Assembly: GCF_026151205.1 (NCBI RefSeq)
Contig: NC_087078.1
Location: 18,367,118 to 18,431,117, forward strand
Source of the DNA: Bolinopsis microptera
Lineage: Eukaryota > Ctenophora > Tentaculata > Lobata > Bolinopsidae
Length of the DNA: 64,000 nucleotides
Reading direction: 5' to 3'
Below, one piece after another: positions 1 through 64,000 of the stretch (positions are counted from its first letter, which is position 1; every line of letters starts with the position of its first letter). The translations under genes and the position numbers were made by a program. The notes beneath the pieces were generated by a model. It was not told where the DNA came from and searched no databases. It worked only from the letters and a program-made list of their open reading frames with translations.

Positions 1-3000
1 CGTGTTTACTGTACACACGTGACTTTCTGTATTTGCCCAATATTTCCTGATCTTGTGTAACCGATTGGTTGCCAGTCCATTTCCAGATTGACTCTGGGCC
101 GTACAATGTGTCCTCGTCAACAAATGTGTTCAAAGCCCTGATACTGTCAATCTCCAGACTAAAATCTCCTGTGATGGAAAAAAGGTTACTAGTTTAAGCA
201 TGAAATAACAGTTAATTAAATTAGTTGAGGTAATTTAAAGATTATTGTATAGTTTTGCGCTTGCCCACACATGTGTAAAGTATTCTTGACTTATTCAAAA
301 ACTAAGAGCCGGTTTTGACAGTTATGACTTATACATATCCAAAAAAACATATCCTGGACGAACGGAGAATGCTTGGTGTTGCCGGAAAGCGGAAACGTCA
401 ATTTGAAAACTTCAACTGTTTTCATTCTCCAACAAAAATGTAAATTATTTAACAACATAGCTCAAACTTCAACATACCAGGAGTTTGCTGGTCCGTAAAG
501 AATCCAATGGAGTAGAGCCTCATAGTTGCCGGCTTGTGAAGAATACCAGCAATCTGCTCGTGTTTCACGGGGTAAAACCGGTTAAACGGGATCTGAAACA
601 ATGTAGATAATTAATAAATAATTATAATTATAATTATAATTATAATTAATAAATAATCACACAGGTGATGTTTCATCACCTTGGTTAAGGACATTTCGAT
701 CTCATCGAGAAAGATACACAGCGCTCATATGATTTAAACAAGATTTTGAATTTATGATTTATCGCAAAATCAATATGTGGATTGGTGAGGTGTGCTGTAA
801 CTTACTCAACTTCATTTCATTAACAGACATGAGTGTTCATGTTGAGTAATGACTAATGGCAGAGAATTACAAATATTCGTTACAAAAACTGATGAACTGT
901 GATTACTCTTAAAATAAGAATTTTGCTTAAAATAATATCAAATTTCTCCATATGTGGTAAATCAGTTCTGCATTATTTAGCACGCTATTGCTAAGTTTAG
1001 CTTCTTAAGCTCCCAGTATCATGGTATTCCTAGTTTCTATTTCAAATCGAAGATATGAATTATCTTAGTTAAGTAAGAGAGACTACCAATACCCACGATT
1101 ACAACTATTCTCATCCCATGAAACCTAGGTGTAGGACAACCAATCTTAATCATAAACATCAAGCACAAAAATTCCATTCATAAAATTCAAAAAACAATAA
1201 ATCTAAAAGACCCATTTTTGAAAGAAATGACTCATGTTGAAAGTGAGTAATTAATAATTATATTTGTTAAACTATGAACTTCCAAATCTATTCAACTGTA
1301 CTCGACCAGTCCTCAATGCGCACTTTCGGAGAAAATTGCCACTTTATTGTAGATCTAGATTTTATATTTATATCATTATATAAAGGTATTTTGGTTTCCA
1401 TTTCACGGGCATGACGAACAGCAATGATTAGACCATTTTCGGTCGTAGCAGAATTTTCTTAGGCCCATTGTGGCGACCAGAGCTTGGTGCGATCGTGTTA
1501 AAAGGTTCTGTTCGCTTCTCATGCTTAAATTCATTGCCACCGTGACAATCTATAATGTCTTCTATATTTGCTGACATTTCAACTGACATTTCGACACAGC
1601 CAGCAAGGAATTTTTTCCCGCGATTAAGGTGAAATCTTCAGTCGAATTTTGTGCTTTTAAAGCCAGTGACTCGTACGACGTACATGGTTGAGATATTCTT
1701 CACGTTCACAATACAATTACATAATATAATATAATATATAATATAGACTGTATTGAATGAGCTTGAAGATATATCCTCGAGCTCATTCAAGAAACAACTT
1801 TGACCTCTTCGTCGCAAAAGCTTTATTTCTGAAATTTGAAATAACCTAAAGAAAGAAACCACACATCGACTTATCTTTTTAAAGATCCCGTACGTGTAGC
1901 AGGGATTAGTGTTGTTTTACTGTTTGTGCGGCGAAAGCACTTTTTGTCGGTCGTTAATTGCGATATTATTGATATTACACAGGATGTTTGGGGGGGGGGG
2001 GGGGTCAACCTCATTTTACCTCATTTTACCTCATCCCAATTTTGCCTTTCTTGGCTGCCCGAATGAGGTAAAATGAGGTTGACCCCCCCCCCCCCCCCCA
2101 TGTTTTTATGTCGAAAGGTGGGCGGACAATCGCTAGCCGCTATATAGTTATTATGAACGTCTTGCGTCGCCATTAAAATGCACAGTTAAGCATTTTACGG
2201 AGAAGAAAAAAGTGATATTTATAAATATTTAATGAATTGCAGTATAATTCAAATCGATAGCTTAATTCTAAATCTAATGCGTTGCATTTTATTAAAACTC
2301 TAAATCTGAAGCGTGGCATGGGTGTTTGTGATTTCAGACCATAATTTGGTAATATAATACAAATTATGTTGGAGTTTGCAGAACACACAGTATAAACTCA
2401 AATTCTTATCAATTCCAAATCTAAACCATTTTAATTTTCACGCTTTTACGGAAAACACCGGAAAATCTAATTCCAAATCTCTTAGCAGTGATGTTTTCGA
2501 GGACGATGTTTCTTGTAATGATTATTGGAGTAGAAAACAAACAAGTCAATCCCTCCTTAGGCCATGTTAAGGCTGCTTTGAAAAATGTGTCTCGGATAGA
2601 CCCATTTGAAGAACCCAAACATGTAACGCAACCTATGTTCCGTACATTCTTCACCACAAAGATTATGGAAGTAGCACAAACGAAACCAATAAATGTTATC
2701 ACTGCCTCCAATTGGACACGCTGTGGACAATACTGCACTTTCGTCGCAGATTGCCATATTTTGGAGTACCGGGCGAACACAAAAATCTGCAATCTTTACA
2801 AAAGAAGAAAATACCACGAAATAGCTGATAAAGCGAGCAATTCCTCCTACACCATATCTACAAAAGCCAACTTCATTACTCAGAAATGTGCGGAAGATTA
2901 CGGTGCTGTCTTGAGGGGCGAGCAGTTTATCATTGAATCACATGACAAGAAACTGTTCTTTTCAGAGGATAAAGGGGCTTTCTGGAAGAAGAAACGTATG

Positions 3001-6000
3001 ACAATGTGGCAATACAATAACGTAACCCAACAACTAAGAGTCCACGATTCTAACACTTGTCTAAGCTGGACAGCCAAACCTGACGACAAACCCGCTGACT
3101 TGAATTTTGAAACTTGCCTTGATAATCCAAACCAAAGGTTTGTACTGTATCAGACTGACCCCTGCGCTTGGTATCTGAAAACAGTGAATGACCGTGCGTT
3201 AAGTCTGGTGGAAGGTGAGTTCAGGTCGGGTGTTGAAAAAGATTTTGGGACTGAGGCAAAGCCGCAACCTGCGGCGAGCGAAAGTATGATACCATTACCG
3301 AAAGGAAACACATATAGCCAATGGGAAAACGGTAATAATGCAGATAGAGGCACGGACTTGAGAAACCTTTCATATTTTAAATTGGTAAGAACAACATTTG
3401 CGTGCTATAGATTCAGAGTTGTTAACGGAGAACTCCTGCCAAAAGAATACAACGCTCCCATCTTCCTTCAGGGTGATTCTATCACCATCCAGTGTAATGA
3501 AGACTACAGCATAAAACGAAAAGACGGACGCCAAAACCAGACAGTTTTAACTTGCAACAAGCGTGAATTAAGAAAAGTTGTGTGCAGGAGTGGGAAGAAG
3601 AGTGGTGTTCTCAAGTACACCGTGCTGTCCCTGGTGTTTGTTTGCTGCATTTTCCTGGGATACAAGTTTATTTGCCACCTTAGAGGCGGTGGTAGTGTTC
3701 CAGAAGATGCTGAGGCTGTGGAAAATAATGAGGAAAATTCACGGAATCCAGGAGATGTTTCTTATAAAGATTCAAACAATGATGACATTGTGAGCGACCC
3801 AAGATTCGGAGATTCGGTCACTGCAAACATCGTTGCAATTATCAATGAGAATAACAAGACGTTTGAGGACCAGAATGCAGATAGTAATCTTTTGGAATTA
3901 TGTGAGATGATCCCCAATCAACGTAACTCAACATTGCAGTACGAAGACGTAATCTATGAACCTGATTTTATCGATGCAAAATGGGATGAAGAAACTGATA
4001 AATCAACTGATGATAGCTTGCCGGTAGAGATGGATGAAGATGAAACCCCGGCAGAGGTTAACGATAGCTTGCAACTAGAAGCAATAGGGATAATATCATC
4101 ACCGTCGCTCGAGATCACCGCAGCGTCGTCACTAGAAATGGATAACAGTTCGGACACATTTGAATCGGTCAAATCATTATATTAGGGGAAAGAAAATCAT
4201 ATGCTTTATATTTCACTAGTAGGAACCCGCCTATATTTCATTGCTTTGTTGAGAATGTATTGCATTTTGTTTTATTGATTTTAATTTGAGTTAAAGTCTT
4301 ACAAAGTATTTCATTCTTTGCACGGTTGTTTTTGATCATTTCAACTGATGCTTTCTCCTAATTTGGTATTTTGGTATCCTTTTACTCAAAATCTACACCA
4401 TCTTTCCAAAACTATAAATATACGAAACACTCCTGAGAGAATATAATGGACGATATTGTTTAGAGACATCGCATATAAAATTAGTAATTTGCAAGCCAGT
4501 ATCATCAATAAATAAAGCCACCTGCCACGTCTTAATACAATCGACCACCCATAAAAGCACACACGCTAGAAACTCAAGTAAAATGTCTTTGTGAAGGAGC
4601 AGTACCTTTATCCTCTCCCAGTAAGGCCCACCTCTAGTCTGAAGATGTGCTGCCCAAAACTTAGTTCCCTCCTGTTGAGGATCTCCCAATCTTGACTTGA
4701 ACCATAACTGAAACGAATTTATGGTTTGATCCGGTGCTTGCCTGTTATAGGAAATAATTTTTAAGGACGCAATAATTTTGTGTCCCAATTATGACGCTCT
4801 AAGGACTAAGGAAGAATAGCAACTTCCGTCTCGTTTACTGATACTGATAATTCTTGGTATTAGATAATCTCGGCCAGAATTCATGGTTTCGCCACAAAAG
4901 CTAATGATCTTGTACACAACACCAATAAATGACGGCACTACAAGACCAGCTGGCGGTATTATGGGTACCTGTATTCGGTAAGGTCTGCCGTCACCACGGA
5001 CCCTGAACTCGAACTGGTGCCACCGGTGGAGATCAGTAGTTCTCTCACTCAGCTCAAGATCTCCCCACGTGTTCTGAAACGTACAAGTTTAGTACAGTAT
5101 TGAGAAATACACACACGGAATACACGTGAAATACAAAGGAAACGTCGGCATTGACAGCCGTGAATATTAATAACCGCTTCATTGCAAGTCGTTGTTCCAC
5201 AAGAACTATTAGACACTAAGTTACTAAGTATAAAATATACTTCTTAGAATAACGGTGGTACTAATAGGAAGGTTTAAAGACATGTGTAGTAGCCCGTGTA
5301 GACTGTAGCTACACTGTAGCACGAACCCAGAACGGATAAGATCTGATTCCAGCGTACCCAGTTGCGTCCCAGGGCCGGGAATGTTCGTTGTAGTAGGACG
5401 GAGTGGGGTCGATCTTTCCCTGGAACAAACAAACATATTAAATGCACAAGATATTATCATAGGAGATCGTTCATACATTACGTAAGTCAGATAAGAGGGG
5501 CGGGGAGGGCAGAGGGTTCGGAAATTTCTTACACTAGTGTGATGTTAATAGCTAATAGCATGATTAGTGGCTAACGGAGGGGCGTCTGAAAAGGTCAAAC
5601 TCTGGCTTATAATTTACTTATAACTTACTTATTAAGTTTGAATTTGAATACTGAGCGGTATTTTGTTTTAGTTTTACGTTTTACTTTATAGTTATAGAAT
5701 GTTTTCACCAAATAGTTTGTTGTGTAATGTATCAGCACCCCACTGTGATAACGTATAATATACGTTATATTATATTATTATGTATACAGTGCACTGTATT
5801 TCAGTTGGTTTACATCTCTATTATATTATACGGATTTGGCTGGATTTTATTTTATAAGTTTATTATCGCAAACCGCAGGAGTGAAGTGTACATGATAATG
5901 TTATGAGTACAACTACATCAAAGATCGGCAATTCTTTATTCTTGCTGTAAATATTAATTACGCCTCTAACAGTAACAACATCAAAATGTGTGTTAACTAA

Positions 6001-9000
6001 ACTTAGAGGACATAAATAGTGAATATGTCAGGGAAACACATGGAATATTATTATAATACATTATAATACACATGGAATATTATTATAATACATTGTAATA
6101 ATGTATATAATAATACGATATTCAAATATTTACGTGCTTATATTATGATAACTAAACATTCTATACGCTAATCTAACTGCGTATAATGCGATTACACTAT
6201 TAATTGCAAGAGGCGCAGCCGAGTGGAAATTGATACAATAATCGCACGAGGCGAAGCCGAGTTCGAATATTGCAGTTATTTCACGAGGCGCAGCCGAGTG
6301 CAATAACTGGTGTAATCGTATTATACATGCAGTTAGATTCACGTATAACTCCACGCCTCTGATTTATATAACTTTGTTGCTATAAGTTGCTCTCAAAACA
6401 ATGCGATTATAAACTAATCGCACTGTTTTGAGAGGCTGAGAAGTTTTTATTTTGATTTCCGGAGTGTACTCACAAACAAATGAAAAAGTCATTAGATAAA
6501 CAAATTTCAAAAGTCGATCAATGTAATTCATAAATCTAAAAACGTTTGCAAAATCAATTTTAAATCAGTTTCAAATATCTTAACAACAATTGGATTTACA
6601 ATTAATAAAATATAATTACTAGGAAACAATGCCGTAATACCACAATTCAATTAAAATTAATTGTAATATTGTGTATCACGGCATTGTCTCCGATCAATGT
6701 TTTTATCTTCGAGTTCATCCTCGTCCGGTATTTGTTGCTTGAATCTTCTGACATTTCTATTAGACATCCTGTGAGTATGACGATTAACTTAAAATTTAAA
6801 ACATGCTAGCAAATACTAGAATTCAATTACATAATATTATTACATTGACGTTATGACCTAGGATATGGCGCACTTGCAATAAAAATATCAAAATGTATCA
6901 TTATTTCAAACTATGGATCGTTCACATATTACGGGTCGTCCACATATTACGAATTCATTTTTTGGAACATTGTTACCCCTCTCCGTAATAAGTTTTACAC
7001 ATAGCTATTGTGTCGAAATTGCAGTAGAGCAATCATTTTGAAACCCCCCCGACCCCCCCATCGGCTTATTACGTAATATGTGAACGACCCCCTATTCACT
7101 ATTGAAAGCAATTGAATTGGCGGGCAAATGATCCGTTTCATGATGTGTATAATACAATGCCAATCAAATCCAATTGCATTAAAATACATTTCCATGCAAC
7201 TATCAAATGTTATTGTACCACCCAACTGGTGTAAAATTGGAAAACGGCTATAACACGGCAACCGGAGCTTGACTGGCCAAAGCCTAGGGCGACTGTAGTT
7301 GTTGCAAACAAACTACTTCTAACAATCTACGTACGCGGCTCCCGATAAACGAGGAGTAAGGAACGATGTATCTGTTTGAAACGAGAATCGAGATATGCGC
7401 TGATAAATTAGTGACAACTCCCGATGAACGAGGAAATAACACTACTACTACTAGAGCTAAAATGAACCTGTATCAAACAAGGTCTAAAACCTACTGGCTG
7501 CTCCTGATAAACGAGGAGTTAACAAATAAAGGTGACTGTCTGAAACAAGCTACGGGTGCAGGTGTACCTGTCTAAAACAAGATACGATCTTAATATTTAA
7601 ACTCCCGATAAACGAGGAGATGAGAAGTCTGTAACTCGCGACGGTTATAGTGAATGTACGAAGCGCTGACAGTGAACTCCGGTGAGCTGTAATTCCCGAT
7701 GTGATGGCTCAGTCTGTTTATAAACAAGAAAGGTGGAAGGCTGATGGAGTCTGTATTTAAACAAGTCTTAGACTTAGTGAATTGTACTAAATAAAACGCT
7801 CTCGTAACGATAGAAAACTAATAAATCAAGAAGAGCACCAAATCTCGACTAATCCTCGGTGACAATTTCAGAAGTGCCTTATCTCCCAAAAACCTTATCT
7901 CTTAAAAAAAGGGCTCGTAAAATCTGATAAATATAAAAAAGGCCGAAGAACTATAAACAAAAAGGTAATGGTTCGAATATAAAATAGATGCATGAGATAA
8001 AATTAAAATTAAGAAGTGGCAAAAAACGGTGAATTAAAATATTAAAATGTAAAATCAAAGCCTAGCAACATTGTGGATCTACTAAACTAGTTAACTACAC
8101 CAAACACGGCAGCAAACAATCAACTTTCAAAATAAAGAGACAACAGCTGAACAGCGGGTCACACAACGCCTCAGGGTCTCAGAGCACTGAATACGTTGGC
8201 ACACGCCGTGTATGCTTGAAGATGATTCGTTCTGGTGACTCGTACGCAGAGGTCACGTGGACCTACCATTTCGACGAATTACTATCACGTGACACCCCGT
8301 ATTACTGATTTCGAGGAATAACAGTCACGTGACACACTGATAAGGAGATTAGCCCCCGACACCGTGAGAAATCTGCCCTGCCTCATACTGTGTTGTGTTG
8401 ATGCAATGTAAGGATTGACTTATTCCAAACACAAGGAAAGATGTTGTCCTAAACTATAAAGTTAAATTTATGCCAGTATAGTTAATTTTGCGACCATTGC
8501 ACTAACGGTCGCTAAACTACCTCAGGTAGTTGATTTAAGTCAATACTTGAATCAGCACCTCACAGTAGTAAAATACTCGGTTTGAGTTGGGTCCTCATTT
8601 TACGAGGTGCTCTCTTAGTCTAATCATCTGCCTGAGCCATGATTTACAGCATCTTTCAGGAAATCTGCAGTGCAATTAGTTTAGTAATCGTACCTAATTT
8701 AATTTCGGTCACTCTCAAAACAGTGCAATTAGTTTTGTAATCGCACCCCCTGAAAAAAAACCTACCAAAAACCGGTGCAATTATGGAATTAATAAATGGC
8801 CGCCAAATAGGTCAAAAGTGGAGTTATAACAGTAATGATATAAATCCAGTCTAGCTGGAGCCCCATCTTTAGGTAATATTAATAATTTGGAAGTTATCAT
8901 AGATATACATCCTTCTTCTCATTTACATCCTTCTTCTCATATTTAGATAAGCCTGTATAGTGTATGATGACAAATATTGAACATAGTTGGACGATGATGT

Positions 9001-10583
9001 ATAGTAAACATACCTTCAGTATATAAAATAAAACAACTCCGTTACTCAGCAGTCACCCTTCAAATACACTTCTTATATTACCATATTATTACCAAGTTGA
9101 CACTCATTAATCAAGCAAAAACCAGGGCTCTGACAGGAGGGGTCTAATTAACAAACATGTCAGGTATAACTGACGACAGGGGTCTAATTAATGAACATAA
9201 TCATTGTTCATTAATTAATTAGCAGGACAAGTTTTACGATGGGCCCGTGGTCTGTTGTTACCTGACAATGCCAGGCTGCTGTATCCGAGAGGGAATATTA
9301 CGCGTACCACAGTTGCACCAGATGATGTGAGATGGATAGTGCAGTTGTGGCTGCATGGTGGCTGCATGAATTTGAATAAAAGATTATATATTTTCACTAC
9401 AATCTAGGCATCCTTAAAATTTGTACCTCCCTATATATCTTCTAGATAATATACAGTGCCGCTAGCGAGTATTTAATAATTCACTCTTATATCTGATTTC
9501 CCTAGCGACCTCCATGACAATGGTGTTATTGACGAAAACTAAAATGTCATAGCACTTAGGGGGGCTAATTAAAACATGTCTGTTAAGCTGTCTGGAGGGA
9601 TCAAGACGGGAATTAGTCGACAATTAGTAGAGAATTCCTCGACTCGAGATTAATGAATATTGACAAGTCAAGACGCGGTATGGTTCCCATTATTTTCACT
9701 ATCTTGGGATCTGTACATGTACAATGTCCACTGACTACCAGACTACGGTTAACCTGGTTCACTAAACCAAATTTACATTTACCAAATCTACACTAACAAG
9801 GGTCAATTTAAAGATAATTATATAACAGCTGTGCTAACCAACCGAGCAATTACCCGCAATTACCCGCGATTACCTGCGATTACCCACAATTACCTGCAAT
9901 CAGACATCTTACCTTCATATGAAGTCTGCCTCCTCGGGAGGTTGAGAGTTCCACCAGAGATCTGCCACCAGTCATGTTGTCGTCCAGTGTGTAGAACTTA
10001 TCTACATCTTCTGGGGGAACAAAGAGATTGTAGGGGTGGAATATTGTGATTTGTAAAGTAACCTAAAGTAAGTAGATTTGTTTACGGGAATTGTGTGTAG
10101 GCTGAAGAAAAATGAGGAATGTTTGAATTACGGATTGCTATAATATGAGAGTAATGTCGTATGATAATTACTAAGGAGTGCTACATAGCATCATTATGCG
10201 CTGTGTTATTACCTTCATTCCTAAATTTCCAAAGGGTGGCTGCGTCCTTCTCTTTGTACTTGTGCTCGATGACTCTCATGTCGTATTTTTGGCTCCATGT
10301 TGCTCGACCAAACGCTGTATAAGGAGCGGTGAAAACAGTCAAGCGTACAATTATGATAAATTTCATCCCTCGTTTATGTCGTTATTTTAATTTTCTAATA
10401 ATAATAATAAAGAAATATCGTTGGATTTTATGAAAATTGAAAGGTTGAAAAATGCATATGAATTATGAGATCTATATTAATAAATAACGGCGTTACAAAC
10501 TAGACATCAGCACTGAAATACTCACTAGCAATGATGTTCTGCCATCTCAACAGATGCTTGTAGTTGTAGTTTTGTATCACCAT
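1..10583 (-). CDS. NDUFAF1: NDUFAF1/CIA30, mitochondrial complex I assembly factor (eight exons, 3' end outside window)
   Basis: NDUFAF1 is known to help assemble the membrane arm of respiratory complex I in mitochondria. I rebuilt eight minus-strand exons: 10583-10526, 10314-10213, 10010-9913, 5419-5327, 5073-4969, 4707-4606, 592-478 and 168-1. Seven junctions agree in phase, giving about 280 residues so far. Family signatures in order are WKFRNEEDVDKF, DDNMTGGRS, SGYC-like ATGYAGIRS, the hallmark RVRGDGRPYRIQ, TRGGPYWERIK followed by IPFNRF, and IGFFTDQQTPGDFSLEIDSI. The start is the ATG at 10583, with an in-frame stop upstream. Six donors are standard; the one closing exon 4 at 5327 (GTTCGT) is weak and was chosen on phase and homology. 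The C-terminus runs past the family's usual end (acidic and aromatic stretch, exon 168-1). An opposite-strand intronless gene lies in the 4.0-kb intron between 4606 and 592. The longest intron (9912-5420) is filled with repeats. Confidence 0.85.
1985..2105. repeat. Palindrome bounded by long G and C tracts
   Basis: A run of about 15 G is followed by GTCAACCTCATTTTACCTCA, a spacer of about 45 bases, then the inverse complement and a run of about 17 C. It can fold into a hairpin with a G:C clamp. It lies in the NDUFAF1 intron upstream of the nested gene and resembles a MITE or fold-back relic. Confidence 0.7.
2491..4185 (+). CDS. Intronless type I membrane protein with PAN-like and sushi (CCP) domains, nested antisense in an NDUFAF1 intron
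   Basis: A single open frame of 564 residues. The open frame reaches a GTG at 2488, but the ATG at 2491 gives a short hydrophobic start (FLVMIIG) that could be a signal peptide. About residues 70-105 have a PAN/apple-like cysteine pattern (RCGQYC, DCHILEY, KICNLY). About 140-240 is a QxF/W-rich region with WYL and RFVL motifs, loosely like a beta-trefoil lectin. About 305-366 is a sushi/CCP module with four cysteines (CYRF, IQCNEDY, LTCNK, VVC). One membrane helix follows near 377-396, then a roughly 165-residue acidic cytoplasmic tail ending SVKSLY. Several NxS/T sites lie outside the membrane. The likely role is cell-surface recognition or adhesion; the ligand is unknown. It sits wholly inside an intron of NDUFAF1 on the other strand. 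Lack of introns suggests a retrocopy or a naturally intronless receptor. Domain calls rest on motifs only. Confidence 0.75.
   Translation: MFSRTMFLVMIIGVENKQVNPSLGHVKAALKNVSRIDPFEEPKHVTQPMFRTFFTTKIMEVAQTKPINVITASNWTRCGQYCTFVADCHILEYRANTKICNLYKRRKYHEIADKASNSSYTISTKANFITQKCAEDYGAVLRGEQFIIESHDKKLFFSEDKGAFWKKKRMTMWQYNNVTQQLRVHDSNTCLSWTAKPDDKPADLNFETCLDNPNQRFVLYQTDPCAWYLKTVNDRALSLVEGEFRSGVEKDFGTEAKPQPAASESMIPLPKGNTYSQWENGNNADRGTDLRNLSYFKLVRTTFACYRFRVVNGELLPKEYNAPIFLQGDSITIQCNEDYSIKRKDGRQNQTVLTCNKRELRKVVCRSGKKSGVLKYTVLSLVFVCCIFLGYKFICHLRGGGSVPEDAEAVENNEENSRNPGDVSYKDSNNDDIVSDPRFGDSVTANIVAIINENNKTFEDQNADSNLLELCEMIPNQRNSTLQYEDVIYEPDFIDAKWDEETDKSTDDSLPVEMDEDETPAEVNDSLQLEAIGIISSPSLEITAASSLEMDNSSDTFESVKSLY
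6161..6349. mobile_element. Fold-back element with three copies of a GC-rich 16-mer
   Basis: Inverted arms (ATCTAACTGCGTATAATGCG on the left, its near-complement at 6318-6345) enclose three direct copies of CGAGGCGCAGCCGAGT or a one-base variant, at about 6209, 6247 and 6284. The 16-mers are far more GC-rich than the surrounding intron. No coding capacity is seen. Confidence 0.6.
6625..6687. repeat. Short palindrome ending ACAATGCCGT/ACGGCATTGT
   Basis: Left arm ACAATGCCGT with ATACCACAAT, right arm ATTGTGTATCACGGCATTGT, about 20-base arms around an AT-rich centre. Likely a small MITE relic in the NDUFAF1 intron. Confidence 0.55.
6915..7092. mobile_element. MITE-like element with GATCGTTCACATATTACG ends
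   Basis: The left end GATCGTTCACATATTACG is complemented by CGTAATATGTGAACGACC at the right end, about 178 bp apart, with C-rich tracts inside. Related end fragments occur at 5465-5480 and 41281-41305, so this is a repeat family. No ORF of note. Confidence 0.55.
7339..7619. repeat. Four spaced copies of CTCCCGATAAACGAGGAG
   Basis: Copies start at 7339, 7418, 7501 and 7602, spaced 79, 83 and 101 bases. Each keeps CTCC and GGAG complementary around a CGATAAAC loop (one copy is a CTCCTGATAAACGAGGAG variant, one is GATGAAC). Between them lie weaker shared words such as CTGTCTGAAACAAG. They sit in the long NDUFAF1 intron; function unknown. Confidence 0.6.
9838..9902. repeat. 10-bp minisatellite, unit GCAATTACCC
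   Basis: About six imperfect head-to-tail copies (GCAATTACCC, GCGATTACCT, ACAATTACCT) just downstream of the 10010-9913 exon of NDUFAF1. Confidence 0.6.
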
Positions 10584-11802
10584 TTTAGCAGGAATAAGGA
10601 CCCGTCTTAAAGTTTAACTCAACATAAAAACCATCCTTATTATATCTAGCTCATTTTCACTAAAAAAGAGTAATTATTGGGTGGTCAAAAAGTTGTGAGT
10701 CAAACGTTTTACACTCGGCGAAAGCAATACATACTGAGTTTCTCAAGAAAATAAGGCTAGATGAAGTGTGAAATACCGAAGCAGCTGTCTTTGTGGTATA
10801 GTGATAGAACTTTCAATTATAACATTATTTATTATTTGTTTTTTAATATGTTTTTTTCTTAATAAAGGTTTTGGTAAACAAATGAAAGCACTTTTTCATT
10901 TAAAATGGTAAATCAAATTGTTTGGCACTGTACAACATAGAATATCATGTATGTACCAACAGCTTTTCATCTATAATATATTTCATGCCATGAATTTATA
11001 TAATTGATAAATCGGAAAAAAATAGATTTTAAAATGATCATGACGTGATTTTATATATTACTGAAAAATTACAAATTTTATCGAAATTTGATTATAAACG
11101 AAATCATCAGCGGATCAAATATACAGAACACTCAACATATTTGCGTCGACTTATTATCATAACCGAAAATATATAATCCCAGGGTATAAAGCTAGAAATA
11201 TTTAACCATAACTTTCATTTCATCTTATTTGGCTCTGATCGTCTTAAATCAACAGTGTAAAAAGCTTGGTAGCTTCATACTAATCAGCGGGGATTGGAAC
11301 ATGTCAGAATGTTATTTTATATAATATTCATTTAAAACAAGTCAGGAAAATTACAGCATAAATTGTTAAAGTTTAAATCTAAACAAAATGTAAAATTTAA
11401 AATCCATAGTGTGGAGTACTAGTATGTCATTCTAAATCGTCGATTACTTTTTACTAACTTCAGAATTTCATATAGTTAAAGAAGAATATGATACAATAAC
11501 TAAATGTCAGTTATGTAATATGTTATATCGTTGATCAGTCATGAACGGATTCCGGAATTCTACAGAATGAGTAGGTATGTAACTAGGTATGTAACTAGGT
11601 ATGTAACTGAAATCATTAAACTATGCGGTTATGAAGTTATGAATTATGATGTATACAGAATATCAGTCATTTATTAATTTTAGTAAGGTGGCTCTTTGTC
11701 AATTCTTATCTAACATGCATAGCCCAATCTCCCCAACTTCCAATCATTGGGGGTGAAAATGTCGCGCAATTTTAGATTCGTCACCAGTCGTTTTCTCCTC
11801 CA
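10584..11802. other. Intergenic region between NDUFAF1 start and aldo-keto reductase end
   Basis: Divides the 5' end of NDUFAF1 from the 3' end of the aldo-keto reductase, both on the minus strand. Very AT-rich; no exon, RNA gene or element was supportable apart from a 12-bp tandem repeat (AGGTATGTAACT, three copies, about 11574-11610). It should contain the NDUFAF1 promoter and the reductase 3' UTR. Confidence 0.5.
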
Positions 11803-14800
11803 CTAATGAGAGGTAGCACTTTGCATCTTCCAGTACATATTCGTTGCTTTGTCCATCTCTTCTTTCACTTTCTTCCAAAACTTTTCTTCTCCAATTCCTG
11901 AAAAATTCAAAGGTCAGAACTCAGAACAAACTATTGTCTGATTGTCTGCGGAGTGCGGGGGTCAGACAGTTTAGCCAGAGATTTACAACATTGTACACTC
12001 ATTTAGATTGGGGGGGGGGGGGCAACCCCCAGATTATATTACCGAGATTGGAAGCGGAAATTTTACACTTCCAACCGTTTTGAATTGAAAAACCATGCAG
12101 AATTTGAATAGATTAGAGTAAGTTTGGTAGCTGATAATTTGCCTTTTACTTTATTTTTTCATCTATAAAACTGTAATTAGGCCAGTTCGATGAACCGTTG
12201 TTTTTAGCAATAAGAGTAAGTCTGAACAACAGCTGTTTTCCGACAGAATATTTCCTATGTAATTGAATATTGTCCGAATCCATTGAAAAGTAAGAGCCGA
12301 GTTTTATAAATACTAATAGAGAAAGATTATTCAGTATTTTGAACTAAAAATGGGTTTATGAGACATAAATGATTCTCGCAAAGTGTACTATAAAACCATT
12401 AATTTCTGCGGAGAATTGTGCGAAAATTTGTGCCGCGAAATTGATCATTTCTAACTCATTTCTCCATTGAATCATTTGCATTCGCGATAATACATGGTTT
12501 TACAATACATAATATTTGATTTCAAAAATAATCTAGACCAAACCAACTTGATAAGATTGATAATAATTCGTAAAACTTAAAAAATAGTAGAACAATAATT
12601 AATTGCATTTTTGGTCCGAGTACCAGCACTCAGCAGTAAGGTAAATTTTCTATTTTAAAAATAAACCATTACGGCATAACATTAAGATTCTCTTACTCAA
12701 GAAAGGATAAAATTGCAATTTAATCAACGATTCATAACACTATTTATATATATATTGCAATGTCGAACTACAATATATTTATAAATACCGTTATGAATAG
12801 CTTTATAAATAGAGATTTTGATAAATTTTAGCTACAAATATCGCTAAAAAGTCGCTTGCCGAGCAAACTTTATACTCTATAGATATCACACCAAATAAAA
12901 CCATTCAGCAGAGCACACATTACTCCGCAGAGCACACAATACCAAGTCTCAAGAGTAAGTAGCAAACTGTTTGTGACGTCTTCTCGGTACCACACAATAA
13001 ACGAGAAAATAAACAACCCCCACCATCACCACCGTCAACCCGACCACCACACTCAGCACCACACTCACTGTGTCCCCCTGCAGCCTGAATATCAGGTACC
13101 CCACCACACCCGCCGCCAGGAAAGTCACGAATACCAGGTACCAGCCGAACTGGGATATTGTGGAAGGGAGATGTTGGGTGTTGGGGACGGAACCATCGGG
13201 GTGGTTGTTGATGTGGTGTGGGGATACCAGTGTGGATGGTTTGTGGCTGGGTCTGAAGCAGGGGTTCCGGTGGCGGCCAGGAGAATCCGGAGAGATGAGA
13301 GGGGAGTCACGTGGGGGATCACGTGACACGAGCTGGTCATGTGATCTGCTCGTCAGATCACATGAGATTTCAGCGTTTGTTCTGATAATGTCCAAGTCCA
13401 GGGTTGTTGATTTTAGATCGAATGAGATGTCGGTGTTAGTTCTCACGATATCCATGTCATCAGTTTCTGATTTCAGATCAAATGACATGTCTGTGTTTGT
13501 CCTCAACATACCCAGATCCATATCTTCAACAACCATACTATCATCTCCACGACTCGCTCTATCCACATTGTGATGATCAATTATACTGCTGACTCGAGAG
13601 ATGTTTCGAGGGTGAACTTTGAAGAGGAGTTCTGGGGTGGTCGGATAAGATGGAGGAGGAGACGGGAGAGAGGAATATGATTTAAAATCAGCCATTTCCA
13701 TCCCTTCAATGCTATCAGAATAGATGTGGTCCGCAGTACCATTCATTTTCTGGGTAATGTTTTAATGGTAAATCACGGCATAATGCAAACAATTACAATA
13801 ACAAATATATATAATGATCCATTAAACAGCTGTAATAGCATGAGATGGGCCATTACATTTATAATGAGAAACATATTTTATACGCAGCTGTATAGTCATT
13901 AGTATTCATTAAAATATGTTAATATGACAGGTCCATTGACCCACATTGGATCAAAACCGGCATATTTCTCTGATGAGAAAAACTCCTTAAATAGTGGAAC
14001 TTTTAGTCAAACACGTCTTGATCTAAGGGAAAAAACGCATACGAAGACACCAACTTACAGATTTAAAGATTGGTGGTATCAAACTGTAAAGCTAACCCAG
14101 TTAGAGGGTGATGTGCCAGCAGATTAAAACCAAATTAGATCAATCTTACGAGCAGCTGACTTAACAAGGCACAATTGGGCTGTTTACTACGAATAACAAT
14201 TTAATATCACAGAGAGAGCTCTGTGGAATAGGACGGTTACAGCCGAACGTGTGGTCACGTGTTGTTACGTGTTGTCACGTGTTATCACGTGGGTAACAGC
14301 TGGTTGTATACGCTGACATAAACTTCATATAACAACAGTTCATCTCGGGAGGAGGCTTTGTTTCTTTCCAATGTCTAATTCCAGGTTTGAATTGGGGCGT
14401 CAATGAAATTGTTAGTGTAACATAAGCTTTGTAAAAGTGAGAGCTGATGAATGCATTATATCTGTTCGGCATACGAGAGCAAACATCGTTACTCCCAAAG
14501 CTAGATGGTAGCAGTAACATTGTACTACGGAACATACTTCACAGAACAGAAACTAACTAAAAATGCAGAGTATGAGATACATTCTATCATGTTTCTAATT
14601 TTCTCACTTATCATCCCCTGGCAGAGCGATAATTACTACAAAATTCAGAGAATTTACTAAAAAATATCGGCATGTTTCGCACAAAATGACCACAAGTAAC
14701 AGAGTTAAGATGCGAGTTAGCAGATACTCTAATTTCGCAGCCAGCTGCTTCTCATTTTTTAGAAATTAGAGTGCAATAAGTTACTGTGTAACTTAATGCG

Positions 14801-17800
14801 CGACAACCCGGTGGAGCATAAAATGATAATCCAATTTAAATTTGCTTCAGGTACAATACTGTTAATTGCATAGATTATTTGCAGGTTTAGTATTTAGTTG
14901 AGTTAACGCCTAACTGCCTAACCTGGGGATATAATAGTGAGATGGAACGGTGGGATGGAATGGTGACGTTATCAAATGGTAAAAGCAGAACGTTTAGCAT
15001 CTAGGCTGTGGTAATGAGCTATGTACAATTAGGTAGATAAAAAAAACAAGGAGGAATAAAAATTCGGAAAATTAAGTGAATTAACAGGGTGAAGGTTAGA
15101 GGTATTCACTATTCGCTTCATTGAGGGTTTCAGTAATATGCCACTAATTTATTCAGAGGTAGTTGTGACTTGTGGCTGATACATGTAAATATTGATCAAA
15201 TGAAGGTTGCAGAAGATGATTTCGATGGTGATATTAATTGAACACGAGCAATTAATTAAAACTTCAAACGCACTGCAAAGTGCAATCAGACAGACAACTC
15301 AAACGCAAAAACTTGCAGAGCATTGATTAGCAGAGCCCTGGTGCCTACCAAAATTAATGATATTGTGATACCACTGTTTGGGTGACCCCCATATTCAGCA
15401 TAAAACCTCTGATATTCATCAAATTATCAGCTATAAAGCTGCGAGGGTTTAAATGATATTACACAATGAATTGTCTATCTGCAGTTCAACCCGACAAGTG
15501 AGGCCAGGTCCTTAGGTTACTGGAGAGGGATCTGGGGGTTGAGGGGAGGTTCCTGGGGCTGGAGATGAAATCTATCCTATTTAATCTTAAACGAAGAAAA
15601 ACGTCAGGGCTAAGAACTTATAATAGTTATAGTATTATATTAGTGTCTAAACAAATATCAGTAATTAGTAATGAATATTGAGCTATTGAGTGATAAAATG
15701 TCAGCCGACAGACAAGCTTACAGAGAAGAAAAGGAAATTATAACGAGTCTAACAGATATCCCAATATTTACATTCCAAAGCTGTAATAACGACGGCAGAT
15801 ATCACACAAATTATATAATTATTATCTACCCAAGACCGTATAATAAACGTTTGTTAGAAAGTAACTGGTTGTAAACTATGTAAAGGCTGTCAACAGTGTA
15901 CGTGTTTTACGCTTTCCTTGTGCAACGTTTAAAGTTATCAATGTTCTATTAGAAAATGTAGAGAAGCTGAAAGGGTAGATCTGAGGTAGATCTGAGGTAG
16001 ATCTGAGGTAGATCTGAGGCAGATCTGAGGTAGACCTGAGGCAGATCTGAGGCAGATCTGAGGTAGATCTGAGCTAGATCTGAGGTAGATCTGAGGTAGA
16101 TCTGAGGTAGATCTGAGCTATATCTGAGCTATATCTGAGGTAGATCTGAGGTAGATCTGAGGTAGATCTGAGCTTGAGGTAGATCTGAGCTATATCTGAG
16201 GTAGATCTGAGGTAGATCTGAGGTAGATCTGAGGTAGATCTGAGGTAGATCTGAGCTATATCTGAGCTATATCTGAGGTAGATCTGAGGCAGATCTGAGG
16301 TAGATCTGAGCTAGATCTGAGGTAGATTTGAGGTAGATCTGAGGTAGATCTGAGGTATATCTGAGGTAGGAGCAATGACATGAGGTCACACAACGTTAGT
16401 GACGAGTAGTCAGATGAGATGAAATGTACACTACTGTGGGAGTCATTATAGGTTGTTCTCACATCTACAGGCTAGGTGTATAATTGATGTCAGGTGTTTT
16501 AAGGTTATAATATTTTAAATGACCAGATAATTTCCGAGCTGAAAATGGAATTATTAACGTTTATAAACGTTAGTGAGCAGGGGAGCAGGTTCAAACATTT
16601 TAAACAGAGTTTATTACGCTTTAATTTTTCACCATTTACTTCTCATTTGATTGTGTCGGTTATGAATTTAATTGGATAATTATATAAACATTTGATTGCT
16701 AGTAGTATAGTGGTCCTAGAATTACACATCGTTAAATTGGTCAGAAAATAATTAAGCAGCTAAAGACTAAGACGCTAAAAACTCACGTTTAAACGTGAGT
16801 CAAAACGTGAGTCATAATTTGAGTCACATTTATCTCTGTTCGCACAATTGCTGGCTGATCAATTCGTTACACAAAAGTATACAAAATTCAAATGTGTAAT
16901 TACCTTCCCAAGAATGCGACCCCTTGAAGAATGTCTCTCGAACAGTGTTGATCAACACCAAATCTTCTTGATTAACACCGTTCTTCATCACTGAAAAGGT
17001 TAATCCCATAAAACTTCTCTTTTTAGTCGACAATTTGCGAGCATGCTAAATCACTCTACACTCGATCTTCGAGATTTTTCTAAAAGGGCCCCCGACATTT
17101 GAACCAACTTGAGTCTATCGATGTATTTTCGGACGCTGATTCCGAATCACCCCCAGGCCCCTTGACATAGGGTTAAAATGCTCCCCTAGCGAGATATTGG
17201 CGAAAAACTGTCTCGATCACGTGATATGACCGTATAAGGAACTAGGAAGTTGGTCTAATTTCTCGTTAGGGTTAGGGTCGTTCAGGACCGCTAGAGAACG
17301 GGTTGAAAAAGTCACGTGACAGTTGAGTGTAGAGTGATTAATCATCATCCAATTTGGCAACAATTTGGCAACAATTAAATTACAATTTGACAAAAATGTG
17401 AGGGCAATTTGGATCTGCTAAAATTGAGTAGTATTATTTTGTAGGATGTAAAAAGTTTAACATCACTGACAAAAATATAGTACATTATATAATATTATAC
17501 ATAATGTATATTTTCCCTTATTCGGCGATTTTCGAGAATAGTTTGATGAAAAAAAAAGAAAGTTTTGAAGAGCTTACCGTCAACATTACTCTTAATATGC
17601 TCAATGTTTTCACAGCCAACCAGTGTAATGGGAATATTAGGGTTGGAAGTAGAAAACTGAAGGGCCAGCTTCGTCAGCGACGCGCCCTGCAACACAACTA
17701 TTTAGCATCAGCTGCTAAAAAGCAGATTTTCAAAAGTAGCAGCAAGATTGGAATGTTTTTACTATGAAATATGTGATTTGAGATAATTTTCACGTGTGTT

Positions 17801-20195
17801 GTTAGGAAATGTAGTTTAAAGTTCCTACACTCTACATTCTCACTCAGAGAGTTAAAATATACTGCAGGTTAATACTCAGATTTGTAGTTCAGTGTAGTTT
17901 GGCATTCAGAATTCGGTAATCAGTTTTCGGTCTTCTGAATTCGATGAAGCGTTCGAACGGAATACCAAATCGAAAAGATTCTTTTTGAATGAATCACCGA
18001 ATGGTTGACCCGAATAGGTACCGAATCAACGAATATCACCAAATATTTGAACATCAACCAAATATTTGAACATTCCTACATTCCTACTACTCAGAGTAAG
18101 TTTGTTGACTACTCAAAACTAGAAATCTCTTCTCGACAATATGTTTACGTGCAAATACAATCAACCTTGGGCCACATTCTGTGGCCAACCGGCCCAATTG
18201 CACTAGATTTAACAATAAAACCCTTAATCTGACAAACCTCATCACGACAAAAAGCAGCTGCATTTTGAGCAGCTTCGACTGTCTCTGGTTTGGCAGAGTG
18301 CCATTTTGGTGGTCCTGTCAAAGAGTTTTACGGATGATATCTTACAAAACATGACATATATGGCGACAAAAAATGTAAATTTTGCAATCAGGCTCGGATT
18401 AATGTATGTGTAAAACACAGCAAGGAGAATTAATACGTGGTGAGAAATGTAACTTTCAGGTTTGTTACATAATTAAGTGGATGGCACATCCGATTGTACA
18501 CGTGTCTATTACCTAAAGTAATAAAGTAAGTAAGTACCTAAATCAGTGAGAAGACCCATGGCGAATGGTGAAGCGTTTATAACTCCAATACCCTGCTCGT
18601 AGAACCACGGCAGATAATCAGCCAGCTCGGTGTCGTTAAGTGTGTACTTGCAGTATGTCAGAACCACGTCTATCTTCACGGATGACAGTTCTATTACCGT
18701 CTTCAACTTCTCCAATGGGTATCCTGATAAGGAAGAACTTTAAACAGTGGTCATTAGAACATTGTCATCACTGAGTCTATTCAGAAAAAATCAGATATTT
18801 TCTTGAAACAATCATCAAATGAGACTCAATAACACTACGCGACTTAGTGTTAATAGATGTTACGTTTACATTTTCATATTATTCAACTGTGTTGCTATGA
18901 ATCATACCTGAATCATACCTGAAATGCCGATATATTTAATTTTTCCTTTTTCCTTAGCTTTCTTCATAGCAGGAAGTGCTTCGTTGATTACAACTTCCAA
19001 AGTTGGAGCAAATTCCACATCATGGCAAAAACATATGTCCAGATATTTACATCCAAGTAATTTGATAGATTTATCAATGCTTTCAGTTATCCTATCAAAG
19101 CTAAAATCAAACCTGCAGAATGGATTTTATGGTATTAAATAATAGGATTCGGTATTTGGGACATGAAAAATACGATGGGTATTGCAATGCAACTTTGATG
19201 AAAGCACTTGCAGGGAATTGTATTAATAAGGAAAATTTCATCTAAATATTATTTATTGACATTAATTTACCATTCAAGAACATCGTCACTGTAGTATCTT
19301 CCACATTTGCTACTGATAATATATTTAGAGCGAGAAATGTTTGGCAAAACTTGACCCAATAACTCTTCACTGTTGATGTACCAAGGAGAAGTATCTATAT
19401 AATTCACACCTGTAAGATGTTTGTATTACTGCCTATGTGAATACACACCAGTTATTATACATAAGACATACAATCGAATCTAATGACGAATGGATTCGTT
19501 ATTAAACACTTGAATTCACCGCAGAAGTCTATTGCTAACATAATATTATGCAGCATAATCAACTGGAAATTCAATAATTTGAATACCATAATTAAACAAA
19601 TTTTCTCCAACGCTACACAGCGGGGAAGTCAAGGGGTATTTTGGAGTATTTTGGGGTATTATGGGGTATTATGGGGTATTATGGGGGACATAATTATGGG
19701 GGATTTCCAAAATCCATTCAGGCATTCCCCCAAAATACCCCTTGGCTTCCCTTTACACAGTACACAGTAACATCAATTATTTAGATTTAATTCAGTGGTT
19801 TATGATTATAGTATGATTATAGTATGATAACAGTATTATTACAGTATGATTATATTATGATTACATTATGATTACAGTATGATTACAGTATGATTACAGT
19901 ATGATTACAGTATGATTACAGTATGATTACAGTATGATTACAGTATAATTACAGTAAGATTACAGTATGATTACATTATGATTACATTATGATTACAGTA
20001 TGATTACATTATGATTACATTATGTTTACATTATGTTTACATTATGATTACATAACTACATAGCTTACCATGCTTAAGAGCATACTCAATAACAGCTTTG
20101 GCTGCCTTTGAATCATAGTGATCTTTGAATGCAGCACCACCAATACCAATTTGACTGATGTTTAGTTTCGTGTTCCCTAATTTAGTCAGCTTCAT
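11803..20195 (-). CDS. Aldo-keto reductase, L-galactose-dehydrogenase type (337 aa, eight exons)
   Basis: The family carries out NAD(P)H-linked oxidation or reduction of sugars and carbonyls in the cytosol; the substrate here is unknown. Exons, 5' to 3': 20195-20069, 19409-19271, 19112-18919, 18723-18538, 18314-18238, 17686-17578, 16990-16904 and 11897-11803. All seven junction phases agree and total 1014 nt with stop. The N-terminus is MKLTKLGNTKLNISQIGIGG. The catalytic tetrad is visible: Asp and Tyr in NYIDTSPWY, Lys in ISSKCGRYYS, His in CFCHDVEFAP. Other family signatures are KYIGISGYPLEKLK, INASPFAMGLLTDLGPPKWH and LTKLALQFSTSNPNIPITLVG. The last intron spans about 5 kb and holds a separate same-strand ORF, a minisatellite and a MITE. 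The donor after exon 3 sits in a 10-bp duplication (AATCATACCTG), so a second donor ten bases away exists and would shift frame. The donor GTTTGT after exon 5 is weak. Confidence 0.9.
12949..13746 (-). CDS. Intronless two-helix membrane protein with internal RTN-repeat, inside the reductase last intron
   Basis: An open frame of 265 residues from an ATG at 13746, on the same strand as the host gene and within its 5-kb intron. I do not recognise the family. The N-terminal half is polar, Ser/Pro-rich (SSLPSPPPSYP), and contains three tandem copies of a roughly 20-residue unit of form (D/L)DxxxxRTNxxxSxDLxS, about residues 75-135. The C-terminus has two hydrophobic helices, about 199-221 (WYLVFVTFLAAGVVGYLIF) and 226-250 (a Val-rich stretch), then a basic tail RRRHK. 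The whole reads as a tail-anchored or hairpin membrane protein facing the cytosol. Its longest antisense frame is 167 residues and shows no family signal. It could be an alternative terminal exon, but the reductase has its own intact ending, so an independent nested gene is more likely. Confidence 0.6.
   Translation of the reverse strand: MNGTADHIYSDSIEGMEMADFKSYSSLPSPPPSYPTTPELLFKVHPRNISRVSSIIDHHNVDRASRGDDSMVVEDMDLGMLRTNTDMSFDLKSETDDMDIVRTNTDISFDLKSTTLDLDIIRTNAEISCDLTSRSHDQLVSRDPPRDSPLISPDSPGRHRNPCFRPSHKPSTLVSPHHINNHPDGSVPNTQHLPSTISQFGWYLVFVTFLAAGVVGYLIFRLQGDTVSVVLSVVVGLTVVMVGVVYFLVYCVVPRRRHKQFATYS
14251..14292. repeat. 10-bp repeat of CACGTG E-box units
   Basis: Four consecutive 10-bp units of the form TCACGTGTTG, three with an intact CACGTG and one TACGTG. 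Could be chance simple repeat or a cluster of E-box sites about 0.5 kb upstream of the nested ORF. Confidence 0.45.
15978..16370. repeat. 11-bp minisatellite, unit GTAGATCTGAG, about 35 copies
   Basis: A near-continuous array of GTAGATCTGAG with variants GCAGATCTGAG and CTATATCTGAG. Variant units are clustered rather than scattered, which points to block duplication. Lies in the last intron of the aldo-keto reductase. The repeat makes spurious open frames on the minus strand. Confidence 0.9.
17050..17338. mobile_element. MITE copy 1 (ATCACTCTACACTCGA ends, TAA flanks)
   Basis: Starts ATCACTCTACACTCGA and ends with its near-complement (TTGAGTGTAGAGTGAT), each side flanked by TAA, as PIF/Harbinger-type elements leave. 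Carries two CACGTGA words and TTAGGGTTAGGG inside. Two longer copies lie at 32441-32750 and 34075-34384. Sequence just outside the TAA (GAGCATGC, TAATCATCATCCAAT) is also shared with those copies, so the true repeat may be wider than the inverted ends. Confidence 0.65.
19635..19690. repeat. 10-bp minisatellite, unit GGGGTATTAT
   Basis: Five units (two of them GGGGTATTTT-like) in the first intron of the aldo-keto reductase. Its complement-like words (CCCCAAAATACCCC) recur 60 bp downstream, so the strand could fold on itself. Confidence 0.6.
19805..20052. repeat. 11-bp minisatellite, unit TATGATTACAG
   Basis: About 22 head-to-tail copies of TATGATTACAG with T/G and A/T variants, directly next to the first exon's donor at 20068 in the aldo-keto reductase. 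Confidence 0.85.
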
Positions 20196-21667
20196 CAGAA
20201 GTGTCTAATCCATGCTAAATTTAAAGGGTTTTAAACAATAATCAATATAAGCATAAATTGTTAAGATACACGTATACCAAAGCTTGTTAACTGTTTAACG
20301 TTGTCAAATTGCAAAAAAAACGACATATTATATTAAATATGAATTTAATATGAAAAAAAACGGGCATGGGCTGCTATATTTTCTGTATTAATAAATTCCA
20401 GCCATAATAAGACCTGTCGATGTGAACGAAAATGTATCTAACTGTTACAACACCTTATGTGATGTAATTAAGATTACTTGCACTATCTTTAAGTTTACCA
20501 AACCTCGATTAGAATACGATGTGACTGATGCGTGGTTGTAATAGTGTTGATTGATCCATATTCCATATTATAGTACGTAATATAGGGTGTTTAAAAGCTA
20601 ACATATATCAATATTTGCTCAATTTCACACAATATGTTTAGATATCATCAAGAGTATAATGACTGATAAAGTGAACTTGTTTGTGCCTTCAGTGTTTTTA
20701 TTTGCTCACAACTATGTGATACGTCATGACTCATGACTAGCTCACATTTACGCTCACGCTATGACTGATAGCTATTCATAACTTTGTTTGTTATTGATAT
20801 TTTTTGATAAAAAGCATTAACTAGGGAACACTCTATCATCATCGTCTGATAAAACTTAATTTTTACAGAATAGATGATGAAGAGAAACTATTTAATATTA
20901 ACTGATTTCAAATTTACAAAAATATTGCAGCATTTCGAAGAAAAATATGTACAATAATCGTATTATAAATATAAAACACTTCTCAGATCTGATCATAACA
21001 ATTTACAAATAATACTATCCATATTTATTAATAAGAGGAAATAACTATGAAATGGGCTATACCTTTAATGGTTGATTAAAAAACCTATCCTTTAAACGAA
21101 AATGTTATTAAAAAATGCTGAAAGATTTAAAAATACTGAAAACGATAAAACTTAAAACCCATAAGCAATTATGCTGACTTATTAACAATAATAATAACAA
21201 ACAGAAATTCATACATCGCTTTATAGCCAAAAAGAACTCAAAATCCAAAGATTCAGTTCAAGCCATCTAAAACGACTTATGAACAATGAACATGTACATA
21301 CGAACTTAGCATGTTATGACATATGGGTTTTTATGAAAATTGTTATTTTATGAAACTTATATGAATACTTTTTCAAAAAGATGAGTCTTTAGTCTATTTT
21401 TAAACAAGACAATATCGGTCAATGTTCTCAATTGATTTGTTTTAGATAGGATACAAACACATCTGTCTTTACTACAGTAGAAACCTGCTTCATGAACGTG
21501 TATAGAAGTATAAGTGATCTAATCTTCTTTATCATCTAATTATCTAATTGTTAATCTTCTTTACAGTTTACCTCCAGTTTACCTCCAGTTTACCTCCAGT
21601 TTACCTCCAGTTTACCTCCAGTTTACCTCCAGTTTACCTCCACATCTACTTCCAGCTCCATTTCCCA
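20196..21667. other. Intergenic region 5' of the aldo-keto reductase
   Basis: AT-rich, separates the reductase start from the TMEM272-like gene's stop. Should contain the reductase promoter and the upstream gene's 3' UTR. No further exon was supportable. An 11-bp minisatellite sits at its right end. Confidence 0.5.
21566..21645. repeat. 11-bp minisatellite, unit CAGTTTACCTC
   Basis: Seven nearly perfect copies, ending about 25 bases from the stop codon of the TMEM272-like gene, so within its predicted 3' UTR. Confidence 0.8.
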
Positions 21668-24017
21668 TCAGCCCAAGCAAACAGCAACTGTAGCAGTAGA
21701 TCCAGCAATAGCATACACAATGATGAGGACTATGAAGGCAAAGAGGTATAATGCCTTGTTACAGTAAGGGTCATTTTCTGGGGGAAGAAGGGTTACTTCT
21801 TAATAACAATGAGTTGGAAAGTAACAAATCAAGTGTTGAGAAAATTGTTAAAGCGTATGAATAAATCAAGCCTTGTAGAAATGCACTATTATATAAGTAC
21901 AGTCTATGTGACTAATAAGTAACAATCGTTAACTAAAATTCGACTAGTATTTAGCACAAATACAGATTACAGAGCTAGCTTACCAAAGTAAATCTCATTC
22001 AGTGCCTTGTCCTTAAATCGAACGGTTACAGCAGCATTACCAGCTCTAATCTTGTCAACTTTCCTCTCCCAAAAATAACACGTTTCAAGTCTCTCTTTTG
22101 TAGATTTCACCAAGGTATGGCCATTGAACCCTATCTCGACAACCGTGAAGTTGAAAAATATGGACCATTCCCCAGCCTGGGTCGTACCGTTACCTCTGTA
22201 GGAAAATATTTTATCACACAGATCGATGTGTTTGTCGGTTATTTTCAATTGTTCCCTTTCCTTGCCATTCCAGTTGATAACCAATGTTTGGTTCCTCGTT
22301 CCTTGTTTTGTAGTTACTAGGAACGTATTATTGGTAAATGGACCATCTATATCGTCATATGGATCCACTTTGACCATTGGTTCGGGTCTATTTTCTGAAA
22401 ATTGTTAACATTATTTATATGGTGTATTATGTACCTCAAGGTTGTACAGTAGAGCTCATAATGATATTATAAATATGAGCCAAAAAATTATGGCACAGCA
22501 GGAAATGGAACATTATTATGAAATCCTATTTAAAGATTTAACTATAACATAGCATCGAGGCATAAATTGATATAAAATTGACCGAACGGACTGAGATCTA
22601 TTATATTTCTGTGGACATTTTCAAAATCAATAATATCATCTGAACAAAAATGAAAGTTACCAGTAGGTGTGTACTCCACGCGACGGAACTCCTTGAATAC
22701 CCAGTAGCTGCCACCAAGAAACCAACCAATGACAAATAAAATTGCCAGACCACACACCCATCCCAAGAAGTTACCAAACCATCTGTCTGAGGAATACATT
22801 TTTGTTTTAAATTATTAAATTGGCAGAAATAAAGAAACTCGATCATACTACTAGAAGTCATAACAGAAAAGAGACAAGACATTATTTAAATTGGATCCCA
22901 CTAAAGACGTCTTCTAAATTAGTTGGTTAAGTAACAAAATGTGCTCACCACTTTCTAGGTTAAAAGTCACATATCAATAGCCCAAACAGATCATTTCAAA
23001 ATGATAATTCCAAGCTAACTCAAGAGATGACATTGCATCATGTAACAAAAAACAATCATGGTGATAAAATATGACAAAATTTCATATAACTTAGAACACA
23101 ACCTGTAACAGGTATTAGTTATATTAGCAATAGTGTTAACTCACGTTGATCAACCCAGTTAGGTGCCCAGATTCTCAGTCCAAGTAAGAACCAACCAACA
23201 CCATTCAGGACCATGTATAGAGGTATGTTGCTTGAGAGGGGACATTGGTCCCAGTATACGATTCCCACAACCATTTGCGCGAGAGGAATTCCACATATAA
23301 GTAGGTTCACCATAACTGGAATCAGTTTGGATTTTAAAATTGCAACAATCAACTAATGCACCAAATGAATTACATATCACACACAATAAATAAAAAAGAA
23401 AGAAACAAATCAGTCACCATGATCAAATCGATTGCACTGCAGAATGAATGAAACTGACAGTATATTTTTAATCTTAATCTTCCTAGCAGTTTTATGCACT
23501 GATCACTGTTAACAGAACTTAAGATCAATTTATATCAAACTATTGAATTGATAATGACTTACTAAATTTCCAGAACAGCTCACAACACGAATCCGGCACA
23601 TATTGTTCCTTGTTCCTATTGTCTGCATTTCCAAAGTCTTTCATCCTTTCAGTGGTCTTGCTAATGGCAGTGCTGGCAGGTCCAAAAACAGAGTCATATG
23701 TGGGTGGTGCAATATTTTCCGTTGCCTGAAGTAGCAAAAAATTTATGACAATTTATTTTTTTTATAAAGCAGTGGCGTAATGAAGAGCCCCGCTGTGCCA
23801 ACAGGCAACGTTACGCCACTGTTATAAAGTACATTATTTATGATTCAGTTCTTATGATACTGACCGCATCATTAGGAGTATACTCGTAAACAGGGCAAGG
23901 TATTTCTTCAGCTGGTGCAGATGCAGATCTACTATACTGCGGGCTTGATGCAGATGTGGTCGTTTTCATTGCAGCCCCAGGATCTGTACCCACAGGAGTA
24001 TAACCATCAAATGCCAT
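21668..24017 (-). CDS. TMEM272-like four-helix membrane protein with large loop (377 aa, six exons)
   Basis: Exons 5' to 3': 24017-23865, 23725-23563, 23315-23145, 22786-22661, 22394-21984 and 21777-21668; all five junctions agree in phase. The N-terminus (about 105 residues) is polar and cytoplasmic, rich in Ser, Pro and Tyr (PPTYDSVFG). Helix 1 is MVNLLICGIPLAQMVVGIVY, followed by DQCPLSSNIPLYMVLNGVGW as helix 2, then FLGWVCGLAILFVIGWFLGG as helix 3. The end NDPYCNKALYLFAFIVLIIV is the signature closing helix of TMEM272-like proteins. Unusually, about 136 residues from one exon lie between helices 3 and 4. This part has several NxT/S glycosylation sites (NNT, NQT, NGT, NFT) and three cysteines, so it is probably extracellular. 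No function is established for the family. The start ATG at 24017 could be preceded by a 5' UTR exon. Confidence 0.75.
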
Positions 24018-24502
24018 CGATTTGTAACTGCTAAGTAACACACTTTTAAAAATTCATTTCAATTGTCAAAACCAATTCATAATAAGTATAGAATGTGTTC
24101 ATCATGAAATGAAATGTAATATAAAGGTATTACCATTTATATCCTGCCTATCAAAATAATATTCAAGATAATAAAGATGAAATTCCCTAAAATATTACAA
24201 TTTCTATAAAACATTCTATAAAAATTCTATAGAACTCCAAATATGCAAACAATCTGAAAACTCCAATATACAATAAAAAATCATAGAAAAGGTTTACTAC
24301 AGAACAGTACCTGATGATAAAAGTTATTTAAGAAAATACAAAACAGTCATACCAAACAATCTGGGCAACATACAAGTAGAGACGGTGAAATAAACAGAGT
24401 GGGCAAAGATTGGGTAAAGATTGATCAACAACACAAGGAAGGTGGTCAAAGTAAGTAAAGTAAAGTACAAATTATGACATCAAAACATTACACATGTCTA
24501 CA

Positions 24503-24611
24503 TTGACCATTGTTAATGATCTGGCCCGGCGCGCGCTACTTCGTAGCACTTGCCAGAGAAGAAAGCGGCGCGCGCTACTTCGAAGAAATTTAGACGAGTA
24601 ACATCCGTCAA
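24503..24611. mobile_element. 109-bp MITE, TTGACC..GTCAA ends, 9-bp target duplication
   Basis: Begins TTGACCATTGTTA and ends TAACATCCGTCAA, imperfect inverted repeats. Both sides are flanked by ATGTCTACA, a 9-bp target duplication. The core holds two direct copies of GGCGCGCGCTACTTCG, strikingly GC-rich. A second copy at 48845-50381 carries a further insertion. Confidence 0.8.
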
Positions 24612-24940
24612 ATGTCTACAAAATATCATCGCACCATGTGAAAAATATATAAAAAATATTTTCCCACCAACATTTATCATTTATCATTTATAAAATACAA
24701 TATCATTAATTTCATTGTCATTGTAATTTTGTTGACGGCCCCAACGCGAACGTTAATGTGGCTCTTGCTATGTGTTGGTTCAGCCGAATTAATTATTATG
24801 TAATCAAGTTTATTTTTCTCGTTAGTTGTCATCCGGCTAAACATTAAGCAACTTATATTACAGTACCATTTATCAATTAGTATATCAAAATATGTCATTG
24901 TAATTTTGCATGGCTGAAATGTAACGCTTGAACCAACTGC

Positions 24941-25280
24941 GGCCAGGTAGCGCAGTTGGTTAGCCAGCTTTGCAATCGTGAGGTTGCGGGTTCAAATCCC
25001 ACTGCCTGCCTGGTCGTGGGGTGAGTGTCGTTGACATTCAGCTAAGGATCGTGAGTGGTCTATGCAGCCCCCTGGTCTACTCAGCCGAATACTCGAGAAA
25101 TCGGGTGTGAGGGTTAAATGAGGAGCTGCACATTGCAGCAAAGTCTCGGGCGAAGAAAGTATGGTACACACTACCTTAACCGTCACTGGCTAAAAACAAA
25201 TCCTTCGGCTTCCTGTAATTGGCTGGTTGCACTTGTGTAACAATATGGCTGTTGGAATACTCCGAAGTAAAATAAGTGTC
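24941..25280 (+). mobile_element. tRNA-derived SINE
   Basis: The 5' part is tRNA-like: A box TAGCGCAGTTGG and B box GGTTCAAATCC, with a T-arm stem GCGGG/CCCAC and TGC in the anticodon position. A roughly 260-bp unrelated body follows. A second copy, on the minus strand, lies at 50708-50382 and 48844-48804. The head lacks a proper anticodon stem, so it is not a working tRNA. Confidence 0.85.
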
Positions 25281-25294
25281 TAGATAAAAAAAAA

Positions 25295-25648
25295 TTTATA
25301 TACATCCTCTCGATTTTTATTTCTGGGGGTATTTAAAATCAAAGGTTTACACCAACCCTTACCCAAAAACAGTGGAGGAACTCAAACAGAACATCAGGAG
25401 GGAGTGCCGGAAGATTGGAAAAATTCAAATTAGTTCGGCAATAAACAATTTAAATAGTCGACTGCAATACGTACTTGCCAAGAAGGGTGGATATTTTGAG
25501 CAAATTCTTAATTATTAACAATTTTTTTTATTACTATCATTAATTCAAATATATTTCCAACAAAATTTAGTTAAAAATAACTATGAAGTTTGATTTTGTA
25601 AAAAATTACAGAAGTGGAAAAAAGTCACACTTTCTACGGTACACCCTG
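25295..25648 (+). pseudogene. Tc/mariner transposase C-terminal remnant with 3' inverted repeat
   Basis: Reads FWGYLKSKVYTN, then PKTVEELKQNIRRECRKI, then SRLQYVLAKKGGYFEQIL and a stop at 25516-25518. This is the C-terminus of DD34D/E mariner-type transposases, including the conserved WGYLKSKVY block. The DDE active-site region is missing, so the copy is 5'-truncated. It ends in TACGGTACACCCTG followed by TA, the expected terminal repeat and TA target site. Confidence 0.75.
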
Positions 25649-25754
25649 TATATATTATTATTATTATCAAACATGTCAATCTTACAAATGTCAACAATCC
25701 TAAAATAATTTAGAACCGAAACGTGATCCTTTGTAAAATAATATGTCCCAATAA

Positions 25755-26786
25755 TCAAATTGACTTGTACTCAAGTATAAAGTTAAACAATTTACTCCAA
25801 TAACCACGGTCACTAGCAAGTTCTCTCAAATGGAGAATATCATCATACGACTCCAGCAAGATGAAGCGCTTCCAGAGGTCAACCTTCAGGTGGTGCAGGA
25901 GGTTACGTCTGGGAGCCCCGAGTCTACCAACTTCACCACACATCTCGACAGCAAAACACAGCGCAGCTTGAGCTGGTGATCTTTCGTCGCTCCTCAGTAT
26001 GTGTCCTAGCATCTTCCACCTAGATAACTCAGCACGCTCAGACATAGGAGTAGAGTTACTCTGTTTGTAGAGGGTATCTTTGGACATCATACTGCGTGGC
26101 CAGCTGACATTCATGATCTTTCTGAGGTGGTTACGGTGACATGCATCTAGTTTGTCCCAGTACGATTTAGGCATTCCCCAGCAACTAGAGTTATACATGA
26201 GGATAGATACTACTTGGGCCTCATAGACCTTCAGCTTCTTCTGTAGGGGGATCTTACTCTGGCACCAGACCTTCTTGAAGTTCTGGAATGCTACATTGGC
26301 TAACATGATTCTTCTGGTGACATCTTTCCTACTTTCTAGCAGAGAACCCAACAATTTGCTACTGCACCATTCTTCATTCATTCTAAGGGGTTTACCATCA
26401 TCCATGACCTCATCTTTCCCAGCTATGTAGACGTGTACAAACTCTGTCTTTGATTCATTAATATTCAGATTCCACTCTTTGAACACCTTAGTAGCGATAG
26501 GGAGGAGGGCTTCTAGAGCATCTTTGTCTTCACCAAGATAGTCGATGTCATCAGAGTATGCATCTTCTTCAGGCATGCCGCTAGGGCTTATAGGGGGGGT
26601 TGGTCGCAGCGTCACGGCACGCAGGTGGTAGCAGGCACCAGCTAGAGTGATTGTGAAACAGAGACCTGAAACACTATCACCTTGGGGTCCTCCATTGGTG
26701 CTGATGAATACAAGGGAGGTAGCGTCGTTGACTCGCACCTTGATCTTGGTGTTGCTCAGGAGGAATCTCACTAGTCTGATCTCATC
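25755..26786 (-). pseudogene. 5'-truncated LINE reverse transcriptase (YSDD)
   Basis: A roughly 343-residue frame from IDEIRLVRFLLSNTKIKV to the stop at 25755, opening mid-palm and so 5'-truncated, as is usual for LINEs. It keeps the active-site loop (AYSDDIDYL), then NINESKTEFVHVY and KLLGSLL. The thumb/C-terminal region has SILMYNSSCWGMP and SRWKMLGHILRS. No endonuclease domain is present. The frame is otherwise intact. It is a relative of the element at 51064-52425 (shared RLV-(F/Y)LLSNTK, NESKT, ARWKMLGH blocks) but clearly diverged from it. The upstream junction is a TA run (26787-26793). Confidence 0.8.
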
Positions 26787-26937
26787 TATATATATAAGTA
26801 AAAATTATTCAAACAATATACACATCATATAACAATTACCCTATATAAAAATTCAATAGAAAACTAAATAAAATTTATAAACACCCTTTAAGTAGTATAA
26901 TTAAACCAGTTTAAAGAACTGGCAAAAAAAAGAAAAA

Positions 26938-27052
26938 GGGGGGACCCCCAACCCATGTAGCTGATACACCTCACAGCAAGTAGACCAATGTGGCTCTTGC
27001 TTGTGAAAGGTGTATCAACTACCCGCCGAGGCGGTGGGTTGGGAGTCCCCCC
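26938..27052. mobile_element. Fold-back MITE with GGGGGGACCCCCAACCCA ends
   Basis: Left end GGGGGGACCCCCAACCCA and right end TGGGTTGGGAGTCCCCCC are inverted, extending inward through TGATACACCT and AGGTGTATCA. About 115 bp in all, arms about 50 bp, no ORF. Confidence 0.7.
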
Positions 27053-27330
27053 TGGGATCATTTCGTCCGTAAAATTTTACACATTATAAAAGCTACAATA
27101 AATTAAAGAACTGGCTCCAAATTTATATCTAATTCTGCTATTTTTACTGCACTACTACTTTATAATTTATATATATAATGATTAATTGAATTTTTAAATT
27201 AAAAAAAATAGAATTATCAAATACATTATTATATATTAAAACCTATTTAAACTTCTCAGTGGAATAAAGATTTATAAACTGTTTTTTACCACATAATGAT
27301 AAAACTTGATTGACGATGTCAATCCGTCGA

Positions 27331-27580
27331 GATCGTTGCTCTGCGAAGCAGAGCAACGATCGACGACGAAGCAAGAATGCTAGTTTGCTAGTTTGCGCGG
27401 CCCGGCGCGTCGAAGCGGCAAAGTCCTCCAAGGATAAAACCATGAAGATAGTCATTATGTTTCTTTTTAATAGAGTGGCTAACTATAAGTGTGTTGGAGG
27501 ACTTCGACACGCCGCGCAAACTATCATTTTTACTTCGCATCGAAGTTGCTTTGTTAATTCCAAATTCGCAAAGCAACGAT
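27331..27580. mobile_element. Compound fold-back repeat with a perfect 31-bp hairpin
   Basis: Starts with a perfect palindrome (27331-27361, GATCGTTGCTCTGCG arm). Beyond it GTTTGCGCGG and TCCTCCAA on the left pair with TTGGAGGACT and CCGCGCAAAC on the right (about 27392-27431 against 27493-27520), and AAGCAACGAT closes the right end. A fold-back transposon relic is the simplest reading. Confidence 0.6.
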
Positions 27581-27845
27581 TTGAAAATGTTTTGTAGGTT
27601 TATAACCGGACCTACTAAGATGCGCGCCAAGTTGGACTCGTCGACGGTCTTGATATTTGAAACAAATACTTTACGATCAGTATCACCCGTTAAAAGGGGT
27701 TGACATCATCAATCAAATGAATGTGTAAATATGTAAATCCTTCGCAGCTCGGCGAGGGCTTTTACTAATTCGCTCGCCCAAAAATTTCACGTGACTTTGG
27801 TTTTTATGGTTTTGCAGCCGTACAAAACGGTTTTACATAAACCTT

Positions 27846-27912
27846 AATCCCAACCCTAACCCTAACCATAACCCCGAAGCTATCCATAACCCTTACCACA
27901 ACCCTAACCTTA
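27846..27912. repeat. Degenerate interstitial CCCTAA (telomere-like) repeats
   Basis: About ten CCCTAA-like units, including AACCCTAACCCTAACC, mixed with CCATAA and CCTTAC variants. Short TTAGGGTTAGGG also occurs inside MITE copy 1 (about 17268) and CCCTAACCGTAACCC at about 44560, so it appears to travel with repeats rather than mark a telomere. Confidence 0.6.
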
Positions 27913-29349
27913 CTGGGCCGCGCTCAGCCTGTCATTCCGCCAAATCTATATTCGGGCTGAGTGATTTACGACCTCCATCGCCTCAGAAAAAATGGCAGTA
28001 CGCTCATTGGAAGTTGATGTGCGCGTGACCAGCATTCACGTGATCATTTAGAACCAATTGGGGCCTCAGAAAAGACACGTGCACGCAAACTGCCAATCGG
28101 AGAAAAGTAACGTATTAGCTAGAGGAGCCGCGCGCTGAGTTAGATTGTAAAATTTGATTATTGGATTGTAAAATCGAGCGATATGAGTGTCATCAGTGAT
28201 GTGCTGCTCACTGCACCTCGTGTTATCACACTACACAGTTACATCGGTACCTCCTTCATGTTTATGTTGTTCCTGTAGTTAAAATATATTTTGATGACCT
28301 TTTCTTGCTCGTACGACATTTAAAAAAATCGTCCAGTTGTCTACACTTGTTTATATTTAGCTGCCCGACATTTACTTCGTTTAAAGACCCTAGCGAAAGA
28401 TGTTAGCTTTACTTAATATCAAAGTAACATGGTCCTGTCATGACTACCACTCTGATGAGGGATGGTTTAGTTTGTCAATCAGTTTGCAGTTATATCTGAA
28501 GATTTTCTTTTATATACTCATGCTATGCATTTGAATTAAATTTCCGAACTAAGGTCGTGTTACTTAAATCCAAATCAAGAGGTTCAGGGTACTAGAAGGA
28601 ACAAAATATGTCAGATTGATGTTGACCATTATACTGTCTGTTTGTTATAGTTTTTATTTCTTTCGGACTGCCTGTTCGGGCCCGGCTACTTTTTGTCGTT
28701 TTCAAAGAAGGCCTGTGATCGAAAGAAATCTCTTAGATGTGATCTATAGATTAGTTCTGCCCTGCACCTTTTTCCTTTACAGTTAGTGTCAAAATTCTGA
28801 ATTGGATCGTAGAAAAACACTTTAATGGTCTGATATTCATACTGTACAATCTTTGATGATGGATTAAGATATTTAATCCTAGTTATTACTTATTTAATAG
28901 ATTGCATTGTGATGGAAATCATGTGTTCTCGTACTCTATATTAGTCACTTTGTCCTTAATCCTAGATGTTGTAAAATATTTAGTTTGTTTTAACATTTTT
29001 GCAAGAATAGATTAGTCTCCCTGAATTGAAATCGGGAGTTAATCTATATACATTATCCTTTATTGTGAAATGCTTTGAGAGCGTCATAATTTGTTGTGTC
29101 TGATCTCACATATCAGTAGTGTGGATCAAACCAAACGTTTGATTTGTTTCTGTTTGTATCTGTGCTTTGTTTAACCACAGCATACTTTTTTTCCCAAATT
29201 TTACAGTCATCCTCCCAGACAATTACATTCTATATTATGTTATCTTTTACAGAGTATTGTATAGCTCATCTAAATGGGCTTGTGTAAAAATCTCAAATTT
29301 AATAAATAACATTTTCTAATTGATGTATAGCCAAGACGAGTTCATCTTA

Positions 29350-29455
29350 AATTCCTGTTTAATTCCTGTTTAATTCCTGTTTAATTCCTCTTTAATTCCT
29401 CTTTAATTCCTCTTTAATTCCTCTTTAATTCCTCTTTAATTCCTCTTTAATTCCG
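29350..29455. repeat. 11-bp minisatellite, unit TTAATTCCTCT
   Basis: About ten copies; the first three are TTAATTCCTGT, the rest TTAATTCCTCT, so a G-to-C variant was amplified as a block. Confidence 0.8.
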
Positions 29456-29639
29456 TGTGTTATTGTCTAATGTCTCTTGACCCCACCTTAAAGAAACACC
29501 GGTTACTGCTAGTGTTAGTAATTTCACACAATGGGAGTCAAGAGGCTTATTTCATCAACCATCTAGTCTGTTAGCACTTGTTTTGGTCAACGGAACAACA
29601 CAAGTGAAATATGATTCTTTGTTTCTGTTATCAGTGCTT

Positions 29640-29722
29640 GCTTTTACCTGAGGACCCCAGGCTATTATGTTCATTAATAGAGATTAGGCGGAATGACAGG
29701 CTGAGCGCGGCCCAGTTAGTGC
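29640..29722 (-). mobile_element. Short copy of the CTGGGCCGCGCTCAGCC repeat
   Basis: Reverse complement begins CTGGGCCGCGCTCAGCC, continues TGTCATTCCGCC and ends CATAATAGCCTGGGGTCC. A left-half copy lies at 27911-27950 in the opposite orientation and a full 115-bp copy at 44900-45014. Confidence 0.6.
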
Positions 29723-30902
29723 GATTCTTTCAATTTTGCCTAGGTCTAACTTCCATATCAGTTCAGATCGCCTTTGTGTGTTGTGCACTTGTGCCGTTCT
29801 TTTATGATATTCAACGATCATTCTGTGGTCTATAGTTCATAATTCGTTCTTTATCTATCCGTCTGGCAATCAAATATTTTTGTAGTTTGTACAGTGTTGG
29901 TGGACAAGTTTTTAGCGTAGGTGTAAAATGATTTGAACCTTAAATATATCTGTTATTGCATCCGGATCACGTATACTTTCAACTTTTACTTTTATGACGA
30001 AGCCTCTTGTAGTGAAGGTTTGATCTCAGAGTCAACTAAACCATAAACAGTCTTCTAAGAATAATTAGTTAAAATATAGCTTCACTCATTTGTACTGGTT
30101 CCGGCTATCTCGTGTGTTTTAAGTTTCAAATCCCCGTGTTCTGTTCTCAGGAAGCTGCCGTTAAATATTTTGTCTCGGAATTTAATAAACTTCATCTTTC
30201 AGTCGTACAATCCACAATATATTTCGATAGTGATACCGACTCTGAGATATATGCTGAGAACTCGCATTATTTCTTACTATCTAGTACCTGATTATATATT
30301 GATATTTACCTGGGATAGGACAGGCGTTTGTGATCACTGACACAATTTATATCGTGTAATATCATAACTTTAGAAATCCTTGTATATCCCCTTGCCTGTT
30401 CTTTGTCACAAATTTTAGGCAAACAACTGTTTAATCCAAATTTATTGTTTCGAATTCGAATTTGCCACTCTTGCAACTCCTGTAACTCATAAATTTAATG
30501 AGGGACACCTGCCAATTTATCAATATCGATAAAAAAATATAACATTTGTTTGCTCGCATTATTTCTTAAGTTCTTTATCTTACTATCTCATGCCTGATTA
30601 TAGACTTTGCCACCTAATAGTCCTGTTTTTTACACCTGTTGTTTTTGTACGGCGCCACCGTAAAGTTTTCCACCGTAGAGTCTTACGCCATAGATTCCCA
30701 GACCCACTTACATTCACCGTGTAGATCTCCTGTAAGACTAAGACTAAGAGTAAGAACATTTTAAACTCTGTTACCATCGAGACAGTTTCAAGTAGAACGA
30801 GTCACCGTGTAAAATAAACCGTACTATTATAGCTGATCATTGGCTGTTTATGACATAGAATACTAATACTATTCACCGACGTTTTTAGCAAACTTCGGTA
30901 AA

Positions 30903-31054
30903 ATCATTAACCATTGCAAAACCCACCCTAACCGCTGCCGCTCTTCTTCCCTCGTTGCTATGGCAACAGACCCCTGACCCAGGAAGAAGGTGAGGGATAT
31001 CGTTTACTGGCGTGCACATTACTTCAGTTATTTAGTGGTCCTTCGTTGTTCTTT
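30903..31054. repeat. 152-bp duplicated segment, copy A
   Basis: Starts ATCATTAACCATTGCAAAAC and is nearly identical to 33554-33705. No coding signal. Confidence 0.8.
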
Positions 31055-31489
31055 GTTGTAGCGCAGCCCTGGCTGCTTGGCCCTGATCGTCTAGGGGTCT
31101 AGGTGTTTGCTAATTTATTTAATTCCATTATTAGCTAATGTTTCGTCATGAGTTTGTTATTACGAGCTGGACGGCTACATTAGAGTGGGAGGGAAATCCC
31201 CTCGAATTAAGGGCTCGAGAGTATTATGGAAATACGTGCACTCAGATTCATAGATTTGACCAAAACACAAGCTGGTCTATAAAATGATTCTACATGAACG
31301 ACACTCAAGAGTGAGCCGATGAACCTCTAAAATATCTCTGTTGTGACCTGAGTACAAAGTAAATGGCCCTGTCCAAATGCTCCACTACACGGATATTTCA
31401 CGAGTATTTGACGATTCATAACTATGAACCAATTAACTCACTAGTTCATGTGGAGAATTAAACGGGAGTAAACTTGGAATCATTAGATA

Positions 31490-31551
31490 AATTAAAAGCC
31501 TATTAGTTGTTCTGTAGATCTATCTACAGAACAACTAATAGGCTTTTAATT
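31490..31551. repeat. Perfect 30-bp-arm palindrome
   Basis: Arms AATTAAAAGCCTATTAGTTG.. to ..GTAGAT and the exact complement are separated by only CT. It would extrude as a 62-bp cruciform. No mismatch is seen, so it is either young or maintained. Confidence 0.9.
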
Positions 31552-31740
31552 TCGAGGTTTGCAAAAAATCAATAGTGAAAGTAGTCATGTACAGAAATCC
31601 AAAGATATCTTTTCTAATCTTCTATTTCGACAAATAACTAGAAAATTCCTAAACCCTAAATCACTTAGGAAACCAAACCGGTCCATACCGGGATAATCTG
31701 TCCCGACCACGTTCAAAATCCAATTCCCAGGATGCAACTT

Positions 31741-31960
31741 TCACGTGATACAAAAAATAGCTGAGACTGTCAACGAGCTTATAGACGGCTGGGTCGAAAC
31801 AGAAAACAAAAACCTTAGTTTTTGTACCATTTCACGGCATGTTTTAGTATTTTCACTCCACGAAAACGGCCGTTTCGCCCGCAGTTCGATGACAGTCCCA
31901 GCCTGTTTCCCAGGCAAACTAGTAGGCGAGGACATTTTGATCAATTTACAGTAATACTAA
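31741..31960. other. Unassigned overlapping open frames
   Basis: A GC-richer patch with open frames on both strands (67 residues minus, from ATG at about 31938 reading MSSPTSLPGKQAGTVIELRA; 69 residues plus). Either could be a first or last exon. No convincing splice partner was found and no family was recognised. Confidence 0.25.
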
Positions 31961-32073
31961 GGTATCTTTAAAATATTTTAGTCTACGAAAATGTTATGTA
32001 ATCTAAGATAAATATTTAATTTCCCGATCAATTTTTAAGAATTTAAGACTTATTATTCACTGACCCTACATTG

Positions 32074-33159
32074 TTAACAGTAACTATTAGTCGAAAACCG
32101 CTATAGAGAATCAAGAGACGCCAGATCTCATTGCCCTCTGGTTTATAAGAATACCTGATACAGATAATAATAATATATTTTCCAAATATCTGCACAGTGT
32201 TTGGTGATCAAACACCTCTTTCGAGGATTTGCCATCACTTTTAGTTTTCGACTTATGGTACGGTAACTTTGTTCAAATCACTCACTTCCCCGCCTGTTTA
32301 CGAAGGGCCGTTTTTTTGCTTTGTTTAATCAAAAAATGGTTTAATTTGTATCATTATGATCTCTAACACCCTATAACTACTGATGAATGTTTATTATTAT
32401 TGACAATATATGTAGGGTGAATGGTTGCCGAGCGTGCTAAATCACTCTACAGTCAACCTTCAAGATTTTTATAAAAAGCCCCCCGACAGTTGGAACGCTG
32501 ATTCCGAATCACCCTTCATGACATTAAAATGCTCCCCTGGCGAGATATTGGCGAATAGCTGTCTTGATCACGTGATATGTCCATTTAATAATGAAATTGT
32601 TCAAATATCTCGTTCTAAAGGGTTAGGGTTTTGGCATATGCTTTTGTTAGAGATTGGGTTGGATTAGGGTTGGAATCAGATTATAGGGTTATTCATGGCC
32701 ACCTAGAAAACAGGTTTCAAAAGTCACGTGACAGTCGAGTGTAGAGTGATTAATCATCATCCAATGATTTCAGCCATCTACATATTATTTGGAGATCCCC
32801 AGGGTGCCTGTATCCATCTAAACGATGGTACCGGTTACCGGTACTCTTATAGGGTGTGAGACTCAACGGCGTAAGACTCTACGGCGGCGCAGTAGAAACT
32901 AGGACTCTACGGCGGGAAATATTTGTTTAATATTTTCGATCAAAATAGATAGAATTCCATATAAAATTAGGGTGCCCATGGTTACAGGAAATGTTCTTCG
33001 AAAGTAAGCTTTTATCACATCAAGAAATATTTATCTTGACCTATGATACAGCCGATGAAATGAAACACTGATTTGAACACATATAAGCGGGTTGAACTTA
33101 TCTGAAAACGATAGTCATACTGTACTATACATTATAGATATTCCCGGGTCGTTAATATC
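32074..33159. repeat. 1.09-kb direct duplication, copy A
   Basis: Nearly identical to 33707-34790 at an offset of about 1.63 kb. Includes one MITE copy (32441-32750) and ends GGTCGTTAATATC. Differences are scattered substitutions and a few 1-4 base indels. Confidence 0.9.
32441..32750. mobile_element. MITE copy 2 (ATCACTCTACA ends, TAA flanks)
   Basis: Same ends and TAA flanks as 17050-17338, but longer (310 bp) because of extra GGGTTGGATTAGGGTT sequence near the right end. Contained in duplication copy A. Confidence 0.7.
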
Positions 33160-33300
33160 CTATGTTAAGATCCCATAACACTGCACTAATTCACTGGCAA
33201 GTAGCTCAGGATGTTTAATGCAGTGTCCCGCCATTTCTAATCTCCTGCTTCGTTGCTTGTTTGACAAGCTTGGTAGGCTACCATACAAAGTTATATTGCT
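33160..33300 (-). pseudogene. LINE C-terminal fragment (RRLEMAGHCIKHPELLAS)
   Basis: Minus-strand reading YGSLPSLSNKQRSRRLEMAG, then HCIKHPELLASELV, matches the conserved RRLxxAGHCxRHPE block near the C-terminus of some LINE polyproteins. Too short for anything else. It abuts 33292, where a segment shared with 40750-41004 begins. Confidence 0.5.
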
Positions 33301-33553
33301 GACCTTGTATTGCCCTTCCAAAAGATACACAGCACCATCGGCCAGCCAGTCGCCAAATACTGTAATATTAATAATACGGAATAATGGCATATTATCTTCT
33401 TAGATGACACTTAATACAGCTCCTCCGTACACACGGCTACACTCAGATCTGTACACACCGCTCCCATTTGACATTACACATTCCACTGTAATTTATAGCG
33501 TTACTGTAAGAATAATTTTCAAATGTGTGGTAGCTGGCACGTGCGCGCGGCTC
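33292..33553. repeat. Duplicated segment shared with 40750-41004
   Basis: Begins TATATTGCTGACCTTGTATT and ends GCACGTGCGCGCGGCTC; both copies keep the same orientation, 255-262 bp, with few differences. Abuts the 152-bp repeat at 33554 exactly. Confidence 0.85.
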
Positions 33554-33705
33554 ATCATTAACCATTGCAAAACCCACCCTAACCGCTGCCGCTCTTCTTC
33601 CCTCGTTGCTATGGCAACAGACCCCTGACCCAGGAAGAAGGTGAGGGATATCATTTACTGGCGTGCACATTACTTCATTTATTTAGTGGTCCTTCGTTGT
33701 TCTTT
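33554..33705. repeat. 152-bp duplicated segment, copy B
   Basis: Near-identical to 30903-31054. Lies with no gap between the 33292-33553 segment and duplication copy B at 33707. Confidence 0.8.
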
Positions 33706-33706
33706 T

Positions 33707-34790
33707 TTAACAGTAACTATTAGTCGAAAACCGCTATAGAGAATCAAGAGACGCCAGATCTCATTGCCCTCTGGTTTATAAGAATACCTGATACAGATAA
33801 TAATAATATATTTTCCTAATATCTGCACAGTGTTTGGTGATCAAACACCTCTTTCGAGGATTTGCCATCACTTTTAGTTTTCGACTTATGGTACGGTAAC
33901 TTTGTTCAAATCACTCACTTCCCCGCCTGTTTACGAAGGGCCGTTTTTTTTGCTTTGTTTAATCAAAAAATGGTTTAATTTGTATCATTATGATCTCTAA
34001 CACCCTATAACTACTGATGAATGTTTATTATTATTGACAATATATGTAGGGTGAATGGTTGCCGAGCGTGCTAAATCACTCTACAGTCGACCTTCAAGAT
34101 TTTTCTAAAAAGCCCCCCGACAGTTGGAACGCTGATTCCGAATCACCCCTCATGACATTAAAATGCTCCCCTGGCGAGATATGGGCGAATAGCTGTCTTG
34201 ATCACGTGATATGTCCATTATATAAGGAAATTGGTCAAATATCTCGTTCTAAAGGGTTAGGGTTTTGGCATATGCTTTTGTTAGAGATTGGGTTGGATTA
34301 GGGTTGGAATCAGATTATAGGGTTATTCATGGCCACCTAGAGAACAGGTTTCAAAAGTCACGTGACAGTCGAGTGTAGAGTGATTAATCATCATCCAATG
34401 ATTTCAGCCATCTACATATTATTTGGAGATCCCCAGGGTGCCTGTATCCATCTAAACGATGGTACCGGTTACCGGTACTCTTATAGGGTGTGAGACTCAA
34501 CGGCGTAAGACTCTACGGCGGCGCAGTAGAAACTAGGACTCTACGGCGGGAAATATTTGTTTAATATTTTCGATCAAAATAGATAGAATTCCATATAAAA
34601 TTAGGGTGCCCATGGTTACAGGAAATGTTCTTCGAAAGTAAGCTTTTATCACATCAAGAAATATTTATCTTGACCTATGATACAGCCGATGAAATGAAAC
34701 ACTGATTTGAACACATAGCGGGTTGAACTTATCTGAAAACGATAGTCATACTGTACTATACATTATAGATATTCCTGGGTCGTTAATATC
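33707..34790. repeat. 1.09-kb direct duplication, copy B
   Basis: Partner of 32074-33159; includes MITE copy 3 (34075-34384). Confidence 0.9.
34075..34384. mobile_element. MITE copy 3 (ATCACTCTACA ends, TAA flanks)
   Basis: 310 bp, the duplicate of copy 2 through the surrounding 1.09-kb duplication rather than a separate insertion. Confidence 0.7.
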
Positions 34791-35559
34791 ATGCAAACTT
34801 TCAAATGTAAACAGCGAGTGCATTTAAGAGAGTCTCAAGCCGTAGAGTCCGGACGCCGAAATATATTGTTTTGAATAAGTTCAAGCAAATTCAGCCAAAA
34901 TCTGTGTTGTTATTTCTTTGACTCCAGAAACTTCCTAAAAGTAAACCCATGAGTATATTTATTTGACCTTTTAAAAGCAACTTATGGTCTGAACAGAGCT
35001 GAAGGGTACCTTAGCAACGCCACAGCAACACCTTTTGTAACGCCATAGTGGTCCCCTAGCAACATCGTAGCAATTCTTAGAAAATAAAGCTAAAAGACAG
35101 GAAGCTGCTGTAACATACCTGACAATGATAATTTCTATTTGTAGCACACCTTGACACACGTTGCTGCACTTCTAAAAATTGTCTGCATGAGTTCTTAATA
35201 ATTCTTATTAGTTCTTCCTAATGAGACAGACTTCCTATCGTATCTATACAAAGCCGTGTTTAGCCGGACAAGTATAAACGTCATAATATGCTAAAGTAAA
35301 TCAATGCTGACAGATCCAGACGCGATGATACATACAAAACTACTTAGAATTGCTTAAAGATGACTCGTTTCCATGCATACGGGCAATGTAATTTGAGGTC
35401 TGTGGCTGAACCCATTCACTCTACCTATAATTTCAATAGTAATCTATGTTACTAGTAACAATAGGGTGGATGGGATTAAAATCATGCAAATTAAGCCATT
35501 TTTTAGTAAAAAGCAGTGAAAGTGAAATATCATGACAGTTTTCAGTAATTGTTCCTCAC

Positions 35560-38500
35560 TAGTTAGGGAGGATATGTCAGGAATATCAATGGCGTGGGAT
35601 TAGTTTAGTAAAAGCAATTTGACTTCAAGAATCACTAGTTGGAAGCCTAAACTAAAGGATTTTTATAGGTGGCAATTTTTATTTTGGCGGGAACACCCAT
35701 ATACGGGCCACGCCCTTTTTCAGGGTTTCGCGGTCACTCGAATTTTTGTATTTCAGCCCAGGAAGGTCTTAAAGACTATTCCGATACACCAAAATCTGCC
35801 TAATAGCCACATACAACTTATGAAGCAACATATACCTTAAAATGCTTCGTTTCGGAAATATGGCCGAAAAACGGTTTTTGGCTTGACGCAGTTCATAATT
35901 TCCGTGATTTTTGGCATTTCCACCTAGGAAGGTCGTAGAGACTATTCTGATACACTAAAATGTACATAATGGCCACATTTATATACAACTTATAAAGCAA
36001 CATATACCCTAAAAGACTTATTTTCGGAAATGTGGCTGAAAAACGGATTTTTGCCGAGCGAACAATGACAATATTCACAAATGGGCTATTGGACTGTTAA
36101 CTAGAAAGGTCTTAAAGACTCATGAGCAACACAACATTTGTCACAAGATGTAAGATGACTCACTTTGTGTCCAAAAACACCTACAAAAATTGGAGAATGA
36201 TCTACTTTATTGGGCATCTCTCTTAATGGGCCAGGCCAGCAGCATATTTTTGTCTTACGAAAGGGCAATTTTTCAAAATTACTGTTTCTTCAGTAAAGTT
36301 CAATGGGTCAGTTGCTAACAGCAAATTGTTCGCAATTGCCGACTCATGCACATCATATACTCAAAAACGCTCACTTTAGGAGTCGTTAATAAATAACTAC
36401 TACATGATTTGTGAAAACTCCAACAATTTTTCCTTGGCACCAATTTAAATAAAATGTGTGACGTGCCAGACCAAAATTCAACTTCAAATTTTTATTTATT
36501 CATGCCATGAAACCATGATATATGTGCCAAGAATACCGGACCTAAAATAAATCGGCACTAGATCCGGGCCAGATTGTTGCTTGACCGCTGACCAGTACCC
36601 CACTTTATAATTATGATTGATTTCGCTGCCTCGACCAATATTGGTCTGTAATTCCTGGATTGAGATCTGTTGGCCGCAGTTTAATTTAGCTAATTTCCTA
36701 TAATACCGCAGTGGTTTGGTTCCCACTTCAGAATGACCCCATATTCTTTTTTTTAGTCGCATAGATTTTCCCATCGTATGATAATGTGTGTCATTCCCTC
36801 GTTTTTTAATCAAGTGGTGACTGGCTATTTCTTCTGTTATTTCAGCTGTGAGCTGCCTCGAGATCTTATCTGGGGCATGGGCACAAATACTAGAACATTG
36901 GAACTGTAATTCTAGAACCTCAGATTAAGGTTACTTGGCAGAATAGCATTAGCAGGGTTCGAGATTTGACTGAGGACATTCAGGTAACATACCAGGTTCA
37001 TATTACCAGTTGAGGTGAATCTTAATTTCGGCATGCAATGCCTTATAAGTTATAAGCTTATAGTAGGATCACGGGGTTTATATAATAGAAGGTCTCAAGA
37101 TGCTGATTTAGCTATTTAGGTTTCACATGTGAAATTTTTCCAGCTTTGGGTAAAGTGGATTTTAGAGCGGGGAGGGGTCTAAATGACCAAAATCTGAACG
37201 ATCTCTTACTGACGGGACACTACGGGACAAGGGACGGATCTCGGGCCTAATAGCTGTTTTTTAATGAGAGGCTGTAGTCTGGACCTAGATGGTCAACGTG
37301 AGGATAGCATGAGGATTTAGGATGCTCTGCCTGCCTTTCGTGGGGTCTTGTAACCCCGAAAGCTGGTATATCTTATCTAAATTAACCTTGGTTACATCCC
37401 GTTTCGAATATATAATTAGATTTATAGGTCCAATATCAAGCAAAAGTCTGATCTACGGTACTGATGTTACACTTACATGATCTATGACGCGAGGATCTCC
37501 GAAGTCCGATCTTAAAGTTGGATCTCAGAGCCAAAAAGAGGAACCTAAGCCTTGGTTCTTCTCTTTGAGAGTCAAACAAGAAATTCGGTGTTATCAACTC
37601 AAACTCGGATTTGTAGCACAATTGAAAAACCAAAGAACAAAAATCTTAATGAATTTCCCGACATCCTAAAATTAATATCAGGTCGTATTCGATTCAGTGG
37701 CCCAAACTCCAGTAGGTTACAAGACTTAAGTACAAGTCGAGGAACACTTTGATTAAGAATGATCCTTGTCTAGTTGGAGTTTTCGCATATCATGCAGTAG
37801 TTATCTACTAATCACTCCTAAACTGAGCGTTTTAGAGTCGAATATCGAACCCTGCCATTCGGCCAAGTAATCTTAATCTGAAGTTCTAGAATTACAGTTC
37901 TAATGTTCTAGTACTAATGTATTGTGCCCTAGATAAGATCTCGAGGCAGCTGTAATAAAAAAGAGCTAGCCAGTAACCACTTGATTAAAAAACGAAGGAA
38001 TGACACACATTAAGACATTATCATACAATGGGAAAATCTATGCAAACCAAACCACTGCGGTATTACTATTATGGTAAATGAGCTAAATTAAACTGCAGCC
38101 AACAGATCTCAATCCAGGGATTACAGACCAATATTGGTCGAGGCAGTGAAGTCAATTATAATTATAAAGTGGGGTACTGGTCAGTGGTCAAGCGACAATC
38201 TGGCCCGGATCCAGTGCCGAGTTATTTTAGGTCCCGTATTCTTAGTACATATAATGGTTTCATGGAATGAATAAATCAAAAGTTGAATTTTGGTCATTAC
38301 ATTTTGGCTAAATTGGTGCCAAGGAAAAATTGTTGGAGTTTTCACAAATCATGTAGTAGTTATTTATTAATGACTCCTAAAGTGAGCGTTTTTGAGTATA
38401 GTATGATGTGCAGGAGTCGGTAATTGCGAACAATTTGCTGTTAGCAACTGACCCATTCACCTTTACTAAAGAAACCGTAATTTTGAAAAATTGCCCTTTC

Positions 38501-39184
38501 GTAAGACACAAATATGCTGCTGGCCTGGCCCATTATGAGAGATGCCCAATAAAGTAGATCAATCTCCAATTTTTGTAGGTTTTTCTGGAAGAAAGTGAGT
38601 AATCTTACAAATGTTGTGTTGCTCATGAGTCTTTAAGACCTTTCTAGTTAACAGTCCAATAGCCCATTTGTGAATATTGTCATTGTTCGCTCGGCAAAAA
38701 TCCGTTTTTCAGCCACATTTCCGAAAATAAGTCTTTTAGGGTATATGTTGCTTTATAAGTTGTATATAAATGTGGCCATTATGTACATTTTAGTGTATCA
38801 GAATAGTCTCTACGACCTTCCTAGGCGGAAATGCCAAAAATCACGGAAATTATGAACTGCGTCAAGCCAAAAACCGTTTTTCGGCCATATTTCCGAAACG
38901 AAGCATTTTAAGGTATATGTTGCTTCATAAGTTGTATATAAATGTGGCTATTAGGCACATTTTGGTGTATCGGAATAGTCTTTAAGACCTTCCTGGGCTG
39001 AAATACAAAAATTCGAGTGACCGCGAAACCCTGAAAAAGGGCGTGGCCCGTATATGGGTGTTCCCGCCAAAATAAAAATTGCCACCTATAAAAATCCTTT
39101 AGTTTAGGCTTCCAACTAGTGATTCTTGAAGTCAAATTGCTTTTACTAAACTAATCCCACGCCATTACATACCCTCCCTAACTA
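35560..39184. mobile_element. 3.6-kb fold-back element with inverted arms of about 1.4 kb
   Basis: Left arm about 35560-36965, right arm about 37838-39184, spacer about 870 bp. The outer ends read TAGTTAGGGAGGATATGT and ACATACCCTCCCTAACTA. The arms differ by scattered substitutions and small indels. Within each arm a roughly 166-bp module (AGGAAGGTCTTAAAGACTAT; starts about 35761, 35927 and 36103 on the left) is repeated. A further stretch, GTTTTCGCATATCATGCAGT at about 37780, is a diverged copy of sequence at about 38335 within the right arm. Short frames in the arms match each other (for example one starting MTSRITSWKPKLKDFY) but show no transposase signature. No coding sequence was recognised in the spacer. 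A non-autonomous long-TIR or fold-back transposon is likely. Confidence 0.8.
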
Positions 39185-39356
39185 CACCGGCAAGTGTGGA
39201 TCCGACCAGCTCCTTGACAGAGGTCCGGATTTACGTACAACCAACGAAAGGTTGTTTTTAAAACTTTGTTTTGATTCGTCGCATCATCCCATGGAAGCAA
39301 TTGATCTAGATTGGGTGGAACTGTCGGGCAGAACTGTCAGTAGTTACATATAATGA

Positions 39357-39401
39357 GATTTTAGTGACGATGTTGTTTATTATACGATCGTCACTAAAAT
39401 C
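39357..39401. repeat. Hairpin GATTTTAGTGACGAT / ATCGTCACTAAAATC
   Basis: 15-base perfect arms around an AT-rich loop, about 170 bp right of the fold-back element. Confidence 0.6.
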
Positions 39402-40007
39402 TATCTTTGGATTGACCGCTGATTTTGGCAGCCAGTTGAATTGCAAAACCTTTTACTCTTTAACATATCATAACCTCAACTAAAATACTTACTTGTCTGT
39501 CTTTTCGGCTATATTTATGAAATTATATCAATATCTATCGTAACTGTGTTACTTCAACTTGCGCGTAACCATGGCAATTGGTTACGTGGTGTGTTACTCT
39601 GATTATGGCTCATCATGTTTGTTATTAATGCTGCTTATTTCGTTTTTAATGTTTTCAAAACTTTGTTTAACCCTTTCCCTATCATTTTAGCTAAGTTCTA
39701 TCTCTCCCAGCTCCCTCGTCGAGATACTTCTTTTTGTCAACTGTGACGGGCCCGCTCAAGGTAAAATATTCACTATCACAATATTAAGTTTGCTATAAAA
39801 TTTGCAGATCAGCTTGCGAGAGCCACAAACAGTGTTTTTAATGAAATATGTCTATAACTTGGGAGTAAAAGGCCACTGAAATATCGTATCGTCTAACCTG
39901 AACAAGCGATCAGTTTGGAAAGAAAAACCGTTTGATTCATTCTGTCTTCTGATTGGCTGAAAACTGTATACTACATTTTTTATCTTTTTACAACCCCCCA
40001 TTTACAG

Positions 40008-41867
40008 ATGGCCGCGGAGAGAGCAGTAAAGACAGAAGCTGAAGAGGACGATATAGAAGCAGGAGGGTCATTACGTATGGAATAAGTGAATCTGACGATG
40101 AGAAAAAAAGCTGCTGAAGTTTTTGGTGAGAAATTAAACGAGAAATCTGTCGTACGTGCGATTACTCGATAGTCGATAAGTTACCAAACTTTTCTGGCTT
40201 GATTAGACGATATTTTCTGACAATCTTGGATATTATTACAGCCTAGCTGTTATACTTTTAGTTTAATACCATCCTCTAACCCCTCTATTGAAAACTGATA
40301 GAGTTATTTCAATTTTAATAAAGTCATAATTTTGGCTAGTATTCCGAACCGAGATATTATGTGCAATTTTCCCAATTTTTTTCATAGAGGTCTTTTTATT
40401 TAGTATTCACTATATTCAACGAACACTGAGGTATATCTTTCACATAGAGTTAGTCTCATTAAAAAATATTGAAGTTTGATCGAATTTAGGCAAAAGCAAA
40501 TTTGGGCAAAATCGTATGCCCAAATGTGGGCATATTTTTTAAAGCTCATAACTCAGCCAATTTTTGACCAATTTGGATGTAAATCCATGTACTAGTCCTA
40601 AAACAGGCTTATCTTGCGAATCTAAGCGAAAAATATAGTTCATCATGTAAATCTTAACGAAGAATATAAATATTCTAATTGTAGGTATATTAAAGTATAT
40701 CATAATTAAAATATAGGATTTTTCCGATTTTGACCCGGGGATATACTTTATATTGCTGACCTTGTATTGTCCTTCCAAAAGATACACAGCACCATCGGCC
40801 AGCCAGTCGCCAGATACTGTAATATTAATAAAACGGAATAATGGCATATTATCTTCTTAGATGACACTTACAACTCCTCCGTACACACGGCTACACTCAG
40901 ATCTGTACACACCGCTCCCATTTGACATTACACATTCCACTGTAATTAGTGTTATTGTAAGAATAAGTTTCAAATGTGTGGTAGCTGGCACGTGCGCGCG
41001 GCTCTAGTCATGCCATAATTTTATAGTCACGCACAAATTCATTCATAAAATGTATCCGAAAGTTTTATATAAACCACACTCACTTCAGCATATATTTCTA
41101 TATTTTACCGCGCTCTCGGGCGTGCCGATCAGCCGATGGGGTAGGGCGGGGGTTTCAAATCATCAAATGATTTAGATTACGCTAGTGTTATTATGACACA
41201 TAACAATAGCTATACTATCTGTAAAATTGATAACGTAGTGGGGGTGGGGAGGTGTAAGAATTGGCCAATAGTGATAACCTAATTACGTAATATGTGAACT
41301 GTCCCTAAATCATTCGACACAATACCGTATCAATAACTATTATTTAAGTACGTTACGTGAATTGTCGCGTACAGACGGTAAAGTGATCGACCCTTTAGAC
41401 TTAGTTACGCTACCACCTCTATCACCCCTTCAATCGCTCACCCCTACTAAGAGAAAGAAAACTTCGCCGGTTGAAGACGGTAGTTGATATTTGGGTTACA
41501 ATGTTTTATTTTTTCTTCACTTACTGGTAATTTCCGTCAAAAATTTAAAAAGAATGTTCACTGTTAAGGACACAGTTTATTTTACATCCCAAACGTGTTG
41601 GGAATTTTCAAGATACCACATTCCATATGACACGTAACATGGATCATTCAACGTCAATTAATACAGCCACGCACTTATCCCATGAATTTGTGGTTATGTT
41701 TGTTTGTATATTACATAACCACTTTATATTACGTAATCAATCACTTTTCCGACAATTTGTACCCATGCAACTCATCCCATGTAACTGGAATATTATAAGA
41801 CTTAGCTTATAAATTCTAAATAGATTTCTAAACGCACGCCTATTTTTCAGGAGGTGATCTACAATAA
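40008..41867 (+). CDS. Small unrecognised spliced gene (three exons, C-terminal part or whole)
   Basis: Exons 40008-40074, 41375-41479 and 41851-41867 have good acceptors (TTTACAG, CGCGTACAG, TATTTTTCAG). Donors are GTATGG and GTAGTT, and both junction phases agree. The product reads MAAERAVKTEAEEDDIEAGG, SLHGKVIDPLDLVTLPPLSP, then LTPTKRKKTSPVEDGGDLQ and a stop at 41865-41867. It is acidic, then Pro/Leu-rich, then has a basic TKRKK cluster that could be a nuclear localisation signal. If the ATG at 40008 is the start the protein is 62 residues. An upstream exon ending AAG at about 39760 (LPAPSSRYFFLSTVTGPLK, phase 0) would extend it. I do not recognise it. A 255-bp repeat (40750-41004) lies in the first intron. 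Confidence 0.45.
40750..41004. repeat. Duplicated segment shared with 33292-33553
   Basis: Second copy of the TATATTGCTGACCTTGTATT..GCGCGCGGCTC segment, about 7.5 kb from the first. Here it lacks the LINE fragment on its left. Confidence 0.85.
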
Positions 41868-42369
41868 TGAAAGATGATCTATTTCTAGCCAGAAATTTGC
41901 GGAGTTCAATCGTCTTGATATCAGTCTTGGCTGCAGTTGTATCTCTAAAAATCAGGTATACACTATACATTATTTTAAAATAAAACTATCCTTCCTGGCT
42001 TAAACCCTGGTTGTTAAAACTAAAAGCCGCCTTGCATATTCATCTTTGATTAGAAATGAATCAGATTTGTTAATTTGGTAATTTCATGATAGAAGTTGAA
42101 CATTTTCCCCTCATTTTCACACGTAGTAGCTTATTTTCTTTCCCTCAGTGACGGTTTGAGGAGACACTGCATCTCACTGCTCAGTGGAGACACGGGGATA
42201 TGAAGCAGTTTTCCCTCTCAAAGTCCACTGAACGTTGTCACAGTCCGATCAGAGTAAGCAGCAAAGATAAAAAGAGACTTTACCTCTGATGTCAGACAGA
42301 TAAATTTTGTCGAAAACAGACCTCGGAGGGTTTAGTAAAGTAAACAGACTGGCTATGGTCCTAGTACAA

Positions 42370-43300
42370 GAGGAGGAGAACAAGATACTCGCAATCTGTA
42401 CGACTAGTTACTCTTCAGTCTAAAAGGACTAGGACGAAGCAGACAAAGTGAAGAAGATTCTCGACGACCGGACTTAGCAGATAAAATAATAGCCGTTGGA
42501 TTTGATACGACATCATCCAATACTGGAGTTCACAAAAGAGCATGTACTTCTCTTCAGCAGGTCCTCAATCGACAGATCCTCTGGATAGCCTGCAGACATC
42601 ACGTCCTGAAGGCGGAGCTTGTAAGAGGATCTGCCTCCAAGCAACTGTTCGGTGACACAATATCACTCGAAGTAACCCTCTTCAAGATCATGAAGACCTC
42701 CTGGGAAGATCTCGATTCTCGATCTGCAGAACATCGTCCTTCCCGATATCTCTACGCGCTAAAAGAACGACGTAGGAGATATTCTATCCTTTATTAATCA
42801 CATCCGTCAACTCAACAACCAGCCCAGAACATTACAAGGAATTCCTAGAGCTTGCTAAACTAATCCATAGAGAAAGCATAGATATGAAGAAAGGATACGT
42901 CTTCCAGATACAAAGACCTGGAGCTGACCACCATGCCAGATGGATGGCTAAGTCCATCTACATTCTACATTATGAAGATGGCTTTTCTTCACTAGATACC
43001 AATTCACTGTACAAAGAAGAGAAACGTGCAGAAGATGGCTCACTTTGTTGTCTTCGTTTATTTGAGAGCTTGGTTCAGCGCTCCTTTCCTTGAATCTACA
43101 GCCTCCGCCGACACCCGTTTGTTACAGAGTCTTCAAAGGTACAAGAGTGTGGACATAGTATCAGCCATCACCACGGCAGTCCTGAAGAGGCAAACATGGA
43201 CCTGACTGAAAAGCTCGTCCCACAATCCTTGTTTGATAAAGACCTACCTCTAGAGCGACGAGCTCTCCTTGCAGCAAGAATAGGCCAACAAACTCTTTGA
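42370..43300 (+). pseudogene. Decayed mobile-element protein, FDTTSSNTG family, C-terminal half
   Basis: A broken reading with frameshifts and stops. Recognisable blocks in order are LADKIIAVGFDTTSSNTG, QILWIACRHHVLKAEL, then (new frame, 42884 on) FQIQRPGADHHARWMAKSIY, then YLRAWFSAPFLESTASADTR, EKLVPQSLFDKDLPLERRAL and a stop. These blocks occur in a widespread, poorly described family of repeat-borne proteins in cnidarians and arthropods (from memory). They look like the catalytic half of a transposase (Asp-Thr-Thr then RHH), though that role is inference. An N-terminal half of what looks like the same family lies at 61312-61809. Confidence 0.6.
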
Positions 43301-45949
43301 GCCTTGAACGTAAAATTATCTTAATTGATAACAAATTATTTGGATATATTTTCCTTTTATGAACCTCTTTATAATGACCAGATAGTATGACCAAATAAGG
43401 ATGTTGGTATAATTTGTCGTAGTCGTACGGGTAAGGGTTTTCAACATACGTTCTACACTCTAATTTGGGTTTAGATTTTTAATAGTCTCTAAGGACTACT
43501 TGAAGTAGTACGTGTTAAAGTAGGCTACGTGCAGTTGGTCGAGTACTGAGTGATCAATCATCTTCACATGTTTACTGTTTCAGTTTAGTGTAGACCTTGT
43601 TGTAGAAACTCAGTACGGTGCTCCGCAGTTAATGTCATTCTGTATCATACGAAAATGCATAGCTAGCATGAGGTATGATAATCCCTCGTATCGGAATCTT
43701 TTACATATCTAATCGATTGAGTACCTGGGGACCCCGTTTTAGGTTTTCATACACGTATCAGTCATGAATCAAGCATATTTACTAAAATCTAATATTAATA
43801 TAACTACTGTGTTTGAGAACTCAAAGCCCGGGGTCCCCGGGTAAGTTTAAAGCTGAAAATATTCTGAGTGATTTGTGTATTTGGTAATGGTACTGGCTAT
43901 AGCACTGACAACTGTGCACTCTCGTGAATAGCTATTTGTCAATAGTTTACGAATGACTCCATTATTAACCGTTCTCTTTAAATTATGTAATAAAATTATT
44001 AGAATATGATCTTTAAATTATGTAATAAAATGATTAAAATATGAAAGTTGACATAAATTCTGTGATATGTCTACCACCTTTTTCCACTTGATTGTATTAA
44101 CCTTTAGACCTCCGGCTTTTGTGTTCTTTAACACGATTGATATATAATATGGTGGAATGACATTGGTCGCGTTTTTGGTGTGGAATGCTAGGCGAGTTGT
44201 CGTGTGATCATTAACAATTAAGTAATAGTAATACTAGTTATACCATCATGAAACCTTTGATCCGTCAAAGTTCGGGATTGCAATTGCAAATTGACCAAAC
44301 CAAATGAGAAACTTCATAAAGTATCATCACGCTACCGCACTTGTAACTTACAAAATGTCGCTTGTCGGCTTGTTGCCACTCTGTCACATACTGCTTTTAA
44401 AAGGTCTACCGATATGCGATTATCATTACAAAACATATATTTTGCGCGCTCAGCATTCCACGCGCAAAAACGCGCCCGTCCGAGAGACCTGCGCGTATTA
44501 GAGGGTTCAGTCTCACCAGGCTATGTTAATGAACATAATAGCCTGGGGTCCTCAGGTAACCCTAACCGTAACCCGAGCCCTAAACAATCGAATTCATGTT
44601 TTACTAGCCTGTCACGTGACCAAAACGGTTTTTTGCCCATAACTCTCCAGGGAAGCATTTTTACCCTACGTCATGGGGGGTGATTCGGAATCAGCGTCCA
44701 AAAATACACCGATCCAGATCAATTTCATACCCAAAGGGCCATTTCACAAGAATTTTCTTAAAATTTGGGCGAGCGATTTAGTAGGAGCGAAATTTTTGAT
44801 ACAAGCCTCTAAACATTTTTTGATTTCGAATATTTCGGATCTCAATAATTTGTCAAAAATTTTTAGGTTTATTTAACCTACTAGGACGCGCGCCGAGTTA
44901 ACTGGGCCGCGCTCAGCCTGTCATTCCGCCGAATCTCTATTCGGTATTAATGTTTTTGTTTATGTTTTCGGTTTATTATTTTTATGAACATAATAGCCTG
45001 AGGTCCCCAGGTAAGCGCCGAGTTGGAACAAATATTTGACGAGTATCACCCGTTAATCAAAAATATACGACATCAATTTAAAACTATTATATGCTATTTT
45101 TTTATTTATTTATTTGTTCAGAATTTTTATTTTAAAATGTAAAACAAAAATTAAAATTATTTTAAATTAAATCGTGCTATAAAAGTTTATAGTTTATAGC
45201 CCAGACGTTAATAAATTTCGCGCGAAAAAGGGTTACAACGTGTATCAAAATGAAACTAGTGAGTTTTCAACGTGAAGTTTACTGGTACGTAGAGTACAGG
45301 GTCAAATATAACGGCCCATGTATCTAAAAATCTGATGGATAGGAAGCGGGATTGCTTTAACAAGAGCCCTCTCGTTTGCAGTAGCACGCGACCTCCGAAG
45401 GGGACACAAGATGTGATTGTGAAACAAGCGCGTCACTCAGTAAAGTGCTGTACAGGCACTTGGGTCCTTATCCTTGTCACTAATCTCAATTGGATTCGGT
45501 TTACACAAAACATGAACATTTAGACGTACACATTGGTCATTGACACGATATTTATTAGAAAGCAAAAAGTATAAAATAATACGTGCGTGCGCGGCTTGAG
45601 CCGCGCCGCATAAGAACGGATGCGTGCAGGGGCTGGAGTACGCTTGTATGTAGATTAATGAAATGTTGCATTGTAAATATTGAGAATTGACGATATATTA
45701 TGATCTTATAGTGAATTTTACAAAGCTGGCTTTGGATTTAGGTAAGATTATAATTTGTAATTTATTTAAAAAAACCACGGATAGTTTTAAATTTATTTCT
45801 ATTTGTCGTATAATCATAAACAATTTAATCCTGTTTTCAAGAATGCGCGGCTTTGGCGGCCAGTTATTGACTTATACATTAAATTGAATTTTAAATAGAA
45901 ATGTTAATATATTAAAATTTAAAACTTTCAAAACGGAGGCTTATAAATA
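43301..45949. other. Gene-poor repeat-rich stretch
   Basis: No exon supported. A reversed, diverged piece of the MITE family (TGATTCGGAATCAGCG, CACGTGACC) lies at 44620-44705, and a 115-bp element at 44900-45014. Words such as CATAATAGCCTGGGGTCC recur at about 44530 and 44990. A GC-rich patch at 45580-45640 (GCGCGGCTTGAGCCGCGC) is a short hairpin. Confidence 0.4.
44900..45014 (+). mobile_element. 115-bp element in a duplicated GCGCCGAGTT target
   Basis: Runs from AACTGGGCCGCGCTCAGCC to CCTGAGGTCCCCAGGTAA, flanked on both sides by GCGCCGAGTT (44890-44899 and 45015-45024), a roughly 10-bp target duplication. The sequence it interrupts resembles 27614-27690 (GCGCGCCAAGTTGGA, AGTATCACCCGTTAA), which carries no insert there. 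Confidence 0.65.
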
Positions 45950-47436
45950 CAGGGTGGCCCATAAGTGACTACCCACACGCAACCTCTTAATAACTCACGT
46001 AATTCGTCTCCAAATTGCACCAAAATTTCAGAGATTATAGATATGGGTCAAACTTAGATTTCCTGAAAGTTTCGTAAGCCACGCCCAATTACAGTGAGCG
46101 TGGCGTGACACTCCCTCTTTTTCACTATTGTCTTCATAAAATGAGAACGCTTTAAGCTAAGAACTCAAAATTTTTGGCACACATTTGGCTTGATAATTGA
46201 AAACCTTTCCCAAAGTTTCAAGTTCATTGGTTAAAATATGGCTAAGTTATGACCATTTCAAAACTCATCGGATACGTGATCCGAGCACTCAGTCAGTGAT
46301 CTCGTCACTTGGTTAATGGCCTGTTTGGCTCACATGCACCGCTTGATTGGTTGCAGCCTGCTTATGGGCCGGCCTATACAGCTGACTGCACCTAAAACGC
46401 TATCACACGAATTTATGGTGGTGTCACCATTTCAGGGCTTGTTAGCCCTGCTAGTCACAGGTTCCTTACAATCAATAAAAAGGAATGAACCATCCATTGA
46501 ATCATCGAAAATGGTTCACTATCCTCCCTTTAATGCAGAACAACGATTGTTCGTCTACCTGAAGAAAGAAAATGGGGAGTTCTACCCTCAGATTAAACGA
46601 CAATTTCAGATGAAATTCAACCGACCACCCCCTTCTTGGAAAAGCTGCTTTGACATTCATCACAAGATCAAGTTTACGTTTTCTGCACACGATCGGCGAA
46701 GAGTCGGCAGAAGACGAACTGCAAGGACTGTAGAAAACATCACGATGGTTGTTGGTGACGTGATGGACACACCTAAGATTGGCACCCGGAAACGAGCTCC
46801 TGCCTTAGACATCAGCAGAACCCTTCAGCGAATCCTAAAGCAAGACCTTTCTAACCGGGCCTACCGAATCACAAAGAAACACAAACTTTTGGACCGTGAT
46901 TTCCAATCGAGGATAGATTTCGCCAACACATTCCTGTCCAAGCAGAATGTGGATCCCTACTTTGAGGACGAAATCTGGTACAGCGACAAGGCCATATAAA
47001 CGGATATGTCAACTCCCAGAATGCAATTCACTGGGGCTCTACTAGACCGGATGAAGTGGTGGAGAGAACGGCTTTTCCTGAAAAGGTCACGACCTGGTTT
47101 TTATCCTAAAAATTTGTGTTTCCCTTTCTAGCAAAGTCATCATCGGTATCCAATCAAAGCCTAATGAACCTCATTAATACACGCTAACGCCTTACTCTTG
47201 ATCAGATTGGGTGAATTTTGAGTTCTTAGCTTAAAGCGTTCTCATTTTATGAAGACAATAGTGAAAAAGAGGGAGTGTCACGCCACGCCCACTGTAATTG
47301 GGCGTGGCTTACGAAACTTTCAGGAAATCTAAGTTTGACCCATATCTATAATCTCTGAAATTTTGGTGCAATTTGGAGACGAATTACGTGAGTTATTAAG
47401 AGGTTGCGTGTGGGTAGTCACTTATGGGCCACCCTG
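45950..47436 (+). mobile_element. Tc/mariner element with about 225-bp terminal inverted repeats
   Basis: Left end CAGGGTGGCCCATAAGTGAC and right end GTCACTTATGGGCCACCCTG are exact inverses, and homology continues inward about 225 bp on each side. TA flanks both ends (45948-45949 and 47437-47438). The core carries a broken transposase. Long terminal repeats with near-identity suggest recent activity, probably moved by a transposase encoded elsewhere. Confidence 0.9.
46316..47130 (+). pseudogene. Broken Tc/mariner transposase
   Basis: The first frame (46316-46999, 227 residues) includes a helix-turn-helix start at about residue 65 (MVHYPPFNAEQRLFVYLKKE). It continues with RRVGRRRTARTVENI, APALDISRTLQRILKQDL and EDEIWYSDKAI, where the last Asp is the first catalytic Asp of IWxSDEA. 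The usual E after it is K and a frameshift follows immediately. The +1 frame continues INGYVNSQNAIHWGSTRPDE and AFPEKVTTW, then stops. The rest of the DDE domain (second Asp and last Asp/Glu) is deleted. The conserved ATG is probably at 46511 rather than 46316. Confidence 0.75.
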
Positions 47437-47856
47437 TATTATTATATTATGATTGTAAAATAAAGGATAAAATTTTAAATTTGTTTTTTTTTTTAAATTT
47501 AAAAAAAAAATACGCGTGGACACATGGCTATGCGAAGGAGCGGGATCGAGAGGATTATTTTAAATTTTCGAAAAGCAGTCCCTTTTTCAGCTGGATAAAG
47601 ATGCATGCTTCGCAATGAGGTCTCCTATTGAGCTTCTCCTAGACCATGTCTACCTATACTAAGCCAACTGCGGTTTTCCCTCTTCTTTTAAATTAAAATA
47701 TCGGGTTTCTGCTCATGTCCTCTTCTTGTAGCCACACTGTTCACATCCTTCCTATTATATATCCTGTCATCACTCCTGGAGTAATGGATATTGTATGTTT
47801 ATTTCAATAAATATGATAATCAATAAATTAGAATAGAATCTAGTCTTCTTTTCAGC

Positions 47857-48342
47857 TCACTCTTCTGCAACCTCTTCCTCTACATTCTCAACCTCATCAT
47901 TAACTTCCTCATCTTCATCATCAACATCATCACCCCTGTCTTCATCGCTGGTGGTGTGTGCGAGATTTAGGTCCAGTTCGTCAACAGGTATTGCTTTCTC
48001 ATAATACCGTCCTCTGTGTCCTCTCACTGCAATCAAAACTGTTTTAAGTAGCTCAAATCGCAAACGACGTCTAAGATTTGCCATGATGAGGCTTTTGTCC
48101 TGGCTGGTCTTGGCTGCCAGAAGTGTTGTCACTCGTTTAAGGAACATGGTAGCCTGTGGGCCCATACCTCCGGTGGTCGAGAATACAAGGCCACTGCAGG
48201 TTCCTTTTTCGATCTGTACACAGCGGTCTCCATATTTCCTTTCTTTCTCTCTCTCATGCTTCTTGTACATCTTTGCTGGGGTGTTGTGGTTAGCGTTGGA
48301 TTTGGCTCCAGGGTGTAAAACCCTGATATCAAAAAATGCACA
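47857..48342 (-). pseudogene. Retrotransposon polyprotein C-terminal fragment (VFSTTGGMGP)
   Basis: Minus-strand frame reading CAFFDIRVLHPGAKSNANHN, KMYKKHEREKERKYGDRC, then CSGLVFSTTGGMGPQATMFL, KRVTTLLAAKTSQDKSLIM, LLKTVLIAVRGHRG and an acidic tail. The blocks AFFDxRV, HEREKxxxY and VFSTTGGMGP are conserved at the C-terminus of reverse-transcriptase polyproteins common in cnidarian genomes (recalled, not searched). The frame is open from about 48342 to the stop at 47857, but no reverse-transcriptase core lies upstream, so it is 5'-truncated. Confidence 0.65.
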
Positions 48343-48844
48343 TCCTTCCTCGACGTTTTGCTGTTACAAACAGTACCACTGTCTTTTGCGACTAAAGCGA
48401 CTTCAACTGTTCGTCTTTATGCTCCAACAGCTTGGTTATTTTTGTTTTGTCTACTAGTCTCTCTTATTTGTTTTGAGGCACTCGATAGTTCCGATTTAGT
48501 TTATTTGCGTTTATGATTACATACATAACCTACTTTTTTAATATACATTTTTTTCAACAATATATATATATATACATTCAATTAAATCAAGTGATGCAAT
48601 CGGCAGAGCTTATACTCAGGTAACGGAAATTTTCCACTGCTACCAATATTATAATTATTGTGTGTTTAATTCTTTTGTCCAAATGCTTCCTGCATTGATC
48701 TAATCCTATGGTTTAAATGATACTAGGGAATATTGCTTTGATGTCGAATGATGCATGTATCACTGTTCATGTTTCTGCTTCAATAATAACAATTTTTTTA
48801 TCAAGACACTTATTTTACTTTGGAGTATTCCAACAGCCACATTG

Positions 48845-50381
48845 TTGACCATTGTTAATGATCTGGCCCGGCGCGCGCTACTTCGTAGCACTTGCCATCG
48901 GGCATTTTGAGAAGAAAGCGGCGCGCGCTACTTCGAAGAAATTTAGACAAGTACGGGTATCGGCCTTACAAAATGACAGGCCTCACAAAATGACAGCCCA
49001 CATAGACAATGCTGTATCTTAGGTTCCCTATACATTGAACCCTATTCCTTTTACTGTATGAAAGAAAAAGCATTAATTAACACTTCCCAAGGAATGATAA
49101 TGACATAGAATCTATATTTCTTACATAAATATGGACGTTTTTGCTGTTCAGTCATTGCCCCGCCTAACTGTTACCCAGAATGGAGACCAAAGTTTAGAAT
49201 TTAACCCCAGAAAACCAGGTACTACCATGACTTATGTCAATCAAAGACTACTCTGGTCAAATAAAAAACTGATTTAGTGACTTAGGTAGAAGAAATGACA
49301 AAAAAATGACCTAGCCTCACAAAATGACAGTGTTATGCCTCACAAAATGACAGTTTTATTTTATGATACAAAGATGGCATATTTATATTGGATGCCCCTT
49401 GCCTAATTATTGGTATTCTTAAAACCAGTAAGCTTATGATGAGCCTAAATGTGTTTGTTTGATCATCAATTTTGATCAAAATGCCTCACAAAATGACACC
49501 GAAAAGCCTTACAAAATGACAATGTTTCAGATTGAATTACTTTCATCATCTAAAATGGATCAGAAGCAGTCAATACAAGAAGGAGTTAAAAATAATCAAA
49601 ATCTGACAGTTAACAATCAAGTAGCATTACAAAAGTGCAGTTCTGATATCAAAACTTTGATTTCAAACTCTTTGATTTCAAACTCTGATTTCAAAACTCA
49701 ACGAAATAAAGCTTCTATTTTGTGAAAGCAGAGAGTAATAAAAACTCCTAAAACATGTCAAACGTTAACTAAACACTTAAAAGTGATCTATCCAGTCATA
49801 GAAAATATCAAATATAACCAAATACTGTGTTCAAGTATGAAAACAAAAAATGATAAAAAATGTTCCTTTTTTAATATATTCTGGTAAAAACAGAACTGGT
49901 ATAATATAAACAACATATATATCTAACAGTAAGACACGTGAAAGAATAATGAAACTTTTTCCCAAATCGGATTTGAAGTGATGCCGTTTTGGGTTGTCAT
50001 TTTGTAAGGCACTATCTCACGTGAAATTGCCCAAGTTTTTTTAATCATCCTTTTTGCTGTAAAATCTATTCTAATCTTCAATCTATTATATTTATCTAAC
50101 TGTCCTAGGTGAAATCAAATTGCTATAGGCTGCTGTTAAAAAATGACAGCCGTGACGAAATTGTCATTTTGTAAGGCATGTTTTTTTGGAAGATTTCAAA
50201 GATGACAATTTTTATCGCAAAATTTACGGTTTTTCAATCAAATCAACCCCCGGGAAGAAAAATATACCTGTTGAACTACCTATCTGGATAATAAAACATG
50301 AACAAAACTCATTTTTGTGCATTTCAGAGCCATCTCCTTTTTCGTGTCATTTTGTAAGGCCGATACCCGTAACATCCGTCA
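48845..50381. mobile_element. TTGACC MITE copy 2, itself interrupted
   Basis: Left end TTGACCATTGTTA at 48845 and right end TAACATCCGTCAA at 50381 match the 109-bp element at 24503-24611. CCACATTG (8 bp, or 9 if the adjoining T counts) flanks both sides and restores the SINE when one copy is removed. A 1.4-kb element sits inside at 48954. Confidence 0.8.
48954..50368. mobile_element. 1.4-kb non-autonomous TA-flanked element with mirrored 16-bp motif array
   Basis: Ends CGGGTATCGGCCTTAC and GTAAGGCCGATACCCG are exact inverses. TA lies on each side, and removing the element with one TA restores the host MITE (GAGTAACATCC in the other copy). The motif GCCT(T/C)ACAAAATGACA occurs six times direct in the left half (48963, 48980, 49314, 49337, 49483, 49506) and three times inverted in the right half (49995, 50162, 50344). 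No transposase ORF is present. The motifs look like transposase binding sites. Confidence 0.8.
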
Positions 50382-51063
50382 ACCACATTGTTACACAAGT
50401 GCAACCAGCCAATTACAGGAAGCCGAAGGATTTATTTTTAGCCAGTGACGGTTAAGGTAGTGTGTACCATACTTTCTTCGCCCGAGACTTTGCTGCAATG
50501 TGCAGCTCCTCATTTAACCCTCACACCCGATTTCTCGAGTATTCGGCTGAGTAGACCGGGGGGGGGGGGGGGGGGGGCTGCATAGACCACTCAGGATCCT
50601 TAGCTGAACGTCAACGACGCTCACCCCACGACCAGGCAGACAGTGGGATTTGAACCCACAACCTCACGATTGCAAAGCTGGCGTTCTAACCAACTGCGCT
50701 ACCTGGCCGTTAAAAAAAAAAAATAATAAATTAATGTTGTTTTTATACAGCACCAAAAGGTTAAATAATTTAAATTTAACCCTTATGCTCAGCTGTAAAT
50801 GATACTTAAAAGACAGTAGAGATTGCGCATCTCGCCCTGGACATGGACGGGGGTGAAACTATCAAGAAAAGAGAAGTTTTTAACTTAACTGCAAATGAGC
50901 GCATTTTGTTAGAAATATTCTAGCCAAGTGAAACTCCGGTTTAGTTGTATGTACGAAACCTGTAAAACAAAATACTTTACTACACAATAATAATAACTTA
51001 ATTCCATATTAACCCAATTACATATAAACCACCTAATAAATAACAACTATAAATATCCTGACA

Positions 51064-52425
51064 CCCCTTCAGAAGCCAGGAAAACCCCGAGGTCCGATAA
51101 AGTCTATCCGGCCCCTCACATTGCTAAATGGAACTAGAAAAGTCCTATCCCTCGTAGCCTTGAACAGAATCAATTACCACGTTGATATGTACACTGGACC
51201 TTGGCAGGCGGCATACAAGCAGGGTCGCAGTTGTGCTGACCTGGTATGGTCTCAGAGAATGTTGACATCAGTGGTTACCAGGCGCGAGTTTGAGTATAGT
51301 AAAATCAACATTGACATGACCGCTGCGTTTAATACTATCCGCAGACAGACCATCATCAACCTCCTCATTGATGCAGGATGCTCTAGAGACGACATTCGCC
51401 TAGTTCAGTACCTCCTCTCAAATACAAAGCTCAAGGTGACGGTCAACAGATCTGAGTCTGGTGAATTTGTGATTAATATTGGCGCTTACCAGGGAGACAG
51501 TCTGGCAGGTAAAGTGTTTACATTGACCCTTGCCGGTGCCCTGAATCACATCAGAGCCGTGATCAGTGTCACGATTCCTAGACCGAACCCCCCAGTCTCT
51601 GATAGAGGCCTCCCGTTAGAGTCCGCCTATGCTGACGATGCTGAGCTTCTGAGTGAAGATGGTCAGAGCCTGGTGAAGATACTAGAGATTGCCAGTGATA
51701 TACTAAAGGATTGGAGTCTCTTTGTTAACGAATCAAAGACGGTGTTTACAAGAGTGTATTTGGCAGATACAGATGCTTTAGATGCCCATGGCAATAAAAT
51801 TAGAGGAGATGAAGAGTGGCGAGAGTCAGTGCTATTAGGATCAAAGCTCTGTTCAGAAAGAGATATTGTCAACAGACGCAACAAAGCCAATGTTGCCTTC
51901 TACACCTACAAGAAAGTCTGGTTGAATAGCTCTGTTCAGATCAGTGAGAGTAGAAAGCTGAAGCTGTACGAAGCTCTTGTCACTTCAGTGTTGTTGTATA
52001 ACTGTAGCAGCTGGGCTGCTCCTGAAACCGTAATGGCATCTGTCGACGTTCTTCAAAGGAAGCATCTGAGACAGATAATCAACACCTATTGGCCTACGGT
52101 TATCAGCAACGAGAATTTATATAAGAGATGTAATGTCAGACCCCTTACTGAAAGGATCAAGAAAGCAAGATGGAAGATGCTTGGGCACGTTCTCAGAAGC
52201 GGTGATGACACTCCCGCCTTCTTATCTTTCAGATTTGCATGTTTAGGATGTTTTGACTACAAAGGAAGGAGGGGCAGACCTCGTTCAAATTTATTTGATT
52301 TATTATTAAAAGACATTATGACAAAACAAATTATTGTGATTGTAAATAAAAGATTTAGTTTAAGTAATTTTAATGATTTAGTGTACAAAGCTCATGATAG
52401 ACGCCTTTGGAGAAGTTATGGGTGA
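51064..52425 (+). pseudogene. LINE reverse transcriptase, 5'-truncated, intact palm (YADD)
   Basis: An open frame of about 450 residues. It begins in the fingers (PLQKPGKPRGPIKSIRPLTL), then WQAAYKQGRSCADLVWSQRM and the first catalytic Asp block KINIDMTAAFNTIRRQT. Next come NIGAYQGDSLAGKVFTLTLA, AYADDAELLSEDG (active-site YADD), VNESKTVFTRVYL, LLGSKLC, VLLYNCSSWAAPE, ARWKMLGHVLRSGDDTP and a C-terminus ending at a TGA (52423-52425). The core reverse-transcriptase motifs are all present. No endonuclease or nucleic-acid-binding domain is seen upstream, so it is probably a dead-on-arrival copy. Confidence 0.8.
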
Positions 52426-52639
52426 GTCGAGACTACTCGGCCACTCGATTTTATGATTAAATTTATATTATCTTGTGTTTGCTGTATATAGTTGATTAAT
52501 AATATAAATACTTACCGATTGTAAGGTAGTCTGCTACAAACGATGTTACGCAACTGCCTGCTCCAACCGGTTGCCACTGGTGACTTGCCATTGCTAGAAA
52601 AGGTAAATCTGGTTAGAATGAAGTCTATCACAGAAAAGG

Positions 52640-53290
52640 AAATAAAGGTGTGATCACTGATCAGACTAACACATCTGATGTGTTGAGATCATCAATTTTC
52701 CGTAAGATATGATTCAAGTCCTGGATAGCAATACCTTCGTGAGCTCATATGATGTAAGGGCTGACAAGTTCTTAATTGCTGATGCTCATCCAGTGCTTAT
52801 CATATCTTTAGGGTTGACATAGTTGTTGCCAGGTTTACTGTGTTCATCTGGTGTTATCCATCCATCAAGTTGGTATTCTCCAACCAGTTCCTAATAGCAG
52901 TCCTTGTTTTTTCTTGTGCTTCTTCTTTAGGGATGACTTCGAATATTTCAGAATCGTCTTTGTGTTTTCTCACTCGATTAACATATTCCTGCTTATCTAG
53001 AAAGAAGTATTTTGATCCTTTATCTGCTGGTCTGATAACAATGTCCTTCCATTTCTCCATGTCTTCGAGAGTTTTTCTTGATTCTTGAAGGGATTGATTC
53101 TTGAAGGGAGGTTGTCTGGAAGTTTTGAAGTTGTGCCGCCATTGGTTTGGAGTAAATCTTTTGTGATCCTTTCGATGTATTATAGTTCTAGGCAGTGGTT
53201 GTTGACTACCTTTTGATTGATTTGGTGTCTCCTGAGCTCATCAACGTTTTCTCCATTTGTAAAATCGCTGCTTGTTGTTGGCTCAGCTCC
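52640..53290 (-). pseudogene. Penelope-like or related reverse-transcriptase N-terminal fragment
   Basis: Minus-strand blocks EKWKDIVIRPADKGSKYFFL, DKQEYVNRV, then, in another frame, WITPDEHSKPGNNYVNPKD, ISTG and ASAIKNLSALTSYEL. IxxKPADKG-type sequence ahead of the reverse-transcriptase core is typical of Penelope-like elements and some LINEs. Stops and frameshifts show decay. Confidence 0.45.
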
Positions 53291-53816
53291 TTTGTTTTTT
53301 GGGGGTTGCATAACCAATGCAATACCAAGCCCATCTCAGTTTATAAGCGAATTGGAGAATATCGAGGCTGAACTTATAATAATCAGGTTAAGGAGGTGTT
53401 GGTGCGTAGGATTTACTAATTAATTAATTAACTTTCTGCTGTGGTATTGTACGCAGTCATCAGCGAATAGCCATCGGCAGTTGGGGAGGGCGGCCGCCCC
53501 CAAGCCCCCTGAGTCCTTCGATAGAACACGTGACACAACTGCCAGCCAGCTCCCACAAGCCGCCTCAATCTGCCTCAGGGGGCATTTTTCTAAACATGGC
53601 TCAGCCCAATGCTTGAACCAGATAGACTGCATTAGACGTTAGCCTTAAAATCTGATTTAAACCCCTTACAGAAATATGAAGGTAGAGCATATTACACAAC
53701 CATCCAACCAAAAGAGTTTTTCTTATTGACGTTTTTCAGTTTTAGTGATGTTTTTTCTGCAATTAAGCTAGTGTTTACCTATTCTATCTATCACAATTAC
53801 ATTTTATAATTTAGCC

Positions 53817-56800
53817 ATGCAGAGAGGAGGTTCAAAAGGTCACATTCTTGACAAGAGGTTATTGCAGAGAATCAATGAGGTAGGAAATATTCCTCTTGAG
53901 GTTTATTTAAACTATAAAGTAGGTGGAGACTAAATATTGGAAAGTATGGGTGACAGAATCACTATAATATGATAAATGTCTATCTCTTGCTCACCCAATT
54001 ATTGACTAATAGCATTATATTTTATGCTGCGCAACATTTGCAATGATTGGTCTGACCACTCATATAATTAAGTTTTTTAAGAAATTGCATGACTCCTTTT
54101 TCATTGATGTTTTTTCAACTATCTAGATTGTTTGGTGATTATGAGATAATATACGATTGGTACTTTATATTTCAGTATGTAGATACTCAGCCAAAGCAGA
54201 AGTATATCACAACTGATGATGTCTTGGCGTATTTGCAGTTTAAATTTCCCGAATATCAACGCAAAAAGAAGAAAGCCCTGCAGGATTCTGTCCAAAAGTA
54301 TCTCCAGGTAAACTAAGCTTTGATCTTAATTCGAAAAGTATTTTGGGGCATATAGTTCAAAATATACCTTTAGCTCCCTCTCCCTCTCCCTCTCCCTCTC
54401 CCTCTCCCTCTCCCTCTCCCTCTCCCTCTCCCTCTCCCTCTCCCTCTCCCTCTCCCTCTCCCTCTCCCTCTCCCTCTCCCTCTCCCTCTCCCTCTCCCTC
54501 TCCCTCTCCCTCTCCCTCTCCCTCTCCCTCTCCCTCTCCCTCTCCCTCTCCCTCTCCCTCTCTCTCCCTCTCCCTCTCCCTCTCCCTCACTCCATATCAT
54601 TTCCCTCTCCCTCTCTCTCTCTCCCTCTCCCTCTCTCACTCTCTCCATCCCTCTTCCTCCCTCTCCCTCTCCCTCTCCATCTCTTAGTTTTTTGAGTTGC
54701 ATGCTCAGAATTTCTACTCTCTAATTTACCCTATCCAATTTGCTGGTTGCTCAGCAGTATCTGAGCTTTCTTACGATTATCTGGTTTTCAGGATATTTTG
54801 GTTGAACGACATGGGCCACAGAGTAAGAAATCAAGAAAGAAAAGTGTTGATGTGAACGACGTAGTCAGTCTCACTTCTTCCAACGAGAGTGAATATGAAG
54901 GTTTGATTAATAACGCTTACGTTAATTAAATGAATCTCAAGCTCCCAAAAATATCGGAATCATTGAAGATACTCAACTGAAAACGTATATTATACGTCGT
55001 ATAACTGGTTTGAAGCTATTATCAAAAACAGTCAAGTGATCACAACTTCAACTTCCAACCCACGCCCACGGCGATAAATGATTTGATGCAATACCCCTTT
55101 AAAAACTGAGCTCTCAACAGTTATAACTGTTAAGTTGGCAGTTTTGATATGAATTAATCAACTGACAACCTAAATCGAATTATGTTGATGCTTATTGCTT
55201 AATATCATGTTTTAGTTCTCATTATTAAACTTAGTATTATATTTATTTGCATGATATGGACATTGGATAAACAGTAAATACTTAATGAATGTTCTAAATA
55301 GGAGATAGTCGCAGAATTAAATGCTAATACTTTAAAACCTGCAATATTTAGAATTACCGTCTTGTATCCATTAATTCATAACTTCTCAAAATGTCAAATG
55401 TAATTTAATGCCAGACATTATATAAAACAGACATCTGGTCGTTTTATAAAACGGTGATCGCTTGCGGTCTGATTTTAATCGAATGTTTAAATCGAATGCA
55501 TTTCGTAAAGGGGGAACTAGTAACTATAAATCGATTGATTTTATAAACCTAATAACTTTTCTGCATGCCTGTCGCTCGACGCTTCCTCAATCTGTCAAAT
55601 TTCCTAAATATGAGTGCAACCTCTTCCAGCATTCACGGTCTACCACTTTGCAGCTGCTTTTTCACTGCTCCCAAGTTAAACTTGACATTAATAATTAATA
55701 TCTTGACCGTCTAACTTTAAAACTAAACGCAAAATATGACAAGAGGAGGGGCAAGGAGGGGTAAAGGAGGGGTAAACACGGGACCACTCGCTCTTAGGTC
55801 CTCACCCACTCTCCATATATGTCATAATCGTCTCCAACCGTATGAATTACCTTTTAAGCTTTTACATAGAGGAACTATATATACCTCGCCGTACTGTTTA
55901 GTTCAGCTTGCTCTCTATTGAGTTTTATTTGATTTGCGTTGGCGATGTGGAAGTCCTTTACAGTTTGCTCCGACGTTTCAGATGTCAACGCAATGCCATT
56001 GATGGTTGCACAGAATGTGAACAGCCTGAATAACACTATGAGGAATGTCTACCAACAACAGTCCCAGTCCCAGCCCTGCTCCCCTCTTATCGAGCGGAGA
56101 GATAACCAAGGTGGCTCTGCGCCAAATTCCCCTAAAAGGGACTCGAGAAAAGGTAGTCATATCTTTACGTGGCTCACTTTCGTCATACTCGATTTTTAGC
56201 GGAGCTTAATTGCATTTTCATCCTAACCATATTTTTTAACATACTACGCTAATTATTCATAAAGAATAATTAGCGTACTATGTTCTGCAAAAGAAAAACC
56301 AGTCTAATCATATTATATCTATTAAATCAATCCATGATAACTGAAAAGTCTAAACCGTGTGACAGAAACCCTGCAGTTCTGCAAATATCATTACTGCAAC
56401 TATAATTACTGCAACTCTAATTACACACTAATTACACTAATTACACACTAATTACACTAGGTTGGTTTATAGACAGGCAGCCCGGACAACGCAACCACTC
56501 GATAGCAAGCGAGCAGGCGTGTCTGGAGCTGCACGTTAACAATCTCCAGCACAAATCAATGGAGGAGTACATGAACCTGGTAAGTTTATTAAACATTATT
56601 ATATTATATTGTTTATGTTAGGAGATCTGATGATTGTTTGCCTTTTACTGTCCAAATTAGTGATAAGTTTCATTTTGCCAGCGCAAAGAGATAAGTAGTG
56701 ATGGAGTTATTAACTGCAACTCTAATTACACACTAATTACACTAAGTTTCATTTTGCCAGCGCAAAGAAATAAGTAGTGACGGAGTTATCAACTGCAACT

Positions 56801-57937
56801 CTAATTACACACTAATTACACTAATTACACACTAATTACACTAAGTTTCATTTTGCCAGCGCAAAGAGATAAGTAGTGATGGAGTTATTAACGATGAAAT
56901 TGCTGAAGAAGACGAAATCGTTGCCACAAAGTCATCGGAAATATTCGAGGTATCTAGCTTTCTTTATGAAAGTGCGAAATTATCATGGTAGTGATGACTG
57001 CGTTTTCTAAAAGTAAACTCTATATTTTACTCGATAATCGATTATTGATTGTAGTTAGATCACTATTTTTTGTTTTATTTTTAGCTCCCAAAAGCGTTGA
57101 TATCGCTGATCTCCGTATTTCGTCAGGTGATAAAGGAGAATTTAAGCAACAAAGTTGAAACCAAGTCTGAGGCTGACAGTGGAGATGCCGACAGAAAAGC
57201 CAGTAAAAAGACAAGTTAGTTAGCTCCCCAACAATTTGACATTCAAACAAAACGCTTTATTAAATGTTGCTTTCGATTTGTGGCCGTATAATATAATATA
57301 TAATACATACCATGCTACGAAGCGGTGGGGGAATTGAAGCATGTAACCAATTTTCTGGGATGACAGGCGACCTGAGCGATTCTTCTCGAGCTGTCATTCA
57401 TTAGGAGTACAAAGATTTTCCTCCATATTTACTGTACCGCCGGATTTGACATCTGGTAAAATGTCTGGTATCATTCTGTCACATATTGAATGGAAATAAA
57501 CGTCCACTTTTCCACTTTTCTTCTGGCAACTGTTCCTATTTTCGCTGTTTTAGTTTGTGACCGTCCTTTTTATAAGGAGTTTGGCCCATGATTAGTTCAT
57601 TATTGTTGGATGGATCACGTGCATAACTTTTGACGTCAAAATACATCAAGTCAAAATTATGAGATTGATTTTACGGCAAACCATGCCACATCAACATACC
57701 CCCTTCCATTGGACTCCATCGATATTTCATAATGTCATACTTTGCGGGTCTGTACTTTCCCATTGTTGGAGATAAAGGTATGGGGTATTCCTTTTACCTT
57801 CTCTTTAAACCTAGAGATGCAGAAGAAGACCGTTGTTGCTGTTGAAGATATAGCTCAGTCTGGAAACCGAAAGAAAAATGGTGGGGGAAATCGGAGACGG
57901 GAGTCCGCCCCTCATTACTCTAGAAAATACGACTCAG
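53817..57937 (+). CDS. NVL: NVL-like (nuclear VCP-like) N-terminal region, eight exons, ATPase domains not seen
   Basis: NVL is known as a nucleolar AAA-ATPase of 60S ribosome biogenesis. Exons: 53817-53879, 54176-54307, 54792-54900, 55982-56152, 56473-56579, 56860-56949, 57085-57214 and 57815-57937. All seven junction phases agree. The N-terminus ([38 protein letters not shown]) fits the NVL winged-helix-like start. Then comes a basic stretch (KKSRKKS), an acidic linker and a [11 protein letters not shown] block like the NxMNxSLxxLY of NVL. The last exon is basic ([15 protein letters not shown]) and ends in phase 1. The D1/D2 ATPase domains should follow but are not seen in the remaining 6 kb on this strand. 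Either a long intron carries the gene out of the window or the locus is a truncated copy. A splice acceptor just before the ATG (TTTATAATTTAG) suggests a 5' UTR exon. Confidence 0.6.
54370..54680. repeat. CCCTCT hexamer array
   Basis: About 38 perfect CCCTCT units (54370-54596), then a degenerate CT-rich tail to 54680, in the second intron of the NVL-like gene. A pure pyrimidine strand of this length favours triplex (H-DNA). It also produces artefactual Ser-Pro and Glu-Gly open frames. Confidence 0.95.
56664..56900 (+). repeat. Triplicated intron end plus exon start in the NVL-like gene
   Basis: The unit TAAGTTTCATTTTGCCAG followed by CGCAAAGAGATAAGTAGTGA and GGAGTTATTAAC occurs at 56664, 56743 and 56842. 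Only the third continues into the full exon (56860-56949). The first two are followed by TGCAACTCTAATTACACACT repeats, also present before the previous exon (about 56405-56459). Thus two extra acceptors with about 30 bases of exon sequence lie just upstream of the real one. Confidence 0.85.
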
Positions 57938-60056
57938 GTATGGCATAGCTTGGGGTTATTTCTTGACTAGTCTGTATGTATAAAAACCCTTTTAAAGAAA
58001 ATCAGCGGCCAAATGACAATATGTGATTACTCGACAGTCGCTTGTTTGTTTTCAGAAGTGGAATGCGGATTTTTTGTGCTCAATTTTTGACTGTGGGAAT
58101 TAACCCAGGAGCAATAATAGGGGAATACTCCTCTACAAAAGTGTAGTGTAAAAAAGTGTAGTCTACCCCCTCCGGTCACTATAATAAAAATTCAAAACAT
58201 GTGGTAAAATAATTTAGTAGTTCAGTGATTAGGGGTACATCCAAAAAGGTTTATAGGAAATTCTTTTATTAGAGCTCATTTTCGCTAAATAATTTTTTAA
58301 AGCAGAATTCAAAGTTACTTATTAATATTACTTGACTAAACGTTTTGAGTGACCAAAGTTTCCCTGATGAAAGAACAGCAAAATCGATTTCGGTTTGCTG
58401 TAAAATGTATTTTAACAGAATTTTGGGAGCTGTACGCAGAACACAAACGTCGTAGTCGGCGCTACAGCAACCTTGATGTCTTCAAAGGTTTTATCTCGTT
58501 CATAAAAAGCAATCGCAATAATCGTGAAAGAGGGCAGCTCAAGTTTATATCACCGCCTGAACTGTGCTGAAACTTTGAAATATGTAAAAGCTAATTATCA
58601 ATCATGTTGCAAGCCCTTAAATCCAATCATGTTACAAGCCCTTAAATCCAATCATGTTGCAATCCCTTATCCGATATGACAGTTTTCGTAGTTATATAAA
58701 AAGCTGCGCTGCTACAGTTTCAAAGCTTTTAAAATTGGTCGAGAAGTCATCTCCCCCTGTCACACAGTCAGGCACGTCCCTGTCGCTTGCTTTTATGGTA
58801 ATATTCTCCGAATCCGTCAAACTTTCAACTTTTTAATCCCATAATCTGTCAAAGTGAAGTCTTTCTTCCGTTCTTGTCAGGGCCCTTGTATGGTTTAATT
58901 GTTGGGTTTTAATTTACCTAGTTGCTGTAACAAACGCTGTTTCGGGGCCCTCCCTTTAAGTGAACCAGTTCGAGCTCATGTTTTGTGCTTTCCTTCTAAG
59001 CTGCTGAAATGTTAGTTTGTACGTTTAATAATTTTATGTTGTCATATTTTATCATTAACACCTCTGTACTGGTTAAAATTAGAAAAGTAATGATATGTTA
59101 TCATATTATATCGATCAGTTAGACTTTGAACTTATGATGAAACTTCGTAATTGGTGTAGAAACTTAGAAAATCTTTCAGATTCCAGAGATAACAAACAGA
59201 AGGAAAATAAAACTGAATCTTCTGAACCTCCAGCTGTTACCATCTTTAAACGTTAGTTGTTTAATCACACCTACTTCAAATAAATGTATCAATTGTTATT
59301 ACATACCAATTATTATAATACCAATAACTCTTAAATTGTACCTTGCTATAATTCAGTTCTTACAAACTGCAACTATCATGGCCCATTAAAGGCTTCAAGA
59401 TAGTCGAGACATGTTTAGTAATATTAACTCATGAGTTGGGTACAGCACCGATTGCTATTACCCAAATATTGATCGCTTTATTTATTGAATAAACTTAGAA
59501 TGTTTGAAATTATTGGTAGTTTCTTCACGAGAACTGTGATAGCCATCTGGACATTGAAATGGGTGATGGGCGGCACTCACATTGTATTTGATTTAAGTAA
59601 ACTAGCTGTGTGCCCGTCCTACGAACTATTAGTCCTGATTTAAAAATAAAAATCCGTTTGTCACATTATTTCGCGCCCTCCATAAAGTTGAATGCGAATA
59701 TAGAATTTAATATGTTAACAAAAATAATGTGATAAAATCGAGAATTTTCTTCAACCATTTCGTTTTTTAACTTTCCCAAACACATTAATTTCTTGATTAT
59801 CTTTCAAAATATGTACCAAACGTAGTTAATTGTTACCTTACTTGATAACATATTTTAAACTAATTACAACACTACAAATCTATTACAATTATTGAGAATT
59901 ATGTAATGTAACGTGATGTAAATATTTTAAGCGGGCATATCCTGTCCAAACCCAGGTTGCACTACATGGTCATGAAGAATTCGTTGTAACTTTGTTTGAA
60001 AAGCATTAATATCATCCTACATCCTACATCATCCTACGGATTAAAATACAGCCCAT
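57938..60056. other. Stretch after the last supported NVL-like exon
   Basis: No AAA-domain exon was found on the plus strand. Contains tandem ATCCAATCATGTTACAAGCC copies at about 58610-58670 and one candidate terminal exon (59083-59256). Unassigned frames at 58349-58570 and 58654-58836 show no family signal. Confidence 0.4.
59083..59256 (+). CDS. Candidate terminal exon of an unidentified plus-strand gene
   Basis: An open stretch of 57 codons after an AG at 59081-59082, reading KSNDMLSYYIDQLDFELMMK, LRNWCRNLENLSDSRDNKQ, KENKTESSEPPAVTIFKR and a TAG stop. AATAAA follows 23 bases later (59279-59284). Hydrophobic-charged then hydrophilic composition looks coding. It cannot be joined in phase directly to the exon ending at 57937, so it is either the end of another transcript or needs an unseen exon. 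An internal ATG at 59095 could instead make a 53-residue ORF. Confidence 0.35.
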   Translation, partial: KSNDMLSYYIDQLDFELMMKLRNWCRNLENLSDSRDNKQKENKTESSEPPAVTIFKR

Positions 60057-60707
60057 TTAGCTTCTATCATTCGACTTTAAACTTGCCGCAGCAACTTTAC
60101 TTGTTTCACTTTTCGCTTCATCCTCAGCTTCCGGATTGGCTATCACCAGGGCAGTGTCAGGCTTTACCGCCTCATCAGGATCCTCCTCATCACCCTCCGG
60201 AATTGCTATCGATGGGGCGGCATCTCCCTCCTTGACCCACTCCTTGACCTCTGCTTCTTTATGCTTTGCAAGCATAACAAACTCGGGTGACTGGGTAAAT
60301 GTCGCGTTTTCTTGTACTACAAATTTGACTGGCACGAAAGGTTCATCCAGCGATGCCTTATTATATTCCCGCCACAATTCCTCATATTCCATTTCTGTTT
60401 CAACCCTGATCATCCTCAACATGAGCTCCTTGAAACTTTTACCTGACTCCATATTCTTCACCCTTCGATCGTGGGGTGCCAAGTAACCAGCAATAGCCGA
60501 TATTAGAGCCGTTATCGCTCCCAGGCTGGCTGGTAGATATTTGCTGCCATCAAACATGGTTGTAGTTGTTGTTGCAGTAGCGAATATAATCTTAGATATG
60601 CTGAGGATGTTGTCCATGGTATCCCAAAATTGTGCCACGTTTCGGTGAGAGTCTGCCCTGGCTTTTGACATTTGGACGAATGCCAACCAGTTTTCGTTGA
60701 TACCCAT
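60057..60707 (-). CDS. Two-helix membrane protein, SLATT-like (copy A, intact)
   Basis: A 216-residue frame from the ATG at 60707. The start MGINENWLAFVQMSKARADS and HRNVAQFWDTMDNIL form a charged helix. Two hydrophobic helices follow (about 35-56, ISKIIFATATTTTTM; about 60-79, LPASLGAITALISAIAGYLA), then a basic turn and RMIRVETEMEYEELWREYNK. This order (helix, two membrane segments, long amphipathic helix) resembles the SLATT/DUF4231 two-helix proteins of bacteria and large viruses. That match is by architecture only and unproven. The C-terminus is acidic and alanine-rich. The sequence before the ATG (CCTAG then GGTGTGAACAATCATGG) is shared with the paralogue at 62678-63276 and looks like a splice acceptor, so a 5' UTR exon is likely. 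Confidence 0.55.
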   Translation of the reverse strand: MGINENWLAFVQMSKARADSHRNVAQFWDTMDNILSISKIIFATATTTTTMFDGSKYLPASLGAITALISAIAGYLAPHDRRVKNMESGKSFKELMLRMIRVETEMEYEELWREYNKASLDEPFVPVKFVVQENATFTQSPEFVMLAKHKEAEVKEWVKEGDAAPSIAIPEGDEEDPDEAVKPDTALVIANPEAEDEAKSETSKVAAASLKSNDRS

Positions 60708-61214
60708 GATTGTTCACACCCTAGGGTTAACTAATTTAAGAAAATATCCATTTATTAAAGTGAAATGTGAAGGATTAAAAGGCATATTTTATTGAACTGC
60801 AGATACAATTAAGCAAATTATATGAGAAATAAGAAGTTGCGGGTCGCCTCGAAGTAAATCTTTTTCGTGCTCTCATGACAACTTTCAATCATAAGACTTA
60901 TCACTTAATTACCTTGGGGCGACCGCGGCTAAAGAAAAATACTGATGATTTGTATTTTTTTTTCAACGTCACCCAACGCTCACAAGAATTTATAATTTTC
61001 TCGAGTAATTTTTACAATTTAATTAATACAAGTTTTAATGTAATAAAAGCAGTGAAAATATCCCTGACGGAAAAAAAGCTTTTCTAATCTTATATCAGGA
61101 ATATGAAACTTTTTGAGAACACGAATTTTATCAATTTTAATTAAACTCACAAACAATTCCAGCCCAAAAGATCTTGCTGGCTTTATAACTTTTCATGACA
61201 TATTAAAACACGCT

Positions 61215-61310
61215 AGTTTAAAATTGACAGCTATTAGGTATAATATACCTAATAGCTGTAAATTTTAAACTATATAATATACCTAATAGCTGTAAATTTT
61301 AAACCTTGGT
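61215..61310. repeat. Palindrome plus repeat, arm CAGCTATTAGGTATA
   Basis: TTTAAAATTGACAGCTATTA.. and its inverse meet at 61240, and the right half (TATACCTAATAGCTGTAAAT) is repeated once more immediately afterwards, just downstream of the stop of the 61312-61809 frame. Confidence 0.65.
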
Positions 61311-61311
61311 T

Positions 61312-61809
61312 TTAAGCCTTGGTTTTGAAGTCCCGAGTTGAAGAAATCTGCGCATCCCAGTGATGGAGTAGAAACTGTCTGTCATCTTTATGGACTCTAG
61401 AGGTGAAGATGAGGGATCTATTTGAGATGTCAAAAAGCTTAGGGAGGGATTCGACGAACTCTGCTCTCTTCTTCAGGAAGGGGGCACTAGATTGTCGTGA
61501 AATCGGGGTTTTTAAAAGGGATTTCCACTTCTGGTGGAGAGGCTCGATCATCCTCTTCATGATGTTGCCCTGTGTCTTGAGGACGTCTCCAAAACCAGCA
61601 TACTCCCAAACGGACACGACATCGTTCTTCACAGTAACTCTAGCTAACTCTCCCGCAGCATTACCGAAATTGTGCTCAAGAATAAAGAAGAGTCTCTGTA
61701 GAACAACTTGGTTAGTGGGTAGCTTGGAGTCAGGGATTCTGTCGAGGAGCTTTCCTATCAATGGAATCTCTCTTCTAGGCTTTCTTCGCTTTCCTTTGGA
61801 GGTTGACAT
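61312..61809 (-). CDS. Mobile-element protein N-terminal part (LPTNQVVLQRLFF family)
   Basis: A 165-residue frame from the ATG at 61809: MSTSKGKRRKPRREIPLIGK, then LPTNQVVLQRLFFILEHNFG, VSVWEYAGFGDVLKTQGNIM, EPLHQKWKSLLKTPISRQSS, AEFVESLPKLFDISNRSL, DRQFLLHHWDAQISSTRD. I recall this combination (LPTNxxVLxRxFF; WxxAxI; LFDI; DxxFLxxxW) as the N-terminus of the same repeat-borne family whose C-terminal blocks lie at 42370-43300. The stop after about 165 residues makes this a truncated but otherwise undamaged copy. It could also be a domesticated short form. It lies between the two SLATT-like paralogues on the same strand. Confidence 0.5.
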   Translation of the reverse strand: MSTSKGKRRKPRREIPLIGKLLDRIPDSKLPTNQVVLQRLFFILEHNFGNAAGELARVTVKNDVVSVWEYAGFGDVLKTQGNIMKRMIEPLHQKWKSLLKTPISRQSSAPFLKKRAEFVESLPKLFDISNRSLIFTSRVHKDDRQFLLHHWDAQISSTRDFKTKA

Positions 61810-62124
61810 TGTTGGTTGACTGATAATTACTCATCGTTTTTAGTTCTTTTAAACGTTATTGCCGGTGTCAGCACTTACCAGGGTTTGTTATGTGACTCGT
61901 GGACGCTACAAGGATGTCAAGGGCCAGATCTTGTTCAACATTCATTGACCATGGACCATGGTGTCCATGGTGTCAACGGTATCTTTTGGCTCACATTTCT
62001 GGACCTCGTTAGTCTTTAGTCATGTTATGCTGATCCAGTTAGTGACGAGCTATGAAGTAATCATTCGATCTCATTAATACTGATCCTATCAATGACGATC
62101 TATAGAGTTATCAAATTTTAAACC

Positions 62125-62445
62125 ATGTTCAAACGAAATGCTTGGGTCACATTTATATTCGAGTAGAAAGTCTCAAAGCTCTAAATCAATCCAATCATTT
62201 AAAAATCTGCGATTTTCGTGTTTTTATGTGTATAAGAAATAGGGGCGTGGTCCACGGCCAGGGCGTGGTCACAGAGTTTTGAAAATATGTTTAAACGAAA
62301 TGCCATCATCACATTTATATTAGAGTAGAAAGTCTCAAAGCACAGAAATGACGCTTTCATGTTAAAAAATGCGATTTTCCCTATTTTACCTGTATAAGAA
62401 ACGCTATAAAAATGGGCGTGGCATGTGCGGACCATATCCGGAACA
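62125..62445. repeat. 162-bp tandem duplication
   Basis: Two copies beginning ATGTTCAAACGAAATGC (62125) and ATGTTTAAACGAAATGC (62287), both containing GAGTAGAAAGTCTCAAAGC and GTATAAGAAA followed by a GGGCGTGG word. Confidence 0.75.
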
Positions 62446-62677
62446 CTAGAGTCAAAAAAATTTTTTTGGTCGTTCCTGACCCTATAGAGCAACTAATAAG
62501 ATATGATGTCTAATTATTTGAACAACTTTTGGTAAAATGAACCACTCTAAGGTATATATAACGAAAACCAATAAGCCCAATCATGCTTAAGATAATAATA
62601 AAAACCTTAGATTGACGTACATAATATCACCTAATAGATAAAATTACAAACTAAAGGTTAATAAAGTGGCATTAAAG

Positions 62678-63276
62678 TTAGTCCATACTAAACCTAGTCC
62701 CTTGCCTTTCCATCGGCTCCTTCTTCGATAACCATTTCGGATTGGGTACCACCAGGGTAGTGTCGAGTTTCATATCACCATAATCGTTCTCAGGGACCGG
62801 TAACCCCAACTCCTCAGCAACTTCCATCACCTCACTTTCTTTCTGCTTCACCACCATTGTAAACTCGGGTGTCTTGGTGAATTTGGTATCCAATTTAACG
62901 ATAAAACTAAAGGGCACGAAGGGTTCTACGAATAATTCCTTGTTGTATTCTCTCCATATTTCCTCATAGTCCCTCTCTGTTTCAACCCTTATCATCTTTA
63001 ACATCAGCGCTCTGAAACCCTTAGCTGTCTGCGGCTACTGGGTGCCAAAGTCCCAGAAATAGCAGATACCAGAGTGGTGACGGCTCCCAGCACAGTTGCT
63101 ATGTAGGGGCTGGGGAGTTCTAGAAGGGTTGCGAGGGTGGTTAGTGTAGAGAACACGATCATGGTTATACTGCAGATATTGTGGGTGGTATCCCAGTATT
63201 GTGCCGCTTTTGCGTGCGAGTCTGCCTTGGCTTTTGACATGTTGACGAAAGCCAACCAGTTTTCAGCGATACCCAT
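62678..63276 (-). pseudogene. SLATT-like paralogue (copy B, frameshifted)
   Basis: Starts MGIAENWLAFVNMSKAKADS at 63276, closely matching copy A, with WDTTHNICSITMIVFSTLTT and a second helix VLGAVTTLVSAISGTLA. After SSRRQ the frame breaks. Compared with copy A about 16 bases are missing near 63030, and the homologous sequence resumes in another frame as KGFRALMLKMIRVETERDYE to the stop at 62678. The C-terminus is shorter and different from copy A. A hidden frameshift or sequencing error cannot be excluded, but a simple intron does not repair it. Confidence 0.6.
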
Positions 63277-63479
63277 GATTGTACACACCCTAAGGTTAGT
63301 AAGTAGTATGTGAAATCTTTCATTTATTGAAGTCTGAAGGATATTTAATATGTTCACGGAACTGCAGATAAAATGAATCAAACTATATTATACAGTTTTA
63401 CACTAAGAGCCTTATTAATTACTAAGAGCCTTATATATATTATACAGTTATACACTAAGAGCCTTATTTTTTACACGAG

Positions 63480-63815
63480 TATTGAGACACAAGTTCGCCA
63501 GATCTATCCCAAAACTTGGCAAAGAGGGCAAGAACAACAACACAATTCCTTACTGGACATTGTGAACTAAACTACCATATTAATAAGTTCAAGCCGACAA
63601 CGGTCCCTAAAACTTGTCCACACTGTCTCATGGAAGAGGAGACAATGAACCACTTTGTTGGTCAGTGCCCGAAGTGGTCTTTCCAACGAGGAGGATACTT
63701 TGACTCCTTCTACCTTAGTGTGACAGACATAGTGGACAAGTTCTCACTACCAAGGATCATCGGCTTCATACAAGCAACAAAACGATTCACTAAATGCGGA
63801 GAAAACAAAGTTTAA
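63480..63815 (+). pseudogene. LINE RNase H-region C-terminal fragment
   Basis: Reads WQRGQEQQHNSLLDIVN in one frame and FLTGHCELNYHINKFK, then CPHCLMEEETMNHFVGQCPK in the next (63516-63815). LTGHCxLNxH and CPxCxxEEETxxHFxxxC are hallmarks of the last part of LINE ORF2 proteins after the RNase H domain. The upstream reverse transcriptase is absent here. Confidence 0.65.
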
Positions 63816-64000
63816 ATTTTGTCTCCATTAATAAATATTTTACCAGGGTAAGCACAGGGCTCCAATGCTCTATCTTACAGTAGTCATGATCTACCCTATA
63901 GTGATAATGACCACAGCTCCACAGCCCCCTACGAATAAGAAGAATATAACGAAATACGATGTAACGAAACGCAAAAAGTGTACTTAAAATACAGAATAGT

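Follow-up and report, generated by a model that had tools for sequence, protein, structure and literature searches.

How a SINE, a MITE and a 1.4-kb element came to lie one within another, and in what order, is the question raised by a locus in the ctenophore Bolinopsis microptera. The window, that is, the whole stretch of DNA that was analyzed, is 64,000 nucleotides long (G000:C7:18367118-18431117), and repeat families were searched for in 264.65 Mb of genome. Among host genes, a glutamate-receptor ligand-binding family gave 32 genome matches, and for 13 of these the open frame measured 650-990 aa. Three (L122-L124) were fetched, and two were compared with the PDB, where L123 matched ML032222a best (ML names being those of Mnemiopsis) and L122 a kainate receptor.

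Where duplications can be read, nested insertions are a routine means of ordering repeat activity, and the present case is a clean one; the nest of SINE, MITE and 1.4-kb element is real and ordinary in kind. We consider it highly probable that it arose by three successive insertions and that its inner element is a relative of a DDE_1 pogo-like transposon, moved in trans.

Architecture of the nest and order of insertion

The outermost layer is a split, putatively tRNA-headed SINE on the minus strand. It extends from its tail, a T-run at 48793-48799, to about 50711 (the right end is approximate). Its head, GGCC, occupies 50705-50708, after which the plus strand reads GTT and an A-run. These limits come from aligning the rejoined flanks to the family consensus and to an uninterrupted copy at 24941-25288, which is on the plus strand, in the opposite orientation; the initial annotation had given a span of 48804-50708. 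Within the SINE, plus-strand copies of an 8-bp duplication, CCACATTG, are found at 48837-48844 and 50383-50390, where the uninterrupted SINE copy has CCATATTG. They enclose the MITE, also read on the plus strand, whose left part (TTGACC end, one TA included) occupies 48845-48953 and whose right part (CGTCAA end, second TA included) occupies 50370-50382, or 50372-50382 without the TA. The TA duplication, at 48952-48953 and 50370-50371 on the plus strand, flanks the inner element, a non-autonomous TA transposon of 1,416 bp with 25-bp perfect inverted ends (48954-50369, plus strand). The right ends of these elements, first given as 50368 and 50381, were one base short of the correct 50369 and 50382. 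An uninterrupted MITE copy on the plus strand at 24503-24611 has a 9-bp duplication, ATGTCTACA, at 24494-24502 and 24612-24620. The MITE duplication first quoted as 8-9 bp is thus exactly 8 bp at the split site and 9 bp at this copy. As had been noticed, these two uninterrupted copies provide empty sites of both outer layers in the same window.

The excision proposed as a check was carried out and gave the expected result. Removal of the inner element with one TA leaves a MITE of 120 bp, the same as the copy at 24503-24611 but for a short internal insertion and one substitution, and removal of the MITE with one CCACATTG then gives an unbroken SINE. The rejoined SINE differs from the consensus of 30 loci at 9 of 345 aligned bases (2.6%); beyond this, 4 bases are inserted and a C run is extended by 14 bases. 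Divergence from the family consensus is 14/1416 (0.99%) for the inner element and 2/111 for the MITE, the latter count depending on the alignment (1 substitution and a 9-base insertion, or 2/111 with the gap placed otherwise). Divergence falls in the order SINE, MITE, inner element, as nesting requires, with MITE counts too small to weigh much. The MITE and SINE reference copies were the best-scoring matches and are therefore biased towards young copies.

Since two clean duplications are present, and since uninterrupted copies of both outer layers occur in the window, the order of SINE, then MITE, then 1.4-kb element stands as originally read. The accompanying statement that every target duplication is readable holds for the MITE (8 bp) and the inner element (TA); "every" is too wide because no clear duplication marks the insertion of the SINE itself. 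All three layers are repetitive, as they would be if the assembly had joined unrelated repeats, but such an artefact is hardly credible beside the exact 8-bp and TA duplications, the empty sites and the consistent order of divergence.

The history that we propose would begin with retroposition of the putatively tRNA-headed SINE. In a second step, a MITE of about 111 bp would have transposed into the SINE and generated the 8-bp duplication, and in a third, the 1.4-kb non-autonomous DNA transposon would have entered a TA within the MITE. This last element would have been mobilized in trans, by cut-and-paste, by a DDE_1 pogo-like transposase that may bind a 16-bp motif repeated facing inward from both sides. 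The initial annotation had overlooked two points: the inner element derives by deletion from a coding transposon, and the outermost layer is not bordered by a clear duplication.

The SINE family

The SINE resembles tRNA-derived SINEs in its A-tail. Its head contains a stretch, GGTTCAAATCC, that by eye is box-B-like; a tRNA search of the window gave no match by ARAGORN or Rfam. The A-tail is accompanied by a high copy number, with 1,072 candidates genome-wide, 295 exact heads and 216 exact tails. The 30 loci fetched, which were the best of 40 scored among the 1,072 candidates, have 0-2 differences from their consensus; they include L069, the window's own 24941 copy, which enters twice (also as W24). 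Young copies (L069-L098, and 2816-3181 of the transposon locus L017 described below) often bear T-runs.

Anchored end matches gave no clear sign of a SINE target duplication, averaging 2.55 bases where mismatched pairs average 2.15 (s.e. 0.34, n=31). A looser test, based on the longest match, was above chance (5.39 versus 4.48, s.e. 0.20), and the longest match was at least 7 in 5 of 31 loci versus 4% expected. The longest of all, 14 at L081, involves a unit that is repeated again in its flank, and the end matches of L084 and L086 (8 each) represent a single insertion in a copied stretch. The SINE insertions are without clear target duplication; because the looser test exceeds chance, short or displaced duplications may exist. 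At the split SINE, TTATTATT is present on both sides, with a run of Ts between it and the head, and may or may not be a duplication.

Empty sites overall allow a SINE duplication of 0 to about 4 bp, with one case of 6, imperfect. L017, compared with its counterpart on C1, has neither duplication nor loss, and TT is added. Set against 40 repeat places whose match continues across the join without a break, L090 is ambiguous by at most 2 bp, and L080 compared with L018 allows at most 4 bp, with a T-run added. The case of 6 is L077 versus L095, where extra bases on the 3' side may conceal a 6-base imperfect duplication. In L094 versus the window, about a dozen target bases are replaced, in an ambiguous alignment. 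Inverted copies of the SINE start (10-17 bases) were found at the 5' junction in 3 of 31 loci, namely L094, L070 and the 24941 copy.

In the accessible text of a published study, target duplications peak at 13-15 bp for L1-clade LINEs and at 3-5 bp for L2-clade LINEs, with CR1 similar (PMC4245944); the short 3-5 bp duplications of L2- and CR1-type LINEs may also apply to this SINE. Insertion was likely by target-primed reverse transcription by some LINE, the 5' side being closed by end joining. When the SINE tail was compared with nine long inner-element copies, including L009 and L013, the sole match was 23 bases in L018 (E 0.15). A young SINE family whose insertions are without clear duplication is one of the additions made by this analysis.

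The MITE family

The MITE sample comprised 21 copies, namely the window's uninterrupted copy and 20 of the 40 that had been scored. Duplications are exact in 15 of the 21 (nine of 9 bp and six of 8 bp) and have one mismatch in three; in the other three none was found. The genome contains 2,737 exact MITE ends, and a GC-rich 16-mer of the MITE occurs in it 2,773 times, with reversed controls of 0 in each case. With two ends and two 16-mers per copy, these counts correspond to about 1,370 MITE copies, and they suggest that MITE and 16-mer move together. The features of the class are present, namely short length (~111 bp), inverted ends, a near-constant duplication length and many copies. MITEs with 8-9 bp duplications include Merlin, Mutator, hAT and P types. 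This MITE is like them in its length of about 111 bp, at which no ORF is expected, and in its imperfect inverted ends, TTGACnnnTGTTAnT, but it has no coding partner among those sought here. The partner search used an end pattern excluding the common interior, which occurred at 55 places (control 4). Twenty of these 55 variant ends, at about 400 bases each, were MITE variants, nested copies or unrelated, and two of the 20, followed over 5-7 kb, had no second MITE end and no transposase recognized among their ORFs by inspection without a Pfam scan.

The MITE bears two copies of GGCGCGCGCTACTTCG, and its CpG count is 11.7 per 100 versus 2.8 in the window. According to the accessible part of a study of Mnemiopsis, loop anchors in that ctenophore use a motif, rich in GC and containing two CpGs, to which CTEP1/2 bind, and more than 90% of looping promoters contain a DNA transposon insertion (PMC12221973). 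The CpG-rich module of the MITE might conceivably correspond to that motif.

The MITE might instead have inserted into the SINE elsewhere, the older composite then being copied to this locus as one unit. Composite copying does occur here: L051, L064 and L066 share almost identical sequence to the left and to the right of the MITE, and the common SINE insertion of L084 and L086 lies inside a copied stretch. Nevertheless, we regard this alternative as quite improbable. All 30 fetched SINE loci are unbroken, which is a weak argument since the loci had been chosen for their close match to an unbroken SINE, and the order of events would be the same in either case. We retain three successive insertions. 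A second MITE, at L067, appears from its flanks to sit in a SINE. A different repeat (CTGGGCCGCGCTCAGCCTGTCATTCCGCC), in variant forms, is seen as host or guest of the MITE at L051, L064, L066, L102, L108, L113 and L118; these are further nests. L101 and L106 have a lone 19-base MITE end with TTAGGTA on both sides; the flanks of the two places agree, and the end may be what was left by an excision and then copied along with a larger repeat.

The inner element and its coding relative

The 25-bp end of the inner element has 143 matches genome-wide at up to 2 mismatches (reversed control 0), and among the first 100 of these several end pairs are more than 1.5 kb apart. Forty-one stretches were examined, 34 with both ends present and 7 with one, L014 and L015 being the two ends of one long copy. 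TA is found on both sides in 34/34 two-ended copies and at the visible end in 7/7 one-ended stretches; no flanking position other than TA is fixed among the 34. Genome copies with different ends had been named beforehand as the observation that would count against the family definitions; in the genome copies fetched the ends were identical, and the claim was not refuted. Two of the copies, L009 (894-2435) and L013 (1239-4154), contain reverse-transcriptase ORFs of 513 and 971 aa, respectively.

One locus, L017, holds a transposon of 5,667 bp (5.67 kb). Bases 1-669 of the inner element align to L017 101-764 at 95% identity, and bases 670-1416 to L017 4996-5767 at 89%. The junction, at 49622-49623 of the window, marks an internal deletion of what in the 5.67-kb relative is the coding part. 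This alignment shows the inner element to be related to the coding transposon and to have lost its interior; since both identities are lower than those of most short copies to each other, L017 counts as a relative and not as the direct parent. On C1 there is another coding copy, which matches L017 at 98-99% identity over three blocks of 622, 1,981 and 2,392 bases. It carries further insertions, and there was no match to the left end of L017 in the stretch fetched.

One could suppose that the 1.4-kb element belongs to a separate family, related to the L017 transposon by similar ends alone, given that the two-ended copies (~1.3-1.5 kb) are too short for a transposase and that only two transposase-bearing copies were found. 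However, the 669 and 747 aligned bases extend beyond the ends and flank a single internal gap, and the C1 copy aligns with L017 along most of its length. The L017 alignment comes close to refuting a separate family, which we hold to be very improbable, and a deletion derivative is the reading that we follow.

Between the aligned flanks, L017 has three ORFs on one strand, of 568, 307 and 111 aa. The first matches the Pfam domain DDE_1 at residues 289-402 (26.3 bits versus a cut-off of 22), the second has no Pfam match, and the third has a sub-threshold match to the RanBP zinc ribbon. In the transposase, 36 residues separate the D of TDGH from the D of PLDQ, which by their pattern we take to be the second and third catalytic residues. 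No match to CENP-B_N or HTH_Tnp_Tc5 was obtained up to a limit of E = 10, with tool filters that drop most matches above 0.1; because there is no match to an N-terminal DNA-binding domain, we call the protein only pogo-like. A PDB search with the transposase found no relative (best E 0.31). Most of the 77 genome matches to the transposase are to a SINE-derived tail, and relatives of 50-54% identity are present on C11 and C12. The tail arises because a SINE lies inside L017 at 2821-3167 (copy region 2816-3181), so that the last ~38 transposase codons are in the SINE and its tail; in C1 the transposase frame has three indels. Both of the transposase-bearing copies found (L017 and C1) are disrupted, and thus a working source is only putative. 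Synonymous/non-synonymous differences between L017 and C1 are 1/4 in the transposase, 1/5 in the 307-aa ORF and 0/1 in the 111-aa ORF (284 of 336 bases aligned), too few to judge; they give no support for recent purifying selection.

The inner element also carries a 16-bp motif, GCCTYACAAAATGACA, with six plus-strand copies in 48963-49521 (starts 48963, 48980, 49314, 49337, 49483 and 49506) and three minus-strand copies in 49995-50360 (starts 49995, 50162 and 50345). Expressed as GCCTTACAAAATGACA with 0-1 mismatch, the motif is present in nine copies in the window's inner element, first six forward and then three reverse. With up to 3 mismatches allowed, 200 shuffles average 0.02 matches, and a single match falls in the window outside the element. 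At up to 2 mismatches, 30 of the 34 two-ended copies have seven forward and then three reverse motifs, three have six and three (the window copy among them) and one has five and three, the forward-then-reverse order being kept in all 34. The seventh forward motif sits to the right of the deletion junction and is absent from the window copy. L017 has ten motifs and C1 eight (at up to 3 mismatches). We infer that the motifs are candidate transposase sites.

Comparison with pogo elements

The B. microptera element has in common with pogo and the IS630-Tc1-mariner elements its TA duplication and DDE_1 domain. The ends of pogo elements start CAGT, whereas those of this element start CGGG; the inward arrays of the 16-bp motif and the two further ORFs (307 aa and 111 aa) are features of this element. 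In the accessible text of a 2020 survey of pogo, type 1 inverted ends are up to 40 bp and sizes are 1.2-5.2 kb (PMC7386202). The 25-bp ends fall within type 1 and the 36-residue D-D spacing within the survey's pogo range, and at about 5.3 kb without its SINE the element is at the top of the size range (PMC7386202). It has no CENP-B_N or HTH_Tnp_Tc5 match, and Mover transposases are likewise described there as having no detectable N-terminal DNA-binding domain (PMC7386202).

It is quite possible, if not quite the outcome that we would favor, that these elements form a distinct ctenophore pogo-like lineage. Such a lineage would be marked by a length of about 5.3 kb without the SINE, three same-strand ORFs, one of which may encode a zinc-ribbon accessory protein, and seven forward and three reverse transposase sites in an array that the short derivatives retain. 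Among the titles listed in searches of open-licence papers, none was on these repeat families.

What this locus adds is a relative with coding capacity for a deletion family that has diverged little, together with candidate transposase binding arrays. The 2020 survey, in its accessible text, gives pogo as absent from Ctenophora, and a pogo-like element in a ctenophore adds to that account (PMC7386202).
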